This document shows positions 1 to 64,000 of a stretch of 64,000 nt of DNA, one piece after another. Within the stretch, counting starts at the first letter, position 1. Each line of letters opens with the position of its first letter. The stretch lies in the NCBI GenBank assembly GCA_903926465.1, contig CAIYJE010000067.1:186001-250000 (forward strand). The letters are read 5' to 3'. Under the pieces are notes generated by a model. That model was not told the origin of the DNA. It did not search any database and saw only the letters and a program-made list of their open reading frames with translations. Both the position numbers and the translations under genes were made by a program. Origin of the DNA: an uncultured Planctomycetales bacterium. GTDB taxonomy: Bacteria > Planctomycetota > Planctomycetia > Isosphaerales > Isosphaeraceae.

Positions 1-3000
1 TTCCTCTGAGGGATATCCGAACAGGTGTTCGGCCGCTCGGTTCCAGCTCTTGATGTTCCCCGCCAGATCCATCCCGATGATGGCATCCTCCGACGATTCC
101 ACGATGGCCGCCAGGTTCTGGTTCGCTTCTTCCGCCAGACGGCGTTCTTCCAGTGCGGCCCGGTTGGCTTGCAGCGTTTCATTCGCGCTCTTGAGCAGGG
201 CGTCTTCCGTCTGCTTACGGCTCACGCTTGCGGCAATCATCTTGGCTGCGGAGCCGATGGCGTTCAGGGTCGCTTCCGAGAGTGGAAGCCGTGAGAACAT
301 GGCAACCACCCCCATCAACCGCCCCTCGACAACCAAGGGATAGCCGGCAAATGCAACCAGGCCCTCCTGGGTTGCCCACTCCTGGTCTCCCACGCGTGGA
401 TCACCGATGACCTGGTTCGTGAGGTGAGGTTTGCCCTCTTGGGCAATCAGGCCGATCTTGAACTGCCCAACGGGAACCCGAGCATGTGGCCCGTTGGTGT
501 GGGTATAAAGCCCTGCACTGGCTTGCAATTCCAGGAGGGCGCCATCCTCAGACAGGGTCCAGACCCGTGCGAACGCCGCTCCCAGGTGGCTCACAATGGC
601 GGCCGTACAAGCCTGGAGCATCTCTTTGAGACTGGATTTACTGGCGAGTACCGAGCCAATTTCCTGCCCCATCGCCAGCAAGCGAACTCGCTCTCGAAGT
701 TCCAAATTGGCCCGTTCCGTATCGAGCTTGGATTGCTGGAGGGCCTCTTCGGCCCGTTTTCGTTCGATGAATTGCCCAATTTGGTTGCCGAGGTCGGTCA
801 TCAATTGCAGAACATCGGCTTCTTCAGGGCGAACCCGATGACTGAAGACCTCAATGACTCCGCTGATTTCGTCTTCCACAATAATGGGAAAGGCCGCGGC
901 AGACTGGATATCGCACTGAATTGCAGCCTGAATTCTGGGAAAATTCTCGTCATGGCGAACCTCGGTAATCCAGGCCGATTTGCGTGCGGTCCAGACCCGT
1001 CCTGGGAGTCCATGTCCCGGCTGAAATTCCAGTGCGATAGAGAGGTCCATGAACTCGGTCATGGGGCACTCGGGGGCGTTCCAGGAGTGAACATACCGTA
1101 AAACCTGAGCCTCGCGGTTCACCACGAAAACCTGCCCTAGGGTCCAGTCAAGCTGTTCGCAGATCGCTTGCAGAATTTGTGGAATTGCCACTTCCACGTT
1201 GTGTGATTCCGCCAGAATATTGCTGATAGCGTAGCGAGTTGCGGTCTGTCTCGCGGTCCGTTTGCGTTCGCTGATATCCCGGGCGATTTTCGAGATGCCG
1301 ATGATTTTCCCTTCCGAATCTCTAACAGGCGAGATCGTCAGAGAAACCGGTACCAGACTGCCGTCTTTACGCCGGCAGTAGGCTTCCTGAAACTTGGGCC
1401 GATCTCCCTGGCTCATCCAGCTCATGGCCTGAAGCCACTGGTCGTCGGTTCCTGTGGGTATAAGCAGATCGAGTGTGCCACCAATGACTTCTTCAGGAGT
1501 GTAGCCAAACAAGACCGTTGCGCCTGGGTTCCAGCTCTGAACGATGCCGTTCAGGTTTGTGCTGATGATGGCAACCTCGGCCGAATTGACAACCTCGGCC
1601 AGATGGAGCCGGCCTTCTTCGGCACGCCGATGAGCTTCTGTGAGTGCCACGCGATCTGTGACGTCTCGGGCCACGGCATAGATTGCCCGCTCCTCGGGCA
1701 CCTGGCGAGCGTTCCATTCCAGCCAGAGATAGTGACCATCGGCATGCCGGTAACGATTCAGGAACTGGATCGCTGGCTGGCCCAGCATCATCTGTTCAAC
1801 CTGAGTCATGGTTTGTTCTCGATCATCGGGATGAACGAAATCGAGAAACGGGCGAGAGGTTAACTCTTCGGTTGAATACCCTAGTACTTGCGTGAACTTC
1901 TCATTGACTCGTTCAAACCGGCCCTGATGATCGGCAATGCCGAAAAGGTCCACAGAAAGGTCAAAGAACCGGACCAGATCTCGTTCAGCCCGGCGCTGTT
2001 CGGACTGGAGATAATCCATGACCGCGTCGGCCACTTCCACCGCGCTAGAAGGTCGGTCTGAAGGCTCGGGAGAGAGGCATTGCTGGGCCAGTTTGATAAG
2101 TTGGTAGGGTGCGGAACAGGCTTCCAGCCGCTCCATCGGCTCCGCCACATCGGCTTCAACCGCCTTGGCAAAAATCTCGGATAGGTCATTGCCGGTGTAA
2201 GGCGGTTTTCCGGTCAGAATTTCGCACAGAATTGAGCCCAGCGCAAAGACGTCGGCACGCTTATCGACCCGGTCGATTTCTCCACGGGCTTGCTCAGGTG
2301 CAAAGTAGGCCGGAGTCCCAAAGATGGTGCCGATCTCGGTCTTCATCAAGCGGAAGTGGACCGGTGGTGCAATGATGTCTGGCTCGTCTGCCGGAAGCTC
2401 CGTTTCGGAGATCATCATGGATTCCAGAACATCGTCCTCGCCAAGGACCTTGGCCAGGCCCCAGTCCATCACATTCACTGCGCCGAACTCACCGACCATG
2501 ATATTGGCCGGCTTCAGATCCCGATGAATGATCTCATGCGTGTGAGAGTAGGCCACCGCTTCGCACACTTTGCCGAAAATGAAAAGCAGTTGCTCAAATT
2601 CATCCTTGGGGTTGTTGCGGCGTGCCAGGGTCTGCTGAAGGGTTTCCCCGTGTACGAGTTTCATCACGAAGAAGGGGCGACCGTCTGTGAGCCGACCCAG
2701 TTCGTGAATGGAAACGATTCCCGCATGCTGGAGGCGTCCGGTAATTCTGGCCTCGTCCAGAAAGCGGTCGATCAGGCTCCGATTTTCCCTGAGCCTCTCC
2801 AGCAAAACCTTGATCGCCACTTCTCGATCTAGCAGGGTGTCCCAACCGGCAAAGATGACGCCCATGCCGCCATGGCCAATCTCTGCGCCCAGCTTGTAGC
2901 GATTGGCAAGCAGAGACGGGTCTGTCGAAGGGGGCAGGTTGGTATTGGCCGTTGGTAAATCGAGCACAAGCAGATCGGTGTCAAGCGTGAAATTCATGGA

Positions 3001-3141
3001 GGTGGCCGCAACCTCCAGGTCGCGGTCCCATCCCACGGTTTCTGGTCCGATGAATTCCGTGACGAAGTCGCTCTCGGATACCTGGGGGTCCGAACGGCTG
3101 GCCTGTGGTTCTATGGATTCCGAATCGTCCGGTATCGCCAT
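1..3141 (-). CDS. Ser/Thr protein kinase with PAS and GAF sensor domains (partial, C-terminus outside window)
   Basis: The reading frame is open for 1047 codons from the ATG at 3141 to the window edge. A Pkn2/Hanks-type kinase domain lies at about residues 84-370, with a Gly-rich loop (IGHGGMGVIF), VAIK lysine 111, HRDLKPAN with catalytic Asp 208, the DWG variant of DFG, and an APE motif. A PAS domain follows near 389-505, a second PAS near 514-625, a GAF near 628-800, a second GAF near 818-985, and a third PAS begins near 1009 and is cut off. No membrane segment is visible, so it is probably a cytoplasmic sensor that couples small-molecule or redox sensing to phosphorylation. The PAS-GAF-GAF-PAS tail resembles the input half of histidine kinases, so a HisKA/HATPase end beyond the window is possible. 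The kinase call is secure; ligand and output are unknown. Confidence 0.93.
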   Translation of the reverse strand, partial: MAIPDDSESIEPQASRSDPQVSESDFVTEFIGPETVGWDRDLEVAATSMNFTLDTDLLVLDLPTANTNLPPSTDPSLLANRYKLGAEIGHGGMGVIFAGWDTLLDREVAIKVLLERLRENRSLIDRFLDEARITGRLQHAGIVSIHELGRLTDGRPFFVMKLVHGETLQQTLARRNNPKDEFEQLLFIFGKVCEAVAYSHTHEIIHRDLKPANIMVGEFGAVNVMDWGLAKVLGEDDVLESMMISETELPADEPDIIAPPVHFRLMKTEIGTIFGTPAYFAPEQARGEIDRVDKRADVFALGSILCEILTGKPPYTGNDLSEIFAKAVEADVAEPMERLEACSAPYQLIKLAQQCLSPEPSDRPSSAVEVADAVMDYLQSEQRRAERDLVRFFDLSVDLFGIADHQGRFERVNEKFTQVLGYSTEELTSRPFLDFVHPDDREQTMTQVEQMMLGQPAIQFLNRYRHADGHYLWLEWNARQVPEERAIYAVARDVTDRVALTEAHRRAEEGRLHLAEVVNSAEVAIISTNLNGIVQSWNPGATVLFGYTPEEVIGGTLDLLIPTGTDDQWLQAMSWMSQGDRPKFQEAYCRRKDGSLVPVSLTISPVRDSEGKIIGISKIARDISERKRTARQTATRYAISNILAESHNVEVAIPQILQAICEQLDWTLGQVFVVNREAQVLRYVHSWNAPECPMTEFMDLSIALEFQPGHGLPGRVWTARKSAWITEVRHDENFPRIQAAIQCDIQSAAAFPIIVEDEISGVIEVFSHRVRPEEADVLQLMTDLGNQIGQFIERKRAEEALQQSKLDTERANLELRERVRLLAMGQEIGSVLASKSSLKEMLQACTAAIVSHLGAAFARVWTLSEDGALLELQASAGLYTHTNGPHARVPVGQFKIGLIAQEGKPHLTNQVIGDPRVGDQEWATQEGLVAFAGYPLVVEGRLMGVVAMFSRLPLSEATLNAIGSAAKMIAASVSRKQTEDALLKSANETLQANRAALEERRLAEEANQNLAAIVESSEDAIIGMDLAGNIKSWNRAAEHLFGYPSEE

Positions 3142-3314
3142 GGAAATCTGCCTTGCCGCACAAGGCTCTCTGAGCAAGGTGAGAGTCTAGTCTGGCCGCA
3201 TGACAAAAGCAGGTCTTGTTGCTAAGCCAACTGTCTGAATAACAAACGACAGTTTAACCTGAAATCAAAACCAGACTCCACCCTCAAGCCTCTCTGGCTC
3301 AATTTCCTGAGAGA

Positions 3315-3641
3315 TCAGGCATGCTTTCCGCCACGGATCAGCCGAGCGGCTCCGCTCCAGAGTTGCATCACCACCGCGCGTGCCATGATAAACGGCGTTG
3401 CGGGGTGTTTAAGAATGGTGGGCAGGTTGCGTTCGAAGATGAAATGCCCAGACCACATGAACACATAGCCGCCCAGAAACAGCCACAAAGACCACCAGGG
3501 CCTGAATGGTAAGAGTAGCAGGGAAGCGCCCACCATGGGCCACCCCACAAACAAGTGGAGAAAGTGGTTGATTGGGTTTGTGTGGTCTTCTCGGTATTTC
3601 TCAACCACCTGTTCGAATTTGGAGGAACTCGCGCTCGACAT
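3315..3641 (-). CDS. DUF962/Mpo1-like small membrane protein
   Basis: This 108-residue protein has the DUF962 pattern: an N-terminal region with HTNPINHFLH, then two hydrophobic stretches (about residues 33-46 and 49-63) and a conserved HFIFERNLP segment. Family knowledge: the yeast member Mpo1 is an iron-dependent dioxygenase of 2-hydroxy fatty acid alpha-oxidation that depends on conserved histidines. Bacterial members are mostly uncharacterised, so lipid oxidation here is only inference. It lies between the kinase gene and the cytochrome gene on the same strand, with gaps of about 160-170 bp on both sides, and is probably transcribed separately. The ATG at 3641 follows GGAAAGGATG-like purine-rich sequence. 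Confidence 0.75.
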   Translation of the reverse strand: MSSASSSKFEQVVEKYREDHTNPINHFLHLFVGWPMVGASLLLLPFRPWWSLWLFLGGYVFMWSGHFIFERNLPTILKHPATPFIMARAVVMQLWSGAARLIRGGKHA

Positions 3642-3799
3642 CGGACATCCTTTCCGTGAGACCTGAAAACCAACACGTTTGTAAGGCAGGCCAAATCGGC
3701 CGGCGGATTCAATGTCCTGGAAATTCGGCCTGGTAGCGAATTTCAGGAGCAGCCGTTGATACGGCCTGGGGCTGCGACAACACGGTACAGTTCGGGTTT

Positions 3800-5431
3800 T
3801 CAGGGCGTTGCGGCTGCGGTCGCCGGAGTGAGGCCCTTGTGAACCGCCGGGCTGGAATAGTCATCCAGTTTGTTATGAATGACCTGTGGCCAGTACTTGG
3901 CGAAGTCAAATTTGGGATCATTGTCTTCGTCATGGCAACTGATGCAGCGGTGGTTCCGGTCGAAGTCATCACTGGTGCGTTTCACTGCTCGCCTGAGCGC
4001 CAGATCGTCTGGTTCCGCCGAGTGCCTGGATCCTGGCCCATGGCAGTTTTCGCATTGGTTCCCCTTGAGCTGGGGAGTCCTTTCCAGTGAAACGAAGCCG
4101 CCAGCGTACTCAAAACCGGTGGTGTGGCAAGAGATACACGCGGCGTCGTGCTCTCGGTTTCGGCCATCGTCTCGGGGGTCATTGATCAGGGGTGCATAGG
4201 CCAGGGCATGCTTGGTATTGGCCCATTTCGAGAAAGTATTGGGGTGGCATTGCTTGCACGATTCCGCCCCAACGTAGGTGGCATCTGTCGGGGTATCGAA
4301 CAGGGCGTAGGGGCGTTTGGGAAAGGTCCCCAGAACGTCGGTTTCTTTGAGAAGTTTCTGAAAGTCATCGCCAATCAGGGAATAAACGTTCTGGGCCATT
4401 GAGCGGAGCGGGTCCAGGTTTTCGTTCAACTCCACCCGTTTATAGCGCATCGGTTCCTGGGTGCCTGGGTAGAGCCCGATGACGCCGAGATTCATCCCTT
4501 TCCGGCCAACGCTCACAAGCCAGGTCTTGCCTTTATTCAGAACGTCAGGGGCTACGACCGCGTCTGTGTAGGCCGATGTTGCCACAATCAGGTCGAATCC
4601 AGGGAATTGTTCGGCCAGAGATCGAGCCATCTCTGCGGGCCCTTGCACCATAAGCACCTGGAAGGTCGTTGCTTTCTCCAGGTCGGCCAGCACGGAGGGT
4701 AGCGCCAATTCTGGTGCCTGCACGGTGATCAGGGCATCTTTGTCGGCATCTTGCAGGGCAGCGAACGCGGCAGGATCGATCACGGCCGTAACGCCTACGC
4801 GGGTTGAACCGATGGAAATCTGAACGCTGGGCCGAATCTTGGATTCAAAGCCAAGCCCCGGCGTGGGGGTCACGTTTGCGGCCACCGCTTTGAGCGAAGT
4901 GGCGTCCTCAGACAGCGTGTTTTCCAGTTGCATCATCGTTTCGCCAGTGCCAAGCTTGAGGTCATCCACCGATAACCCAAGCGCTCCGTAGCCCATCATC
5001 TGCATGGCTCTGAGCGTGGTCCCGTATTTCAAGCGGGTCTGTGTCGGTCCACCGCGAGACTTGCCTTCATCCTGACCCAGGCTTCCCAGATCGATCAGAC
5101 CCAGATTCCAGCCCCGCTCACGGAGCATTTCCACGAACGTCGCGCGACGCACCAGCCCACCTTTTTGGCTGGCTGAGCAACCGCAGGGCTCATGGTAGCC
5201 AATCATCTGTCCAGAGATGATCAAGGCTCCTTCAAACCCAGAACCAGGCTCGGTGGGCCAGTCTGCCAGCAGTTTTCTTGGGTCTTTTTTATCGGATAGG
5301 TTTGTTGCGGCCGGTTTAAGGTCGGTTTCCTTGGGTGAAGGAGTACCCGATTGCCCGCAACCAATCACCACCAGGACCGCGCTCGAAAGCAAAATTGCCG
5401 CCAGGGCAGGCATAGTCGCGGTCACTCGCAT
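3800..5431 (-). CDS. Tetraheme cytochrome c lipoprotein with N-terminal phosphoesterase-like region
   Basis: This 543-residue protein begins with a lipoprotein signal (hydrophobic 8-23, lipobox VIGC with Cys 25). Residues about 66-340 contain GYHEPCGCSASQKGG and resemble the metallophosphatase/5'-nucleotidase-like domain often placed before cytochrome c554-type modules. The C-terminal 150 residues hold four CXXCH heme sites at 392, 432, 460 and 496, so it should be a membrane-anchored periplasmic multiheme electron carrier. The spacing suits the cytochrome c554 family. The DUF1573 gene ends about 150 bp upstream on the same strand, and both encode exported proteins. The electron donor and acceptor cannot be told from sequence, and the enzymatic status of the phosphoesterase-like part is unknown. 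Confidence 0.85.
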   Translation of the reverse strand: MRVTATMPALAAILLSSAVLVVIGCGQSGTPSPKETDLKPAATNLSDKKDPRKLLADWPTEPGSGFEGALIISGQMIGYHEPCGCSASQKGGLVRRATFVEMLRERGWNLGLIDLGSLGQDEGKSRGGPTQTRLKYGTTLRAMQMMGYGALGLSVDDLKLGTGETMMQLENTLSEDATSLKAVAANVTPTPGLGFESKIRPSVQISIGSTRVGVTAVIDPAAFAALQDADKDALITVQAPELALPSVLADLEKATTFQVLMVQGPAEMARSLAEQFPGFDLIVATSAYTDAVVAPDVLNKGKTWLVSVGRKGMNLGVIGLYPGTQEPMRYKRVELNENLDPLRSMAQNVYSLIGDDFQKLLKETDVLGTFPKRPYALFDTPTDATYVGAESCKQCHPNTFSKWANTKHALAYAPLINDPRDDGRNREHDAACISCHTTGFEYAGGFVSLERTPQLKGNQCENCHGPGSRHSAEPDDLALRRAVKRTSDDFDRNHRCISCHDEDNDPKFDFAKYWPQVIHNKLDDYSSPAVHKGLTPATAAATP

Positions 5432-5470
5432 GAATCTTCAATCCTTCCCTGGAGAGAGTTATGAGCGAAC

Positions 5471-5489
5471 GGGGCTCGTTTTGAGCCCC
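5471..5489. other. Intercistronic hairpin
   Basis: A 7-bp GC stem (GGGGCTC/GAGCCCC) with a 5-base loop lies between the DUF1573 gene and the cytochrome gene. It has no T tract on the minus strand, so it is more likely an mRNA processing or stability element than a terminator. Confidence 0.35.
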
Positions 5490-5580
5490 GGGCTTGCTTG
5501 TTGCAAGGTTGGCAAAAGCGCACCGTGGCTGGTACGTCGCCCGGCTTGTTGACACCCAGGGATTGGTCCCGGGTGCCTGG

Positions 5581-6696
5581 TCATTCCTCGGCGTCAATGG
5601 TTGCGCTCAGCGGCACGCGAACCTGTTGCACGCTGGGGTGATTGGTCTTCAAAACCACATCGCCACTGATCAGGCCGGCAGGGGTTCCTGGTGGAATCTT
5701 GAGTGCCAGGCGGTACCGAGTGACCTTGGAATCGGTGTTGGCATCCTCGGCTTTTGAGACGGAGACTTCAACACCTTGGGGCTGATTGACCACTTCAAAC
5801 GTGGTATCCGCCTGGTCACGCACCGACATCACCGCCGAGAGGTTTGCACCTCGAGAGGACGTGGTTTGGGCTCGAACCACTTCGGGGAAGATGACAATGG
5901 CGCCGGTCCGCTTACCGCGAACCTGAATCACCAATTCAGACTCGCTGGGGTGGTCTGTTTTCACCGTGATGGTCTCGGCAAAGGTGCCGAGTTCGGGCGA
6001 GGGAAGAACCCGAACATCCAGGCGATACCCATCCTGGTACTTCAGATGAGACTTTTCCTCGTCGGACAGGGGCTTGATCTCAAGCCCGACCTGCTGAGGG
6101 TTGCTGGGAATGGATTCCAGAATCTTCAGGTCGGTGTGGTCATAAGAGGTCAACGCCATGCGCCCTTCGGTGGGCTTGTCATTGGGAATTGAGCCGAAGT
6201 CGAAGACCGGTGGGTCTGGATTCGTGACCAGTGCTGGGAACACTTCGCCACGAATTGAGAAGAAAATTTCGGGTTGGTCAGGATCGGAGGTCTGAACGCT
6301 GGCCCGCTGGTCAAATTTACCGGCGTCCTTGGTATTGAAGGTCAGGGTGATCTCTGTGGACTCGCCTGGCGGAACCGTGAAGTCTCGTTCACCGTTTTCG
6401 AAATTGGCCACCGTGCACATGCAGGATTTACTGCCAGGGAGCAGTTTCAGAGGCGCATCCCCCACATTTTTGATAGTGAACTTTTGCTCACCCTTCCAGT
6501 GGATGGCATGGCGGCCAAAATTGTAGGTTGGCTCTCCTTTGAGATAAACCTTGCCAGCCGGCTTGCTCCCGCCAACACTGCCGGTGGGGAAGGCTACACC
6601 ATTCCCATTGACCTCGGAAGGCGGTAGAGAAAGCAGCACAGGAATGGCTGCGGAAACCAGAACGACTCCCACGATCAGCAAAATCCAGCGAGTCAT
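5581..6696 (-). CDS. DUF1573 domain protein, membrane-anchored and exported
   Basis: The 371-residue protein has an N-terminal hydrophobic anchor (residues about 5-24), followed by Ig/ASH-like beta-rich repeats. The first (about residues 55-155) carries the DUF1573 hallmarks: a KFTIKNVGDAPLKL strand, a CMC cysteine pair after GSKS, and PPGESTEITLTFNT. Further repeats of the same kind fill the rest ([46 protein letters not shown]). Such proteins are abundant in planctomycetes and Bacteroidetes and probably act extracytoplasmically in binding or scaffolding; no enzymatic role is known. It precedes the tetraheme lipoprotein on the same strand, which suggests co-expression. Confidence 0.85.
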   Translation of the reverse strand: MTRWILLIVGVVLVSAAIPVLLSLPPSEVNGNGVAFPTGSVGGSKPAGKVYLKGEPTYNFGRHAIHWKGEQKFTIKNVGDAPLKLLPGSKSCMCTVANFENGERDFTVPPGESTEITLTFNTKDAGKFDQRASVQTSDPDQPEIFFSIRGEVFPALVTNPDPPVFDFGSIPNDKPTEGRMALTSYDHTDLKILESIPSNPQQVGLEIKPLSDEEKSHLKYQDGYRLDVRVLPSPELGTFAETITVKTDHPSESELVIQVRGKRTGAIVIFPEVVRAQTTSSRGANLSAVMSVRDQADTTFEVVNQPQGVEVSVSKAEDANTDSKVTRYRLALKIPPGTPAGLISGDVVLKTNHPSVQQVRVPLSATIDAEE

Positions 6697-6959
6697 GCAA
6701 CATCACCCTCGCGTACAGAGGCCTGGAACTCGCCCGCGAAAATGGTGATTCAAAACCAGCGCAAGCGACCACCAACCGTACACATTATGAATTTTAGGGC
6801 GAGCCTGAATCTTCGGTCAAGCGAGGCTCGTCCTCCTCGTCCAATTCCTGGTGCCCAATTCGATCGACTACGCCGCGAGAATCAAACGCGTTAAGATAAC
6901 CGAATCACCCAGATCGACTTCGCAAGGACGCCTCAAGGAACTTCCAGGGAACGCCGCCA

Positions 6960-7313
6960 ATGGGTTACCGCCTCTATGTTGGAAACCTCCCCTATACGAC
7001 TGACGATAGTGCGCTCGCCTCGCTATTTCGGCCGTTTGGGCAAGTTCTGAGCAGCCAAGTGGTGACCGACCGAGATTCCGGCAAAAGTCGGGGCTTTGGC
7101 TTCATTGAGATGAGCCAGGAGGCCGATCTGGCCAGGGCGAATGAGGCGTTGAACGGCCAGCCTTACGAAGGCCACCTCCTGAACCTGCTTGAAGCTCGTG
7201 AGCGTGAGGACGGCCGTCGGCAGCCCGCCGAGCCCCTCCTCGAATCTTCCGTTCGGCCGCAGCCAGTGGGGCTCTCCCTGGCGCGTCGCCTGGGCCAGCG
7301 AACCAGACGCTAA
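6960..7313 (+). CDS. Single RRM RNA-binding protein
   Basis: The 117-residue protein has one RNA recognition motif at residues 4-82, with RNP2 LYVGNL (residues 5-10) and RNP1 KSRGFGFIEM. The aromatic residues that stack on RNA bases are present in both motifs (Tyr in RNP2, Phe in RNP1). The C-terminal 35 residues are Arg/Pro/Ser-rich without a fold I recognise. Bacterial single-RRM proteins (cyanobacterial Rbp type) bind RNA and are often linked to stress or cold responses; the target here is unknown. It stands alone at the head of a plus-strand run with the NifU-like gene 35 bp downstream. A GGGAA element sits about nine bases before the ATG. Confidence 0.9.
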   Translation: MGYRLYVGNLPYTTDDSALASLFRPFGQVLSSQVVTDRDSGKSRGFGFIEMSQEADLARANEALNGQPYEGHLLNLLEAREREDGRRQPAEPLLESSVRPQPVGLSLARRLGQRTRR

Positions 7314-7348
7314 CCTTTCAAGCGACTTGTCCAACCAAGGTGGTTTTT

Positions 7349-7609
7349 ATGGTTCAGCCTTCCCAGATTCCGGATGCCGGCCTGTTGCAGCGAGTGCGCG
7401 CGGTTCTTGAGCGAGAGTTGAAAACCGGTGTTCTGGCCGGTGAAGACGATGTTGAACTGGTAAGTATCGATTCAGATCAGATTGTTCAGGTACGAATTGC
7501 CGGGGGCTGTGCCAGTTGTCCTGCGACCCTGGTGCCGCTGGTGTTTGGGCTTGAGAAGGCGATCAAGCTGGAAGTCCCGGAAATTCGTTTCGTTGAGGCA
7601 GTCCCTTGA
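7349..7609 (+). CDS. NifU C-terminal domain protein (Fe-S scaffold/carrier)
   Basis: At 86 residues this is a stand-alone NifU-like C-terminal domain. The Fe-S ligands are in GGCASCPAT, with Cys 54 and Cys 57 in the invariant CXXC. Family role: assembly or delivery of [4Fe-4S] clusters to client apoproteins. The ATG at 7349 is preferred over an in-frame GTG at 7340 because AAGGTGG lies just five bases before it. The next gene is hemW, a radical SAM protein that itself needs an Fe-S cluster, and its reading frame abuts this one. Co-transcription is therefore likely. Confidence 0.88.
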   Translation: MVQPSQIPDAGLLQRVRAVLERELKTGVLAGEDDVELVSIDSDQIVQVRIAGGCASCPATLVPLVFGLEKAIKLEVPEIRFVEAVP

Positions 7610-7674
7610 AGGGAACCGAACAGATTCCAGAGCGGTATCACTCTTCTCGCGGCAAAATCCAGGCAGGGCAAGTC

Positions 7675-8826
7675 GTGAGTTCTGGGACAAGTGGCAGCCA
7701 TACTCCGCGTGCGGCCTACATTCACGTTCCGTTTTGCGCCCACAAGTGTGGTTATTGTGACTTTGCCTCACTGGCAGGCTCTGATCACCTGGCCGACCGG
7801 TACTTGGTCGCGCTCGAACGTGAAATGGCCATGAGGTTGAGCGAGCCTCGGCCCGTGGACACGATCTTCATTGGCGGAGGAACGCCAACCCGCCTGGATG
7901 CCAGTCAGCTTGCGCGATTGCTATCCGCCGTTGCCCACTGGTTCCCCTTGGATGCGGGTGGAGAGTGGACGGTTGAGGCTAATCCCGGCACGCTTGACGA
8001 GTCCAAGGTCGAGGTTTTGCATCGAGGTGGGGTGAACCGGGTCAGCCTGGGAGCGCAATCGTTCCATCGCCCGTCGCTGAAGGTGCTTGAACGAAATCAT
8101 GACCCGGAAGACGTACCGAAGGCGGTAGACTGGGTCCGTTCGGCATTCGATCGCTGGTCGCTCGACCTCATCTTTGGGGTACCTGGTTCAACCCTGGAAC
8201 ACTGGTCGAACGACCTGGAACAAGCCCTTGCGCTGGGTCCTGATCACCTTTCCTGTTACGGCCTGACCTTTGAGAAGGGGACATTGCTCTGGAAGCAGCA
8301 GGCGGACGGGGCGGTTCACGCGATTGACGAAGATGTGGAGTATGCCCAGTTCGCCTACGCCCTGGATCGCTTGGCGAGTGCTGGGTTGCGGCAGTATGAA
8401 ATTTCCAATCATGCGCGGCCTGGTCAGGAGTGTCGTCACAACCTGGTCTACTGGTCAAATGCCCCTTACTTCGGAGTTGGCCTGGGGGCCGCCCGGTTTG
8501 TGGATCGGGTGCGTGCAATCAATACGCGGGATTTGATGGCGTATTTGAAACGAGTTGAGGCAGGGGATGACCCAACAGGTCCAAGCGAGCAGCTTGAAAC
8601 TGATGAGTTTGCCAGAGAAACGCTGATGCTCATGCTCAGACGGACCCAGTTGGGGGTCAATCGCCAAGAGTTCCAGGAACGGACCGGGGTCTCGCTGGAA
8701 AGCGTGGCAGGAGAGAGCCTTGGCCGTCATATCCAGCGCGGAAACCTGGAAGATGACGGTCAGAAGGTCTGGCTCACAAGACAGGGAATATTTGTGGCCG
8801 ACATGGTGCTGGCCGACATGCTCTAG
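7675..8826 (+). CDS. hemW: HemW-type radical SAM heme chaperone
   Basis: This is a coproporphyrinogen III oxidase-like radical SAM protein. AYIHVPFC leads into CAHKCGYCDF, the CX3CX2C cluster motif. GGGTPTRL, the SAM-binding VEANPGTL segment and HNLVYWSNAPYFGVGLGA match the HemW subgroup, which acts as a heme chaperone rather than a true HemN oxidase. The frame opens at TTG 7606, but the GTG at 7675 has an AGGG seven bases upstream and gives 383 residues, close to the family norm; the upstream 23 codons look non-conserved. It is the last gene of the RRM-nifU-hemW run. HemN activity cannot be excluded from sequence alone, but the short N-terminus argues for HemW. Confidence 0.88.
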   Translation: MSSGTSGSHTPRAAYIHVPFCAHKCGYCDFASLAGSDHLADRYLVALEREMAMRLSEPRPVDTIFIGGGTPTRLDASQLARLLSAVAHWFPLDAGGEWTVEANPGTLDESKVEVLHRGGVNRVSLGAQSFHRPSLKVLERNHDPEDVPKAVDWVRSAFDRWSLDLIFGVPGSTLEHWSNDLEQALALGPDHLSCYGLTFEKGTLLWKQQADGAVHAIDEDVEYAQFAYALDRLASAGLRQYEISNHARPGQECRHNLVYWSNAPYFGVGLGAARFVDRVRAINTRDLMAYLKRVEAGDDPTGPSEQLETDEFARETLMLMLRRTQLGVNRQEFQERTGVSLESVAGESLGRHIQRGNLEDDGQKVWLTRQGIFVADMVLADML

Positions 8827-9072
8827 TTGCGTTCCGCTCAATTGTCCAAAACGAGCCCGAAGCGACGGCCAGTGGATCTGTTATTTACCTAGGAAGGGCC
8901 GTGCGATTTTGACCAGCTGGATTTGTCGCGGAGTCGATCATTCGGTTGGAGATCGACCCGCTGGTGCTTCGGGAAATGGGACGGAAAGAGAGCCACCTGC
9001 TAGGAGTTCGGGCTCGTATTCGGAGAAAAAGCCCACGCTCATGCGTCGGGCTCATATTTCCGGCCTCAGGAA

Positions 9073-9954
9073 TCAGACCTTGCGGAGTTGATCGGCACGG
9101 GCGGCCAGTTTGATAACGGCCGATTGGAACAGCCCACGTGTGTTGGCACTTGCCACCTTGTAGCTTTCCAGGAAGCCTTCGGCGTTTGTCCAATTGACAA
9201 CTTCAATGACCTGTCTGGCCATCACCTGAAGCATCTCGTCAATTGTGGGGGCGGCTGGTGCAATGGGTGGAGCATTCGCCAAGGCTTTGGCATCTGGGGT
9301 TTCTTCGTCCCAGGGTGCGGTCACCTTGCGAGGCATGTCTCGCCCTTGGGAAGCGCCACCACCGCTTTCATCCCAGGGAGCATCGCCCCCTTTGGCCCGC
9401 ACGCCGGACTCGGGCTCAGCGCCACCGGCCAGGTTACTGATGGGCTTGCGTTCATTGGGATCTTTGGGAAGCGAGGGGTACTTTTTGCCATCGGATCCCA
9501 CGCGAATTTCGCCCACGGGAATCTGGGCGCTTTCGATCAGTTGCTTGCGGATCTTGGCAACGAGTTCGCGTCCCACATAGAGCTCTTCGGCCAGGTGCCG
9601 GTCTGATCGCTCGTGGTGCAGGCGGAGTTTCAGCTCAATTGCCCTGCGCCGTTCAGAGCGGGTGAGTGGAAGCCCGTGGTGGAGATTTGCGCCCGAGACA
9701 AAGTCGAGAGCCTCTTCCAGGGTGCCTTCGATCACCTCGGCCTTGATTCGTGGTTTTCCCAGAGTCACAGCCGCCGCGTGTCGGTGTATACCATCGGCAA
9801 GCAGTAACTCGCCATCGACCTCATACACCGTAACCGGCGGTAACCGGTCCCAGGCCTCCATGTAGCGCTCGACTGTGTCTTGATCCAGCCGGTCACGAAG
9901 GTTCATGCGTGGGTCGAGAACGAGGTCATCGACTGGTAGTTCTCGGATCTTCAT
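9073..9954 (-). CDS. ParB-like nuclease-domain protein with HTH (orphan)
   Basis: The 293-residue protein opens with a ParB/Spo0J N-terminal fold: MKIRELPVDDLVLDPRMN, then LLADGIHRHAAAV, equivalent to the GXXR box, in the first 75 residues. An HTH-like stretch (SDRHLAEELYVGRELVAKIR) follows near 120-140. The middle is a low-complexity Gly/Ala/Pro linker, and the last about 60 residues form a putative helical domain. There is no parA beside it, so it is more likely a gene regulator or specialised DNA-binding protein than the chromosome-partition ParB. The frame is open further upstream to 10524, but the ATG at 9954 has a clear GAGGAAA ribosome site and the upstream translation looks non-coding. 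Confidence 0.75.
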   Translation of the reverse strand: MKIRELPVDDLVLDPRMNLRDRLDQDTVERYMEAWDRLPPVTVYEVDGELLLADGIHRHAAAVTLGKPRIKAEVIEGTLEEALDFVSGANLHHGLPLTRSERRRAIELKLRLHHERSDRHLAEELYVGRELVAKIRKQLIESAQIPVGEIRVGSDGKKYPSLPKDPNERKPISNLAGGAEPESGVRAKGGDAPWDESGGGASQGRDMPRKVTAPWDEETPDAKALANAPPIAPAAPTIDEMLQVMARQVIEVVNWTNAEGFLESYKVASANTRGLFQSAVIKLAARADQLRKV

Positions 9955-10164
9955 CAACGTTTCCTCTTCGCCAGCTACTCTGCAGTTGAGAGCCTTGGGC
10001 ACTTGTCTGCCACGGTGCATCGTTCTTAAGATCGACCTCCGTTCCGCCACTCGCTTTGGCGTTTCTTGGGTATTTTCAGCGGGCCAGTCTCCTGATCGGG
10101 ACCACCGTTCTAGCTGCAAAAACCGGGTTTTCCTGTTCTGGTGATTGAACGACCGAGGCGTCTT

Positions 10165-11061
10165 ATGCGGATCATTCTGACTGGCGGCGGTGGGCAGCTT
10201 GGAACCTACGTCCGTGACGAGCTGATCAACTCTTCGCACACGCTTGAAGCCTGGGGCCGATCGCCAGATTCCGGAACTCATCCGTTTGCATTGAGGCCGG
10301 TGGATCTGTGTGACCATGCCACGGTTCGCTCGGCCCTGGAGGCGTTTCGACCGGATGTCATTCTGCACCTTGCCGCGATATCCAAGCCCGCGCTGGTGCT
10401 GGCCGACCCGGCCGAGGCCTGGCGGGTTAACGTCGAAGGGACTCGCATCCTTTGCGATTGGTGCCGGGTTTCCGGTTGTCGGCTGGTATTCACGTCCACG
10501 GACATGGTTTTTGATGGCAACCATGCGCCGTATCGCGAGGACGCTCAGCCGGCACCGGCCAACGAGTATGGGCGAACCAAGGGGCAGGGGGAGCAGCTTG
10601 TGCTAGCGATACCGACCGGCATGGTGGTTCGGATTCCGTTGCTCTATGGACCGACCCGCTGTAACCGGCCGAGCTTTTATGATCATAGTTTGAATGCGCT
10701 CGATACAGGGCAGCGGCAGCTTTTCTTTGAGGACGAATACCGGACACCGCTGGATTTGCAGACCGCCGCCCGACTGCTGATTGGGCTCTCGGAAAGCCAG
10801 GCGGTAGGAACCGTCCACCTGGGCGGCCCTGAACGCATGAGCCGGCTGGAGTTGATGAAGCGGGTGGCGCGGAAACTGGGCATTGATGAGCGGCTGATTG
10901 GCGGCAACCGTTTGAACGATCATCCGGGCATCGAGCCACGCCCGGCCGATACCACGATGATTTCTGAACGGATTTCCGAGTTGGTGCCTGGTGTTCCACG
11001 CCCAACGGTGGAGCAAGCGGTTGCCCAGATGCACCCTCAACGGTTGATCCCCGAGGGCTGA
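10165..11061 (+). CDS. RmlD-like SDR (dTDP-4-dehydrorhamnose reductase family)
   Basis: This 298-residue extended/atypical SDR has a Rossmann motif TGGGGQLG at residues 6-13, a D-rich NAD(P) region, the active-site segment TDMVFDG, and YGRTKGQGE with the catalytic Tyr-X3-Lys. The family reduces dTDP-4-keto sugars to deoxysugars for surface polysaccharides, and some members are MAT2B-like. No rmlABC genes are nearby, so the substrate is uncertain. The ATG at 10165 is preferred over GTG 10141: GAGG lies seven bases before it, and the fold begins at MRIILTGG. It is divergent from the ParB-like gene and convergent with the amidase, whose stop lies only 15 bp away. Confidence 0.75.
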   Translation: MRIILTGGGGQLGTYVRDELINSSHTLEAWGRSPDSGTHPFALRPVDLCDHATVRSALEAFRPDVILHLAAISKPALVLADPAEAWRVNVEGTRILCDWCRVSGCRLVFTSTDMVFDGNHAPYREDAQPAPANEYGRTKGQGEQLVLAIPTGMVVRIPLLYGPTRCNRPSFYDHSLNALDTGQRQLFFEDEYRTPLDLQTAARLLIGLSESQAVGTVHLGGPERMSRLELMKRVARKLGIDERLIGGNRLNDHPGIEPRPADTTMISERISELVPGVPRPTVEQAVAQMHPQRLIPEG

Positions 11062-11076
11062 CAGAGGCCAGCCGGC

Positions 11077-12471
11077 TTATTGAACTGTGGCATGGGTCTG
11101 GTGCCAGGCAGAGGCCGCCTGGTAAGCCAGCCCAATCGCCAGCAGGCGGTTTTCCGACCAGGCGCGGCCGTCGAGTTGAATGCTGGTGGGTAGCCCGTCA
11201 TCGGTCAGGCCGGTAGGCAACACCAGGGCTGGAGTTCCGCACAGGTTGCCGGGCCCGCCCAGTGACTTGGCATCATAGGTTGAGGACCAGTCCCCTTCGG
11301 CCGGAGGTGCGGCCGATTCGGTGGCCACGGTCAGCACGGCATCGTACGGGGCAAGAAACGCGTCCAAGATCCGGCAGAGTTTGGTGCGGACCCGTTGCGC
11401 TCTCAGGTATTCCGTGGCCAGCAGCGTCTGATCGCAGAAGCCACCAATTCGATCCTCGGGCGCAGTGAGTTCGAACACCTTGCTGGAATCGATCAGCTCT
11501 TCAAAAGCCGATGCACACTCGGCCGAGATAATCATTGAGGCGGTCTCTGTCCAGGGCTGGACCGGAAGCTCGATCTCTTCGATTGTGCCGAGGTTTTGGA
11601 ACACGTCGAGGGCACGTTCAAAGTTCTTGCGAACTTCGGGCTGGGCTTTGGCCACACCGTCTTTCAGAATCGCCAGTTTGTAAGGCCGTGCCGGGTGATC
11701 CGCCGGCGGATAGGCGTAAGTGTGTGGAGCGGAGGTGGGGTCGGCCATGTCGGGCCCGGCAATGGCGTTAAGCACCAGGCCGCAATCATGCGCAGATCGT
11801 GTCATCGGGCCGATCTTGTCATGGGTCCAGGCCAACGCCATGGCGCCCGCTCGGGACACCCGCCCGTAGGTTGGCCTGAGACCGGACAGGCCGCAGTAAC
11901 TGGCCGGGGTGGTGATACTGCCCCAGGTTTCTGTGCCAATGGCGAACGGTACCAGGCCGGCCGCTACGGCGGCCCCAGAACCAGACGAACTGCCGCCCGC
12001 CCATTTGTTAGGGTTCCAGGGGTTGCGAGCTGGTCCGCTGAAGCTGGCATTCGCCTGGCGATATCCCATGCCGCCCGCCAGTTCGACCATCGCCAGCTTG
12101 GCAATCAGAACCGCGCCCGCTTCACGGAGTCTTGTGATCACCGTGGCGTCCTGATCGATGATCTGGTCGCGATACGGGCCCGCACCCCATGAGGTGGGAA
12201 TCTCCTTCGTGGCCAGCAGATCCTTGGCACCGAACGGAATACCGTGGAGCGGCCCTCGGTCTCGGCCGGCTTTGAGCTCGGCATCTGCCTGGGCTGCCTG
12301 TTTCATGGCCAGTTCCGGGGTGAGCCGGACCAGGCAATTGAATCGGCCTGCCTGTTTTTCAAGCCTTTGCAGGAAAAAACTGGTCAGAGTTGTGGCTGTC
12401 AACTCGCCGGAACGCAACCGTACGCCCAGGGCGGGCAGCAGACTGAACGCCAGATCCTCATCCCGCGACAT
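11077..12471 (-). CDS. Amidase-signature family hydrolase
   Basis: The 464-residue enzyme carries the Ser-cisSer-Lys triad of the amidase signature family: Lys 83 in PFGAKD, the Ser-rich GGSSSGSGAAVAAG near 159-172, and the nucleophile Ser 185 in ETWGSITTPAS. The family hydrolyses amides; GatA, fatty-acid amidases and others belong to it. There is no gatB or gatC nearby and the adjacent genes encode a peptidase and an amino-acid permease, so a catabolic or peptide amidase is more likely than GatA. The ATG at 12471 was chosen; a TTG two codons earlier has a closer AGGAG and is possible. It is the last gene of the minus-strand run. Confidence 0.85.
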   Translation of the reverse strand: MSRDEDLAFSLLPALGVRLRSGELTATTLTSFFLQRLEKQAGRFNCLVRLTPELAMKQAAQADAELKAGRDRGPLHGIPFGAKDLLATKEIPTSWGAGPYRDQIIDQDATVITRLREAGAVLIAKLAMVELAGGMGYRQANASFSGPARNPWNPNKWAGGSSSGSGAAVAAGLVPFAIGTETWGSITTPASYCGLSGLRPTYGRVSRAGAMALAWTHDKIGPMTRSAHDCGLVLNAIAGPDMADPTSAPHTYAYPPADHPARPYKLAILKDGVAKAQPEVRKNFERALDVFQNLGTIEEIELPVQPWTETASMIISAECASAFEELIDSSKVFELTAPEDRIGGFCDQTLLATEYLRAQRVRTKLCRILDAFLAPYDAVLTVATESAAPPAEGDWSSTYDAKSLGGPGNLCGTPALVLPTGLTDDGLPTSIQLDGRAWSENRLLAIGLAYQAASAWHQTHATVQ

Positions 12472-12492
12472 TGGCAACTCGCTCCTGCATGC

Positions 12493-12885
12493 TTACTCCG
12501 CGTTCGCGCGATAAACCTGAAACGTGGGTGAGGGCTCATCGGCATTGGTCAGTGCCACGGCCTTAAGGGTCTGGCCGCGTTTGACGAGGGCTTCAACGTC
12601 TCTGCGGATCGAAACCCGCGCGGCGTCATCTAGTCTGGCCCCGTGTCGGGCTACAATTAGCGCCAGGCGTGCGTCCACCTCGGCCTGGAACGGATCAACC
12701 TCCAAGACCGGTTCAGAATCAACGGCATTCACTAGCTCGGCGGCCAGTGACGCTCCAGTGACCCCAACGCCAGAAGCCAGCAAGGTGCGGAACACGAAGG
12801 CGCGGCGAGGCATGGCCGTCTGCGCAGGCTCGGGGCGGTATTGCTGAGGAACGAAGGTCTCACGATCCTCGTTGAGACTACGCAT
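12493..12885 (-). CDS. Small exported protein with Tat-like signal, function unknown
   Basis: From the ATG at 12885 (GGAG about eight bases upstream) this encodes 130 residues. Residues about 21-47 look like a twin-arginine signal (MPRRAFVFRTLLASGVGVTG and a following Ala-rich stretch). The mature part is about 80 residues, helical and charged (VDARLALIVARHGARLDDAARVSIRRDVEALVKRG), without a recognised domain. It overlaps the end of the permease gene by eight bases and precedes the amidase by about 20 bp, so it should be co-translated with them. It could be an accessory subunit of the amidase or of another exported enzyme, but nothing in the sequence proves this. Confidence 0.6.
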   Translation of the reverse strand: MRSLNEDRETFVPQQYRPEPAQTAMPRRAFVFRTLLASGVGVTGASLAAELVNAVDSEPVLEVDPFQAEVDARLALIVARHGARLDDAARVSIRRDVEALVKRGQTLKAVALTNADEPSPTFQVYRANAE

Positions 12886-14377
12886 GAAACACTCTCCGAC
12901 TCGCCGAGTCTGACCGGCTCCTGAAAATCCTGTATGCGGGCATTCCGAGAAGTACGATGGCCAGTCCCGCGAACGATTGCAAGGGGGTTTGCACCAGCAT
13001 GCTGGCCAGCAGGACCAGAGAACCGAGCGCAAACACGATGGGAGTCACGGGATATCCCCATGTCTGGTAAACGCCTGCGCTGGCCGGTTGCACCTTTCTG
13101 AGCCGAAAAACACTCAGGATGCTGAGTAGGTAAAACACCGTGGCACCAAAAATGACGTAGTTATATAAAAAGTCATAGAGGGGCGTGTCATGCAAGGCTG
13201 CCCAGGTTGTCTGGATCCAGGGTGGCACAGAACCGACCGCCGGTGGAGGGACCAAGATGAACAGGCTGGCGGCAATCACCAGGACGATGGCCCAGGCGGT
13301 CTGGACGGCAATGGCCCGTGCCGGAGTGCCACGGCCCGAACTGATATGTGCAAGACTTGCGGGAAAGACTCCATCCCGAGCCATGGCAAAGTAAACCCGA
13401 GTCCCCGAGAGCACGTTTCCATTAAGCGCGATCAGCGTGGAGGTCATCACAATCAAGCAGATTGCCACCTGCCCCTGTGCACCCAGCAATGTTCTGAAGA
13501 AGTCGGCAGAAACCGCACGCGGGGAACCTCGCTCGGTTGAGGCCGCCGCAATTTCTTCCATCGGCAAAACCAGGTGGTAAACCAGCGTCATGGACATGTA
13601 GAGGAAGATGAGCAGGAACACGCCTGCAATCAAGGTTCGCGGGATGTTCCGTTCGGGCTGGCGGATTTCCTCGGCCAGGCTGGCGGAAACGACCCATCCA
13701 TCATAGGCCCAGAGCACGCTGACCATGGCCTGCATGAACGCCAGAAACTGGATGCTGCCTGTACGGGGTTTCCAGACGGGCGTCAGCAGCGCGGGTTGCG
13801 CTTTGTGCAGCCAGAACGGCAGTACGATCATCGCCAGCAGAGCGCCAACTTTGAGCAATGTGCCCAGGACTTGAAGCGAGCCGCCCCAGCGCGTGCCCAT
13901 GGCGTTGATCAGTCCCACAAGACCGATGGCCAAAACCGCCAGACCGGCTTCGAGCAGGATCGGATTCCAGCCTGCTGGCCACTCCACCAGTTGAACGGCA
14001 TAAATGGCAAACGCGGCCGCCAGGGTGGCCATGGAACCAGAACGGACGATCAGGAACTCGGTCCAGCCAAACAGGAATGCCGGCAGCGGTCCGTAGGCTT
14101 CTCTGAGGTAAACGTAGGCCCCACCGGCGTGAGGCAATCGTGCGGCCAGTTCGGCCAGGGTCAAAGCACCTGCCAAACTGAACAGCCCACCAATGATCCA
14201 GGCAATCAAAATTGGGCCAATGGCCGGCAGTTGCTGGGCGACCCGTGCGGGGACCAGGAAGATTCCGGACCCGATGACCGAGCCAACGATGACGCAGAGC
14301 GCCATGATGGGCCCCAGCGACCGCTCAAGCTGAGGTCGGCCGTGATTGCCAGGATCGGGTGGCGTTGCAGCGATCAC
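12878..14377 (-). CDS. APC-superfamily amino acid permease
   Basis: This 499-residue membrane protein has about 12 transmembrane segments. The first helix carries the substrate-binding motif GSVIGSGIFLVP (residues about 32-43) typical of the APC/LAT branch, and the cytoplasmic loop SLAEEIRQPERNIPRTL is characteristic of the family. It imports or exchanges amino acids through the inner membrane; which ones cannot be told. The start codon overlaps the stop of the upstream M28 peptidase (ATGA type), and its end overlaps the small Tat-like gene. That coupling suggests uptake of amino acids released by the peptidase. Confidence 0.92.
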   Translation of the reverse strand: MIAATPPDPGNHGRPQLERSLGPIMALCVIVGSVIGSGIFLVPARVAQQLPAIGPILIAWIIGGLFSLAGALTLAELAARLPHAGGAYVYLREAYGPLPAFLFGWTEFLIVRSGSMATLAAAFAIYAVQLVEWPAGWNPILLEAGLAVLAIGLVGLINAMGTRWGGSLQVLGTLLKVGALLAMIVLPFWLHKAQPALLTPVWKPRTGSIQFLAFMQAMVSVLWAYDGWVVSASLAEEIRQPERNIPRTLIAGVFLLIFLYMSMTLVYHLVLPMEEIAAASTERGSPRAVSADFFRTLLGAQGQVAICLIVMTSTLIALNGNVLSGTRVYFAMARDGVFPASLAHISSGRGTPARAIAVQTAWAIVLVIAASLFILVPPPAVGSVPPWIQTTWAALHDTPLYDFLYNYVIFGATVFYLLSILSVFRLRKVQPASAGVYQTWGYPVTPIVFALGSLVLLASMLVQTPLQSFAGLAIVLLGMPAYRIFRSRSDSASRRVFHA

Positions 14378-16743
14378 GGCTTCACCGGCATGGTGTTGGC
14401 GAGCTTGGCGGCCTGGGCGAGCTCGTTTGCCGCGGCCGCGATCCGTTCCGACAGAATGCGAGCCTGTTCCGCCATCATCGTGGCATCTCCTTCCTGCACC
14501 GCTTGGCGCAGGCCGGGCAACGTCCAGGGGGCATAGCCGGTGGTCAGCCCTGGGGCAAGCAGCGTGTGGCGGAACCAGGGGCGGCCTGGCAATCCGCCAG
14601 GGTGGAGGAATGCTCGTTCAACCTGGGTCAGCGAATCGTTGAGTTTCTCAAGGGTGTCTGGGTCCAGGGGGTTCCGGGTGCGTAGGGAAGAGGTGGCCGA
14701 ATCGGCCGCCTTGGCTTTCTCTTCGAAGGTTTTGACGGCCGAGATCACGGCGTCGAGGCCCACGATCTCGAACGGCTTGCCACTGGACCTGGCCTTGCGA
14801 ACCGCGATCGAGCGAAGGTCATCAACCTGTTCGCGCAGGAAGCGGGCATAGGGTGTGAACGTGAGTGGGACCACGTCGCTGCTGGCCGCCCGCATCAGGA
14901 TGCGGGTGTAGAGTCTGGCGGCCGTGGCATGAGTCAGGAACTCTGGATCGCCAAACTTCTCCATCCAGAAGAAGTTATCGTAAACCGAGTGATACACGCC
15001 GTATCGTCCGCCAAAACCGGCATCGACCGCGGGAATTCCCAGGTGATCGACAAATGCCGTGAAGTCTGATCCAGAGCCCAGCGGGGTCAGTTGTGGCTCA
15101 AAATCTGTGGGAACCTCGACTTTAGCCGGGCTGGAGGTGGGGTTGGTGGTTGCCTCCCAGACGCCGGGGTCGAGTGAGACGGGGCTTTCTGCCCAGGTTT
15201 TGCGCTGGTGTTCAAGCCACTCATAAATCAGGGGGCGTCCGGTGCGCGGTTCCTGGACCTGGCCGGCCGCGGAAACAAACAAGTCACGCAAGGAGGGAAC
15301 ACCTGCGACGGAGAGTTCGTGGCCCGACACGGCGGAATCTACGTTCACCATGAGTACGGCTTTCCGGCCAAGCATGGTGGCGGATTCTTCGGCCCATTCG
15401 GTGGACCCCACAAGTCCGTACTCTTCGCCGTCCCAGCTTCCGTACACAATGCTTCGTCTGGGCTTCCAGCCGGCTTTAACTGCTTCGCCGAGCGCACGAC
15501 AGGTTTCGAGCGTGGCGGCCGTGCCGCTGCCCGGATCAACGGCGCCGTAGGTCCAGGCGTCTCGGTGATTTCCGAGCATGATCCAGCGTTCAGGCTCAAC
15601 GGCACCGTCTAGCCTTCCGATCACGTTCCAGATGGTGCGTAGCTTGTAATCCATCTGGATGGCCATTCGCACTTCCACGGGGCCTGGGCCAACGTGGTAG
15701 GCAAATGGCAACCCGCCTTGCCAGCCGCCAGGGACCTCGGGGCCGGCAAGCTGTTCAAGAATTGGCCTGGCTGCCTGGTAGGAAATTGGGAGCGAGGGAA
15801 TGGCAGCGAAGTATTCTTTGCGTTTCAGGTTGGTCTGTTTTTCCCACTGGGCCACGGCGTCGCCAGCGCGTGGCTTGCGGCCGCCGGGCGGAGGTACGTC
15901 ATCGCCAACGGGCGTATCGAGCGGGAAGCCGTTCACCGGGTCGAACGGGAGTCTTTTGCCGTTACGGAGTGAAGGCCAGCCTGGTGTGGTTGGGTCGCCC
16001 GGTCCAAGCGAGAGGAACTGAACACTTCCACGCTGGATTGCGGATTGGGGACGGTACGGCCCTTTGGGATAAACATCGCCACGCATGTAGCCGTCATCGG
16101 CCGGGTCGGAAAAAATCAAAACGCCCACGGCCCCTCGGCGCTGCGCATTCAAGACCTTGAGGCCGCGAAACAGGCCGCCGTAACGAAGCAGGGCAATCTT
16201 TCCTTTGACGTCGATGCCGAGCGTGGCGAGCTTGTCGAAGTCTTCATTGCTCCCCTGGTTGGCGTACACCACCTGCGCGGTAACATCGCCCGAGGCACCG
16301 TAGCCGTGGAAGGCCGGGAAGGCACCTGGGCTGGCAGAATCTTTGTCTTCCGGGTGGGGTTCTTCGATCACGGGTAGGTCCACGGGATCGGGCCTGACGA
16401 TGGCGAGCTTGACGGACTCAATCACCGGGTAGTTAAGCAGGCACTCATATTCAGAGAGGTCGGCTTTCCAGCCCCACTCACGCAGCTTGTCTCGCACATA
16501 GAGAGCGTTCTGGTAATCGGCCGGGGTGCCGGCCACGTGCGGCTCTTCGGTCAAAAATCTTAACCAGGCCCGGGCTTGCTCTGGGCTGGGAATAGCCGCA
16601 GCCCGTTCTTCTTGAACCAGGTAATCTTGCAACCCCTCGACCCGAAAGCCGGGTGGCGGGTCGGCCTGGGCCAGGCAGTTGCAGGGAACGATTCCTGCGC
16701 CAAGGAACAGAAAAATCAGGGGGGCAAGCTGGGTGCGCAACAT
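14374..16743 (-). CDS. Secreted M28 zinc peptidase, glutamate carboxypeptidase II/transferrin-receptor-like
   Basis: The 789-residue protein has an N-terminal signal (hydrophobic residues 8-23). A protease-associated (PA) domain covers roughly 150-330. The M28 catalytic core has Zn-ligand motifs LGNHRDAW (His 393), VDPGSGTA, DGEEYGLVGS and YHSVYDN, and a helical dimerisation domain forms the C-terminus. This order matches glutamate carboxypeptidase II (NAALADase), which removes C-terminal Glu from peptides or folate polyglutamates; the substrate here is unknown. It lies at the head of a coupled run (peptidase, permease, Tat-like protein, amidase) that suggests extracellular peptide or amide use. 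All metal ligands appear intact. Confidence 0.92.
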   Translation of the reverse strand: MLRTQLAPLIFLFLGAGIVPCNCLAQADPPPGFRVEGLQDYLVQEERAAAIPSPEQARAWLRFLTEEPHVAGTPADYQNALYVRDKLREWGWKADLSEYECLLNYPVIESVKLAIVRPDPVDLPVIEEPHPEDKDSASPGAFPAFHGYGASGDVTAQVVYANQGSNEDFDKLATLGIDVKGKIALLRYGGLFRGLKVLNAQRRGAVGVLIFSDPADDGYMRGDVYPKGPYRPQSAIQRGSVQFLSLGPGDPTTPGWPSLRNGKRLPFDPVNGFPLDTPVGDDVPPPGGRKPRAGDAVAQWEKQTNLKRKEYFAAIPSLPISYQAARPILEQLAGPEVPGGWQGGLPFAYHVGPGPVEVRMAIQMDYKLRTIWNVIGRLDGAVEPERWIMLGNHRDAWTYGAVDPGSGTAATLETCRALGEAVKAGWKPRRSIVYGSWDGEEYGLVGSTEWAEESATMLGRKAVLMVNVDSAVSGHELSVAGVPSLRDLFVSAAGQVQEPRTGRPLIYEWLEHQRKTWAESPVSLDPGVWEATTNPTSSPAKVEVPTDFEPQLTPLGSGSDFTAFVDHLGIPAVDAGFGGRYGVYHSVYDNFFWMEKFGDPEFLTHATAARLYTRILMRAASSDVVPLTFTPYARFLREQVDDLRSIAVRKARSSGKPFEIVGLDAVISAVKTFEEKAKAADSATSSLRTRNPLDPDTLEKLNDSLTQVERAFLHPGGLPGRPWFRHTLLAPGLTTGYAPWTLPGLRQAVQEGDATMMAEQARILSERIAAAANELAQAAKLANTMPVKP

Positions 16744-16904
16744 GGTGCAAGCGGATCCCGAGTGGATCGGGGCTGTAGACCCTGGAAGCGGTCAGACCGT
16801 TTATTTCAAACGGGCCACGCTCCGAGTGCACTGAGCATACGACACCGGGTGAGCCTGATTCTAGAGAGGTTTCCGTTCAAACGCCGAGGATTCTTGCGTG
16901 GAAA

Positions 16905-18602
16905 TTATTGACCTTGCCGACGGGGCAAAACATGAGGCGCGGACACTGTGAGCGTGCCCACCCGCACCCTGGGGGTCATTTTAACGCGTGGGTGGTTCGG
17001 TAAGATCGGAACCACCGCGCTGGCCACCACCGAATACGTTCCCGCATGAAGCTGGCGGGCCTTGAGTTTCCACTCCCCTTGCGCGTTTGCCACGGCGCGG
17101 CCAAGTTCCAGGGGATGCGCCACAGACTGACCCCGGGGCGCCGCCGCCAGCCGAACCGCCGTTCCTGGCCAGGCGCTGCCGGCAAACTGCGCCGCTCCGG
17201 TGGTGGTGATTGCATCCAGCCGCTGGGGAATCTGTCCGACAGCGGGGTGGACCTGGGTGATGGTCATCACGCTCGGATCTGGCTGGGCGGTCAGGATGGC
17301 CGAGGGCTGATAGGGAGTATCTGAACTCAGCGTGGGCACCACAAACTTTCGGTACCAGTCGACCACACTGAAATTGCCAGCGTGGGAAATGCCAACTCCC
17401 GTGATGTCAACATATGTCGGTTGAATTTTGGAGAGGTTGGGGACCGGGACAACGCCCCAGAGGTTGATCCAGGGCCAGCTTGAAGTGCTGGCGAAGGCGT
17501 AGTACGTGTGCTGGTAATAGATGTCCGCGGAGTCCACATTTTGGGTGATGGCCGAGGGGGCGTCATCGGCTGCGGACTGATAAATATCCGTGCCGAGCTG
17601 GATGGCCCAGCCCATAAAGTTGGGTTTGGAGCTACGATCGCGGAACTTGGACCCACTGCTGGCAGGGTGAGGATCCAGCATGGTGAGCTGAATCGTGCCC
17701 CCTTGCGCATTGGGTGCAGGCGACCGTTCCAAGTTACGCAGGGCAATGGAGTTGATCACGGCCCCTTCGCTATGGCCGATGAGATGGATGTCTACCGGTT
17801 CGCCGGCCGGGAACTGGGCCACGGTTTTGCGGATCTGGTTGGCGAGCTTGGGCCCGTTGGAGCCTGCTCGGCCCGGCGACCAGCTATCTCCGACCCAGTT
17901 GAAGAGCAGCACCTTCTCATACCCCTGCTGCTTGAGCTGGGTTCCAAACTGAACAACCCAGGGAGGCAGGCGATTGCCTGGCTCGTCCTGAAGGGCGCCG
18001 TGGGCGTAAATGACAAGGGTATGTTTATGGATGCTGGCGGTGCTGGTGGGAGAGAGCGGCTCTCCACTGGGGCCGATCAGGCTGGCGGCCACAATCACGT
18101 ATGGGCGTTGCAAATTTGTAGGTAGGGCCTGGGAGAAGCTCAGGGTGGTGGTGTGCGTCCCTGGATCGGTGGGTGCCGACACCGGGCTGAAGCCCGTGGT
18201 TGCGGGTATCGATTGCGGGCCAAACTGGGCCAGCAGCAGGTCTCCAGAGTCTAGCGTGGCATCGGCCGAACGATAGACGGAGAACAGTAATGCGGTCCCC
18301 GGTAGCGGTGAGTTGCTCAGGCTGGCGGGGTCGATTGCAATGTTGTACGCAACCCGAATGTCCTTGGAATCGCTGGCTGAGATCGACTGCAGCGCGACCG
18401 TGGATCCCGTGAGTAACAGACGTGGTTCGAGCGACTCATGGCGACCGGCCAGAAACTGTCTGGTGGATCGAGTACGAGTGCGTGGCGTCAATCGTCGGCC
18501 TATGATCCAGCTTCGCCACCATGCCACGAGGCAGTCTCCTTGCTGTGCGACCAGGTCTTGCAATGGCCAGTGGGCCAAGAGACCGTTCCTCAGTGTGTCC
18601 AC
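16905..18602 (-). CDS. Secreted alpha/beta hydrolase (lipase-like) with planctomycete LEPR motif
   Basis: The 565-residue protein carries LEPRLLL at residues 58-64, a motif specific to planctomycete exported proteins, after an Arg-rich N-terminal stretch. An N-terminal beta region (about 70-195) is followed by an alpha/beta hydrolase fold beginning TLVIYAHGALQDEP. The nucleophile elbow is GHSEG at 276-280 (Ser 278), with DPHP as a plausible acid segment nearby and HAGN as the possible catalytic His. The C-terminal part (about 430-555) looks beta-rich, perhaps a carbohydrate- or wall-binding module. It stands alone, divergent from nothing obvious. Lipase, esterase or PHA/amide hydrolase are all possible. 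Confidence 0.72.
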   Translation of the reverse strand: MDTLRNGLLAHWPLQDLVAQQGDCLVAWWRSWIIGRRLTPRTRTRSTRQFLAGRHESLEPRLLLTGSTVALQSISASDSKDIRVAYNIAIDPASLSNSPLPGTALLFSVYRSADATLDSGDLLLAQFGPQSIPATTGFSPVSAPTDPGTHTTTLSFSQALPTNLQRPYVIVAASLIGPSGEPLSPTSTASIHKHTLVIYAHGALQDEPGNRLPPWVVQFGTQLKQQGYEKVLLFNWVGDSWSPGRAGSNGPKLANQIRKTVAQFPAGEPVDIHLIGHSEGAVINSIALRNLERSPAPNAQGGTIQLTMLDPHPASSGSKFRDRSSKPNFMGWAIQLGTDIYQSAADDAPSAITQNVDSADIYYQHTYYAFASTSSWPWINLWGVVPVPNLSKIQPTYVDITGVGISHAGNFSVVDWYRKFVVPTLSSDTPYQPSAILTAQPDPSVMTITQVHPAVGQIPQRLDAITTTGAAQFAGSAWPGTAVRLAAAPRGQSVAHPLELGRAVANAQGEWKLKARQLHAGTYSVVASAVVPILPNHPRVKMTPRVRVGTLTVSAPHVLPRRQGQ

Positions 18603-18864
18603 CCAAGTAGATCGTCCGTCGATCTCGGTTTCATTGTCCCGGTCCCAGGGTTATGGACCGGCTTGCTGGGTTCAGTCCACACATTCCGCAGGGTTGGAAT
18701 CACCCGTACTGAATCTCGCGGGCCTGGCTCAAGTTAAGGCCTGTGGATATTCGGTTTGCACGCGTTGTGTAACCGTTCGAGCTGTTGGAATCGGGAGAAT
18801 CATGCCCCAAGGTCAGGATGCGACTTTTCGATGGATGGGATGACAGGCGAGAGGCGAACCAGTA

Positions 18865-19728
18865 TCACCAGCGTGAGAATGGGCTGGGGGTTGTCGGGTT
18901 CGCGTTCCGCTTCGCTGCAAATTCCGCCGCATGGCGAATCACGGGGTTATCGTCAGACATCGCGTTCGAGATCGCTTCGCGAGCCGGCTCTGGGAGCGGG
19001 CGTAAGCCGGAGATCCCAATCAAAGCTGCGGCTCGCGTTTTGGGCGCAGGGTCGTTGAGGATGGGGGTCAAGAGGGGAAGCACGTCGGCTGTCAGGTTTT
19101 CCAATTGGCCCAGGGCCAAGGCGGTCTGAGCGCGAACCATGGGGTGGGGATGCTGAAGGAGTGGAGCCAGGCTGTTCAATGAGATCCAATCGCTGTCCCC
19201 ATGATTCGGCAGTTCGTTGAGTGCGAAACGGACATCCAGGATCAGTCGGTCAACCGGCAGATCCGGCAGGTCGGCCGCCCAAACGATGACCTTCTTGACC
19301 TCGGCGAGTTTGGCCTCGTGCCGCTTGCGGGGTCCGGTGTCTGCTTCAAATCCACAGTAAGTGAGCAGGGGGGCCAGGACCAGCCAGACAATGATCGCGG
19401 GGATTCGGCCATAGGTGCTCGCCTTGAACGTCTGGACGATTCCCCCTCCATTGAGAGACGAAATCAGGAATCCCAGAACCGTACCGATGGTCAAACAAAG
19501 AAACAGGACCGCGTAGATTCCCCAAATGTCGGCCACTTCACGAACCAGCCAACCGAACGCGAACAATGGGATTGCGACACGAACGAGCCGCCGGATGCCG
19601 TTTGTTAGCAGTGACGCGGGTTCGGCGTTGCTCTCGTCGTCATCGTACTCCAGGTCCTGATTCAGCAAGGGTGTGGCTCCCGTTTCAGGGTCTGGTGGTT
19701 TCCGAGTTTGTGCCAGATGGCTGGTCAT
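18865..19728 (-). CDS. Membrane protein with C-terminal HEAT repeats
   Basis: Taking the ATG at 19728 gives 287 residues. An acidic N-terminus (YDDDESNAEP) is followed by three hydrophobic segments (about residues 50-115). A C-terminal array of HEAT/PBS-lyase-like helices (APLLQHPHPMVRAQTALALGQLE, VLPLLTPILNDPAPKTRAAALIGISG, AISNAMSDDNPVIRHAAEF) covers about 195-280. It is probably an inner-membrane protein whose HEAT solenoid binds a protein partner. The frame opens at 19776, and no start has a good ribosome site, so the N-terminus is uncertain. It is divergent from the ECF sigma factor and shares that intergenic region. Confidence 0.72.
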   Translation of the reverse strand: MTSHLAQTRKPPDPETGATPLLNQDLEYDDDESNAEPASLLTNGIRRLVRVAIPLFAFGWLVREVADIWGIYAVLFLCLTIGTVLGFLISSLNGGGIVQTFKASTYGRIPAIIVWLVLAPLLTYCGFEADTGPRKRHEAKLAEVKKVIVWAADLPDLPVDRLILDVRFALNELPNHGDSDWISLNSLAPLLQHPHPMVRAQTALALGQLENLTADVLPLLTPILNDPAPKTRAAALIGISGLRPLPEPAREAISNAMSDDNPVIRHAAEFAAKRNANPTTPSPFSRW

Positions 19729-19896
19729 TTTACAAAAACAGGCAATCCTGGAGCCAGGATGGCTCATTGGGAGCAAGAAAGTTTGGCGACTGGAAGCTTT
19801 TTCTGGTTTTTTGGAGAACGCCGCCTAAGAATCGGTTCTTTGAAACGTGAGTTGGTAGGAAGCCGCGCGGGCGTGAGTGGCCGGAGGTTCAACGGG

Positions 19897-20442
19897 ATGG
19901 AAATCAACCAGGCAACTACGGAGGCCCCCTCCGTGGACCGGCACTGGATTCTTGAGGCGGTTGACCGCTTCGAGGGGCCGTTGATTCTGTACGCCACGCG
20001 GTTGCTGGGCGACGGTGAACGGGCGAGGGATGTGGTTCAGGACACGTTTCTGAAGCTCTGCAAGCAGCCGCGGTTGGCGGTTCAAGATCGGCTTGGTGAG
20101 TGGTTGTTCACCGTGTGTCGCAACCGGGCCCTGGATGTTTTGCGCAAGGAGAAACGCATGAACTCTCTGAGCGAAGAGAAAGCCTCAACCTGCACAAGTT
20201 CCGAGTTGGACCCGGCTCTGGCCTTGGCCGAACGAGATGATGCACAACAGGCGATGCAATTGCTGGACGGCTTGCCTGCCAACCAGCAGGAAGTGATTCG
20301 TCTGAAGTTTCAGCACGGATTCTCGTACCGGGAAATCAGTCAGATCAGCGGGCACAGCGTGACGAATGTGGGGTTCTTGATTCATTCGGGTATGAAAACG
20401 TTGCGGCAGCGGATGGTCGGCGGGTTTGCGGCCGAGTGTTGA
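19897..20442 (+). CDS. ECF-type RNA polymerase sigma factor
   Basis: The 181-residue protein has sigma region 2 (about residues 25-95, including the DVVQDTFLKL segment and the CRNRALDVLRKEKR -10 recognition helix) and region 4 (about 120-175, LPANQQEVIRLKFQHGFSYREISQISG as the HTH). There is no region 1 or 3, as in ECF factors. The ATG at 19897 has GGAGG about nine bases upstream; the frame extends further upstream but reads as non-coding. The next gene, 53 bp downstream, encodes a membrane-tethered anti-sigma-like N-terminus, so the pair is probably a sigma/anti-sigma switch. Its regulon is unknown. Confidence 0.92.
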   Translation: MEINQATTEAPSVDRHWILEAVDRFEGPLILYATRLLGDGERARDVVQDTFLKLCKQPRLAVQDRLGEWLFTVCRNRALDVLRKEKRMNSLSEEKASTCTSSELDPALALAERDDAQQAMQLLDGLPANQQEVIRLKFQHGFSYREISQISGHSVTNVGFLIHSGMKTLRQRMVGGFAAEC

Positions 20443-20495
20443 GCATGTTGCGACGGCTTCAGCGAGTTTCGTTCTTGATTCAGGGAGACGTACGA

Positions 20496-23264
20496 ATGAC
20501 CTGCTTCACCCCCGACGACCCGAGGCTGACCGCCTATGCCCTTGGCGAACTCGAGGCAGCCGAATGCGCTGAGGTCGAGGTCTGGCTGGCGGCCAATCCC
20601 AACGCTCAGCAACAGGTGGAAGAGGTCCGGGCCCTGGGTCGGCTCATGGGCGAACAGTTGCGCCTGGAATTGACCCCCAAACTGGCCGACGACCAGAAGC
20701 AACGGATTGTTCGTGAGTCTGAATTGGATCGGCCCTTAGATCGTCTAAGTTTTTGGCGAGGCGGATCCTGGCGCCGGGCCACCGGCCTTGGTTTGCTGGC
20801 TGCGTCGTTGCTGCTGGCTGGAACTGTTCCATTTTGGTCACTGCTGAAGGAGCCGCAGACGTTATCTCAGAAAGAGACCGTGGCCGCCGGCGGAAGCCTG
20901 GCGAAAAGTGTTCCGGGATCGGCTGCTGCTGTTGTCGCTCCCTCACGCACTGACAACATCCAGGTCTCCGCCGATGCTCCCGCGCTGGCCAGGTATCAAG
21001 CCCCAGTCGCGAACTACGACGACTCGTTTGAACTTCGGATGAAGCCGCTTCAGGGGCCCGCCGATAGCCAGGTTGCCCAAGGCAGCGTACTGGCTGAAAA
21101 ACTGGCCAAGCTCGATGCAGACGTAACTGGCCCAGAGGTTTCACTCGGTCGTCGGGCACTACGCAATGGCCGTGAGCGGGGATCATCTTTGCCGGCAGAA
21201 GCCGCGCCTGCTGCTGTGGCCGCCACGCTGGATAGTGCTCTGCCGGCAGGCCTCCCAGATTCCAATCAGCCGGGCTCTCCCAAAGACCTTTACGCATATG
21301 GTTCGAATGCTGCGGACTCACAGCCTGGATTATCGGGCGGCATGATGGGGGGCGGCGGATCTGCTCCACATCGTGTGGCTACGGCCGGTGCCGCAGGCGG
21401 TGAGCTGGGTACGAATGGGCCCGCCAGTGAGTCTGTGACCAATGGTGTCACTCCAGAGCGAGAGGAATTATCACGAAGGAGCCTGGCCAGAATTGCTCCT
21501 CAGGCGGCGTCAAAGCCTCAGGTTGGTGAACTCTCTCAGGGTGTTCCTGCTTATAGCTTGAAGGAAAAGGCCCAGGCACCGTCGTTGCCGGCCGTGATGC
21601 TGGGTGGCAAGCCTTCAGCATCAGGGGTTCCCGGGCAGCAGGGAATCATGTCCGAGTCGCTTTCTGCAGCCTCGGGGAACGCCGGACCTGCTTCGGTTGC
21701 CGCTCCTCAGGCGAATCCGAGCCAAGGGCGATTGAGTGTGGCACTGGGCTTTGAAGCGAAAACGCCAAGTAATTTTGCAACTGCGACGAGATTCGGCCGA
21801 AATGACCTCAGCGAGGGGCGTGCTGGACCGCGTGATGAAAAGCTGGGCCTGGTCCCCAGTGATCCGGCGGTTGCCAACGCCCAGGTCTTTTTTGGTGAAC
21901 CGGTCTCTGAGAACGCATTTGTGAATGTTGGCTCGGAATCTCGGCTCTCAACATTCGCGGTGGACGTTGATACGGGTTCTTACTCCAGCGCTCGCAACTT
22001 TCTCAGGCATGAAACTCTGCCGCCGCCCGCTTCGGTCCGGATCGAAGAGTTCATGAACTACTTCACCTGGAATGACCCCGCGCCCACTGGGGCGGCACCA
22101 GTGTCTGTGCAGACCGAGTTGACCCGCTGCCCTTGGAACTCCGGGAATTGGCTGCTGCGTGTTGGGCTCAAGGGCAAGGCGGTAACCTTTGAGCATCGTC
22201 AGCCCTCCAACCTGGTATTCCTGGTCGATGTCTCGGGCTCAATGAATCAGCCGAACAAGTTGCCGCTGGCCAAAACCGGTTTAAGAATGCTGGTGGAACA
22301 ACTGGGCGAAAACGACACGATTGCCCTGGCCACGTTCGCCGGCAGTGAACGGGTGGCATTGCCGCCCACCTCGGGCGCAAACAAGGCCGAGATCCTTTCG
22401 GCCATAGATCAGCTTTCAGCCACCGGCTCAACCAACGGTGAGGCCGGCTACAAGCTGGCCTATGATCTTGCCGTCTCCCGATACATTCAGGGTGGAATCA
22501 ACCGTGTTATCTTATGTAGTGATGGCGATTTTAATGTGGGAGCCACCAAGTTGGAAGATCTGACCGCGATGGCAACGGCAAAGGCCAAAACCGGCGTGTT
22601 TCTGAATGTCCTGGGTTTTGGTGAAGGGAATCTCCAGGAAAAGGCGCTGGAACAACTTGCGGATCAGGGGAACGGCCAGTACGCCTACATTGATGATTTG
22701 CTGGAAGCCAAGAAGGTTTTTATTGACCAGATCGACGGCACACTGGTGACGATAGCCAAGGATGTGAAGGTGCAGGTGGAGTTCCAGCCCGAGCGGGTGG
22801 GTTCGTTCCGCTTGCTCGGTTATGAGAATCGCCTGATGGCTGCCCAGGACTTCCGCAATGATGCCCGTGATGCCGGAGAAATTGGCTCGGGACACACGGT
22901 GACTGCGCTTTACGAACTGACTCCCGCTCAGGCCGCAGGCCAGCCAGCGGGCGGTGATCTGGCGGTGGTTCGGTTCCGTTACAAGGCGCCAGAAGGAACC
23001 GAGGCCAGTGAGATCTTGCACCCTGTGCCAAACGCCGTGGTTGACCTGGGCGTGGCTTCCAGCGATACCCGGTTTGCCTCGGCCGTGGCCATGTTCGGTA
23101 TGATCCTCAGGAACTCCGCCTATCGAGGAGATTCCAACCTGGATGCGGTGCTGGAACTGGCCAGGGCGAATCTGGGCACAGACCCCGGCGGCTACCGCGC
23201 AGAGTTTGTGGGGCTTGTGGAGCAGGCAAAAAAGGTCATGCCTGCACCGCCGGCCGCCAGGTGA
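20496..23264 (+). CDS. Anti-sigma-like protein fused to a YfbK-type von Willebrand A domain
   Basis: From the ATG at 20496 (AGGGAG about eight bases upstream) this is 922 residues. The first about 80 residues (FTPDDPRLTAYALGELEAAE) are anti-sigma-like, and one TM segment follows at about 96-116. A long Ala/Gly/Ser/Pro-rich linker runs to about residue 460. Then comes a YfbK-type N-terminal VWF domain (STFAVDVDTGSYSSARNFL), a VWA domain with MIDAS motif DVSGS at 578-582, and a C-terminal DUF3520-like domain. Topology suggests that the N-terminus holds the sigma factor in the cytoplasm while the metal-dependent VWA domain senses something in the periplasm. The neighbouring sigma gene supports this; the ligand is unknown. 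The linker is unusually long. Confidence 0.85.
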   Translation: MTCFTPDDPRLTAYALGELEAAECAEVEVWLAANPNAQQQVEEVRALGRLMGEQLRLELTPKLADDQKQRIVRESELDRPLDRLSFWRGGSWRRATGLGLLAASLLLAGTVPFWSLLKEPQTLSQKETVAAGGSLAKSVPGSAAAVVAPSRTDNIQVSADAPALARYQAPVANYDDSFELRMKPLQGPADSQVAQGSVLAEKLAKLDADVTGPEVSLGRRALRNGRERGSSLPAEAAPAAVAATLDSALPAGLPDSNQPGSPKDLYAYGSNAADSQPGLSGGMMGGGGSAPHRVATAGAAGGELGTNGPASESVTNGVTPEREELSRRSLARIAPQAASKPQVGELSQGVPAYSLKEKAQAPSLPAVMLGGKPSASGVPGQQGIMSESLSAASGNAGPASVAAPQANPSQGRLSVALGFEAKTPSNFATATRFGRNDLSEGRAGPRDEKLGLVPSDPAVANAQVFFGEPVSENAFVNVGSESRLSTFAVDVDTGSYSSARNFLRHETLPPPASVRIEEFMNYFTWNDPAPTGAAPVSVQTELTRCPWNSGNWLLRVGLKGKAVTFEHRQPSNLVFLVDVSGSMNQPNKLPLAKTGLRMLVEQLGENDTIALATFAGSERVALPPTSGANKAEILSAIDQLSATGSTNGEAGYKLAYDLAVSRYIQGGINRVILCSDGDFNVGATKLEDLTAMATAKAKTGVFLNVLGFGEGNLQEKALEQLADQGNGQYAYIDDLLEAKKVFIDQIDGTLVTIAKDVKVQVEFQPERVGSFRLLGYENRLMAAQDFRNDARDAGEIGSGHTVTALYELTPAQAAGQPAGGDLAVVRFRYKAPEGTEASEILHPVPNAVVDLGVASSDTRFASAVAMFGMILRNSAYRGDSNLDAVLELARANLGTDPGGYRAEFVGLVEQAKKVMPAPPAAR

Positions 23265-23275
23265 TCATGGTTGGT

Positions 23276-24568
23276 TCAAGGTAAGTCAATATTCTCAAAT
23301 GTGAATGAGAGTGGGATCTCGGCAACCTTGCCTGGGGTTTCATACACCAGGCCCCAGTCTAACGGTTTCCCGGGCACATCCACAAACAGGTATTCAAACG
23401 CCAGCACCCCTTCAGCGGCACCCAGGGTTGAAAAGCCACCGTTTTGGGGAAAACGTGTGCCGTCTGGCTTCTGAAGCCAGACCTGGTTGTTGAACAGACC
23501 CTGCCGATACGTTTCAAAAACCGGGCTCTGACCCGGCATGGCCACCCTGACCAGCAGTTTCCAGATATTGTCCTCAACTTCCACGGTTCCCAGAGTCAGG
23601 CTTACATCGCCCTGCGTCTGGGTGGAGGCTGGTCCGTCGATCTTCGAGAACTCAAACCGTTTCAAGCCGGCTGGAACCGTGACGCTGGCCTCCACCGTCA
23701 GTGTTTTCAAGGCCCGGGCCGCGCGATCGGGGGCCTTGAGGTTCAGGTTGAGTTCGGCGACCGGGTTCTCTGAGCGGAGGACCGTGCTGGTAGACTCTTC
23801 GCGAATTTCAGGAGCTACGGCTTGCCCACGGTCGTCCAAAACCTGGAACTTATCAGCTTTCAGAGAGAGCAGCATTGGCCGCAGTCTGGGTTCCCAGGCC
23901 ACCTCAAACTGAATGTTCGTTTTGGCTTCGGCTGCTGTGAAGTCACGCACCGAGCCAATGCGATTGAGGGCCACCCGGAACGGGCCGGCATAAGAGATCG
24001 GCCGCTCGACCACCTTGGCCTTGGCCTGATCAGTCATGGCCTGTCCGGGCATGATTCCCACGGAGCCATCGCCCGTGAAGAAAACGAGGCCCAGTTCGGC
24101 CTTACGGGCGATCTCATCAAGGGCCTCGAAAAACGAGACATCCACCAGCTTGAGATCGAACGCGGGGTTGGTCGCTTCCCCTCCGTACGCTTCTCTGAGG
24201 TCGGAAATCGAGTTGCCGGATTGTGTCTGAAGCTGCCTGAGCGCGTCTGAGAGCCGGATTCCCTCACCCTGAATGCTCACCCTGGACGCAACCGGGATCG
24301 CATTGGCAATCGCGTCCCGAATCCGAGTGAGCCGCTCAACAGCATCCGCATCGCTGGTTTTGGGCAACGAGGCAGGCAGCAGATCGGCTGCGCGAACACC
24401 AAGTTTGGTAAGCGCAGCCTCTGCGGAATCTCGTTCGGCCGGTGACCCGGCCGAGATCTTGGTGACCAGGGCCGACACTCGATCTTTGAGTGCAGCGTCT
24501 TGGCCGTATATCGGCGGGCTCAAGATGAAGCCCGCTGTGAGAAGAAGTCCCGAAAAGCGTGCGACCAT
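23276..24568 (-). CDS. Secreted protein, function unknown
   Basis: The ATG at 24568, preceded by GAGGCGG, gives 430 residues with a signal peptide (MVARFSGLLLTAGFILSPP..., cleavage near residue 22). The first about 150 residues are helical (DRVSALVTKISAGSPAERDSAEAALTKLG, a HEAT-like helix pair), then LSDALRQLQTQSGNSISD resembles the short secretin/TonB-like half-domain. The C-terminal 250 residues are beta-rich. I recognise no catalytic motif. The frame continues to 24886 but the upstream part is Pro/His-rich and does not look coding. It is convergent with the VWA gene (12 bp between stops). Confidence 0.65.
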   Translation of the reverse strand: MVARFSGLLLTAGFILSPPIYGQDAALKDRVSALVTKISAGSPAERDSAEAALTKLGVRAADLLPASLPKTSDADAVERLTRIRDAIANAIPVASRVSIQGEGIRLSDALRQLQTQSGNSISDLREAYGGEATNPAFDLKLVDVSFFEALDEIARKAELGLVFFTGDGSVGIMPGQAMTDQAKAKVVERPISYAGPFRVALNRIGSVRDFTAAEAKTNIQFEVAWEPRLRPMLLSLKADKFQVLDDRGQAVAPEIREESTSTVLRSENPVAELNLNLKAPDRAARALKTLTVEASVTVPAGLKRFEFSKIDGPASTQTQGDVSLTLGTVEVEDNIWKLLVRVAMPGQSPVFETYRQGLFNNQVWLQKPDGTRFPQNGGFSTLGAAEGVLAFEYLFVDVPGKPLDWGLVYETPGKVAEIPLSFTFENIDLP

Positions 24569-24674
24569 GTTCCGCCTCAACTGCTCACCCGAAAGATCCC
24601 AGATCATGCGATCATGGTATCGAGTTTCCAGTCCTGAGACAACTGTCGCAGGTGGTCGGCTTTGGCTGTTACGC

Positions 24675-25076
24675 TCAGGGCAGATGATAGGCGGGGGGGC
24701 CGAATGACGGGGCGTATGCACCGACGGGTGGTGGAGGGGTGCCCGGCCAGCCTGGGGCGGCAAAGGTGCGGTATCCGGTGTAGCCAAAGGTGGGGTCGCC
24801 CGCACCGGCACCGGGGTTCCAAAGCCCCTGGCCAAACGGTCCAGGCGCCAAGGTGTAAGGTTGGTAGCCATTGGCATAGCCGCCACCGTATGGCGAGCTG
24901 AACTTGGAATAGTTCAGCTTGTAGCCATAGCTCGCAGAGCCCCAGGCCATACCGTAAACGCCTGGCGGCTGGTAGTAACGCTCAGGGAATTCCCAGGCGG
25001 GATATCCTGGTTGCTGCGCGCTGGCGACAGACCCAAGGAGTAGAACCAGAGAGAAGGCAAACGGCACCCTGGGCAT
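24675..25076 (-). CDS. Small secreted Gly/Tyr/Pro-rich protein
   Basis: The 133-residue protein has a clean signal peptide (residues 1-21, ending SVASAQQ) and a mature part dominated by Gly, Tyr, Pro and Ala (YGGGYANGYQPY, GNP-type and PGWPGTPPPPVG). There is no globular domain and no cysteine in the mature part. Such proteins are likely extracellular, in a matrix, sheath or surface layer. A second, larger protein of the same composition lies immediately upstream on the same strand. No close family is recognised. Confidence 0.6.
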   Translation of the reverse strand: MPRVPFAFSLVLLLGSVASAQQPGYPAWEFPERYYQPPGVYGMAWGSASYGYKLNYSKFSSPYGGGYANGYQPYTLAPGPFGQGLWNPGAGAGDPTFGYTGYRTFAAPGWPGTPPPPVGAYAPSFGPPAYHLP

Positions 25077-25282
25077 TGCTGTGGAACTCCCGCGATCACT
25101 CGTCCGTGAAGCGCCGCTCGGGCGGCGACGAAACTCGACCTATGGGAAAGATAACACCTTTCGCCGGGTCGATCGGAAGTCTGCCCAAGCGCACCGGTTG
25201 GGTCATACCGCCTTTGTCACTTGCGTCCGATTTCAAGGTAAATGCTCGGGGCCAGTTGCCAGTTCTCCAAGGAACACGCCAA

Positions 25283-25318
25283 GAAAAGAAAAACGCCCGC
25301 CGACCGGGAAGGCGGGCG
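25283..25318 (-). terminator. Rho-independent terminator
   Basis: On the minus strand, an 8-bp GC stem (CGCCCGCC/GGCGGGCG, loop about nine bases) is followed by a T-rich run (GTTTTTCTTTTC). It lies just downstream of the Gly/Tyr-rich gene ending at 25363 and should terminate its transcript. Confidence 0.75.
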
Positions 25319-25362
25319 GGCACTGGTTCAAACGTGGTCGTGCATTGTGACGTGAACCAGGC

Positions 25363-26352
25363 TCAACGGCCCCGGCCAGCCGGAGCCATCGGGGCGTAGT
25401 AAGATCCGGAACCGCCCCCCACGCTGCCCGAGGAGCCCATGTTGTAGTTGATTGTGGGAGTGGGCAGATAGTTGGCGTAATATCCGGGCGGCGTCAGCGC
25501 CGCATGGGAATTCTGACCATAAGTGACATACCCAGGCATGCTCACGCTGGTCATGCCCTGGCCGTAATACGCGGCATTATTAGAGTAACTGGGGTATCCC
25601 ACGCTTGCTGGCGTGAAGGAGTACGGGCTGGAACCACCCCCAGCCTGCTGCATGACCACTCCACCCGGGTAGGTCACCGAGGGGACCGGGTAACCCCCTG
25701 TGTTCGATCCAGGCTGTGCGTACGGGGCGTAGCTGGGATAAGTGGGGGTGAAGTAATTGTTCCCGTAACCATAATTGGCGTAGTAGGGAAGGTTGGAATT
25801 GGTTGGCTGGCCAGCAGAGCCGGGTGGAAATGACCCGGTTGCGGGGGGGATGGCCCCTGCGATCAGTGGAGAATTGAAGCCACTGCCCCGCCCAACCATT
25901 CCTACGCCTCCCGCGAGAGCCCGAGCGGCCGCAATCGCCAGGTCGTCTTGCGCTCGCTGGGTTCCAGCAACGGAAGGTCCGTTGTTACTGGCCCCTGGCT
26001 TGGTATTGCCGGTATTAGCGATGAGTGGTTGCGCGGGGATGGTGCGTGAAGTCATCTGGCCACCGCCGGGAACCCAGGCCGCCACCCTGCCGCCGTACCC
26101 GTTCGGGGGCGCGTCTGGGTCTCTCCTGGCTGCGTCTGGAACCGAGTTCGTTGCGGTGACAGTTCCGGAACCAGCCGGGTAATAGCCGGCAGGGGCAACT
26201 ACGGAACCCTGGCAGTAGCCAGAGCTTATCAACCCGACCCCCGGCACAATGCTGGTACCAGGTGGACGATTGCCCCATTGTGCGGAGGCTTCTGGAGCCC
26301 CCACAGAGAGGAGCCCTGCAAGCCCAAACGCGGCCACGATGTATCGCTTCAT
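25363..26352 (-). CDS. Secreted Gly/Tyr/Ser/Pro-rich protein
   Basis: The 329-residue protein has a signal peptide (MKRYIVAAFGLAGLLSVGAPEASAQ). The mature part is very rich in Gly, Tyr, Ser, Asn and Pro (YYANYGYGNNYFTPTYPSYAPYAQPG and similar, about residues 180-320), with only one short helical stretch (about 128-150). It resembles intrinsically disordered, tyrosine-rich extracellular or adhesive proteins, with no enzymatic motif. A Rho-independent terminator lies downstream, and the smaller similar gene follows it. The start at 26352 is supported by the signal peptide. Function is unknown. Confidence 0.65.
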   Translation of the reverse strand: MKRYIVAAFGLAGLLSVGAPEASAQWGNRPPGTSIVPGVGLISSGYCQGSVVAPAGYYPAGSGTVTATNSVPDAARRDPDAPPNGYGGRVAAWVPGGGQMTSRTIPAQPLIANTGNTKPGASNNGPSVAGTQRAQDDLAIAAARALAGGVGMVGRGSGFNSPLIAGAIPPATGSFPPGSAGQPTNSNLPYYANYGYGNNYFTPTYPSYAPYAQPGSNTGGYPVPSVTYPGGVVMQQAGGGSSPYSFTPASVGYPSYSNNAAYYGQGMTSVSMPGYVTYGQNSHAALTPPGYYANYLPTPTINYNMGSSGSVGGGSGSYYAPMAPAGRGR

Positions 26353-26460
26353 GGAAGTCGTTCCTCGGTGGATTTATTCTGGCTGAGGTCAATCAAGCGC
26401 ACAAAATCAATCGTCGTAATTCCATGATGCAACATGTGAACCGAAGGAACAGCGTTTTAC

Positions 26461-26492
26461 TTGCGTTTTTGAAAAATTTTGGTTATCCTAAA
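26461..26492 (+). promoter_or_regulatory. Putative promoter with MntR-like operator upstream of the Nramp gene
   Basis: A -35-like TTGCGT (26461-26466) and a -10-like TATCCT (26484-26489) are 17 bp apart. The interval 26477-26492 reads TTTTGGTTATCCTAAA, which matches the staphylococcal MntR/SirR box TTTAGGTTAACCTAAA at 14 of 16 positions and is a partial inverted repeat (12 of 16). It overlaps the -10, as expected for a metal-dependent repressor. No Mn riboswitch was seen in the leader. The regulator gene is not in the window, so binding is inference. Confidence 0.55.
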
Positions 26493-26596
26493 ATTGCATT
26501 GAGTAAAGGGTAAACTTTTTTTCGTGTTCGTTCGCTTGTGTTGGGCTTGGTCGGAATCGTGGTTTGGATTGGTTTGCTGGACTTCCAAGAGGAGCA

Positions 26597-28642
26597 ATGA
26601 TGTCTCAGGCAGGAGCCGGCGCGATGCCGCGTCGATCATTGGAAGACGTTCATGGCTCGGTGGGGGTACCCAACCGGGAGATTAGCTGGAAGAAGCGATT
26701 GTTCGCTTTCATGGGGCCGGCGTATCTGGTGAGTGTGGGTTACATGGACCCGGGCAACTGGGCCACAGACCTGGAGGGAGGCGCTCGGTTTGGCTATGCG
26801 CTGATCTGGGTCTTGTTGATGTCGAACCTGATGGCGGTGTTGCTTCAAACCCTGTCGGCCCGGTTAGGGGTGGTCACCGGCCATGATCTGGCGCAGGCCT
26901 GTCGGGCCGAGTATTCTCGCCCGGTCACTCGCACGCTTTGGGTGCTTGCGGAAGTGGCCATTGCCGCCACCGACCTGGCCGAGGTTCTGGGCACAATCAT
27001 CGCGCTCAAGCTGCTGTTTGACATGCCGATGCTTTGGGGTTGCGCCGTGACCGCGTTGGACACATTCTTGCTGCTCGGCTTGCAACGGTTAGGCATTCGT
27101 AAGCTGGAAGCGGTGATTTTGACGCTGGTGGCGACGATTGGCCTGTGCTTTCTCGTCCAGATCTTGATGGCGCAGCCGGATCTCGGGCAAATTGCGCAAG
27201 GTTTCTGGCCAACGCTGCCGGTGGATGAAACGGGGTCTTCGGAACTGGCGTTGCTGGTGGCCATTGGCATTTTGGGTGCCACGGTCATGCCTCATAACCT
27301 CTACTTACACTCGGCGTTGGTGCAGTCACGCAAGATTGCGAACGATCACGGCAGCAAGGTGCAGGCATGCCGGTTTAATCTGGTGGACTCTGCGGTGGCG
27401 TTGAACGCCGCATTCTTTGTGAACGCCGCCATCTTGGTTCTGGCTGGTTCCACGTTTTACAACCACTCGGCGCCGGTGGATAGTATTGAGAAGGCCTACG
27501 AGCTTTTGCCGGGGTTTTTGGGTCCTGCGGCCCCGATCTTGTTCGGAATTGCTTTGCTGTGCGCGGGTCAAAGTTCCACGCTCACGGGAACGCTGGCCGG
27601 GCAAATTGTCATGGAAGGGTTCTTGCATCTGCGGATCGCTCCCTGGCTACGCAGGCTGGTGACCCGGCTCATCGCTTTGATTCCCGCCGTGCTCGTTTTG
27701 ATGACCGTGGGCGATAACGGGACCCAGCATCTACTGGTCATGAGCCAGGTCGTGCTGAGCCTGCAACTTTCGTTTGCGGTGATTCCGCTGATTCACTTCA
27801 CCTCCAACCGGGCCAACATGGGAGATTTTGTGAACCCGGTCTGGGTGCGGCTTCTGGCCTGGATCACTGCGGCAATTATTGTGGGTTTGAATGCCAAGCT
27901 GGTGTTGGATAAGGCGGAAGATTGGCTGCCGCAACTGCTGGAGATGGGGCGATCCGGGAGTTTGACATCGAGCTGGCGGCCTTGGCTTGGATGGTTGGGG
28001 GCCGGCGGGCTGGTGGCTTTGCTTGTTGGCACCGCGGGGCTGCTGGTGTGGGTGACGCTCAAACCAATCATCCGGCCGATCAAACTCTGGTCGGCCGTGC
28101 AACCAGTGCAACTCGACTGGTCAGAGGCGGCGCGTCCTCGACCGATCTCCACCATTGCTCTGGCGCTTGAGCATGGCGCCACCGACACCGAAATTTTGAG
28201 CCGCACGCTTGGGCTTGCCAGGCCTGGCTTCACCAAACTCGTGCTTTTGCACGTGTCGGATACGCCCATCACCGGACTTTACGGTGACGATACCGGAGAT
28301 CTTCACACCGAGGCCGACGCCCGATATCTGGACGGCCTGGTGACGGAACTGCAGTCGCGAGGCTTTGAGGCGACCGGTGTCTTGCTCCACGATATGAGCA
28401 GGGCCCGCGCCTTAGTTAGTTACCTCAAACGCAATCCGGTTGATCTTCTGGTGGTCGGTTCGCACGGTCATCGGCTGCTTTCGGACCTTCTCTTTGGGCA
28501 GACGGTCGACCGAGTGCGCCATCATCTAGATATTCCGATGCTAATTGCTCGCGCCACGCTGCCGGTTCCAGAGAGCCTTTCGGCGCAGGAAACCTCAGGG
28601 ACGCCCGGTGGACAGACGCCGGGCGAGGTGCCCAACGCTTGA
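26597..28642 (+). CDS. mntH: Nramp-family Mn2+ transporter fused to a C-terminal Usp domain
   Basis: The 681-residue protein is a full Nramp (MntH-like) transporter with about 11 TM helices, followed by a universal stress protein domain from about residue 508. Diagnostic Nramp residues are DPGNWATD (from Asp 51) in TM1 and MPHNLYLHS in TM6, which form the metal site. The Usp part contains VVGSHGHRLLSDLLFG, close to the ATP-binding G2XG9XG pattern. It imports Mn2+ (or Fe2+) with protons; the Usp domain may sense ATP or stress. The ATG at 26597 follows AGAGGAG; another ATG is the next codon. A DtxR/MntR-like operator overlaps a plausible promoter 105 bp upstream. Nramp-Usp fusions are less common than the stand-alone form. 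Confidence 0.88.
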   Translation: MMSQAGAGAMPRRSLEDVHGSVGVPNREISWKKRLFAFMGPAYLVSVGYMDPGNWATDLEGGARFGYALIWVLLMSNLMAVLLQTLSARLGVVTGHDLAQACRAEYSRPVTRTLWVLAEVAIAATDLAEVLGTIIALKLLFDMPMLWGCAVTALDTFLLLGLQRLGIRKLEAVILTLVATIGLCFLVQILMAQPDLGQIAQGFWPTLPVDETGSSELALLVAIGILGATVMPHNLYLHSALVQSRKIANDHGSKVQACRFNLVDSAVALNAAFFVNAAILVLAGSTFYNHSAPVDSIEKAYELLPGFLGPAAPILFGIALLCAGQSSTLTGTLAGQIVMEGFLHLRIAPWLRRLVTRLIALIPAVLVLMTVGDNGTQHLLVMSQVVLSLQLSFAVIPLIHFTSNRANMGDFVNPVWVRLLAWITAAIIVGLNAKLVLDKAEDWLPQLLEMGRSGSLTSSWRPWLGWLGAGGLVALLVGTAGLLVWVTLKPIIRPIKLWSAVQPVQLDWSEAARPRPISTIALALEHGATDTEILSRTLGLARPGFTKLVLLHVSDTPITGLYGDDTGDLHTEADARYLDGLVTELQSRGFEATGVLLHDMSRARALVSYLKRNPVDLLVVGSHGHRLLSDLLFGQTVDRVRHHLDIPMLIARATLPVPESLSAQETSGTPGGQTPGEVPNA

Positions 28643-28778
28643 CGCTCTGGGGCCTGCGCTTCGACAATAGGAATAGCAAATTCAGAAGGCACAAATTCGG
28701 TCAGGCGGGGCTTCTCCGAAACGGTGCTCTGCTGGATGAGTTTCTGTCTGGAAATCCGACATGCAGGGAAGTCGATCC

Positions 28779-30680
28779 ATGATGCACGCCCAGTCCCGGA
28801 ACTTGATCTCATCACGGCCGACCCGGCTCTCTCGCTCGCTGGCACTGGCGCTTTTGCTGCTTGGTGGCGGGCTCAAGGCTGCGGATGATGCGCCTTATAT
28901 CTCGCCTTCTGAAGGGCGGCTCAGGAGCGATGTGGGTTACCTGGCCGATGACCTGCGGGGCGGACGCGGAGTGGGAACGCGTGGAATTGATGATGCGGCC
29001 GAGTATCTGGCCACAGCTTTGCGTGAGGCTGGGCTCAAGCCGATCCCGTCCAGCGGTCGTTACTTTCAAGATTTTCCGATTCGCGGTGAGGCCCGGGCCG
29101 GAACGCCAACGTCGTTAGCTTTTCAGGTTGGAGCCGACACCAAGATTGACGCCGTGCTGACCGAGAGCTTCAGCCCGCTGGCTATCGGAACCGCCGGCAA
29201 GGTGGATGCAATTCCGGTTGTTTTCGCCGGATTCGGGATCACGGCCAAGGATGCGGAGAAGAATCTTGATTACGACGACTACGCCGGAATCGATGTCAAA
29301 GACAAGGCGGTTCTGATCCTGCGCAGAGACCCTGATACTGCCGATAAAACCAGTGCTTTTGCCGCGGCCGAGCCAACGAAGTTCGCCACTTTCACCACCA
29401 AGGCCATCAACGCGGCGGAGCACGGTGCGAAGCTGGTTCTGCTGGTGAACGATCATGGTTCGGCGGCACCCAAAGATACCCTGTTAACATTTGACTCAAC
29501 GCCAGGCGGTGGTGCGGTCCCGTTTGTGATGATCTCCAGGGCCTTGGCTGATCAGCTGCTTGCCAAAAGCAATGCGCCTTCCCTGGACGCGCTTGAGACC
29601 AAGATCAACACCGAGTTGAAGCCGGCGTCACTGGAACTTCCGGCCAAGGTTACGGCCGAGGTGACGGTGAGTCGCGAGCCGATTGCGGCCAAAAATGTGG
29701 TGGGTGTGCTGGAAGCGCAAGGGCCGCTGGCCGACGAGACCATTGTGATTGGTGCCCATTATGACCACCTGGGTTCAGGTGGCATGGGTTCTCTGGCCTT
29801 CGGATCGCGGGATATCCATAACGGTGCCGACGACAATGCCTCTGGAACGGCAACCGTGCTGGAACTGGCCAGGCGACTGGCCTCCCGGCCAGACCCGCTT
29901 CCACGCCGGGTGGTGTTCATGCTCTTTTCAGGTGAGGAGCGTGGCCTGCTTGGGTCTGAGCATTACGTGAAAGACCCGATATTTCCGCTCGATAAGACCG
30001 TGGCCATGATCAATTTTGACATGGTTGGCCGGCTGGAAGACGACAAAGGTCTGATTATCTACGGCGCAGGTTCTGCCGAGGGGTGGGAGTCGCTGGTGGA
30101 ATCGCTGGCCAACTCGCTGAGTCTCAAGCCCAAGCTGAGCAAGGGAGCCACCGGCGAATTCGGTCAGAGCGACCACTATTCTTTCTATCGTAAAGATTTG
30201 CCGGTTCTCTTCTTCTTCACTGGTACCCATCCCGATTATCACCGCCCCAGTGATGACTCGGATAAGATCAACTACCCAGGCATGGCCCGTGTGGCCGATC
30301 TTGGCGAATTGATGATTCTGGACATTGCCAAGCGGGTGGATCGTCCAGCCTTTGTCAAGCTTGCGGCCCCAGCCAGAGAGAGCGCGGGGCAGGTGAAAGG
30401 GAATGGCGCCTACCTCGGAACGCGTCCGGCTTACGGCGAAGAGGGAGAGGGTGTGAAGCTGGAAGGGGTTTCCGAGGGAAGCCCCGCAGAGAAGGCCGGT
30501 ATCAAAGGGGGCGACGTCATCGTTAAGTTTGGTGAGCTCAAGATTTTGGATATCGAGGGCTACATGAACGCGATGAGTGCGAAAAAGCCCGGTGATCAGG
30601 TGGATGTGGTAGTGCTGCGTGACGGGAAAGAAGTGACCGTCAAAGTCACGCTGGGCACACGAACTCGACCGAGCCAGTGA
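28779..30680 (+). CDS. Secreted M28 aminopeptidase with PA and PDZ domains
   Basis: Starting at the ATG at 28779 (preceded by GGGAAG, with another ATG next), the 633-residue protein has a signal peptide (hydrophobic SLALALLLLGGG). A PA-like domain lies at about 110-290, and the M28 core has HYDHLG, ADDNASGTATVLE, SGEERGLLGS and TGTHPDYHRPSDDSD supplying the zinc ligands. A C-terminal PDZ domain (EGSPAEKAGIKGGDVIVKFG) covers about 530-620. The family are aminopeptidases; the PDZ may direct it to substrates or dimerisation. It follows the Nramp gene by about 140 bp, and no functional link is apparent. Confidence 0.9.
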   Translation: MMHAQSRNLISSRPTRLSRSLALALLLLGGGLKAADDAPYISPSEGRLRSDVGYLADDLRGGRGVGTRGIDDAAEYLATALREAGLKPIPSSGRYFQDFPIRGEARAGTPTSLAFQVGADTKIDAVLTESFSPLAIGTAGKVDAIPVVFAGFGITAKDAEKNLDYDDYAGIDVKDKAVLILRRDPDTADKTSAFAAAEPTKFATFTTKAINAAEHGAKLVLLVNDHGSAAPKDTLLTFDSTPGGGAVPFVMISRALADQLLAKSNAPSLDALETKINTELKPASLELPAKVTAEVTVSREPIAAKNVVGVLEAQGPLADETIVIGAHYDHLGSGGMGSLAFGSRDIHNGADDNASGTATVLELARRLASRPDPLPRRVVFMLFSGEERGLLGSEHYVKDPIFPLDKTVAMINFDMVGRLEDDKGLIIYGAGSAEGWESLVESLANSLSLKPKLSKGATGEFGQSDHYSFYRKDLPVLFFFTGTHPDYHRPSDDSDKINYPGMARVADLGELMILDIAKRVDRPAFVKLAAPARESAGQVKGNGAYLGTRPAYGEEGEGVKLEGVSEGSPAEKAGIKGGDVIVKFGELKILDIEGYMNAMSAKKPGDQVDVVVLRDGKEVTVKVTLGTRTRPSQ

Positions 30681-30738
30681 TCCCGTTTTCAGGTTTGCGG
30701 TTTGAGAACGACCTACGGTCTCATCGTCTGGGGGATTC

Positions 30739-32058
30739 ATGCTTGCGTTGAACGCAATAACGACTCCCGGACGATCGTTGCTGGGCACCCGTCGCGCATG
30801 GCTTGGCGCAATGGGGGCTTGGTGTGCGGCGGCCGGCTGTGGCGACCTGTCCAGCGGCTCGTTTGCGCGTGTTTTGACCAGTCTGTCTGATGAGAAGCTC
30901 CGACCTGTTCTGCGCGGGCTAGGCCTGAAGTTCGCTCATGTGAGCCGGCCTACTCCTTCAGGCGATCCGGTTCTGGCCTATGAGCGGGGCGCACCGGCCG
31001 ACCTGCTGGTTGGGGGCCCTTGGTGGTCTTATGCCAACCGGCTGGGTCCCGCTTATTCCTCGGCCGAAACGCGTGCCTCGGCGGCTTCCCCTGCCGGCCG
31101 CTGGGTTGCGTGGGGGCCCACGCCTGTCGGGCTCTGGATTGATGACTCGATTTTGAAGACCTGGACTCCAGGCCAGTCTCCCTGGTCACTTGGGGGGCTT
31201 GAGGAACTGAACGGACGGTTAAGCTGGGCCGATCCTCGAACCGAGGGGGGATTGCTGCTGGCCGTGGCCAGCCACCTGGTGAAGCAGGGGGCTGATGGCT
31301 ACGGAGAAATTGTGCGCTGGGTGTCATGCACGCAGCAGACTCGTTTGGGGATCAGGGATTCCGGCGGGGTAGCTTTGCCACTTGCGGGTTGGGGAGATTC
31401 CGAGTCTCTGGAAGATGGCAACGGGCGAATGTTCATCCCCAGTCCAGAGACCACGGTTTGGGCGCAGGGCGTTGCGGTGGTGGCGCGTGCGAATAGTGCC
31501 TTGGATTTCCATGGTCTGTTTGAGGATTTTGATTCTTGGCCAGTACCGGGTGCTGGTGCCAAGGGGGAATCAGGTACGGGGCAAGATCTCATGCAGAGTG
31601 CGCAGGGGCTGGCCTTGCTGGGCGACCTGCTTCACGCGGTCTTTGGTGAGAATTGGACCGAGTTTCATCAGGCTTGGTCGGCGATCCGGAGAGCCCCGAC
31701 TCCTTCAATGGAAGGACGAGAGCTTGCCGAACGATGGATTCTGCAACCGCCTCCCTGGCCGCCGGCTTCGGTGGAGTTACTCAAAACGCGTCCCGCGGCC
31801 AGCCTGTTGCTCACGGAACTGGTGACGCAGCTTAGCTCGACCAAAGTCAGCCGCGCCTGGTTGCAAGGGCAATTTGAGGGGCCGGCTCGGCTGGTGGATG
31901 CGAGCTTGCTTGCCGAGATCGGATTGGTTGATGATCAAGGCTTGGTTTGCGAACCTCGGTTTCGCAACTGGCTGCGGGCGGAATGGAGCGCCTGGGCCGG
32001 CCAGAGATATCGCAGGGCGGGTCGGTTGGCTGAGGGGAAGGTGGTGGGCTTGGCATGA
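30739..32058 (+). CDS. Lipoprotein solute-binding protein of an ABC importer
   Basis: The 439-residue protein has a short signal with Ala-Ala-Gly-Cys (AAAGC) consistent with a lipobox near residue 35. Its fold is type II SBP-like: PADLLVGGPWWSYANRLGP and LSWADPRTEGGLLLAVA correspond to the ligand-binding loops of iron(III), thiamine or polyamine binding proteins. GGGGGA lies three bases before the ATG. Its stop overlaps the ATG of the ATPase gene, and the permease overlaps in turn, so the three form one importer operon. The substrate is not determined; Fe3+ or thiamine are the family-based guesses. Sequence resemblance is weak. Confidence 0.68.
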   Translation: MLALNAITTPGRSLLGTRRAWLGAMGAWCAAAGCGDLSSGSFARVLTSLSDEKLRPVLRGLGLKFAHVSRPTPSGDPVLAYERGAPADLLVGGPWWSYANRLGPAYSSAETRASAASPAGRWVAWGPTPVGLWIDDSILKTWTPGQSPWSLGGLEELNGRLSWADPRTEGGLLLAVASHLVKQGADGYGEIVRWVSCTQQTRLGIRDSGGVALPLAGWGDSESLEDGNGRMFIPSPETTVWAQGVAVVARANSALDFHGLFEDFDSWPVPGAGAKGESGTGQDLMQSAQGLALLGDLLHAVFGENWTEFHQAWSAIRRAPTPSMEGRELAERWILQPPPWPPASVELLKTRPAASLLLTELVTQLSSTKVSRAWLQGQFEGPARLVDASLLAEIGLVDDQGLVCEPRFRNWLRAEWSAWAGQRYRRAGRLAEGKVVGLA

Positions 32059-33131
32059 GCCGTTTGATCCTCCACAAACTTTATCGGTGTCCGGGGCGGC
32101 AGCCCATTCTTGACCTGGGCCAGGTGATCGAGATTTCGACTGGCGAACTGGTGGTACTGGTTGGCCAGGCCGGTGCAGGCAAGACGGTCCTTGCCAGAAT
32201 GCTTTGCGGCCTTGAGCCGTGTGATGGAGGTCAGATCGAGCTTGGTGGGCGTTCGCTATCCAAGGTACCGCCGCATCAGAGGCGGGTTGGATATGTCATG
32301 CAGGGAGACGCTCTTTGGCCACACTGGTCATTATCGCAAAATATCAGCTTTCCGCTTCGCTGCCGGGGGATTGGCCGCAAGGCCAGGAATTCCCGGCTGC
32401 GTGCGTTGCTAGCGGATGCGGCGCTGGAGGACCTGGCCGATTTGAAGCCGGATCAGGTCAGTCTGGACGCTCGTGGCCGTGCGATCTTGGCGCGAGCCGT
32501 TGCGCTTGAGCCCGACGTGCTGGTGATTGATGAGCCCTTTGATCAGGCCGGCCCACTTGATCAGATTCGGCTGGTGCATGAGCGTGAAAAACTGACTACC
32601 CTCATTCTGACACGCAACGCTCGGCAGGCCCTTTCAATTGCGGATCGCGTTGGGCTGCTTTCCGCAGGGCGATTGCTTCAGTGGGGTGCGCCTCTGGAGA
32701 TCTATTTGCGACCAGAGAGTGAGGAGGTGGCAAGATCCTTTGGCCCGATCAACATACTGGACGGAGAGCTGGAGTCTGTCGACTCGCGAGGGACGGCCGT
32801 GGTCAGGACCGTGCTTGGTCGGCTGACGGGTCGGCTTGGGACCGATCGGGCGGTTAGTGCGGGTGATCCGGTCCGGCTGCTGTTCAGGCCAGAGTCTCTG
32901 GCCCACGGAACAACTGGTTTTGGGACGAATCGATTTGCAGCCACGATTGATCAACGAATCCTTGATGGACCGATCTGTCACCTGGGTTTAAGAGGCCCTG
33001 GGGGCTGGCGAGGGGCCGCGGCCGTACTGTCGGTGCAAGCTGCCGGATTGAAAGAGGCGCAAGCGGCCTCGTTCTCGCTGCCTGCCGAGTCTGTTACCGT
33101 GCTGCTGAATCGTTCGGACCCACTGTCATGA
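32055..33131 (+). CDS. ABC transporter ATPase with degenerate signature and H-loop
   Basis: The 358-residue protein has a Walker A GQAGAGKT at 37-44, a Q-loop Gln 83 and a Walker B VLVIDE at 155-160. The signature LSGGQ is replaced by VSLDA (135-139) and the H-loop His by Arg 187 in LTRNARQAL; the D-loop reads GPLD. The C-terminal 100 residues are TOBE-like. The partner genes are a solute-binding lipoprotein and a two-domain permease, each overlapping by four bases (ATGA). In canonical importers the signature and H-loop are needed for ATP hydrolysis, so activity may be reduced or the enzyme may use altered residues. Sequencing error cannot explain several clustered in-frame changes. Confidence 0.85.
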   Translation: MSRLILHKLYRCPGRQPILDLGQVIEISTGELVVLVGQAGAGKTVLARMLCGLEPCDGGQIELGGRSLSKVPPHQRRVGYVMQGDALWPHWSLSQNISFPLRCRGIGRKARNSRLRALLADAALEDLADLKPDQVSLDARGRAILARAVALEPDVLVIDEPFDQAGPLDQIRLVHEREKLTTLILTRNARQALSIADRVGLLSAGRLLQWGAPLEIYLRPESEEVARSFGPINILDGELESVDSRGTAVVRTVLGRLTGRLGTDRAVSAGDPVRLLFRPESLAHGTTGFGTNRFAATIDQRILDGPICHLGLRGPGGWRGAAAVLSVQAAGLKEAQAASFSLPAESVTVLLNRSDPLS

Positions 33132-34828
33132 TCTGGGTTCCTCGCTTGCTGGCCTGGGTGCTGAGCTGGACGGTTCGGACCCTCCTTTTGCTGGTGATGG
33201 TGGGGCTGATCGCCTCGGCTTTTTTGGATATTTCGGTAACGGATGGCGAATTTCGGGGCACTTGGTTCTTCTGGGCTCTTGGGCTTTTTAACCCTCGGCT
33301 ACGGGTTGCGTTTACGCAGACGCTGGTTTTGGCCGCGGCGGTGACCCTGATCGCTCTGGTGCTTGGAGAGACGATTGGCGTGGTCGCACGTCATTCGAGA
33401 GGAACTCGGTGGCTGGCCAGGCTGGCGTGGTCGGCCGGTTTTGTGATGCCGCCCTCGGTCGTGGCGCTCGGATCCAGGAACCTGGTCGCCAGCGTGGAGG
33501 TACCAGAGACCGTTTCTGCTCAGGCGATGTCTCTGGTTTTGCTCGTTCTCAGCCAATTGCCCTGGTCACTTGCGCTCACTGGCACGCTGATCACGCGTCG
33601 GATCAGCCGGGTCGATCCCAGGTGGTCGGAAATGGCCTGGTTGGCGGGCGGCCGAATGGGGGTTGCAAGGGCAGGTCGGTTCCTGATTCGCCCGATCGTT
33701 CGTCCCGAGGCTGCTCGGGCGGCCTCGTTGGTCTTTCTTACGGTCACCTTGGAGCCAACGGCAGCGCTGGTGCTGGGCGAATCTCGGAACCTGGCGGGTC
33801 AGATTGCTGCCCAGGTGATCGACGGTGGGAGTGTTCCCATGATTGCCGTGACCACGCTGATGGCCCTGGGGCTTGGGCTGACCGGTTTCGGTTTGATCAG
33901 GTCTGTGGGGGGAGTTCATGACGATAACCGTCCACCGGCGGCCTACCCCGGTGGACCTGCCCGAACTCCTATGCATTTTCTCCGTCCCCCCAGACGCCCA
34001 CTGGCGGTTGGGTTGGGGTGGCTTGCGGTGGTTCTGAACCTGGCGATCATTCTTGTTCCCCTGGTCGGCCTGTTCGATTTTGGCTGGCGGCAGAATGGTT
34101 GGATGGAGCTTCAGAGCGTTCACTGGAAACGGTTCAATCTTGTTCTTCGGCACGCGATGATCCAGGGCCTATTCGCTGGAAGTCTGGCCGTTTTGATTGC
34201 CGGTGCCTGGGTCACGGCCTCTCGGGGTGGGATGCGGCTCTGGACCAGCCGCGGAATTTCGTTGATGCCGGCTGGAATTCTTGCTGTGGCCGTGGTGGTT
34301 TCCATTTCAACACTCAGGTCCATCCTTCAGGGGTTCCCCTTGCTCGGGCTTGGGCGCGACAGCTTGCTGGTTTTGGTGCTGGCGTTCGCATTTTTTCCGA
34401 CCGCGGTTCCCGTGATCCGGCGGGGATACCTGCGAACTGACCCCCACTTCCTGGAACAGGCGAGGCTGGGCGGTCCGAGCGGCCACAGGCGGATTCAACG
34501 TGCCAGATGGAGATTTCTGGCCCCCAAGGTGATCGCCTGCCTGGTTGCGTTGGTCTGGGCCACGGCCGTTGAGGGGCAGGCGGCATTGATCTTTGCCAGT
34601 AGTTCAGAATTCCAGACGCCTGGCCCGGGTCTCATCTTTGCCGCGGCCCATTCTGGCAGCCTGCCGTTTGCATCCTTGCTGGGAGTTGGGATCATTCTTT
34701 CTGGATTCATGTTAAGATCTCTCGGCTTCCCTGCTGGATGGCTTGGGATTGTCGTAGGATCTGGAATCGGGCCCCCGCAGATTCGGTCCTCGATTTCCCG
34801 ATCCCCGCGAACTCGCGCAGATTTCTGA
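33128..34828 (+). CDS. Fused-domain ABC importer permease
   Basis: The 566-residue protein consists of two homologous halves of about six TM helices each, as in FbpB/ThiP-type permeases. Cytoplasmic EAA-like loops appear in both halves (MAWLAGGRMGVARAGRFLIRP near residues 173-193, and EQARLGGPSGHRRIQRARWRFLAPK near 443-467); these dock on the ATPase. It overlaps the ATPase stop by four bases and is the third gene of the importer operon. The family moves Fe3+, thiamine or similar small solutes. Because there is one ATPase gene and a fused permease, the complex is expected to contain an ATPase homodimer. Confidence 0.85.
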   Translation: MIWVPRLLAWVLSWTVRTLLLLVMVGLIASAFLDISVTDGEFRGTWFFWALGLFNPRLRVAFTQTLVLAAAVTLIALVLGETIGVVARHSRGTRWLARLAWSAGFVMPPSVVALGSRNLVASVEVPETVSAQAMSLVLLVLSQLPWSLALTGTLITRRISRVDPRWSEMAWLAGGRMGVARAGRFLIRPIVRPEAARAASLVFLTVTLEPTAALVLGESRNLAGQIAAQVIDGGSVPMIAVTTLMALGLGLTGFGLIRSVGGVHDDNRPPAAYPGGPARTPMHFLRPPRRPLAVGLGWLAVVLNLAIILVPLVGLFDFGWRQNGWMELQSVHWKRFNLVLRHAMIQGLFAGSLAVLIAGAWVTASRGGMRLWTSRGISLMPAGILAVAVVVSISTLRSILQGFPLLGLGRDSLLVLVLAFAFFPTAVPVIRRGYLRTDPHFLEQARLGGPSGHRRIQRARWRFLAPKVIACLVALVWATAVEGQAALIFASSSEFQTPGPGLIFAAAHSGSLPFASLLGVGIILSGFMLRSLGFPAGWLGIVVGSGIGPPQIRSSISRSPRTRADF

Positions 34829-34911
34829 CCGGGTCGCCGGGATAATGTTTTCACTTGGTAAGAGTTGAACCAGGTTTTTCTGTGACTACGCAGGCGGGGA
34901 CCCCAGGCCCA

Positions 34912-36054
34912 ATGAGCATCGCCAAGCTGGCTCTCGAAGATGGAACCGTATTCACGGGGCGTGCGTTTGGCGCTCGGTGTGTGATGGATGGTGAAGTTGT
35001 GTTCAACACGAGCATGACTGGCTACCAGGAGATCCTCACCGACCCCTCGTATAACGGCCAAATTGTGGCGATGACCTACCCACAGATTGGCAATTACGGA
35101 ATCAACCCCCAGGATTTCGAGAGCAAACGGCCCTGGGTCCGGGGATTTATTGTGCGGGAGTTGAGTCCCTGCGTGAGTAACTACCGGGCCGACCGTTCGC
35201 TCCACCAGTTTCTTGAAGAGAATGGGATTCCCGGTATTGAGGGGATCGATACTCGCGCCCTGGTTCGGATCACTCGAATTCAGGGAGCCATGCGAGGGGT
35301 GATTTCCAGCACCCAACTGGATGACGCAACTCTGGTGGCTCAGGCCCGGAGCTGCCCAGGCCTGCTTGGGAGAGATCTGGCAACCGAGGTCATGCCGCTG
35401 GCCGCCTATACCTGGGAACCAGGTTTTGAGAGCGAGCTTCAACGGGCGCCCGGCAGTACCCCGCCAGTCAAGGTTGGACAGGCACCCCATGTGGTGGCCC
35501 TGGACTTCGGGATGAAGTGGAATATCCCCAGATACCTGGTTGAGACCGGCTGCCGCGTGACGGTGCTGCCTGGTTCGGCATCGGCGGCTGAGGTGCGATC
35601 CCACCAGCCCGACGGTATCTTTGTTTCCAACGGCCCTGGAGATCCGGCTGCACTCGATGGGGCGGTGGCCGCCTTGCGAGATTTGATTCACGGCGAAACC
35701 GAGTCTCGCGGGATTCCGATCTTCGGGATCTGTTTGGGGCACCAACTTCTGGGCCGTGCGCTCGGTGCAACCACTTACAAATTGAAGTTTGGCCACCGTG
35801 GGGCCAACCACCCCGTTCGCAACGAGCGAACCGGGCGAGTTGAGATCACCACTCAAAATCATGGTTTTGCGGTCGATCCCGAATCATTCTCGAATGACGT
35901 CGAGGTTACCCACATCAATCTGAATGATGGTACACTTGAAGGTTTCCATCACAAGCGGTTGCCTGTGTTTGCCGTTCAGTACCATCCGGAAGCTTCGGCC
36001 GGACCTCACGACAGTCAGTACCTGTTCGATGAGTTTCGTGGCCTGCTTCCTTGA
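34912..36054 (+). CDS. carA: Carbamoyl-phosphate synthase small subunit
   Basis: The 380-residue protein starting at ATG 34912 has the typical CarA N-terminal domain (LEDGTVFTGRAFG, FNTSMTGYQEILTDPSY) and a class I glutaminase. The catalytic Cys 274 sits in GICLGHQL, and His 358 and Glu 360 in QYHPE complete the triad. It releases ammonia from glutamine for CarB, the first step of pyrimidine and arginine synthesis. GTG 34882 and TTG 34855 lie in frame upstream, but the N-terminus starting at 34912 fits the family. carB is not in the window. It is transcribed together with the plus-strand run. Confidence 0.95.
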   Translation: MSIAKLALEDGTVFTGRAFGARCVMDGEVVFNTSMTGYQEILTDPSYNGQIVAMTYPQIGNYGINPQDFESKRPWVRGFIVRELSPCVSNYRADRSLHQFLEENGIPGIEGIDTRALVRITRIQGAMRGVISSTQLDDATLVAQARSCPGLLGRDLATEVMPLAAYTWEPGFESELQRAPGSTPPVKVGQAPHVVALDFGMKWNIPRYLVETGCRVTVLPGSASAAEVRSHQPDGIFVSNGPGDPAALDGAVAALRDLIHGETESRGIPIFGICLGHQLLGRALGATTYKLKFGHRGANHPVRNERTGRVEITTQNHGFAVDPESFSNDVEVTHINLNDGTLEGFHHKRLPVFAVQYHPEASAGPHDSQYLFDEFRGLLP

Positions 36055-36180
36055 GTCGGTCTGACTGGGCTGAGAAGCCTCTCATCATCCATCTGCCTTT
36101 CGCCTGACCATGAATGGCGAACGGCATTAGCCTCTTTCCTCTGTGTTGCCAGCGACTCGAAGCCGGGTCGGGAGTCTCAG

Positions 36181-37470
36181 GTGGCTTCTACGTGTGTAGT
36201 CGGTTTGCAGTGGGGCGATGAAGCCAAGGGTAAGATCGTTGATTTACTCTGCGATGAGCATGACGTGGTCGTGCGATATCAGGGTGGAGCCAATGCGGGT
36301 CATACGGTGGTGGCCGAGGGGGTAACCTACAAGCTTTCGCTGGTGCCAACCGGAATCCTTCGCAAGCACGTCGATTGCCTGATTGGCAACGGTGTGGTGA
36401 TTCATCCGCCCGCGCTTCTGAAAGAGGTTCAAACTCTTTCGTCGCAGGGAGTGGATCTGGCGGGCCGGCTCCATATCAGTGATCGGTCACACGTGATTCT
36501 GCCCTACCACCTGGAAGAAGAACGGTTGACGGAAGAGTCTTCTTCCTCGGCCGATCATATTGGTACGACCCGCAGAGGGATTGGGCCTTGCTACCGCGAT
36601 AAGGTGGGCCGGGTTCATGGAATTCGGGTTGGTGACCTGTACCATCCTGAATTTTTCAGGGAACGATTGGCCCGAGCGGTGGATTACAAGAACCGACTGC
36701 TGTCCGCGATGCTCGACAGCTATACGCCGATCGATGCCAGCGCTGTTGCCACCGAGTATCTTGGGTACGCCGAGCAACTTCGGCCGTTTGTGCGTGACAC
36801 GACAAGCTGGATTCATGATGCGCAGGCCCAAGGGAAGCGTCTGCTGTTCGAAGGCGCCCAGGGTTCTTTGCTCGATGTGGATCATGGTTCCTACCCATAC
36901 GTGACCAGCTCGAATTCGAGTTCGGCCGGAATTACGCCGGGCACGGGGATGCCCACCCGCCATATCGACCGCTGGATTGGCGTGGTGAAGGCCTACACCA
37001 CGCGAGTTGGCGGCGGCCCGTTTCCAACCGAACTCGATAACGAGATTGGTGAGCGAATTCGCCGAATTGGTCGGGAATACGGAACGGTGACCGGTCGCCC
37101 ACGTCGTTGCGGCTGGTTTGATGCGGTGGCCGCCCGGTATTCCTCTCGCATTTCGGGCTCGACCGAGATTGCGTTGATGCTGCTGGACGTGCTGAGTGGA
37201 CTGCCCGAGATTCGAGTGGCCGTGGCCTACGAAGATTCTAGCGGGAATTGCGTGGAATCGATGCCGGGGCACCTGGCCGATCTCGAACGCTGTCACCCAA
37301 TTTTTGAAACATTGCCGGGTTGGAGCGAAGACATTACCTCGTGCCGCACCTGGGCGAGCTTGCCTGAGAACGCCAAGCAATATGTTCGCTTCATCGCCAA
37401 GCAGATGCAGATTCCCGTTTCCATCGTCTCTGTCGGTCCAGATCGAGAAGCCACGCTGCGTGTTGAGTGA
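36181..37470 (+). CDS. purA: Adenylosuccinate synthetase
   Basis: The 429-residue enzyme begins with a GTG (GGGAG seven bases upstream). The N-terminal nucleotide motif QWGDEAKGKIVD is canonical except for Ala 15 in place of the second Gly. ANAGHTVV supplies the catalytic His, and the IMP-binding segment TTRRGIGPCY and GRPRRCGWFD are intact. It makes adenylosuccinate from IMP and aspartate using GTP in purine synthesis. Length is normal. It overlaps the open frame of uppS by a few bases, so both are likely on one transcript. Confidence 0.97.
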   Translation: MASTCVVGLQWGDEAKGKIVDLLCDEHDVVVRYQGGANAGHTVVAEGVTYKLSLVPTGILRKHVDCLIGNGVVIHPPALLKEVQTLSSQGVDLAGRLHISDRSHVILPYHLEEERLTEESSSSADHIGTTRRGIGPCYRDKVGRVHGIRVGDLYHPEFFRERLARAVDYKNRLLSAMLDSYTPIDASAVATEYLGYAEQLRPFVRDTTSWIHDAQAQGKRLLFEGAQGSLLDVDHGSYPYVTSSNSSSAGITPGTGMPTRHIDRWIGVVKAYTTRVGGGPFPTELDNEIGERIRRIGREYGTVTGRPRRCGWFDAVAARYSSRISGSTEIALMLLDVLSGLPEIRVAVAYEDSSGNCVESMPGHLADLERCHPIFETLPGWSEDITSCRTWASLPENAKQYVRFIAKQMQIPVSIVSVGPDREATLRVE

Positions 37471-37517
37471 GTGAGCGTGGACTCGTTTCAGGGAACGACC
37501 ATCAAGAGGAGTGGAGA

Positions 37518-38330
37518 GTGGCGCAACGACTTCCTCAGACTGCGGATGGGGCCAAGACGCTGGCTGGACTTGGCCTGAAGCCTGACCAGTTGCCCGCGCA
37601 CATCGCCATCATCATGGATGGCAACGGGCGCTGGGCGCAGCGCCGGGGCCGGCCGCGGATGCTCGGCCATCGTGCAGGTCTGAAGACTGTTCGAATTGTG
37701 GTGGAGGAAGCCTGCCAGCTCGGAATTGAACAGTTGACCCTTTACTGTCTTTCGATCGAGAACTGGAAACGGCCGACCTTCGAGCTTGAGTTCCTGATGC
37801 GTCTGCTCCGGCATTATCTGAGAAGCGAATTGCCCAGGATGCAGGAGCAGAACATCCGGCTGGCCATGATCGGTCGTCGGGAGGGGTTGCCCCGGTGGGT
37901 ATTGAAGTCGCTGGACCACGCTCTGGAAGCGACCAAGGGCAACACCGGTCTGGTGCTTTGCCTGGCCATCAACTACGGGGGCCGCACGGAACTGGCAGAC
38001 GCCGCCCGACAGATGGCCGTGGATGTTCAGGCGGGGCGGCTGGATCCTTCCGAGATCAATGAGGAGCGGCTGTCCTCATATCTGCTCACGGCCGGAATGC
38101 CAGATCCCGACCTCCTGATTCGAACGGCGGGCGAACTCCGGATCAGCAATTTCCTGCTCTGGCAAATTTCTTACGCGGAGATCTGGGTAACGGAAGTGCT
38201 TTGGCCAGATTTCCGCCCAAGGGAGTTGCATCAATCACTTCTAGCCTATGCTCAGCGGCAGCGTAAGTTTGGTGCGCTTCCCGCCGTGGAATCCAGTCCG
38301 GTCCCAGCCGCGAGCTCCGCTCGTCCTTGA
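37518..38330 (+). CDS. uppS: Undecaprenyl diphosphate synthase (isoprenyl transferase)
   Basis: From GTG 37518 (AGGAG seven bases upstream) it has 270 residues; an earlier GTG at 37467 overlaps purA but lacks support. DGNGRWAQRRG carries the catalytic Asp 34, and RTAGELRISNFLLWQ is the C-terminal signature. It condenses isopentenyl diphosphate onto farnesyl diphosphate to produce the lipid carrier of peptidoglycan and polysaccharide synthesis. The next gene is cdsA, an arrangement common in bacteria. The last about 20 residues are Pro/Ser/Ala-rich and variable. Confidence 0.95.
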   Translation: MAQRLPQTADGAKTLAGLGLKPDQLPAHIAIIMDGNGRWAQRRGRPRMLGHRAGLKTVRIVVEEACQLGIEQLTLYCLSIENWKRPTFELEFLMRLLRHYLRSELPRMQEQNIRLAMIGRREGLPRWVLKSLDHALEATKGNTGLVLCLAINYGGRTELADAARQMAVDVQAGRLDPSEINEERLSSYLLTAGMPDPDLLIRTAGELRISNFLLWQISYAEIWVTEVLWPDFRPRELHQSLLAYAQRQRKFGALPAVESSPVPAASSARP

Positions 38331-38431
38331 TCCCGCCCGCAGTCGGCACTCTCTACATTACGGCTCGGGCTGAGTACACTCAGAACAGGTTCGGACGCCG
38401 AATCTCGTGAATCAACCACCAACCAGGGATT

Positions 38432-39358
38432 GTGATTGGATCCATGCTCGTCCATCGAATAGCCACGGGGCTGGCATTGCTTTTCGGTGCACTTGCCATG
38501 CTACTGATCGATGAGATCTGGCTTGCCCCCTGGTATCCACTCTGGTTCATCTGCTGCGTGACCTTCGCCGGTCTGGCCGCTCGCGAAATGGTCGGTCTAC
38601 TTCAGGCAACCACGGCGCAGCCTTCGGCCATTGCCGTTTATGGCGGAACCCTGGCGATTGTGGTTGCCAACTGGGTACCTCATATCGAATACGCGCTCAG
38701 GTCCGAGGTACCGGCCTCGATCACGCAACTGGTTCGCACCAGTGGACCGGTCGAAGCCCTTGGCTGGCCGTTCCTGGTTTACATTGGCGTGGTCATGGTT
38801 GCGTTTGTGGTCCAGGCTATTCATTACGAACGGCCGGGCCGCGTGGTGCCTGTACTTGCCGGCACTTGCCTGGTGCTGACCTATGTGGCCTTGCTTGCAA
38901 GTTTCTTGATTCAGCTCCGGTGGATTGATGGGCGTTTTCATGGTCTTTTTGCGTTGCTCACCTTCATTGCTTGTGCAAAAGGGGCCGATACGGGAGCCTA
39001 TACGGTTGGGCGAATTGCCGGCAGAAATAAGCTCTGGCCCAAGATCAGTCCCAATAAAACGGTAGAGGGGGCCCTTGGGGGCCTTCTTTTTGCCGTGGCA
39101 TTTGCGTTGTTATTCAAGCAAATTGCCGTGCTCTGCAATGAGGTAACTCTTGGGTGGTGGCAGACAATCCTATACGGGCTGATCATTGGCCTGATCGCTC
39201 AGCTTGGAGACCTCATGGAATCCATGATCAAACGCGATTGCGAACGGAAAGACGCATCCCAGGCGTTGCCTGGTTTTGGGGGCATCCTGGACGTACTGGA
39301 TTCTCTATTGTTTGCCGCCCCGGTGGGGGTTGGTTTCTGGCTGCTGCTCAGCCCTTGA
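38432..39358 (+). CDS. cdsA: Phosphatidate cytidylyltransferase
   Basis: The 308-residue polytopic membrane protein has the CDS signature near its C-terminus (KRDCERKDASQALPGFGGILDVLDSLL), which binds CTP and metal, and KGADTGAYTVGRIAGRNKLWPKISPNKTVEG upstream. It makes CDP-diacylglycerol for phospholipid synthesis. The GTG at 38432 is listed, but ATG 38444 four codons later is equally possible, as neither has a convincing ribosome site. It is placed after uppS with a 101-bp gap. Confidence 0.95.
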   Translation: MIGSMLVHRIATGLALLFGALAMLLIDEIWLAPWYPLWFICCVTFAGLAAREMVGLLQATTAQPSAIAVYGGTLAIVVANWVPHIEYALRSEVPASITQLVRTSGPVEALGWPFLVYIGVVMVAFVVQAIHYERPGRVVPVLAGTCLVLTYVALLASFLIQLRWIDGRFHGLFALLTFIACAKGADTGAYTVGRIAGRNKLWPKISPNKTVEGALGGLLFAVAFALLFKQIAVLCNEVTLGWWQTILYGLIIGLIAQLGDLMESMIKRDCERKDASQALPGFGGILDVLDSLLFAAPVGVGFWLLLSP

Positions 39359-39644
39359 ACCGCTCGCTGGCAGGTCCTGTGGCTGACCCCATGTCCCAAT
39401 GAGATCCGGTCTACGGACTGGAAATTTCTTGGGGCGGTTCTGGTGCTTACTCTTGTTCGCGATCGGTTCCAACCTACAATTGAGCCACAACGTTGCATGA
39501 GCTGTGATGCCAGGTGGGCGTTGCGTTTTCTTTCTGAATACACTCATAATGTTTCCAGGCTTGCCTGATCGGTTTCAGGTGATCCGCCTCCGTTGGCTGT
39601 CACCCGTTCTGCGCGGGCCACAGCCGGCTGGCCAAGGGCACTCG

Positions 39645-40661
39645 ATGCCGGAATTGACGATCAGTCTCGATGGGCCTGAGGAAGAACTGGCGATACTGGG
39701 CAGCCGTGACCAGTTGTTGCGCCAGGTTCGGGATAGCCTCCGCGTGAAGGTTCTTGCCCGGCGTGGAGAGATCCGCGTTGAAGGCGAGCCGGATCTCCTG
39801 GAGAAGACCAGGCTTGTTTTTGAAGAGATGCGGCGGCTGTACCGCAAGCAAAAAGCGTTATCACCGGGCGACGTTGCCGAAGTGATCGACGCCATCGTGG
39901 GAGATGGTACCGAGGACGTCGGTGGCCGACTGGAGATCCGGGAGGGTGGCCGTTCCATTCGCGCCCGCACCGATGGTCAGGCCCGTTACCTCAACGCCCT
40001 GCGTGATTTCGAACTGGTTTTTGCCATCGGGCCTGCGGGAACCGGCAAAACCTATCTTGCTGTGGCGCATGCCGTTTGGTTGCTGCGGCGCGGGCAGATC
40101 AAAAAAATTGTGCTCGTCAGACCCGCCGTGGAGGCTGGCGAACGGTTGGGTTTTTTACCGGGAGATCTGGAAGCCAAGATCAATCCCTACCTGCGACCGC
40201 TGTTTGATGCCCTTCATGATTTGATGGAATTTGGGCAACTGCGGCGCTATGTCGACAATGATCTGGTCGAAATTGCCCCGCTGGCCTACATGCGGGGCCG
40301 AACCCTGAATGATGCGGTGATCATTCTGGATGAGGCTCAAAATGCCACCATTCCTCAGATGAAGATGTTCCTGACCCGGATGGGTCAGAATGCGCGGATT
40401 GTGGTGACCGGAGATACCACGCAGGTCGATCTTCCCCAGGGAACCGCAAGCGGTTTGGCAGACGCCGTCGAACGGCTTCGCGGTGTGCCAGGGATTGCCA
40501 CGGTGACCCTGGGTAAGGCCGATATTGTTCGACACCCGCTCGTCCAAGCCATTGTCAACGCGTACGAGGAGCCAGAATCAGGCCCTTCCGTTCATCAGGT
40601 GTTCGCCCGGGAACCCTTTCAGATTCCACCAGCAGGGGGAGAGGGTCATGCCCCGGCTTGA
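39645..40661 (+). CDS. phoH: PhoH-like P-loop ATPase
   Basis: Starting at ATG 39645 (AAGGG six to seven bases upstream), the 338-residue protein has an N-terminal KH-like segment (about 1-95) and a PhoH domain. Walker A is GPAGTGKT at 129-136, and VILDEAQNATIPQMK is Walker B-like; VVTGDTTQVDLP follows. The family are RNA-linked ATPases or nucleases of uncertain role, often beside ybeY in rRNA or stress operons, which fits this cluster. The frame extends back to 39504 without coding character. The 286 bases between cdsA and this start hold no gene I can support. Confidence 0.93.
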   Translation: MPELTISLDGPEEELAILGSRDQLLRQVRDSLRVKVLARRGEIRVEGEPDLLEKTRLVFEEMRRLYRKQKALSPGDVAEVIDAIVGDGTEDVGGRLEIREGGRSIRARTDGQARYLNALRDFELVFAIGPAGTGKTYLAVAHAVWLLRRGQIKKIVLVRPAVEAGERLGFLPGDLEAKINPYLRPLFDALHDLMEFGQLRRYVDNDLVEIAPLAYMRGRTLNDAVIILDEAQNATIPQMKMFLTRMGQNARIVVTGDTTQVDLPQGTASGLADAVERLRGVPGIATVTLGKADIVRHPLVQAIVNAYEEPESGPSVHQVFAREPFQIPPAGGEGHAPA

Positions 40662-40775
40662 GGCTGGAGACGGGATCATTTTCCTGGTTCGGTTCTCCAG
40701 GGAACTGGATCAGAGCCGGATTTTCCCACCGATCCCGCCGCTGGCAAGTGCCTGTCTGTTTGCCCCCACTGGACC

Positions 40776-43034
40776 GTGTCCAAGATCCGTGCCATGAGCA
40801 TTGTGCATCGACGAGTCAAGAACGGACGCGGCTATTTTCGCCCATCGAGCCCTCTCGAAGTGGGTGAGGCACGCAAGGTTCGAATTCGATCAAGGTACGT
40901 GAAGGCCGCAATTGTGGCTCTCACGGTCCTTTCCTGCTCGCTCATCGTCTACGGAACCGGCCTGACGTTCACGTACCGGGTGGGGCAGGTCCCAAGCCGA
41001 CCCATTCTCACCAACGTCGAGCGGTTCCAACGTCGAGATCCTCAGAAGACCAATGCGCAACGCAGGACGGCGGCTGAGTCTGTGGCCCCCCTTCTTGTGA
41101 ATGATCCCGAAGCGTTGCGAGAGATCCAGGAGCAGTTTGAAGACCTGGTGGATGCCGCCTCTCGGGTTCAGGATCTGGGAGATTTGCCGCCTCGGTATGT
41201 GCGGGATTGGAGTCTGAAGGAGGCCACATTCCTAGACCTCCGCAAGGCCATTGATAGCCCCGAGCGTCTGGCCTCCTTCCATGCGCAAATTCAGCAAGCG
41301 TTTGAGCCAATCTTGCGGGCCGGTGTTCTTGGTCCAGATGCGCTTCCAGGCGATGAACAGCTTTACTCCCGTCCGCGCATCGTTCAGGTGGGAGAGAACT
41401 CATCCACGGCAATCCATGTGGACCGAGACAGGATTGTGCCGGAACGGCTGGCCAAGCCCGATAGCCTGGTCGCCATTGATTTTGCTCAAGCCTTTGCAAG
41501 TCCCAGGCTTGCCCAGGAGTTGTTTCCGAAAGTTGCTGAGAAAATCGCGGCCACACCGACGTTGCGGTACGAAGACAGTGTGACCAAGCAAGATCGAGAC
41601 CGCGCAAGTGCCTTGGTTCCCGAGGCGTTTGCCGAATATCGCAAGGGAGACCTTCTGGTGGATCAGAATGAGCCGATCACCGAGGACCATCTTTCCGTGC
41701 TCAGGCTAGAGCACCAGACAGCCCTTTCTAAACTGTTGCTACATGAGCATCTGCTTCGTGGGCTGGCTGTGGTTGGTCTGGTTTCTGGTTTGTTTGCATT
41801 GATTGGCTATTCTCTCGACCGGCGGGACTCGCGAATTACGAGGTCGGACCATCGTCTGGCGGTGCTGTGTGGCGTTTGCGTGTTAACTCTGGGATTGGCG
41901 CGGCTGGTTTCGATTCATGCCACCGATGCGGAAATCATTCCGGTCGCACTTGCGGGGATGATTCTGGCGATCGCCTATTCGCCTGAGGTTGCGTTGGTGG
42001 TGACGTTCGGGCTGTCCCTGCTGACCAGTTTGGCGCTTGGGTCGGGCCTTGGCCATTTCATCATTTTGATGGGGGGCACCGCCGCGGCCGTGCTGCCCCT
42101 GCGTGAGGTACGAACACGCACCAAACCGATTCAGGTTGGGATGTACGCCGCCGTGGGTTACTTCGTTCTGACCTGGACCGTGGGAATGTATCAGAATCAG
42201 GCGATTGGCCTGGTGGCCAGCGATGCCTTTTGGCGAGCCGGCTGGGGGATGATGGCGGGATTCTTCCTGGGTGGTCTATTGCCGTTCGTGGAGCGAGGAT
42301 TTGGCATCATCACGGGGATTAGCTTGCTGGAACTTGGTGATGTGAATCATCCGCTCCTCCAAGAACTCGTCCAGCGTGCGCCTGGAACCTATAACCATTC
42401 AGTGACTGTGGGCACCATTGCCGAGGCCGCGGCGGAACGGATTGGGGCCAATAGTCTGGTTGTGAGGATTGGTGCGTACTTTCATGATGTTGGCAAGATG
42501 CTCAAGCCGCACTATTTCATTGAAAACCAGGTGGGTGGCGTGAATAAACACAACTCACTGAACCCGGCCATGAGCACGTTGATCATTATTGGTCATGTGA
42601 AGGATGGTTTTGAGCTTGGTAGGCAGCATCACCTACCTGAACCAATTCTGGATCTGATCACCCAGCACCATGGGACCACCCTGGTCGAGTATTTTTATCG
42701 TGAGGCAACTCGTCGGAGCGATGGCGACCCGGACTCAACCGGTGTTGAAGAGTCGGCATTCAGATATCCCGGCCCTCGCCCGCAGAGCAAGGAAGCTGGT
42801 ATCTTGATGATCTCAGACGCGGTAGAGAGTGCCAGTCGAACGCTTTCCGAACCGACTCCCGCCCGGCTGGAAGGGCTGGTTTCCGATATGGTCAGGAAGC
42901 GTCTTGAGGATGGCCAGCTCGACGAGTGTGGCCTGACGCTCAAAGAGATTGCCGAGATCCAGGTGAGCCTGGTCAAATCGTTGATTGGCATCTACCACGG
43001 TCGTGTCAAGTATCCCGGGCAACGTAGCGCCTGA
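40776..43034 (+). CDS. 7TM-HD cyclic dinucleotide phosphodiesterase (PgpH-like)
   Basis: The 752-residue protein has an N-terminal TM helix, a large extracytoplasmic 7TMR-HDED sensor domain, seven TM helices (about residues 320-510) and a C-terminal HD phosphohydrolase. Metal ligands are in NHSVTVG, YFHDVGKM (His 570, Asp 571), GHVKDG, and QHHGTT. This architecture matches PgpH, which degrades c-di-AMP in Firmicutes; whether c-di-AMP is used here is inference. It follows phoH and precedes ybeY, as in many bacteria. GTG 40776 is listed; ATG 40794 is an alternative start, and neither has a strong ribosome site. Confidence 0.9.
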   Translation: MSKIRAMSIVHRRVKNGRGYFRPSSPLEVGEARKVRIRSRYVKAAIVALTVLSCSLIVYGTGLTFTYRVGQVPSRPILTNVERFQRRDPQKTNAQRRTAAESVAPLLVNDPEALREIQEQFEDLVDAASRVQDLGDLPPRYVRDWSLKEATFLDLRKAIDSPERLASFHAQIQQAFEPILRAGVLGPDALPGDEQLYSRPRIVQVGENSSTAIHVDRDRIVPERLAKPDSLVAIDFAQAFASPRLAQELFPKVAEKIAATPTLRYEDSVTKQDRDRASALVPEAFAEYRKGDLLVDQNEPITEDHLSVLRLEHQTALSKLLLHEHLLRGLAVVGLVSGLFALIGYSLDRRDSRITRSDHRLAVLCGVCVLTLGLARLVSIHATDAEIIPVALAGMILAIAYSPEVALVVTFGLSLLTSLALGSGLGHFIILMGGTAAAVLPLREVRTRTKPIQVGMYAAVGYFVLTWTVGMYQNQAIGLVASDAFWRAGWGMMAGFFLGGLLPFVERGFGIITGISLLELGDVNHPLLQELVQRAPGTYNHSVTVGTIAEAAAERIGANSLVVRIGAYFHDVGKMLKPHYFIENQVGGVNKHNSLNPAMSTLIIIGHVKDGFELGRQHHLPEPILDLITQHHGTTLVEYFYREATRRSDGDPDSTGVEESAFRYPGPRPQSKEAGILMISDAVESASRTLSEPTPARLEGLVSDMVRKRLEDGQLDECGLTLKEIAEIQVSLVKSLIGIYHGRVKYPGQRSA

Positions 43035-43084
43035 TTCACTTCCTTCACTCCCTTTGACTCATCGTTTGGATAAACGGCTTATCA

Positions 43085-43606
43085 ATGGACCGCTTTACCG
43101 AACCGCTCAAAACCATAGGAATTGAGATTAGCGATCTCCAATCATGCTTGACGGTGGACCAAGCCGGGCTGTCAAACTGGGTTCGCTTGGCATTGCAGGC
43201 CCAGGGTGTTCATCAAGCTTCAATCTCTTTGATTCTGGTGGATGACGCGGGGATCCGGCGGATCAATGCCGAGCATCTTGGGCATGATTACGCCACCGAT
43301 GTCATCACCTTTCCAATGTCTGAACCGAACGAGCCAGAACTGACGGGAGAAATTGTGATCTCTACGGAGACGGCCATATCTTCCTCGGCGTTGTATGGGG
43401 TTCCGGTCGAGCGTGAGCTGGCATTGTACGCGGTACATGGTGTGCTGCACTTGTGCGGCTACGATGATCAGGATGAGGCTTCGCGACAGACGATGGAAGC
43501 TCGCCAGCAGGAAATCCTCTCGCCCTCCGAAGACGTTGCGTTCTCAAAGAATTCCGTGGCGGGTCGGTTGCCAGGGATGACGGGAGGTTCTTCATGCCCC
43601 CTGTGA
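43085..43606 (+). CDS. ybeY: YbeY endoribonuclease/rRNA maturation factor
   Basis: The 173-residue protein has the YbeY fold with DYATDVITFPM and the zinc motif HGVLHLCGYDD. His 118 and His 122 are present, but the usual third His ligand of HGXXHXXGYDH is Asp 128. Asp can bind zinc, so activity is likely retained. YbeY processes the 3' end of 16S rRNA and acts in ribosome quality control. It overlaps the CBS/CorC gene by 13 bases and lies between the 7TM-HD and recO genes, a typical order. The C-terminal 25 residues are an extra, variable tail. Confidence 0.92.
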   Translation: MDRFTEPLKTIGIEISDLQSCLTVDQAGLSNWVRLALQAQGVHQASISLILVDDAGIRRINAEHLGHDYATDVITFPMSEPNEPELTGEIVISTETAISSSALYGVPVERELALYAVHGVLHLCGYDDQDEASRQTMEARQQEILSPSEDVAFSKNSVAGRLPGMTGGSSCPL

Positions 43607-44895
43607 ACATCGTGGTCTGGTTGATCGCGGGATTGCTATTGGTGCTGGTTCATCTGACGGCGGTTGCACTTTCGAACGCGCTCCGGATGTACTCGCGAAG
43701 CCGACTGGAAGATCTTTGCCTGGAACGAGGTCATCCCTCCCGTGCCGAGGATGTGTTCCGCCACGATGCCAAGAGCGAGACAGCGAGCGGTCTGGTGGCA
43801 TTCGTTTCGGGGTTGGTACTTGCCATTGTTTTTGGGGGGCTTGTGGCCCGTGGCCTGCATACCTGGGCGTTTGACTCGCTGCTGGTGGTGCTTGTCCTGC
43901 TATTCGGCCTGGGGCACCTGGTTGCCAGCATTTATGGGCGGGTACTGGCCGAGGATCTGCTGGACCGTGGCTGGCCGGTTGTCACGGGGCTGCGAGGCCT
44001 GGTGAGCCCGATTTCGTTCCTGATCGGATCGGCGGAAAGCTTGGTCGAGAAGCGTGTGCATCGACGCCTGTGGTCCCGAATTGGCCCGCGTCCGGCAAGT
44101 GTCGAGGTTGAAATTCATGCCAAGAATGAGGAAGAAGCCACAAACCTGGATGCCGAGCTGCCCGCATCGACCCGAACCATGCTTGAGAATGCGGTGGCGC
44201 TTCATGACCTAGATGCCGTGTCCCTGATGACTCCACGGTCGGGCATGATCACGCTGCCTGCCTCTACCCACGTTCGTGAGGCTGCGCGGGTGTTTGCCAT
44301 CTCGGGGCTGAGCCGGATTCCCCTCTATGGCGAGCACCGTGATGACATTGTGGGATTGCTATATGCCAAGGATCTTTTGCCCTTGCTGCTGGAATCGGGA
44401 ATTGAAAGCCAGGGAACGGTTCGCAAGCTGGCGCGGCCTCCCTACCTGATCCCAGAAACGAAGAACGCGGTGGAGCTGCTGGACGAGTTGCGGCAACGCC
44501 AGGTTCAGATGGCCATTGTGCTAGACGAGTACGGCAGTGTGGCCGGGCTGATCACCCTCGAAGATCTGCTTGAGCAGATTGTTGGCCCGATTGACGATGA
44601 GCATGATTTGCCCAGTCAGAGCCAGACGGTGGTGGATCTTGGTGGTGGCCGGTACGAGGTTGATGGCTTGATTGATGTGGAAGACCTGAACGATCAGCTT
44701 GATCTGGATCTCCCGACCGATGGCGATTACCAGACGGTGGGTGGTTTGGCGTTCCATGCGCTCGGGCGTGTTCCCGAGCCTGGTGCCACTTTCCGATCGG
44801 GCGGGATCCATTTCACCGTGATCGAGGTGGGAGATCACGCCGTTCGTCGGTTGCAATTTGTTCGGGATGACGCTCCTGATCAACGTCACTCCTGA
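43594..44895 (+). CDS. CNNM/CorC-type membrane protein with CBS pair
   Basis: The 433-residue protein has an N-terminal membrane domain with about four TM segments (CNNM-like), then a CBS domain pair (about 200-325, with TPRSGMITL and GLITLEDLLEQIVG), and a CorC_HlyC domain at the C-terminus (residues about 345-425). The family is linked to Mg2+ or Co2+ efflux and is often annotated as haemolysin. Overlap with ybeY (13 bases) suggests translational coupling. The downstream neighbour is recO, as in many bacteria. The transported ion is not certain. Confidence 0.88.
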   Translation: MPPVNIVVWLIAGLLLVLVHLTAVALSNALRMYSRSRLEDLCLERGHPSRAEDVFRHDAKSETASGLVAFVSGLVLAIVFGGLVARGLHTWAFDSLLVVLVLLFGLGHLVASIYGRVLAEDLLDRGWPVVTGLRGLVSPISFLIGSAESLVEKRVHRRLWSRIGPRPASVEVEIHAKNEEEATNLDAELPASTRTMLENAVALHDLDAVSLMTPRSGMITLPASTHVREAARVFAISGLSRIPLYGEHRDDIVGLLYAKDLLPLLLESGIESQGTVRKLARPPYLIPETKNAVELLDELRQRQVQMAIVLDEYGSVAGLITLEDLLEQIVGPIDDEHDLPSQSQTVVDLGGGRYEVDGLIDVEDLNDQLDLDLPTDGDYQTVGGLAFHALGRVPEPGATFRSGGIHFTVIEVGDHAVRRLQFVRDDAPDQRHS

Positions 44896-44916
44896 CCAGG
44901 GACTGGTGCATAGCTC

Positions 44917-45678
44917 ATGCCATCCGTGCGCTCGCTGGCGCTGGTGATTCGCTCGGTTGATGTGTTTGAAACCAGTAGTGTGCTGACGCTCTTCACGCGT
45001 GAGCTTGGCAAGGTGAGTGCGCTGGCCAAGGGGGCACGACGGCTAAGGTCGCCGTTCCAATCTGGCCTTGACCTGTTGAGCGTCTGCGATATTGTCATGC
45101 TTCATAAGGCGTCCGAAGCACTCGACCTCTTGACTGAGGCGATGCTGGTCGAACGCTTTGATTCGTTGCGCCGTGACCTTTCTGCACTTTACGCTGGCTA
45201 CTATATCTCCGAGCTGCTCGGTGAACTGACGCACAACCACGTACCACATCCACGGCTATTCGACGCGGCCGTTGTGACCCTGCGGCATCTGAACGATGCG
45301 CAACTCAGGTCTCGACGTGTTCTCCGTTTCGAACTAGCCTGTCTCCGCGAGCTTGGGCTGATGCCCGCGTTAGAGCATTGTGTGGGTTGTGGGCAACTGG
45401 TCGAAGTGGACGATACCCCGGTCGCCTTCGGTCTAGCTATCGGAGGTGTTTTGTGCAAGTCGTGTCGAGCAGGGCAGGGGCAAGTGTCGCTCTTGTCGAG
45501 ATCTTCGTTGCTCACTCTCCAGATTCTTGCCTCACCGGGGCAGGCGTGGAGAACGCACGAACTCGATCCCGACTCTTGGCAATTGATCAGGCAGTCGATC
45601 GGGCTGCTGATCTCGTACCATCTGGGACGTCGACCGCGCATGCTCGACTTCCTGGCCGCAACACCCGCCGATTCTTAA
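44917..45678 (+). CDS. recO: DNA repair protein RecO
   Basis: The 253-residue protein has the N-terminal OB fold of RecO (SLALVIRSVDVFETSSVLTLFTRELGKVSALAKGARRL). The helical domain carries a zinc-binding pair CVGC and CKSC (about residues 152-185). RecO anneals SSB-coated single strands and, with RecR, loads RecA. It lies 21 bp after the CBS/CorC gene; the downstream BamD-like gene starts 15 bp after its stop. The C-terminal end reads RRPRMLDFLAATPADS. No RecO-specific residue is missing as far as can be seen. Confidence 0.92.
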   Translation: MPSVRSLALVIRSVDVFETSSVLTLFTRELGKVSALAKGARRLRSPFQSGLDLLSVCDIVMLHKASEALDLLTEAMLVERFDSLRRDLSALYAGYYISELLGELTHNHVPHPRLFDAAVVTLRHLNDAQLRSRRVLRFELACLRELGLMPALEHCVGCGQLVEVDDTPVAFGLAIGGVLCKSCRAGQGQVSLLSRSSLLTLQILASPGQAWRTHELDPDSWQLIRQSIGLLISYHLGRRPRMLDFLAATPADS

Positions 45679-45692
45679 CACTGGGTTTGCTG

Positions 45693-47075
45693 ATGATGGC
45701 GTCCGCGGTTGGGTGTAAAACCCCCGATGGGCCCCTGGCTCGGTGGCGAACCATCAATGACCACGTGTTGGCTCCCTCGCCCACGGTGGAAGAATCTGGT
45801 GATACGCGTGGGCCAATTTCTCGGCTCTTGCTGCCGGAGTTCAACCCCGCGAAGTCCAGTTCTGACCCGAACGTGGCCAAGGCGTCGACCGCGAGCGAAG
45901 AGTCGAAGATCGACTTCCAGAAACACAATGACGAAGACACCGAACGTGAGTTCGATGCCGCTCAAACGCTTTACGAAGCCGGTAATTTCACGGAGGCGGA
46001 AAAAGCCTTCGCCCGAATTGAAAAGCGCCAGAATAGTGATGCCGTTGTGCAGATGTACGGACCCAACATGAAGTCCGGCGTTAGCATGAATGAACAGAAT
46101 CCCCTGAACAAAACCGGGACGAACAATAACTGGGTCAGGGATGCCGGTAAAAATCTCACATCCCCCTTTCGGAACAAGAAAGCACATACCGTCTGGGGCG
46201 AAAAATCGCTCTTCTACCTGGCGGAGTCTCAGTATCAGCAAGGCAAACTGGTCAATGCGAATGACTCGTATGTCAAGCTAATGGTCAACTATCCCGGTAC
46301 CCGGTTCCGTGATGAAGTTGTTAAACGTGAATACGATATTGCAGTGACATGGCTGGATGCCGTAGATCCCATTGCTCCGCCTGAGAAGCGCGGCAGTTTT
46401 ACCGACCACTTCAACGGAAAGTTGCCATTCGTTGATGTTTCCGGTACCGCCTTGCAGGTGCTGGAACACGTTCGTCACCATGATCCCGATGCCAACGCGC
46501 CCTATGGCGACGATGCTGTGAAGCGTATTGCTGACTATCATTACCAGTACGGCCACTGGGATGAAGCGTCGACCACGTATGATCAGCTCATCGCGGATCA
46601 TCCCAAAAGTGAATACCTTCAGTACGCCTACTCCAGAGCCATCGACTCCAAGCTCAAGGCCTACTACGGGCCAGATTATGATTCCGGTGGCCTGGATAAG
46701 GCCAACCAGCAGATCGAACAGATGGGGCGGCTGTTTCCAGAACGAAACGCGGAAACGCGAGAAACCCTGGCCCAGTCCTCGGATCTGATCAACGACCAGA
46801 ACGCCGAGATCACGTTCAGACGAGGCGAGTTTTACGAGCAGACGGGTTACCCCGGGGCTGCGGAATTTTGCTTCGGAGAGGTCAAGGCTCGCTGGCCCAG
46901 CAGCGACTGGGGTAAGAAGGCCAGTTCCAAGCTGGACCTGATTGCGAAAGCGCCCCGGAAGAAGGTTGAGCCAAGCCGCATCATGACCTTGCCAGGCGCA
47001 TCGGACCCGTACGCCAACGGAATGACCCAGGGTAGCGCTGCCAACGGTGGCGGTGGCGGTATGGGAGGTCCTTGA
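45693..47075 (+). CDS. TPR lipoprotein, outer membrane assembly factor BamD-like
   Basis: Taking the ATG at 45693 gives 460 residues. The N-terminus MMASAVGCK is too short for a full signal, although the codons just upstream (RNTRRFLTLGLL) would make a good lipoprotein leader ending at AVGC; no ATG, GTG or TTG gives exactly that, so the start is unresolved. Tetratricopeptide repeats follow (LYEAGNFTEAEKAFARIEK, YLAESQYQQGKLVNANDSYVKLMVNYPG, YQYGHWDEASTTYDQLIADHPKSEY), which are typical of BamD/YfiO. The end is Gly-rich. BamD scaffolds insertion of outer membrane proteins. The next gene, an LptE-like lipoprotein, supports an envelope role. Confidence 0.75.
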   Translation: MMASAVGCKTPDGPLARWRTINDHVLAPSPTVEESGDTRGPISRLLLPEFNPAKSSSDPNVAKASTASEESKIDFQKHNDEDTEREFDAAQTLYEAGNFTEAEKAFARIEKRQNSDAVVQMYGPNMKSGVSMNEQNPLNKTGTNNNWVRDAGKNLTSPFRNKKAHTVWGEKSLFYLAESQYQQGKLVNANDSYVKLMVNYPGTRFRDEVVKREYDIAVTWLDAVDPIAPPEKRGSFTDHFNGKLPFVDVSGTALQVLEHVRHHDPDANAPYGDDAVKRIADYHYQYGHWDEASTTYDQLIADHPKSEYLQYAYSRAIDSKLKAYYGPDYDSGGLDKANQQIEQMGRLFPERNAETRETLAQSSDLINDQNAEITFRRGEFYEQTGYPGAAEFCFGEVKARWPSSDWGKKASSKLDLIAKAPRKKVEPSRIMTLPGASDPYANGMTQGSAANGGGGGMGGP

Positions 47076-47761
47076 TGTCTGCTCAATCAACTGAACCAAT
47101 CCGGTTCCAGCTCTCGCCAAGACAGGGCGTAGCTGACGCGCTAACGCAGAAATGCTCTGGTCGTCGCGAGTTTCTGGGATTGGTTGCCGCCGGCCTGGCC
47201 TCGCTGGCAACCGGTTGTGGGTACTCGATCAGACCTCCTTATAATCAGTCGATCCAGACGATCTACCTGCCGGTATTCCGATCTCAGCGGTTCCGGCAAG
47301 ATCTGAACATTCAGCTCACGGAACTCCTTCGCAAAGAGATTCTGACGCGCACCCCTTACAAGGTAGTTTCAAATCCTGAGAATGCCGACGCTCGCCTGGA
47401 AGGCGTTGTTACATTCGATGATAAGAACACGATGGTCGAAAACCCCGATAACTTGCCAAGGCAATTAATGGGCACAATGACCGTGAACGTGGCGTTTGTG
47501 GATAATCGGACCGGGGTCGAAAGACGCCGGACAATCCCTGCCACGCTGGTCACAGAATCGTCTTCGTTCTACCCGGAAATTGGTGAGTCAGCCACGGCCG
47601 GATTCCAGAAGGTCATGGTCAAGATTGTTCGCGATATCGTCAATATGATGGAAGAGCCTTGGGGCGATGAGTACGAAACTCGTGACGAACTTGAAGCACT
47701 CGATCAGGTTGGCACCAAGCCAACGCCCGACCTGAATTCCGGTGTTCGAGTGATCCCCTAG
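47075..47761 (+). CDS. LPS-assembly lipoprotein LptE-like
   Basis: The 228-residue protein begins at ATG 47075 (GGGAGG six bases upstream), its start overlapping the stop of the BamD-like gene (TGATG). RREFLGLVAAGLASLATGCGYS is the signal with lipobox Cys. The motif GCGYSIRP followed by beta strands (IQTIYLPVFRSQRFRQDLNIQLTELLRKEI, NVAFVDNRTGVE) is typical of LptE-family lipoproteins. LptE plugs the LptD translocon that inserts lipopolysaccharide. Planctomycetes have a diderm envelope, so a related role is plausible. A Rho-independent terminator follows at 47788. Confidence 0.8.
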   Translation: MSAQSTEPIRFQLSPRQGVADALTQKCSGRREFLGLVAAGLASLATGCGYSIRPPYNQSIQTIYLPVFRSQRFRQDLNIQLTELLRKEILTRTPYKVVSNPENADARLEGVVTFDDKNTMVENPDNLPRQLMGTMTVNVAFVDNRTGVERRRTIPATLVTESSSFYPEIGESATAGFQKVMVKIVRDIVNMMEEPWGDEYETRDELEALDQVGTKPTPDLNSGVRVIP

Positions 47762-47787
47762 CATTTCATGAATTGGCTGCACACGCG

Positions 47788-47821
47788 AGACAGCCGCCTT
47801 CGGCTGTCTTACGTTTTTTTT
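47788..47821 (+). terminator. Rho-independent terminator
   Basis: A perfect 9-bp stem (AGACAGCCG/CGGCTGTCT) with a CCTT loop is followed by TACG and eight T residues. It sits 27 bp after the LptE-like gene stop and should end the plus-strand envelope operon. Confidence 0.9.
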
Positions 47822-48009
47822 GCGTGACCCAACCGTGAACCGTTGTAAGCCGAATCGGTTCACAAGACTTCCAAGTCTGTGAATATCAAAAATTGATGCT
47901 TCGTAGGTTCTGGTTCCGAGCGAGCATTCGCCAACCCAGATCAGGATTTGGTTCTCCAACCGCCTGGCCGATTGATTGTTGGCTCTGCGTTCGACAGAGG
48001 ATTTTTGAG

Positions 48010-48858
48010 ATGGCTGAATGGTGGGTTCGAGGTAAGCCATTTGCTGGCCGTGGACATGCTCCCAAGCTCATGGCCGTTCTGAACGTGACTCCCGATAGTT
48101 TCTCCGACGGTGGCTCTTTTGTGGCCATTGAAGCGGCTGTAGATCATGCGCTACGGCTTGAAGATCAGGGGGCGGATCTCATCGACATTGGCGGCGAATC
48201 CAGTCGTCCAGGCGCAACGCCGGTACCTCTGGATGAGGAGCGGAGGCGTGTACTACCGGTTCTGGAAGCGCTTGAGGGGCGGCTGTCGGTTCCCATCTCC
48301 ATTGATACGATGAAGCCCGAGCTTGCACGAGCGGCCATCGAACGAGGCGCTTCCATTCTGAACGATATCGGAGGGCTGCGCGACCCCGCCATGCTTGAAC
48401 TGGCGGTTTCTACTGGCACCTCGGTGGTCATCATGCACATGGCGGGCACTCCGCAAACCATGCAGCTTGATCCGGTTTATGACGATGTGGTGGAGGCTGT
48501 TCTGGGATATCTGGCCGCCCAGGTGAGCACCGCCGAGGCGGCCGGTCTTGCCCGTACCAAAATTGCCCTCGACCCAGGCATTGGCTTTGGGAAAACGGCC
48601 GCCCACAATGTTGCGATCTTGCGAGATCTGGAGCGTTTTGACACGCTGGGTTGTTCAATTTTGGTGGGATTGTCTCGAAAACGCTTTATTGGAGCGGTCA
48701 CCGGGCGTCCAATTGACGATCGCCTGATTGGTTCCGTCGTGGCTTCGCTGGCGTCTGTGTATCATGGAGCGGCTGTGGTTCGGGTTCATGAGCCTGGTCC
48801 CATGCTTGACGCAATTCGGATCTGGGACACCCTGGTTGGCTGGTCGGAGAGATCTTGA
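48010..48858 (+). CDS. folP: Dihydropteroate synthase
   Basis: From ATG 48010 (AGAGGA seven bases upstream) it has 282 residues. Signature motifs are [36 protein letters not shown] and LSRKRFIG, which form the pterin and pABA sites. It makes 7,8-dihydropteroate for folate. The frame is open back to 47893 but that stretch is non-conserved and follows the terminator. The stop overlaps the start of proA (TGATG), so both are on one transcript. The short extra N-terminus ([17 protein letters not shown]) precedes the core. Confidence 0.96.
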
Positions 48859-50141
48859 TGACGGTTGCTTCCACGCCTCACGAAGGCCCCCTTTACTCCG
48901 AATGCCGCACGCTTGCCGACAATGCCCGAGCGGCAAGCCGTCAACTGGCAACGATTCGGGGTGAAGCTAAAGACCGCTGGCTGGTTCGTGCTATCGCTCA
49001 TCTGGCGGCCGGCCGTGATGAAATTTTGGCCGCCAATGCGCGAGATCTGGCTGCTGCGCCTGGGTACGGACTCTCTTCGGCCGCCATTGATCGGCTGAAA
49101 CTCAATGAAAAGCGGCTCGATGATCTTGCCAACGCCGTTCAAGGGGTTCGGGCCTTGCCCGACCCGATTGGCGAAGTCGTTCAGTCGAGCAGGCGACCCA
49201 ACGGCCTGGAAGTTCAGCAGGTGCGTGTGCCGTTGGGAGTGATCTTCTTCATCTATGAGAGCCGCCCCAATGTGACCGTGGATGCCGCTGCACTCTGCGT
49301 GAAAAGTGGAAACGCCGTTATCCTTCGAGGTGGGAAAGAAGCCCTTCATTCCAATCGCGCCATCTATGCAAGGCTGGTTGATGCCCTGATCGAGTCTGGT
49401 CTTCCACAGCATGCCGTTCAACTTGTTGAGACCACCGACCGCGATGCGGTCGGGCATTTGCTGGGCATGGCCGACCGAATCGACCTGGCCATTCCGCGCG
49501 GCGGTGAGAGCCTGATCCGTCGAGTGGCGGCCGAGGCTCGAATGCCCGTGATGAAGCACTTTCACGGGAACTGCCACGTTTACGTAGACGATTCCGCGAA
49601 TCTGAGCATGGCCGAGCGGATCATCGTGAACTCCAAGGTTCAGCGCCCCGGTGTGTGCAATGCCGCGGAAACCCTGCTTGTCCACCGAGCCATTGCGCCC
49701 ACGTTCCTCCCTCAGGTGGCAGCCGCGCTAGACGCTGCGGGGGTCGAGATTCGTGGCGATGAAGTCGCCCGTTCTTTGGTCCCATCCGTGGTGCCTGCAA
49801 CCCCTGCAGACTGGGACACCGAGTTTCTGGACCTGATCTTGGCGGTTCGGGTGGTGGATTCGTTTGAAGACGCTCTGGATCATATTGAGCGTCATGGGTC
49901 TGGACATACCGAGGCCATTGTCACCGGTCAGTTCTTGGCTGCTCGAGAATTCATGAATCGGGTGGATAGTTCCTGCGTGGTTGTGAATGCCTCGACCCGG
50001 TTCAATGATGGGGGTGAGCTTGGCCTGGGTGCTGAAATTGGTATCAGTACCGACAAGTTCCACGCGCGTGGGCCTTGCGGCCTACGTGAGCTCACGAGCA
50101 CCAAGTGGATTGTGCAGGGAGACGGGCAGATTCGCGGGTAA
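48858..50141 (+). CDS. proA: Gamma-glutamyl phosphate reductase
   Basis: The 427-residue enzyme has the aldehyde dehydrogenase-like ProA fold: [29 protein letters not shown], the catalytic Cys in [12 protein letters not shown], and a C-terminal [20 protein letters not shown]. It reduces gamma-glutamyl phosphate to glutamate semialdehyde in proline synthesis, using NADPH. The ATG at 48858 overlaps the folP stop; length is normal. proB is not in the window. It is convergent with the sigma-54-like regulator (16 bp between stops). Confidence 0.96.
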
Positions 50142-50157
50142 GTTCAGACCGTGGCTT

Positions 50158-51537
50158 TCAGCCGCGATACTGCTCCAACGGGATCTCATATTTCTTGACC
50201 TTGGCGCTCACCAGTTGGCGTGAGATGCCGCAGTGTCTGGCCGAAGGTGCGATCTGGCCACGATAACGGCGGAGCACATGCTCAAGATAACTGCGTTCAA
50301 CCAGTTCAACCGCTTCGGCGGTCTGGGTGCCGAGCGGTTGCGAGATATCCACCATACCTGATGCGAACCTGGTATCGGCCGATTGGGCACTCTGGTGGCG
50401 ACCGGTACCCCAGAAGTTAAGAATTGGGCCTTTGGCAAGCGCACAGGCGGTGCGTAACTCTTCCTGGAGTTCTTTCACGTTTCTGGGCCAGTGATGCGCC
50501 ATGAACTGGGTCAGAACGTTCGTGGAAATTCCCGTGATCGGCGGGAAGCAGAGATCGGCATCTTGTTTGAGGAAATGAAAGAGAAGGGGGGCGATTTCCT
50601 CGCGTCGTTCACGCAGCGGCGGCAAGCTAATTCTGAGCCCTTGGAGGGTCTGGAACAGGTCGAGCCGGAACCCTTTTTCGTGAAGCCGTTCTTCGAGGCT
50701 CTTGTCGGCAATCGCGATAATTCGGACATCGGCCCGATCGGTCTGCTCTGCACCTACGCGCCTGTAGGTTCCGGTTTGCAGATATTCAAGGAGCATGGTT
50801 TGAACCTGCTCCGTCATGGCTGCAATATCTTCCAGCACCAGCGTACCGTTCTCCGCGGCGGAGATTGCCCCTTCGCTTTCGGCCTCATCGTTGGCAAAGG
50901 CGCCTGGTTCCTTACCAAAGAGTTTGGCACCAACCCGAGCGGGGTCCATTGAGCCACAGTCCAGGGTGATCATGGGCCCTGTGGATCTTGGCCCGGATTC
51001 ATGAATCAGTTGTGCCAGGTGGCTGCGGCCTGAGCCGGTTTCGCCATGAATCAGCAGAGGGATTCTTAACGGAGCAACCCGGCCGATCATGGCACCAGCG
51101 GCCCGCATCGCTTCACTGCGGGCGACCCATCGGTTGGTGTGGCCTGCACCCTGGCTCAGTCGCCGTTTCAACCGCTCTTGCTGCTCTGAAAGCTGGAGTT
51201 GATCCCGAACGCGGAGGATCTGGGTTTTGGCTTGTCTGGGCGAAGCGCCACGGAGAATCAGGCCGTTGACACCCGCTGAACGTGCCAGCTTAACTGCCGA
51301 CCGATCGCCAGCTTCGATGATCGCCACCCAGCTCTTGATCGTTGTGGGGCGGCTTGAACGATCGGCCATCCACTCAATCATGCGGCGGTCGAGAGTGACC
51401 AGTACATCTACGGATCGTTGAGCCAAGTCGTCCGGCTCCAGACGATGCTCGACCGTTAGCCCGGAATCCTCGAAGCTTTGCAAGTAAGTGCAGGCATCCT
51501 CGGCAGATCCGCCCAGGAGCACCAGGTGGCGTGTCAT
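50158..51537 (-). CDS. Sigma-54-type AAA+ regulator with degenerate motifs and Fis-like HTH
   Basis: The 459-residue protein has a receiver-like N-terminal domain (about 1-115) without obvious phosphoacceptor Asp, a sigma-54 interaction AAA+ domain (about 140-380) and a Fis-type HTH (ARHCGISRQLVSAKVKKYEI). Several essential residues differ from the active family: Walker A GETGSGRS has Arg 171 for Lys, the sigma-contact loop GAFTGA is GAFAND (212-217), Walker B is LVLEDI, and sensor II WPGNVREL is WPRNVKEL. It therefore probably does not open sigma-54 promoters and may act by DNA binding alone. AGGATG-like ribosome site five to six bases upstream of ATG 51537; another ATG is two codons earlier. 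Confidence 0.85.
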   Translation of the reverse strand: MTRHLVLLGGSAEDACTYLQSFEDSGLTVEHRLEPDDLAQRSVDVLVTLDRRMIEWMADRSSRPTTIKSWVAIIEAGDRSAVKLARSAGVNGLILRGASPRQAKTQILRVRDQLQLSEQQERLKRRLSQGAGHTNRWVARSEAMRAAGAMIGRVAPLRIPLLIHGETGSGRSHLAQLIHESGPRSTGPMITLDCGSMDPARVGAKLFGKEPGAFANDEAESEGAISAAENGTLVLEDIAAMTEQVQTMLLEYLQTGTYRRVGAEQTDRADVRIIAIADKSLEERLHEKGFRLDLFQTLQGLRISLPPLRERREEIAPLLFHFLKQDADLCFPPITGISTNVLTQFMAHHWPRNVKELQEELRTACALAKGPILNFWGTGRHQSAQSADTRFASGMVDISQPLGTQTAEAVELVERSYLEHVLRRYRGQIAPSARHCGISRQLVSAKVKKYEIPLEQYRG

Positions 51538-52092
51538 GAGCATCCTTTCCCGACACGGGTATCAAGCTCGGCCGCACAACTCCCGGAGAAGACGAACCAC
51601 CGAACCGCCTGCGAGTCGAATTGATCACGCAAGTTGGCGGTATTTTACCAGCTGACCCACCAGATTTCACCTGGTCGATTCATGCCAGCCCTGCCGAGGG
51701 CGATTGTTCGGATGGTAAATCCAGAGAGATTCGCCGGTTACGTAATCTGGTCAATCAAGGCCACCTGGTGGGTCGTCTGAGCCCAGAGCCATTATCAAAC
51801 CGGCTCCAAGGGGAGCGGTGCGAGGATTGGGGTCTGATTGCCAGAGTTTGGGAGGGGCAAGCGCACTCACAGGTCGGTTTCGGATTGGAACCAGACGCCA
51901 ATGAATGCCTACCAACTTTCCAAACAAGATCGCCCAGGGTTGTTGGCCCTGGGCGATCTTCCAACGCTCGTTTTAGCTCAAAGCAGAGACTGTGAGGCCT
52001 GGGTGGCTTGCGGGTACTCGGTTTCTGAGCGGCTGATTCTTTTTCCCACGGTTCAGGGAGGGCCTTGGAAGCGGGCCTGCGCTTGCAAGCTC
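51538..52092. other. Long intergenic region, no supported gene
   Basis: This 555-bp stretch lies between the sigma-54-like regulator start and the end of the minus-strand TPR-type gene. The only clear element is the 14-bp hairpin at 51926-51960. Open frames here (for example 51621-51995 plus) have no recognisable domain or good ribosome site. The promoter of the regulator gene should be within its first 200 bp. Confidence 0.5.
51926..51960 (-). terminator. Strong hairpin, probable terminator of the minus-strand operon
   Basis: A perfect 14-bp inverted repeat (AAGATCGCCCAGGG/CCCTGGGCGATCTT) with a 7-base loop lies about 130 bp downstream of the minus-strand gene ending at 52093. The minus-strand side is followed by GTTTGG, the plus side by CGTTTTAG, neither a long T tract, so termination is plausible rather than certain. 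Confidence 0.5.
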
Positions 52093-53256
52093 TCAGCGAA
52101 TTCCTGCCCCTTCAGTTTTTGGCTTTTTGGCAGATTCCGGGTCAATGGATGGGCGTTTCTTGCTCTCGCCAGGGGCGGGCACGCGCAGGGCATCGGCTGG
52201 ATCAACGGTTCGGCCGCTGGTTCCCGTCGGTTTGGCGGTTTTCGCCGCGTCGGCTGTGGCTTCGATCTCTTCGATATCCATTCGCAGTCGGGTTGGGGCC
52301 GTGAAAGGCAGCACCTTGGTACGACGGCCGCCCTGGAGTGTTACGGTGACCGGTTCGGTGGAGTTGAGGTTCACAGCACGCGATTCTTGTTTCTCGTCAG
52401 GGCTTCCCTCATGCGTGATCACCTCAAGGGTCACGTCATGGGCAGGGTCTTTGGGGTTGTTGTAGAGGGTGTCTACCTGAACCTCGTAATTGCCTTCAAA
52501 ACCGAGTGGGCAAACATACTCGCTTTCAGCATGCTTTCCACGGCCGGCTTTGATAATCGAGCCGCCGAACACGGTGCGTGGTTCAGCGACCGAGGCTTGT
52601 GCCCCTAGCGGTTCTTTCACACGCAGTTCCAGTCCGGCGTCCCCTTTCCAGGTCAATCGCAGGAAGAGGTCACGGGGTTCGCTGGACTGAAGGTGGGCAC
52701 GCAGGGTGCTGGCTTCCTCGGCTTTGCCGGCCCGTTCGAGTTTCAGGGCCATGGCCTCCACCCGCTTGCGAGTTTCGGTTCTCCAGAGTTCGTCATAGCC
52801 TGGCCAGCCAATGGAGAGCAGGTTGTCTGCCGTGCTGGCCATCCGGACCGGGTCGTTGGTTTTTTCCGCCAGAAGCATGGAAAGCAGAATTGGCTCGTAA
52901 CGGTGAGGGGCCTTTTCATGGGCCAGGTCGAGCAGCTCACCGGTCCGAATGGGTGGTTGGTTATTGGGTAGTGGCAGTTCGCTGATGTCGCGCAGGATGA
53001 GAATGTCGGCCACCTCGATCAGGGTGAACGGATCTTTCTGTCTTCTGGCAAGATAGCCGGCCCAGGCCAGGGCGGTTTTGGCACTTTCGGGCGATCGGCC
53101 ATTCACTTCGTACGTCACGGCCAAAAGCAGGTACATCCAGGGTTCAGCCCGGGTTCCGTGGTATTTCAGATAAGAGGCGATCGCTTGTTCAACCTCACCC
53201 ATGCGATTGAACTGACGTAGAAACCGGACATCGTAAAGCAACTGGGCGGGTGACAC
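52093..53256 (-). CDS. TPR-like protein with C-terminal beta domain, start unresolved
   Basis: The only standard start is GTG 53256, giving 387 residues, but it has no ribosome site, and the in-frame codons before it (VVDYDSHYKTHD) look coding. The N-terminal about 200 residues are helical and TPR-like (VEQAIASYLKYHGTRAEPWMYLLLAVTYEVNG). The following about 120 residues form a beta domain (LFLRLTWKGDAGLELRVKEP, YEVQVDTLYNNP), and the end is Lys/Pro/Ala-rich. Without a signal peptide of its own, it may be expressed only as an extension of the upstream protein through a frameshift at A9. Function is unknown. A hairpin terminator follows. Confidence 0.6.
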   Translation of the reverse strand: MSPAQLLYDVRFLRQFNRMGEVEQAIASYLKYHGTRAEPWMYLLLAVTYEVNGRSPESAKTALAWAGYLARRQKDPFTLIEVADILILRDISELPLPNNQPPIRTGELLDLAHEKAPHRYEPILLSMLLAEKTNDPVRMASTADNLLSIGWPGYDELWRTETRKRVEAMALKLERAGKAEEASTLRAHLQSSEPRDLFLRLTWKGDAGLELRVKEPLGAQASVAEPRTVFGGSIIKAGRGKHAESEYVCPLGFEGNYEVQVDTLYNNPKDPAHDVTLEVITHEGSPDEKQESRAVNLNSTEPVTVTLQGGRRTKVLPFTAPTRLRMDIEEIEATADAAKTAKPTGTSGRTVDPADALRVPAPGESKKRPSIDPESAKKPKTEGAGIR

Positions 53257-53447
53257 GTCGTGCGTTTTGTAGTGACTGTCGTAATCGACAACCGGCCCGG
53301 TTGGCAGGCTCAGCTCTTCAGAACCTGCTGCATCAGGCCGGGTTCGGTTGGGTAAACGCGAATCGGGGCCGGAGGCTGGGGAACCAGCACTCCGACCCCG
53401 ATTATTTGGCGAATCTTCAGACCGAGCGTTAGGAGGAAGGAAGCCGC
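53257..53447 (-). other. Gap with two open minus-strand frames between the two genes
   Basis: Two frames are open on the minus strand. Frame A continues directly after the stop of the upstream gene for 45 sense codons to a TGA at 53310-53312, including a possible GTG start at 53390 for 26 residues ending LMQQVLKS. Frame B is the 52093 gene extended upstream without any stop but also without a start codon. By my hand count GC at third positions is about 69% in frame A and about 48% in the distal part of frame B, so frame A looks more coding there. The true arrangement is not clear. Confidence 0.4.
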
Positions 53448-55175
53448 TCAGGGCGTTTTTTTTTGAAGGAATGAGTTGGCGTCTGGGGCACCTGGAACCT
53501 GTGGTGGTGCCGGTGGGATGGAACCGAATCCACCACCCATACCGCCACCGCCCATACCACCGCCGCCCATACCGCCACCACCCATACCGCCCATGCCACC
53601 GCCACCCATACCGCCACCGCCCATACCGCCGCCACCCATACCACCACCGCCCATACCGCCACCCATGCCACCGCCCATACCGCCACCACCACCGCCGCCG
53701 GTCATCAGTGAGATTGGGATCATGGCGAGGTCAGCGACCGGGTAAACCTTGATCTCGATGGGCAGATCTTTAGACCCGATGTAGGTAATGGTCATGAGTC
53801 CGTCTTTGACGGTGTAGGTCATGTCGAGCTGCTTGAGCAAGAGGCGAAGCGACTTCTTCAGAGGCACGCCATCCAGCTTGAGCTGGACAGGGCTCTGCAT
53901 TGTCTTTTCCGCTTCCTGAAGCCCGGCGGGATCCACGTAGATGGGAATACCCTTGGGAAGCCTTGGGTTATTCAATTCCGTGGTGGCCGACTGGATGTAC
54001 TTGAGCACGTTCTCAAGCGGTTCTTCAGGGTCGAACGGCATCGAGATTTCCTGATCCAGGGCGTCATAAATCGCCTGAGTCTTCTCGTCTTTGCTATCGA
54101 GAGAGACCGACTCATAGCGACGAATTCGCTTCTCGGAAATTTCACGCCAGCGAGCAGCCGATGGGTACTCGATGGTGATGGTGTCCGGGAACGGAACGCT
54201 TGCCCGGTCAACGTCCGAGAGTGTCATCAGGAAGCGGTATCGCTTCAGTTCCTCGAACTGGAGTTGCTGGAGCAAGAACCCCTCGAACGAGGCCTTGTAG
54301 ATACCAGCCCAGGGGGCTTCGGCGCGGGGGATGAGTGCGCGAGCATGCTGAGCAGCAAGCCGAGCTTCAAAAAACGGAGCCGTTGCGGCCTGAATGTCGC
54401 CGGTACCGCCGTTGTAGAGAACGTTGTAAACGCCCTGATCCATCAACCGGTCATACTGGTTCATGAGAACCTTGACCGTGGCCTGGGTCCGTTCCTGCTC
54501 GCTAACCTGTCTGGCCAGTTCGTCAGACATGCCGGCCCGGCGCATTGCCTCGGCCTGTTCCAGTTCCAGTTCTTCCTCACGGCGAACGGTGGACTGGATC
54601 TGGGTTTGCAGTTCTCTGCGAAGCTGGTTCCGGATTTCGTCGGGAACTCCTTCCGAGGTTTGCAAGGCGTTAATGCCAAGGCGAAGCAGGTTCAGGGCTG
54701 CCTGGGGTTGCCCTTGGTTCAGCAGTTCTCGGGCACGCTGCTGACGCTCACGAATATCGGTGTTGAGTTGCTGGGTTCGCACCCGCTCGGCCTGAGAGGC
54801 AGCCTCAATGGTGGCCGAGGTCTGTGGCTGCTCAATATACGCAGGAGCCGGCGCCAGGGTTGAGCCATCGGCAAACGCAGGAGCCGGAGGCGGAGCGATG
54901 GTGGATCCACCAGCAACGTCTTGAAGGGCCACTTGTTTGACACCCAGGTCCGACAACATGCGGGATGCGTCGGCATTGTCTGGGTTGAGCCGAAGCGCCT
55001 GCTGGACGAACGAGGCCGCTTCCGACTTCTGGCCCTGCGCCAGGGCTTGACGCCCCAGGCCAACCAGTTGCTCGGAGAGAGGCAGATCAGAAGCCGAGGC
55101 CATTCCACTGCTAAAAAGCAGTCCTAGCGTTGCTAGCGGCCCGGCGCCCTTCCACGGTCGCACGGTTTGGGACAT
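53448..55175 (-). CDS. Secreted TPR/secretin-like protein with Gly-Met-rich tail
   Basis: The 575-residue protein has a signal peptide (to about residue 28, ASAS), a TPR-like pair (LGRQALAQGQKSEAASFVQQALRLNPDNADASRMLSDLG), a Pro/Ala linker, and a coiled coil (about 130-220). A domain at about 385-470 has IPIYVDPAGLQEAEKTMQSPVQLKLDGVPLKKSLRLLLKQLDMTYTVKDGLMTITY, resembling the short secretin/STN N-terminal fold. About 57 residues of GGGGM-type repeats follow (see repeat), ending in FGSIPPAPPQVPG. It is probably a periplasmic or surface scaffold. The start ATG at 55175 is supported by the signal. The stop is preceded by an A9 tract. Confidence 0.72.
   Translation of the reverse strand: MSQTVRPWKGAGPLATLGLLFSSGMASASDLPLSEQLVGLGRQALAQGQKSEAASFVQQALRLNPDNADASRMLSDLGVKQVALQDVAGGSTIAPPPAPAFADGSTLAPAPAYIEQPQTSATIEAASQAERVRTQQLNTDIRERQQRARELLNQGQPQAALNLLRLGINALQTSEGVPDEIRNQLRRELQTQIQSTVRREEELELEQAEAMRRAGMSDELARQVSEQERTQATVKVLMNQYDRLMDQGVYNVLYNGGTGDIQAATAPFFEARLAAQHARALIPRAEAPWAGIYKASFEGFLLQQLQFEELKRYRFLMTLSDVDRASVPFPDTITIEYPSAARWREISEKRIRRYESVSLDSKDEKTQAIYDALDQEISMPFDPEEPLENVLKYIQSATTELNNPRLPKGIPIYVDPAGLQEAEKTMQSPVQLKLDGVPLKKSLRLLLKQLDMTYTVKDGLMTITYIGSKDLPIEIKVYPVADLAMIPISLMTGGGGGGGMGGGMGGGMGGGGMGGGGMGGGGMGGGGMGGMGGGGMGGGGMGGGGMGGGFGSIPPAPPQVPGAPDANSFLQKKTP
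53456..53464 (-). repeat. A9 homopolymer near the 3' end of the secretin-like gene
   Basis: Nine T on the plus strand (A on the coding strand), 5 bases before the gene's stop codon. One extra A during transcription (or in the true sequence) would shift translation into frame B, which is open into the gene at 52093. Confidence 0.6.
53531..53701 (-). repeat. Gly-Met minisatellite in coding sequence
   Basis: About eleven units of a short repeat (mostly GGGGM, 15 bp; some GGGM, 12 bp) are arranged in tandem, spanning about 57 residues. Slippage-prone; probably a flexible linker in the secreted protein. Unit number may vary between strains. Confidence 0.85.
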
Positions 55176-55594
55176 CTCTGGAAACTCCGAAAGAAGGGAG
55201 ACCGGAAGGTGACCGGTTCAGCCGCGAAGGTAGGTTTGTATAACTGTAAAGTGCCAGGGCTGAGGCGGGCAAGCCAGAGGGTTTGTACCGGCTTGGTCGG
55301 TCGGCTCGATGCACTTTTCCGATGGTGTTGACAATCCCGTCACAGGGCAGACCTTCAAGTTGGAAAAAGGACCCTGATGCTCCATTATGGCATACGGATT
55401 GTGGGTGAGCCAAACCTGTGCCGTTGGAGTTGATCCGGTTACACCTTTTGACACAACCAGGAACCCGTTCTATGCCACTGGCAGGACCAATCTCGTCGAT
55501 TTCTGACATCGTTGACGCCCACCAGAGCTGTCAGCTCTAAAGAGACGCCTCCCTCTCCCGCGGAAAGTGATCCGTGTGCCCTGGAGCTGATCCC
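55176..55594. other. Divergent intergenic region with no gene
   Basis: This 419-bp region separates the secretin-like gene (minus) from the small conserved protein gene (plus). Overlapping open frames here are not convincing. It should hold promoters for both sides; the plus-strand candidate is noted separately. I saw no hairpin or repeat of note. Confidence 0.55.
55448..55476 (+). promoter_or_regulatory. Putative sigma-70 promoter
   Basis: TTGACA at 55448-55453 and TATGCC at 55471-55476 are separated by exactly 17 bp. It points to the small conserved gene starting at 55595. The -35 is perfect and the -10 matches at three of six positions. Confidence 0.45.
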
Positions 55595-55963
55595 ATGACG
55601 CCGCATAATGGTAAGACGACCGCACCAGACTCTTTATTCGAGGGCAGCCAACAGTTCCCGGACCAAAATCCCAAGTCCCCAAATCAGCCCCAGAATTCGG
55701 GCCAGCTCAGCCTGACAACCCACGAGTTCGCCCCCGAATCTGCGGGCCGAGGGAATCGGGTGAAACGCAGGCGACGGGTGGATCCCGTGACCTTTGAAAA
55801 ACAGTATTCCCGTGATGAGATGGAATTCATCAACGCGATGCAGGGGTTCAAGCTCAAGACCGGCAATTCGTTTCCTAGCTATGGAGAGGTTCTGGCCGTG
55901 GCCAGAGGTCTTGGTTACCAAAGACCATCAGGGTTACCGGATGGTTCCGAACTCAGAGTCTGA
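55595..55963 (+). CDS. Small conserved-looking protein, function unknown
   Basis: From ATG 55595 (GGAG about nine bases upstream) it encodes 122 residues. The N-terminal half is disordered (Gln/Asn/Pro-rich), then a basic patch RVKRRRRVDP precedes a compact C-terminal part KQYSRDEMEFINAMQGFKLKTGNSFPSYGEVLAVARGLGYQR, which looks like a small helical DNA- or nucleic-acid-binding domain. I do not recognise the family. It is followed by a strong terminator at 56073. The frame begins at 55574 upstream but the 55595 ATG is better placed. Confidence 0.6.
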   Translation: MTPHNGKTTAPDSLFEGSQQFPDQNPKSPNQPQNSGQLSLTTHEFAPESAGRGNRVKRRRRVDPVTFEKQYSRDEMEFINAMQGFKLKTGNSFPSYGEVLAVARGLGYQRPSGLPDGSELRV

Positions 55964-56072
55964 ATTCGCCCTGGCTATTTCCGGAATCGCCTGAGAACGA
56001 GCCCTGAGCCCGAGATTCCAGAGCCACCCTGCCTCTGGCAAAGAGCAGCCACCGACGCCAGATCCAGAACGG

Positions 56073-56120
56073 AAAAAAGGGTTCGGTGCCCGTATGGCGC
56101 CGAACCCTTTGAAAATTTTT
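56073..56120. terminator. Bidirectional Rho-independent terminator
   Basis: A 15-bp stem (AAAGGGTTCGGTGCC paired with GGCGCCGAACCCTTT, one G-T wobble, loop CGTAT) is followed on the plus strand by GAAAATTTTT and on the minus strand by TTTTCC. It lies between the convergent ends of genes 55595-55963 and 56203-57369. Confidence 0.88.
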
Positions 56121-56129
56121 GTACGCCGC

Positions 56130-56221
56130 ACCGAGGAGCGATCCTGATGTTTTTTCTCAACGTGTGATCGGCGCGACCGAGGAGCGATCCTGATGTTTTT
56201 TCTCAACGTGTGATCGGCGCG
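56130..56221. repeat. 46-bp tandem duplication at a gene end
   Basis: Positions 56130-56175 are repeated exactly at 56176-56221. The second copy includes the stop and the last codons of the minus-strand gene ending at 56203, and the first copy is downstream of that stop on the minus strand. It may be a recent duplication. Confidence 0.9.
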
Positions 56222-57369
56222 GGCTGGGATGCAATCTCGTGGTGATCCGTGAGTGCGGCCGCCCAGGCCTGGAACGCCTGGCGTGTAAGTTTGACCGCGG
56301 ACGCGACCCGTTCCTTGCGCAGATCCACGGTTCGATCCAAATGGCTAACAGTCAGGTCGGCAGATTCGGCTTCGTTCGAAGCCTGGGTGCTCTCGTCTGA
56401 AATCGTGAGGTCTATGACCAGATCGGCCGGAGGCGCGATCCAGCCAAACTCGGCCACGATCAGAGATTCTGGTGCAACCAACGCATCAGGGGCAGGAGCC
56501 GGAACAGCCAAAGGCTGAACCTCAGCCTCGGCCGTGAAATCGACGAGTTCGCTGGTTGCAACTGTAACGGCGGCGACCTGGGGCTCTGAGGCCAGAACCG
56601 GGTCAGCGGCAACCACAGCCGAGGAAGCTGTTGAGCCTGTGTTAAAAATGGCGGCCATGTTGCCATCTAATGCGTAAGGCTGGAGCAGGTTGTAGACCGT
56701 GGCAGGCAGCGAACCCAGCCAGGTCGTTTCCGCAGCCAAGCGGGCAAGCACTGGCGTGGTCGCGTCAAGCTCGGCCTGGGTTGGCACGGGAAGTTGTTCG
56801 ATTGTCACAGGCTGGGGCTGAGCATCGGCCACCGCAACCGCCACAGTCTGAGGTTCCGAGGGTTCGACTTTCGTCTCGACCAACTCGGCCACGGTGATCG
56901 GGGTGGAATCTTCCACCGCTACCGAGTTCTGAGACGGAGTTGCGTCTGAGGCAAAACCTTCCACAACACTCGCCACGGTCGTTTCGAACGGCAGGTCGGC
57001 CTCGGCGGCAATCAGGGCCTGCGACTCCTCAACCGTAGCAATCTGGCTTGCGGTCGAAGGTGCAACGTCCTCCGGCAGCAGTGCCGACACCAGAGGGATG
57101 GCCTCGATCTCAGTAGGCTGCTCAGACACCAAGATCGTGCCTGCGGTGAAGGGGAAGTCCCAGCCGGAAAAATGACTGGCATGGTCCAGGTCAGACTCTG
57201 CATTCCGAACAGACTCAACAGCTGTGGCAACCTTCTCACGCTGAGAGATCGGACGGGTTTCGAGGGCGAGATCCTGACCCGCAATACCAACGGCCCGCAC
57301 ATCCTGAGCATCTGGCCAGCTAAGACCTAAACTTGCAACGAGACATGCCAGTAAACCACGAAGTGCCAT
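56203..57369 (-). CDS. Secreted Ala/Val/Glu/Pro-rich protein
   Basis: The 388-residue protein has a signal peptide (MALRGLLACLVASLGLSWP, cleavage near residue 22). The rest is dominated by Ala, Val, Glu, Pro, Thr and Ser (about 60% of residues), with repetitive VAE/VAV/TPV-type stretches and few aromatic residues, and no catalytic motif. It probably forms an extended extracellular or periplasmic polypeptide. A short positively charged helical end (RKERVASAVKLTRQAFQAWAAAL) is the only part with likely structure. No homologous family is recognised. It is alone on the minus strand, convergent with the small gene. Confidence 0.6.
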   Translation of the reverse strand: MALRGLLACLVASLGLSWPDAQDVRAVGIAGQDLALETRPISQREKVATAVESVRNAESDLDHASHFSGWDFPFTAGTILVSEQPTEIEAIPLVSALLPEDVAPSTASQIATVEESQALIAAEADLPFETTVASVVEGFASDATPSQNSVAVEDSTPITVAELVETKVEPSEPQTVAVAVADAQPQPVTIEQLPVPTQAELDATTPVLARLAAETTWLGSLPATVYNLLQPYALDGNMAAIFNTGSTASSAVVAADPVLASEPQVAAVTVATSELVDFTAEAEVQPLAVPAPAPDALVAPESLIVAEFGWIAPPADLVIDLTISDESTQASNEAESADLTVSHLDRTVDLRKERVASAVKLTRQAFQAWAAALTDHHEIASQPAPITR

Positions 57370-57664
57370 TGGATCAGCTCCGCAAAGGGCAGAAGATGAA
57401 TCGCTTGGAGAGAAGGCGAAGAGTTGGCCTTCTGGGCGATTAGTAACGAAAGAGGCGTGCGATTCGATGTGTTAAACATTATCGACTGCGTATTTCGGGG
57501 GCTTGAGGGTATATGTCATGGAATGTGCGGTTTTGTGAAAGATTGCCGACTCGGTTCTCTTTGGCGGTCGAGGGGTTTCGGATTGCCGAGGATTCGGTTT
57601 CTCGTAGGATGCCGGCTGTTACATGGAAAGTGCTTCAGGATTGGTAGGCAGAGGAGCGGGTCCG

Positions 57665-58648
57665 ATGGGAAAGGCTGTTCTGGTCACGGGGGCTGGTGGC
57701 TTTATTGGGAGCCATCTGGTGGAACGCCTGGTACGGGATGGGCATGAAGTGCGAGCCCTCGTTCGCTACAACGGTCGCGACGACCGAGGCCATCTGGACC
57801 GAGTTGACCCCGATGTGCGTGGACAGTTTCAGGTGATCCGCGGAGATCTGAAAGACCCGGAAGCGGTTCGTCGGGCGGTTGCCGGTCAGAACCTGGTCTT
57901 TCACCTCGGAGCGCTCATTGCCATTCCCTACTCGTATGAGAATCCACTCGACGTTGTGCAAACCAACATCGATGGCACGGCCCATGTTCTCAATGCCTGC
58001 CGGGCCAGCAATACGCTCGAACGTGTGGTGCTAACCTCAACCTCCGAGGTTTATGGCACCGCCCGATATGTTCCAATTGATGAGGCGCACCCCTTGCAAG
58101 GGCAGTCTCCCTACGCAGCCACCAAAATTGGCTCCGATGCGCTCGGCCTGAGCTACTTTTGCGCATTTGAGCTGCCGGTTTCCGTCCTGCGCCCGTTTAA
58201 CACGTTTGGACCTCGACAGTCGGCCCGCGCGATCATTCCCACCGTGATCAGCCAGGCGCTTGCCGGTTCGGTCGTAAAGCTTGGTAGCCTCGACCCACGC
58301 AGAGACCTGACTTACGTTAAAGATACGGTGACCGGCTTCGTCAAAATTGCGAGTTGCCAGGCCGCCCTGGGCCGGGTCGTCAACATTGGCCGGGGTGATG
58401 ATCTGACCATTGGTGAACTCGTGGAGCGAATTGCGACCCGGTTGGGTAAACCGATTGAGGTCCAGGCCGATCCCCAGCGGGTTCGGCCGGCCGCCAGCGA
58501 AGTGGGCCGACTGCTGGCCGGAACCAAGCTCGCGCAAGAGCTATTTGACTGGAAGCTGGCGTACTCACTCGATGACGGCCTGGATGAAACTATTGCCTGG
58601 GTCAAAGCCAACCCGGGGCTATTCAGGCCAGGTGAGTACACCACCTGA
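57665..58648 (+). CDS. NAD-dependent sugar 4,6-dehydratase, LegB-like
   Basis: From ATG 57665 (GAGGAG about nine bases upstream) it encodes 327 residues. It is an extended SDR with Rossmann motif GAGGFIG (residues 9-15), the active site STSEVYGTARYVPIDEAHPL and YAATK (Tyr-X3-Lys), and SVLRPFNTFGPRQSARAIIP. This matches the LegB/4,6-dehydratase branch (nucleotide-GlcNAc dehydratase of legionaminic acid synthesis) better than UDP-glucose epimerase, though the exact sugar nucleotide is inferred. No other leg or neu genes are nearby. The 295 bases upstream contain no gene I can support. Confidence 0.78.
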   Translation: MGKAVLVTGAGGFIGSHLVERLVRDGHEVRALVRYNGRDDRGHLDRVDPDVRGQFQVIRGDLKDPEAVRRAVAGQNLVFHLGALIAIPYSYENPLDVVQTNIDGTAHVLNACRASNTLERVVLTSTSEVYGTARYVPIDEAHPLQGQSPYAATKIGSDALGLSYFCAFELPVSVLRPFNTFGPRQSARAIIPTVISQALAGSVVKLGSLDPRRDLTYVKDTVTGFVKIASCQAALGRVVNIGRGDDLTIGELVERIATRLGKPIEVQADPQRVRPAASEVGRLLAGTKLAQELFDWKLAYSLDDGLDETIAWVKANPGLFRPGEYTT

Positions 58649-58670
58649 GGTTCGGTGGGATCAAAACCGC

Positions 58671-60470
58671 CTAATCCTCGATCCCCCACGGTAGGCCAAG
58701 AAACTGCCCGATTGCAACCGCCAGTTGTTCTCGGGTCATTGGCGGGTTGCGGGGCACCGTTAGAGCCTGTGATTTGCCAGAGTCTGTTGCGGGCCCCTTG
58801 TCATCGGGTTTCGCAGGCGCTGGGGCGGCAACCGCACTCGGGTTCTCTTCTTTGGAGGCCAGGACCGCCGCGCGGGCGAACGCTTGGCAAACCTCTTGTT
58901 CGCTCATCCGTTCTTCAGGATAAAACCGGCCATCACTGCCGAGGGATAAAAGGCCGGCACCTACCGCTGCAGCTATTTCTCGCGTGAAAAGTGATTCGCC
59001 AGAGACATCAGGAATTGTCACACCCTGAGCACGCCAGAGGCCGGTGCCGGTGGCTCGGACCAGAATGCCTGCAAACTCTGCGCGGCTCACAGAGTTTGAG
59101 GGGTGGAATTCCCGCTCCGGGTTCGCGGGCATGATCCCACGAAACACGAGCGACTGGATCAGCTCTCTGGCCCTGGAATCATCGAGGTCTACGGGCATAG
59201 TTGTCTCTGGAGATTCCAGAGAGGCTGTGATTGGCCCGATATCCAGCAGCACGTTCAGGATCGAATAACGGTCGTCGGCTTCGCCGTCTCCATCCCCTTC
59301 CACCCGGCCGCGATAGGCCTGGGTTTCTGGGGTTTTCCGGAACAGGAATCGGTAGCCGTAGCCTTGCCCTCCCCGAGCGCGAATGAACAACCCGGCTCGC
59401 TGCTCAAGCGGGCTCATGGCCAGGCCCACCGAAATAGCTTTTTTGACGGCGTTAACCTGCCCGAGGTCGCCGATCAATCCAATCTCGTCGGGTTGATCTG
59501 CACCTGCTGAGTTTTTCAGAAGCGCCTTCCCAGGGTGAATTGAGCAGGTCTGATCCTGAGGGTGGTAGCGATCGCCCCGTTCGAGGTAGTTCAGCCGGAT
59601 TCCCCAGGCGCTGTAGCCGAGCGCGGTGTTGCTGGCCTTGGCCCTGGAGGTGTCAATCACGGTAACGCCACCACGGCCCAGCACTTCAAAAGAGTCATTA
59701 GCTGCCACGTCGATGGCTGTATCTTCATCGATTCCAAAGCCCAGCGGCGCATCGCTTTCAAGCAAGACCCGTGTCAACCGTGCAAGTCGTCCCCGATGGC
59801 TGAAGTGCTGATCAATTGGTCCAGCCTGGAAAAGTCCGAGCCCGCGTTCGACCATCGCGCCCCGATGATGGGGGGCTTTGCTGAGCCCGAAATCGAGGCT
59901 ATCGATGGCCGGTCCCCGCGAAGAGAGCATGAGTTTGCCCATGCAGGCCGCCCCCGCGCTGGTGCCACCCACCACGCCGCCTCGATTCCATACGGCACGG
60001 ATTGCGGCCAGGGCCGGGGTGTCGCTTCCATCGGCATTCACGAACGCATGACCTATGCGGCGCTGGTCGCCTCCTGTGAAGAAGAGCCCGGTACAGCGTC
60101 CAATTCGGTCGAGCATCGCGGGGTCGGCGGTGGAGGTTGCCGCGTTATCGACCGTGATTTCCAGCAGGTCCACTGATCCCGGAGGAAGTCCGTACTGGTG
60201 CAGCAGATCCATCGTCAACGTGGCAGAGAGCGTGGTGGCGCTGGCGGTGGGGAATACGCCGATCCTGGCGGTTTTGGGGTCTCCGGCGAGTTTCAGAAAC
60301 CTGCGAAAGATCTCGCCGTTATCCGCCTTGAGCCCGCCCCCGATAATGAGCAGGTGGCCTGTTGCGGCCTCCTGATCGGCATCAGCCAGGCCTCGTGGAC
60401 CGGCCAAGGCCATGACCAGGATGAGGCAAAGAGTTCGAGTTACCTGTCGGCCCTCGTTCGTCTGGCTCAT
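58671..60470 (-). CDS. Cyanophycinase-type S51 peptidase with SLH repeats
   Basis: From ATG 60470 (GAGGGA a few bases upstream) this is 599 residues, with a signal peptide to about residue 29. The S51 core has GGTSAGA with nucleophile Ser 171 and FFTGGDQRRIG and GFGIDEDTA, all typical of cyanophycinase, which hydrolyses multi-L-arginyl-poly-aspartate. The C-terminal part (about 430-590) holds S-layer homology-type repeats (SLVFRGIMPANPEREFHPSNSVSRAEFAGILVRATG, EIAAAVGAGLLSLGSDGRFYPEERMSEQEVCQAFARAA, and a partial third). Secreted, surface-attached cyanophycin use is thus likely. The combination of S51 and SLH is uncommon. Confidence 0.85.
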   Translation of the reverse strand: MSQTNEGRQVTRTLCLILVMALAGPRGLADADQEAATGHLLIIGGGLKADNGEIFRRFLKLAGDPKTARIGVFPTASATTLSATLTMDLLHQYGLPPGSVDLLEITVDNAATSTADPAMLDRIGRCTGLFFTGGDQRRIGHAFVNADGSDTPALAAIRAVWNRGGVVGGTSAGAACMGKLMLSSRGPAIDSLDFGLSKAPHHRGAMVERGLGLFQAGPIDQHFSHRGRLARLTRVLLESDAPLGFGIDEDTAIDVAANDSFEVLGRGGVTVIDTSRAKASNTALGYSAWGIRLNYLERGDRYHPQDQTCSIHPGKALLKNSAGADQPDEIGLIGDLGQVNAVKKAISVGLAMSPLEQRAGLFIRARGGQGYGYRFLFRKTPETQAYRGRVEGDGDGEADDRYSILNVLLDIGPITASLESPETTMPVDLDDSRARELIQSLVFRGIMPANPEREFHPSNSVSRAEFAGILVRATGTGLWRAQGVTIPDVSGESLFTREIAAAVGAGLLSLGSDGRFYPEERMSEQEVCQAFARAAVLASKEENPSAVAAPAPAKPDDKGPATDSGKSQALTVPRNPPMTREQLAVAIGQFLGLPWGIED

Positions 60471-60660
60471 CGCGTCCCTCGTTGAGTGGGGGTACAGGGT
60501 TCGCTTGAAGATCAATGGGCAGGGTGGGTGGACTGCGGCGGTGAGGCCACGTTCGGGCTCGCTGGAATGGTTGTTCGCCGGCCGACACATTGCGGACGAG
60601 GCAGGGCACCTCTAGAATATGATATCCGTGTCCGGTTTTCACGTGGGTTCGGGTAATCGC

Positions 60661-61677
60661 ATGACTTTAGACTGGTCTCCGCTGGAAAAACTGATTGGCA
60701 GTCACCAGAAATTCCTGCTGACGACCCATGTTCGGCCCGATGGCGATGCGCTAGGGTCGGAGGTTGGTCTGGCCGAACTTCTGCAAAGTCGAGGCCGGGA
60801 CGTTCGCATTGTGAATGTGAGTGAAACCCCGGCCCGCTATGATTTTCTGGATCCCCAGGGGGCTCGATTTCATCAATTCAATGAGCTGGGTGCGCATCCT
60901 GCCGACCTTTTGGATCGAGAAGCCTTGATCATTCTCGATCTTTCGAGCTGGTCTCAGCTTGCAGGAATGGCTGACTTTGTGCGGGCGTTCACGGGGCCTC
61001 GCCTGGTGATCGACCATCACGTGTCGCAAGACGACATGGGCGCGGTGATGCTCAAAGATCCCACCGCCGAGTCTACCGGCACTTTGGTGCTGCGTGCCGC
61101 TCGGGCTTTGAACGTTTCGCTCAATCCGGCGATGGCCACCGGCTTGTTAACCGCCATTACCATGGATACCGGCTGGCTCCGCCATCCATCCACCACGCCA
61201 GACACCTTGCGTGATGTGGCGGAACTGGTTCAGGCTGGTGCGAGTCTGACCGGGACCTATCGCTTCATCTTTGAGCGAAATAGCCTGAGCCGGATGCGGC
61301 TCATGGGTGAGACCCTGGCCGGCTTACGTACCGCCTGTGAGGGTCGAGTGGCGTATGCCAGTGTAACGCTGAAGGACCTGGAGCGAACCGGGGCCACTTC
61401 TCAGGATACAGAAGACCTGATCGACGCCACCGTCAGTCTGCGCGGTGTGGAGGTTGGGCTCCTATTCACGGAGTTGAGCCGAGGTGGGGTCAAGTTAAGC
61501 CTTCGTTCCCGAGAAGGTTTTGACTGTGCGAAATTCGCCGGGCAGTTTGGTGGCGGTGGCCACCGGGCCGCCGCAGGCGCCAGCCTTCCAGACCCACTTG
61601 AGGAACAAGTTTCCAAAGTGGTTCAGCTCGTTTCACAACAGGTCCAGGCTCAACGTGGACCTGTTGTTTCCGCCTGA
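60661..61677 (+). CDS. DHH-family phosphoesterase (NrnA/oligoRNase-like)
   Basis: The 338-residue protein from ATG 60661 has a DHH domain (HVRPDGDALGSE with metal Asp residues, LDLSSW, VIDHHVS, MDTGWLRH) and a DHHA1 domain ending GGGGHRAAAGA. NrnA proteins degrade short oligoribonucleotides or pAp. Metal-site residues appear intact. An upstream ATG at 60619 would add 14 residues and cannot be excluded. The last ten codons overlap a hairpin that may serve as terminator. Confidence 0.88.
   Translation: MTLDWSPLEKLIGSHQKFLLTTHVRPDGDALGSEVGLAELLQSRGRDVRIVNVSETPARYDFLDPQGARFHQFNELGAHPADLLDREALIILDLSSWSQLAGMADFVRAFTGPRLVIDHHVSQDDMGAVMLKDPTAESTGTLVLRAARALNVSLNPAMATGLLTAITMDTGWLRHPSTTPDTLRDVAELVQAGASLTGTYRFIFERNSLSRMRLMGETLAGLRTACEGRVAYASVTLKDLERTGATSQDTEDLIDATVSLRGVEVGLLFTELSRGGVKLSLRSREGFDCAKFAGQFGGGGHRAAAGASLPDPLEEQVSKVVQLVSQQVQAQRGPVVSA
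61637..61669 (+). terminator. Terminator-like hairpin overlapping the DHH gene end
   Basis: A perfect 10-bp stem (AACAGGTCCA/TGGACCTGTT, loop of nine) spans the last codons of the DHH gene and is followed by GTTTCC. It may terminate the transcript, but the T tract is short. Confidence 0.45.
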
Positions 61678-61895
61678 TCTTCTGCGCCTTTCTACCCGCT
61701 CTTGCCCGCCTTGCTTACTCGCCGTTTTCCCGCCTCCGATTCACGCCTTCGTCTCCTGTCTTTTCGATGGAATCACCGAGCCAAGCCACGTCTGACGTGT
61801 GGTCAGATCCTGGAGGCTTCCTAGCCCCGGGTCTTGCTATTTGCAGGTGACTTCAGCCCTGGTATTCCTCACATCTAGAAACGGAGAATTCCCCG

Positions 61896-62525
61896 ATGTC
61901 GATTGAGAATTCCGGCGCTGCTCCGGCGCTGGAACCTGTTCCACTGGGTTCAAGCTGCCCGCTGGCTCACACACCGCCTGAGTCTGCTCCGCCCTCAAGG
62001 CGTGGGTTTCTAGGCCTGATCACGGGGCTGGTTGGGGCGGCAATTGCCGCCTTGATCTCTATACCGGCCGTGGGGTTCATCCTGACGCCCATCCTGCGCA
62101 AGCAGAAAGCGCAGGGCGATTTCGTGCCGTTGACGCGTCTCTCTGAACTCGAACCTGGAATCCCCAGAGTGTTTCCCGTGGTTCAGAGCCGGAAGGACGG
62201 TTGGGTTAGCTATCCACCAGAGCCGGTCGGTTCCGTCTGGCTGGTGCGCGAGCCTGAGGGGAAAGAGAAACCGGTGCTGGCGTTCACCGCGGAATGCCCC
62301 CACTTGGCGTGCGCCATTGCACTGTCAGACGATCGACGTGGGTTCTTCTGCCCGTGCCACGTAAGTAGTTTCAAGCTGGACGGAACACGGCTTGCCGGCG
62401 CTTCGCCCAGAAACATGGACCCGCTTGAAGTTGAGTCGTTCTCGGCAAGTGACCCAGACCCCATGGTTCGCGTCCGTTTCCAGCGTTTCCGAACCAACAC
62501 GGAAGAGAGGGTTCCCCTTGCTTGA
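61896..62525 (+). CDS. Rieske 2Fe-2S subunit of a cytochrome bc complex
   Basis: The 209-residue protein has a Tat-type N-terminal signal/anchor (RRGFLGLITGLVGAAIAALISIPAVGF) and a Rieske domain with cluster ligands in CPHLAC and CPCHVSSF. This is the QcrA type; the usual CTHLGC is CPHLAC but the Cys and His ligands are retained. It transfers electrons from quinol to cytochrome c. The downstream cytochrome b gene overlaps its end by eight bases, so both are in one operon of a bc1/b6f-type complex. The start ATG is supported by purine-rich AAACGGAGAA upstream. Confidence 0.92.
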   Translation: MSIENSGAAPALEPVPLGSSCPLAHTPPESAPPSRRGFLGLITGLVGAAIAALISIPAVGFILTPILRKQKAQGDFVPLTRLSELEPGIPRVFPVVQSRKDGWVSYPPEPVGSVWLVREPEGKEKPVLAFTAECPHLACAIALSDDRRGFFCPCHVSSFKLDGTRLAGASPRNMDPLEVESFSASDPDPMVRVRFQRFRTNTEERVPLA

Positions 62526-64000
62526 CGCACTTGGTCGCTGGTTTGACGATCGGACCGGCGCAGGCTCAATTCGGCGCTCGGTTTTGCGAGAGCCGCTGCC
62601 CGGTGGAGCAAGATGGCGGACCGTGTTTGGCCCTGCGCTGGCGGGATCGTTCTTGGTCCAGCTTGTGACCGGCCTTTTGCTCATGACCAGTTATGTTCCC
62701 TCTGCCTCGCAGGCCTGGGGATCGGTCTGGTTCATCCAGAATCAGATGACGTTCGGCTGGTTCATCCGCGGGCTGCATCACTGGGGCTCATCGGCCGTGG
62801 TGATCTTGCTGTTCGTGCACCTGCTCCAGGTGGTGTTAACGGCCGCCTACCGGGCCCCACGCGAGGTGAACTGGTGGCTTGGGCTGGGACTCATGCTCTG
62901 TACCATGGGCCTGGCGCTGACAGGTTATTTGCTGCCCTGGGACCAGAAAGGGTTCTGGGCCACCAAGGTTGCCACCAATATTGCGGGCGGCACGCCGGTA
63001 CTGGGGCCGTGGATCCAGCAGGTGATTGTGGGTGGGACCGAATATGGAAACCAAACACTCACACGGCTCTACGGAATTCACGTGGGGCTGCTCCCACTCA
63101 GTTTTCTTGTTTTGATGACGCTGCATGTCTTGCTGAGGTATCGCCATGGGCCGGCGGTCCGGGGCCGATCCAATCGAACGGAAGCGGCCTGGCCAGGCCA
63201 GATGTTCCGTAATCTGGTGGCCTGGGGTTCCGTGCTTGTGATCCTGGCCTGCTGGACCTGGATGGAGCACGGCGTTGGGCTGGAAGCTCCAGCCGACCCC
63301 GCCTCTACCGATTACCCCGCGCGACCGGAGTGGTACTTCCTTCCGCTGTACCAGATGCTTAACGAGGTGCCGCCCAAGTACGAGCAAATTGCCACCATGG
63401 TCATTCCAGGCGGCATTATCGCATTCCTGGCGGCCTTGCCACTGCTGGACAAGTTCTTACCCAGTCGACTGGTCCGTTCCGCGGCCGCCTTATTCATGGT
63501 CGTACTGCTGGGTGGAGCAGGGTACCTAACACTCAAGGCGGTCTCTGCCGACCTCAAGAATCCGGACTTCCAGGTCAACCGGGCCAAGGCTGACATTGAT
63601 CGCGATCGTGCCAGCCTGCTGGCCGCAACCTACGGTGTTCCACCCGAGGGCGCGGGCTACCTTTTGAGTCGGGACCCCAAAACGAAGGGGCACGTGTTGC
63701 TTGAGCAGCAGTGCCTGAGTTGCCATCACTATGATGGCAAGGGGCTGGTCTCAACGGCGAAGTTCAGCTTGAAACCAGAGGAGTTGAGTGCTGCCGTGCC
63801 CCTGACTGGGCCAGACCTGGCCCCCGAGCCGGTAAGACGGGCATTGGCGGCCAGGGCTTTGCTGCCGGATGTCGCGAATGCCACCGTGGTCGATGCGCCA
63901 GAGGACTCGACGAAGTTCATGGTGATTGAGGCCCGGAACGGCAGCGGAGAGAACGTCAGGCTAACGGTGGCTCTGGACGGCAAAGAGATCGTGCAGGAAA
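62518..64000 (+). CDS. Cytochrome b with fused cytochrome c domain (partial, 3' end outside window)
   Basis: The frame starts at TTG 62518 (GAGAGGG upstream, overlapping the Rieske stop by eight bases) and runs open to the window end, at least 494 codons. Heme b ligands are in GLHHWGSSAVV and LFVHLLQV, and in IHVGLLPLSF and MTLHVLLRYRHG. The PEWYFLPLYQML motif is the Qo-site signature. After about 360 residues of cytochrome b (b6 plus subunit IV length) a cytochrome c motif CLSCHHYDGKG appears near residue 400, so the protein is a b-c fusion. It is the core of the bc complex. The C-terminus is not visible. Confidence 0.92.
   Translation, partial: MLDALGRWFDDRTGAGSIRRSVLREPLPGGARWRTVFGPALAGSFLVQLVTGLLLMTSYVPSASQAWGSVWFIQNQMTFGWFIRGLHHWGSSAVVILLFVHLLQVVLTAAYRAPREVNWWLGLGLMLCTMGLALTGYLLPWDQKGFWATKVATNIAGGTPVLGPWIQQVIVGGTEYGNQTLTRLYGIHVGLLPLSFLVLMTLHVLLRYRHGPAVRGRSNRTEAAWPGQMFRNLVAWGSVLVILACWTWMEHGVGLEAPADPASTDYPARPEWYFLPLYQMLNEVPPKYEQIATMVIPGGIIAFLAALPLLDKFLPSRLVRSAAALFMVVLLGGAGYLTLKAVSADLKNPDFQVNRAKADIDRDRASLLAATYGVPPEGAGYLLSRDPKTKGHVLLEQQCLSCHHYDGKGLVSTAKFSLKPEELSAAVPLTGPDLAPEPVRRALAARALLPDVANATVVDAPEDSTKFMVIEARNGSGENVRLTVALDGKEIVQE

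Follow-up and report, generated by a model that had tools for sequence, protein, structure and literature searches.

Introduction

The closest described relatives of the protein studied here (the window protein) are bEBPs without the GAFTGA motif, which, according to the available portion of PMC10274813, act at sigma-70 promoters or as repressors. In the same portion, NtrC of Caulobacter is reported to be both an activator and a repressor and to depend on its Walker A Lys and Walker B Asp, with Asp56 mattering for activation, NtrC of Rhodobacter capsulatus needs ATP binding and not hydrolysis, and VpsR needs no ATP. The accessible part of PMC3162934 counts TyrR, DhaR, HupR, VpsR and YplP as GAFTGA-defective. 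Like the two NtrC proteins, VpsR, TyrR, DhaR and HupR, as far as excerpts of PMC10274813 and PMC3162934 describe them, the window protein combines the fold of a sigma-54 activator with a defective GAFTGA loop; the sites that matter in Caulobacter NtrC (Walker A Lys, Walker B Asp and Asp56; PMC10274813, in part) are changed in it too. It shares with the pseudo-receivers, as excerpted in PMC12632262, a receiver-like region without phosphotransfer residues; unlike in those proteins, this region is joined to an AAA+ domain that is itself degenerate.

GAFTGA-less regulators are thus already in the literature, and the window protein is more eroded than Caulobacter NtrC. Surveys filter out such proteins on GAFTGA, judging from the available parts of PMC12316311 and PMC3162934; a 2025 sigma-54 survey that included Planctomycetota kept only GAFTGA proteins (PMC12316311, in part). 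Domain searches with Pfam still label them sigma-54 activators. No paper among the matches listed in open-licence literature searches described degenerate activators from these bacteria, and those listed for NtrX and degenerate Walker motifs included no comparable protein; an open-licence search for Planctomycetes with sigma-54 and enhancer binding proteins returned nothing.

Results

Domain organization of the window protein

The gene lies in a 64,000-nucleotide stretch of Isosphaeraceae DNA (the window), part of contig C67 of a 6.9 Mb genome in 207 contigs (G000). The ORF reported in the initial annotation proved real and occupies 50158..51543 on the minus strand, a point which that annotation omitted, with an ATG at 51543 or 51537 and a product of 459-461 residues. 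The protein comprises, in order, a receiver-like N-terminal region (approximately residues 1-110, 51208..51537, minus strand, by alignment), a sigma-54-activator AAA+ domain with its lid (50419..51126, minus strand, Pfam) and a Fis-type HTH (50182..50259, minus strand, Pfam and alignment). Sigma54_activat scored 145.8 bits against a cut-off of 20.2 and AAA_lid_14 scored 46.3 bits, with HTH_8, at 22 bits, equal to its cut-off of 22; no receiver domain was matched by Pfam at E up to 10. Ranked by sequence, the best PDB chains belong to sigma-54 activators (NifA, ZraR and LuxO, for example), with VpsR and FleQ chains also among the matches. A search of genome contigs returned one distant relative only. 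An AlphaFold2 model built from the window protein and one homologue had a mean pLDDT of 44, too poor for use.

The gene is still coding, as judged from its open frame and conservative changes (see below). Its GC content at the three codon positions (0.657, 0.462 and 0.636) is close to that of the upstream gene (0.659, 0.463 and 0.636).

Active-site and receiver residues are replaced

To compare motifs, we aligned the window protein with 29 canonical relatives (type A, L003-L031). Motif names and roles are those in general use for sigma-54 activators, with help from the available part of PMC7175178. The Walker A motif (51022..51045, minus strand) reads GETGSGRS, as against the canonical GETGTGKE; its glycines are retained and the Lys is replaced by R171. 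The Walker B acidic residues (50827..50832, minus strand) are ED, E236-D237, in place of DE. The L1 loop (50887..50904, minus strand) reads GAFAND rather than GAFTGA, and we regard it as altered rather than deleted because its first three residues (GAF) and its length are unchanged. At the sensor I position (50704..50706, minus strand), Asp278 stands where the canonical relatives have Asn or His. In the R-finger segment (50647..50667, minus strand) the first Arg, R291, is kept and the second is replaced by T297, and the sensor II Arg (50473..50475, minus strand) is replaced by K355. The proposed loss of the GAFTGA loop, the Walker A Lys and the sensor residues is thereby borne out, with the loop altered and not deleted. 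The protein therefore carries the Sigma54_activat domain and Fis-type HTH of a sigma-54 activator and lacks its GAFTGA, Walker A Lys, Walker B Asp-Glu, sensor I Asn, pair of R-fingers and sensor II Arg; a bEBP fold without GAFTGA is the mark of GAFTGA-less sigma-70-type regulators.

Within the receiver-like region, the acidic pair DD has become GG, the Thr Ile and the Lys Arg, leaving none of the canonical set (acidic pair, phosphoacceptor Asp, Thr/Ser and Lys) in place. An Asp, Asp50, occurs one residue away from the phosphoacceptor position, and two alignments place it differently; because it adjoins that position, the statement that no phosphoacceptor is visible was only partly right.

The HTH had been called intact. 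It keeps 11 of the 13 C-terminal positions that are invariant in 28 canonical type-A proteins; the recognition helix has changed, from SRRSVTQKLQKY in the canonical relatives to SRQLVSAKVKKY.

Canonical relatives at the same chromosomal position

The window protein was searched against all 45 genomes of the family, all of which gave a match at E up to 1e-30, one match being the window gene itself. Type A denotes the 29 other loci with the best E-values that were read; they are 31-35% identical to the window protein. In all 29, the L1 loop fits the pattern G[AS]F[TS]xA, the Walker A Lys and Walker B DE are present, as are the second R-finger and sensor II Arg, and sensor I is N or H. The receiver residues are kept in the 28 receivers read; L008, whose receiver part falls outside the frame read, was left out of the count of invariant sites. 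Type A thus shares with the window protein its receiver-AAA+-Fis architecture and C-terminal signature, and differs in keeping the Walker, loop, sensor, R-finger and receiver residues.

Upstream of the window gene lies a gene at 52093..53256 (minus strand; labelled TPR, yet without a Pfam family above cut-off), which served as the synteny anchor in comparisons across genomes, and on the other side is a convergent proA-like gene (48855..50141, plus strand, named from its translation). A TPR protein with a long Gly/Met-rich tail is encoded at 53448-55175 on the minus strand, and in many relatives fragments of it are matched next to the upstream gene. The upstream gene has a match in 44 of the 45 genomes. 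In 22 of the 45, coordinate comparison puts the top match to the window protein on the same strand as this gene and 0.5-3.1 kb downstream; the 18 of these loci that were read are all canonical, the remaining four being those of G002, G027, G028 and G029. Counting against positional orthology, 11 of the 29 type-A loci lie apart from the upstream gene: those of G037 and G038 are more than 100 kb from it on the same contig, and nine are on other contigs, some near contig ends.

Most type-A genes have an HtrA-like gene upstream (Trypsin_2 and PDZ by Pfam in four examples tested), found at 23 of the 27 loci where the upstream DNA exceeds 1 kb (for example L065, L067, L071 and L162; L005 and L026 have less DNA). 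The window gene shares the upstream gene with type A and has no HtrA-like gene; none was found beside it or beside its counterpart in G004 (see below). Loss of the HtrA-like gene is insufficient as the cause of degeneracy and was rejected as such, because four of the 27 type-A loci (L017, L021, L025 and L028) are without it and yet canonical, and because G000 and G004 both carry HtrA-like genes elsewhere in the genome.

A degenerate counterpart in another genus

In G004, a genome of another genus, the same upstream gene and proA, in the same arrangement, flank an ORF (L033, 4199-5683) that is degenerate too; three neighbouring proteins are 56-67% identical between G000 and G004. L033 keeps the Walker A Lys (GERGSGKT) and the sensor II Arg, has EE at Walker B and Ser at sensor I, and has both R-fingers changed and an L1 loop shortened beyond recognition. 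Four of the five receiver residues are lost. Its HTH is eroded, with five of the 13 invariant positions kept and no Pfam match to HTH_8 at E up to 0.01, so that conservation of DNA binding across the degenerate pair is unsupported. The degeneracy goes beyond chance, because all 29 type-A proteins keep the motifs and degeneracy recurs at this locus in another genus.

Phylogenetic placement and divergence

A tree of 71 proteins, from which L096 and L100 were omitted, unites the window protein with L033 at 98/97, the two branches being 1.66 and 2.4 long. Types A, B and C share an unresolved group with this pair, which falls outside type A (itself 89/87). In a 35-row tree with 10 of the 29 type-A rows, the pair joins type A at 69/91; by the AU test on that tree, a placement with type B is disfavoured (p 0.04), and one with type C (p 0.30) or with the other degenerate pair (p 0.34) is statistically tenable. 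Because such long branches make the placement unsure, orthology rests mainly on synteny.

The two degenerate genes have diverged far faster than five other G000-G004 pairs. The path between them in the 71-row tree (summed branches) is about 4.1 changes per column, as compared with 0.28-0.81 for those pairs (L037/L088, 0.28; L036/L093, 0.31; L039/L098, 0.32; L034/L099, 0.58; L040/L094, 0.81), and their AAA+ domains are 34% identical, as compared with 63-84%. Among the other degenerate G000-G004 pairs, the paths are about 1.05 for L043/L095 and 5.0 for L044/L097, with AAA+ identities of 52% for L043/L095, 34% for L044/L097 and 45% for L046/L100.

Selection on the degenerate genes

Neutral evolution was simulated 100 times per level, starting from L003 and running to the identity observed; L003 here substitutes for the ancestor, and the alignment itself favours similar letters. 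At the level of the window gene, the simulated sequences acquired a mean of 7.1 stops (minimum 2), and at that of L033 a mean of 7.5 (minimum 1), as against none observed in either. The mean BLOSUM62 score at changed sites, read with the same two limits, is -0.16 for the window protein, as against -0.75 (sd 0.10) under neutrality, a difference of about 6 sd, and -0.46 for L033, as against -0.80 (sd 0.10), or 3.4 sd.

Retention was then counted at invariant sites, defined by at most one exception among the 28 type-A proteins, with the HTH class comprising the C-terminal 60 columns. Of the 15 functional AAA+ sites, 6 are kept in the window protein and 6 in L033; of the 83 other AAA+ sites, 44 and 35, respectively; and of the 13 C-terminal sites, 11 and 5. 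The HTH is thus better kept than the AAA+ domain in the window protein (11/13 versus 50/98, p 0.035), with no such difference in L033 (p 1.0). Targeted loss of catalytic sites is unsupported: functional sites were lost no more often than other invariant AAA+ sites (p 0.26 for the window protein and p 0.55 for L033), and general relaxation is therefore possible.

Promoter and operator scans

Approximately 100 bases upstream of the window gene, at 51642..51670 on the minus strand, there is a sigma-70-like promoter match (9/12, with TG before the second hexamer), one having been found where shuffles predict 0.2; it is weak evidence for the gene's own transcription. Sigma-54 -24/-12 sites were sought upstream of type-A genes (19 stretches, with some genomes contributing more than one) and of HtrA-like genes (11 of these). 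No site stood clearly above shuffles: even in the best case, a fraction of 0.24 of the shuffles scored as high, and HtrA as a target is therefore unsupported. At 51926-51960, downstream of the upstream gene, a perfect 14-base inverted repeat with a 7-base loop looks terminator-like by eye; a strict terminator scan did not accept it. This hairpin is the sole inverted repeat found upstream of the window gene, and it is not an obvious operator, sitting as it does behind the upstream gene.

Loss of GAFTGA elsewhere in the family

The window protein's own genome has 20 Sigma54_activat matches, the 14 best-scoring of which were read. The loop reads G[AS]FTGA in seven of them and GAFTDA or GAFTNA in two, and it is lost from the other five (the window protein, L043, L044, L045 and L046). 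Five of the 10 read out of 18 matches in G004 are likewise without it (L033, L094, L095, L097 and L100).

Two of these proteins represent widespread types. The L043 type has a match in 40 of the 45 genomes at E up to 1e-60, and none of the 30 loci read has GAFTGA at the aligned loop, with one GAFSSA elsewhere in L128; the L046 type is matched in 39 of 45 genomes (E up to 1e-45), and none of the 30 read shows the loop pattern. Both resemble the window protein in lacking GAFTGA at the aligned loop and in their eroded AAA+ domain, with the HTH well kept in the 30 read of each; they are unlike it in being widespread and in retaining, in most of the loci read, the Walker A Lys. L043 itself (also L101; G000 C67:143861-145375, outside the window) has HP as its acidic pair, and the HTH of its type is nearly invariant in the 30 read. 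L046 (also L169) lies at G000 C77:16918-18327.

L044 and L097 fall beside canonical type B at 72/99 (not starred) in the 35-row tree. All 29 type-B members read (L132-L160) have the loop, and a second response regulator thus appears to have undergone conversion within the same lineage. L044 (G000 C160:44609-46144) and L097 (G004) are near clpB-like and dnaK-like genes, as read from translations. L094 of G004 has lost the loop and keeps Walker A, Walker B, the sensor I Asn and the R-fingers, and its counterpart in the window protein's genome, L040, keeps the loop; L094 may represent a first step of conversion. The type-C regulators of eight relatives (L073-L077 and L079-L081) have GAFTSA or GSFTSA, and the G000 copy, L035, has GSFTGA.

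Discussion

We favour, with moderate confidence, the reading that the window gene is the positional orthologue of the family's type-A receiver-AAA+-Fis regulator, that it has no sigma-54 activator function, and that its product acts as a DNA-binding regulator. On motif roles, phosphorylation control would be unlikely because the receiver residues are absent, ATP hydrolysis because the Walker A Lys, Walker B, sensor residues and second R-finger are changed, and sigma-54 contact and holoenzyme remodelling because the TGA of GAFTGA is changed. What remains would be a folded scaffold and an HTH, that is, a DNA-binding protein, probably dimeric, in which the AAA+ and receiver folds may serve as scaffold or sensor. 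With the sigma-54 engine apparently lost yet the gene intact, simple DNA binding is probable. By analogy with other GAFTGA-less proteins, as portrayed in parts of PMC10274813 and PMC3162934, a repressor or a sigma-70-type regulator is the natural reading; the window protein may repress, or modulate sigma-70-type promoters, and since its recognition helix is changed, its binding sites may differ from those of canonical type A.

The initial annotation had proposed a regulator that binds DNA and cannot activate sigma-54. The latter part is well supported by sequence: the residues for ATP use and sigma-54 contact are changed, the loss recurs at the same place in another genus, and the frame is open with conservative changes. 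The former derives from the HTH alone, which is eroded in G004. That erosion, together with the Walker A Lys and sensor II Arg kept by L033, a possible general relaxation, the type-A loci away from the upstream gene, the negative sigma-54 promoter scan and the uncertain tree placement, counts against the reading that we favour.

An alternative is a relic in slow decay, with function mostly gone and the frame held open by weak residual selection only. The very long branches, the spread of losses over invariant sites generally, the absence of the HtrA-like gene beside both degenerate loci and the eroded HTH of G004 speak for it; we nevertheless consider it unlikely, given frames open in two genera, changes more conservative than neutral in both genes, the coding GC pattern and, in the window gene, an HTH better kept than the AAA+ domain. 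The protein could instead be an antagonist that blocks sigma-54 activation, either by competing with a canonical regulator such as L035 for its enhancer sites or by forming mixed assemblies with that regulator. In favour of this, the genome carries a related canonical response regulator, L035 (on contig C145), and a single match to the sigma-54 DNA-binding domain, with its frame open, and the C-terminal region of the window protein resembles that of type A. The changed recognition helix speaks against this proposal, as does G004, where none of the eight proteins in the tree (L096 and L100 left out) groups with type C, yet the degenerate gene is kept, and we regard antagonism as distinctly unlikely.

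A ligand-gated sigma-70 activator of the VpsR type, in which a ligand such as c-di-GMP replaces ATP, seems improbable. VpsR and FleQ chains do appear among the PDB sequence matches, and VpsR, without GAFTGA, regulates sigma-70 promoters with no need of ATP (PMC10274813, available portion). In VfmH, an Arg after Walker A is used for c-di-GMP, according to an excerpt of PMC10714721. The corresponding residue of the window protein seems to be Gln in an alignment to a FleQ sequence, a weak objection given that type A also has Gln or Arg there. Least probable is a protein that still activates sigma-54 with unusual residues. Retention of GAF in the loop, of the first R-finger and of the Walker A glycines would fit it, but the Walker A Lys, Walker B, the L1 loop, both sensors and the second R-finger are changed together, a combination seen in none of the 29 type-A proteins.

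For the family as a whole, we tentatively propose, while holding it to be less likely than not, that sigma-54 activators were turned repeatedly and stepwise, losing the loop and then the ATP site and receiver, into pseudo-AAA+ factors. The window gene would be one of two conversions apparently common to genera g1 and g3, besides two older types present in most of the family. Within one family, what is probably a single gene occurs at one locus in both intact and eroded form, and a different gene, L094, shows a possible first step; the route from an ATP-driven activator to a plain DNA-binding regulator, including whether targets are retained or changed, is therefore testable here. If true, a two-component, ATP-driven switch would have become a constitutive or ligand-gated DNA-binding regulator.

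Follow-up and report, generated by a model that had tools for sequence, protein, structure and literature searches.

A conserved nine-adenine run marks a probable programmed recoding site in a planctomycete gene

On the minus strand of the window, the whole 64,000-nt stretch of Isosphaeraceae DNA analyzed here, two adjacent open reading frames meet at a homopolymer, and the locus raises the question of whether they are two genes, one gene broken by an error, or one gene whose frame is restored during expression. ORF1 (53448..55175, 575 aa) ends CTT-CAA-AAA-AAA-ACG-CCC-TGA, with exactly nine A at 53456..53464. The run starts 14 nt before the stop codon (TGA, 53448..53450), which lies two codons past it, and the short 0-frame product ends QKKTP, a short tail that is conserved. 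Reading-frame analysis of the minus strand bore out a first-pass annotation that had placed ORF1 one A short of fusion with its neighbor: one additional A at the run gives an uninterrupted ORF1–ORF2 fusion. The -1 frame opens 280 nt 5′ of the ORF1 stop and stays open until ORF2 ends at 52093. ORF2, taken from the A run to its stop (52093..53466), comprises a variable linker, a TPR solenoid, and a beta-rich domain. The third frame, read by transcripts with one A fewer or two extra, closes at a TAA (53429..53431) that lies 5′ of a hairpin described below. The 45 open codons annotated in the 0 frame after the ORF1 stop are present, but no sign of coding was found in them. From the sequence and its relatives, we think it likely that the locus is one recoded gene, in which RNA polymerase slippage at the A9 run gives rise to a short and a fused protein and the hairpin 3′ of the run is probably a weak terminator.

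The protein encoded by ORF1 had been called secretin-like. It has no match to PF00263, however; the four PF00263 matches of the genome, a 6.9 Mb draft in 207 contigs, are on other contigs, and TPR is the only Pfam match of ORF1 above cut-off. The structure model of ORF1 is poor (mean pLDDT 59). Its Gly/Met-rich C-terminal tail is a Gly-Gly-Gly-Met repeat (53540-53690), and the antisense and third-frame ORFs over this tail look like by-products of the repeat. The AlphaFold2 model of the 387-aa ORF2 frame contains a helical TPR-like part (52681..53256, minus strand; residues 1-192, pLDDT mostly >90), followed by a beta-rich domain (52336..52674, minus strand; residues 195-307) with weak similarity to DUF2135. 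The DUF2135 (PF09906) score in ORF2 is 17.0 bits, under the curated cut-off of 22, and similarly weak matches occur in 4 of 18 ORF2 homologues. A PDB structure search with ORF2, which barely covered the beta domain, returned TPR folds only. The products of both frames may be envelope or scaffold proteins.

We compared 146 orthologous junctions, many of them from draft genomes, in two families: f1, to which the window belongs, and f2, presumably the Gemmataceae. The run is A9 in 141 junctions (43 of 44 in f1 and 98 of 102 in f2), A10 in four, and A8 in one. The same fetched regions, 509,474 bases in all, contain no other run of at least nine A, which excludes chance; across the full 6.9 Mb genome to which the window belongs, A9 matches number 40 when each overlapping one is counted. 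ORF1 homologues were found in 59 of 59 relatives searched and ORF2 homologues in 44 of the 45 genomes of the window's family, and same-family ORF1 orthologues are 46-65% identical. Named records identify f1 as Isosphaeraceae, and A9 is present in Singulisphaera acidiphila DSM 18658 (complete genome), Singulisphaera sp. GP187, Tautonia sociabilis, Aquisphaera insulae, and Paludisphaera soli. A tree of the ORF2 domain, run to show a single origin of the A run, did not join the two A9 families.

These counts bear on two explanations that place the frame break in the DNA itself. Homopolymers are error-prone and the window comes from a draft assembly, so that a sequencing or assembly error, or else a decayed pseudogene, could be suspected; the first-pass annotation had raised both a homopolymer error and a true sequence with ten A, which would simply be one gene. 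Recurrence of the nine-A run in more than 140 independent assemblies, including a complete genome and isolates, rules out a sequencing or assembly error and contradicts both suggestions. ORF2, moreover, is well conserved and has a predicted fold of high confidence, which speaks against decay, and we give an erroneous or decayed locus almost no credence. Replication slippage within the run could instead toggle the fusion by phase variation. The four A10 and one A8 junctions speak for this, as does the mutability of homopolymers, but phase-variable tracts occur in mixed states; 141 of 146 genomes here share one length and other lengths are nearly absent, and DNA-level switching appears highly improbable.

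The fused form exists elsewhere. In most other families of the class, the two parts form a single fused ORF lacking the A run: families f3, f4, f5, and f7 carry both in one open frame of about 1,200-1,600 codons, and the single frame without the run was seen in ten other-family genomes and in 12 named loci outside Isosphaeraceae. The comparison of orthologues for fused or split forms, which had been proposed earlier, thus gave a split gene with A9 in two families and a fused gene in most others, and these fused homologues show that the fusion is meaningful. Two loci in other families (L270 of G314 and L109 of G041) have their parts seemingly out of one frame and no A run; they seem to be draft errors or a different arrangement. 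One of the fused proteins has an N-terminus that scores as von Willebrand A type. By eye, f2 ORF1 (L105, L110, L118) is longer and opens with a von Willebrand A-like stretch that is absent from the ORF1 of the window. Four ORF1 paralogues without ORF2 (L100, L101, L102, L103) all lack the run.

If the two frames were separate genes, ORF2 would have a start of its own, through internal initiation or through coupling, and the run would be incidental. In the window, the annotated start GTG 53256 is present, with no ATG, GTG, or TTG of the ORF2 frame between it and the A run, and many orthologues have an in-frame ATG, GTG, or TTG somewhere in the linker. Several genomes (G013, G014, G020, G034, G036, G042, and G046), however, lack any start codon from the run to the conserved ORF2 domain; in the aligned junctions, the run is followed by an uninterrupted ORF2 frame; and an incidental run would not hold at nine in 141 genomes. 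We therefore regard separate genes as very unlikely.

How the frame is restored is a closer question. ORF2 is reached by one additional A, or by a -1 ribosomal shift, in 138 of the 146 genomes. Five genomes, all with A9, require the opposite direction, with one A fewer or two more (G121, G145, G069, G089, and G107); these exceptions rest on few lineages, the first three being species of one genus and the other two single genomes. The parts are already in frame in three (G065 and G136, both A10, and G103, A9). In G103 (locus L253), ORF1 is missing, ORF2 follows a short hydrophobic leader instead, and A9 is kept. Another frame relation was considered for G116 and G117; comparison with G142 makes G117 ordinary and leaves G116 ambiguous, and both were entered in the counts as -1 from comparison of their tails. 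The codon phase of the run is free, in that all three start positions are used and differ by lineage. In G002 and G021, the run has shifted by one base through changes silent in the ORF2 frame, and its length is still nine. Past the run, the 0 frame closes after a median of 2 codons in f1 (maximum 3) and 4 in f2 (maximum 9), where control positions give 28 and 24; the third frame closes after 6 and 5 codons, compared with 46 and 23. Such early stops in both other frames are what one would expect if the messages varied in their number of A.

The main rival to polymerase slippage is programmed -1 ribosomal frameshifting at A_AAA_AAA on a faithful message. The slippery heptamer is in the right frame within every A9, including all -1 cases, and folding directly 3′ of the run (0-45 nt) is slightly more stable than in shuffles (mean z about -1.07 and -0.67 in the two families). 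For slippage genes, a published criterion is that the direction of the shift is not fixed among orthologues (PMC3711429); the tally here, 138 junctions at -1, five at +1 (three of one genus), and three in frame, leans by that rule to ribosomal shifting. Against this stand several features of the junction. The run is nine A long and is used in all three phases, where a ribosomal slippery heptamer needs only seven A. Lineages that need the opposite direction, or no shift at all, retain the run. Shine–Dalgarno-like stimulators are not enriched 5′ of it (4.7% and 2.0% of genomes, versus a background of 7.2% and 7.5%), and the conserved hairpin mostly begins about 50 nt or more 3′, rather than at the usual 5-9 nt. 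Selection for polymerase slippage would favor a length of nine whatever the phase. Because of the run of nine in place of seven, the free phase, and a direction that is not absolute, transcriptional slippage, which had been named at first pass as a known route to such fusions, fits best. We infer that it, not ribosomal shifting, is the main event, and that the A9 run is a site of programmed recoding, most likely by RNA polymerase slippage. Ribosomal shifting as the sole cause seems unlikely, if by some distance the most credible of the rivals; polymerase slippage and ribosomal shifting may possibly act together.

The second conserved element of the junction, which like the two-family conservation of the run was absent from the first-pass annotation, is a hairpin inside ORF2. 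In the window, it is a GC-rich, terminator-like stem-loop of 43 nt, AATCGGGGTCGGAGTGCTGGTTCCCCAGCCTCCGGCCCCGATT (53361..53403, minus strand), located 52-94 nt past the run, and a GC-rich stem-loop about 50-100 nt past the run is found in most genomes (loci L065-L132 and L171-L268). In both families, a scan of folding stability has a sharp minimum (mean z -1.7 and -2.3) 60-105 nt past the run, with z near 0 in most other windows of the scan. The best hairpin scores at least 30 in 55% and 59% of junctions, compared with 1.6% and 0.3% of control windows, and its median energy is about -29 and -26 kcal/mol. Stem sequences differ widely while pairing is kept: 50 and 88 cells were changed on both sides of the stem, shuffles gave about 17 and 24 such cells, and the covariation signal is lost when the pairing partner is slid. 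Because the covariation analysis used hairpins that had been picked as good hairpins, it overstates the percentage paired, a bias that does not affect the comparison with control windows.

Several observations concern whether this hairpin terminates transcription. The T fraction 3′ of the stem is 0.30 and 0.35, over a background of 0.16 and 0.19, an enrichment that resembles that of the post-ORF2 hairpins in f1 and is weaker than the T-tract terminators of two ORF1-only paralogues. Three of these four paralogues (L100-L102) have a strong terminator-like hairpin 51-64 nt past the stop, that of L103 is weaker, and only L100 and L101 have a T-tract after it. A simple terminator scan that needs at least five T in the 8 nt past the stem did not report the junction hairpin, and an Rfam search over 52000-55600 gave no match. 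The tail is only mildly T-rich, which makes terminator activity uncertain; we nevertheless think that the junction hairpin probably terminates some transcription. Past ORF2, a hairpin with a perfect 14-bp stem and a poor T tail, AAGATCGCCCAGGGCCAACAACCCTGGGCGATCTT (51926..51960, minus strand), is the probable terminator of the unit.

The hairpin is also placed in relation to the reading frames. Of the 107 genomes in which the hairpin is clear, 105 have the 0-frame stop 5′ of it and 97 the third-frame stop; the two f2 genomes with the parts in frame (G136 and G103) have weak hairpins only. A mechanism consistent with this layout would run as follows. RNA polymerase would slip on the nine A in elongation and produce messages with nine, ten, or other numbers of A. 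A nine-A message would lead ribosomes to the ORF1 stop two codons on and give the short protein; a ten-A message would allow ORF2 to be read and give a fusion of about 1,030 residues, the presumed counterpart of the C-terminal part of the single-ORF protein in other planctomycete families. Both proteins would, by this reading, be needed. Ribosomes in either nonproductive frame would halt 5′ of the hairpin, probably a weak intrinsic terminator, whereas those on slipped messages would pass through and open it, so that the downstream transcript would be tied to the slipped message. This slippage-gated attenuator, in which the choice of frame would set both the protein end and transcription of the rest of the gene, is put forward tentatively, and we hold it with distinctly less confidence than slippage itself. 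In ribosome-controlled attenuators such as the trp and pheA leaders, hairpin formation depends on where the ribosome stops. The proposed device would be analogous in that a terminator-like hairpin is governed by ribosome position, and would differ in its cue, which would be a slippage-set reading frame within a structural gene instead of ribosome stalling on a leader peptide.

This gene did not come up in literature searches on planctomycete frameshifting and on slippage coupled to attenuation, and the closest relatives of the junction are slippage systems in other bacteria. Polymerase slippage at nine A in bacteria is supported (PMC1088944), frameshifting reached 40% with a 9-A cassette in E. 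coli (PMC3711429), and efficient in vivo slippage is described at runs of nine A or T and in Thermus thermophilus dnaX (PMC5009743). The dnaX gene shares with the planctomycete gene a chromosomal nine-A run, nearby stops in the other frames, and two length forms. In dnaX, however, the DNA encodes the long form and the short one arises by slippage, whereas the planctomycete DNA encodes the short form and slippage would give the long one; the text consulted on dnaX describes no internal hairpin. In Citrobacter rodentium tssM1, slippage at a run of eleven A just 5′ of a stop restores the C-terminal domain, and both forms and their ratio matter (PMC4256274). That run is A11 and is reported for tssM1 and a Yersinia relative (PMC4256274), whereas the planctomycete run is nine, fixed in two families, and accompanied by a conserved hairpin. 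Magnesium chelatase and other GeneTack fs-gene clusters likewise have adjacent ORFs joined through a frameshift at poly-A, with fused homologues elsewhere; they encode different proteins, and the runs of the tested cassettes ranged from 7 to 11 (PMC3711429).

It is the frame break in the DNA alone that makes this locus resemble two genes, a warning for the reading of such pairs. To our knowledge, few slippage genes are documented in cellular chromosomes, many of the known cases coming from insertion sequences, and the present one is testable in cultured species. The pairing of the hairpin with the run suggests a link between slippage and termination, a description of which we did not find in the literature. 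If the attenuator is real, the slippage frame would control the protein end and downstream transcription alike. Fixation of the run across two families of one class indicates that its length, and probably the ratio of the two products, has been under long-term selection.
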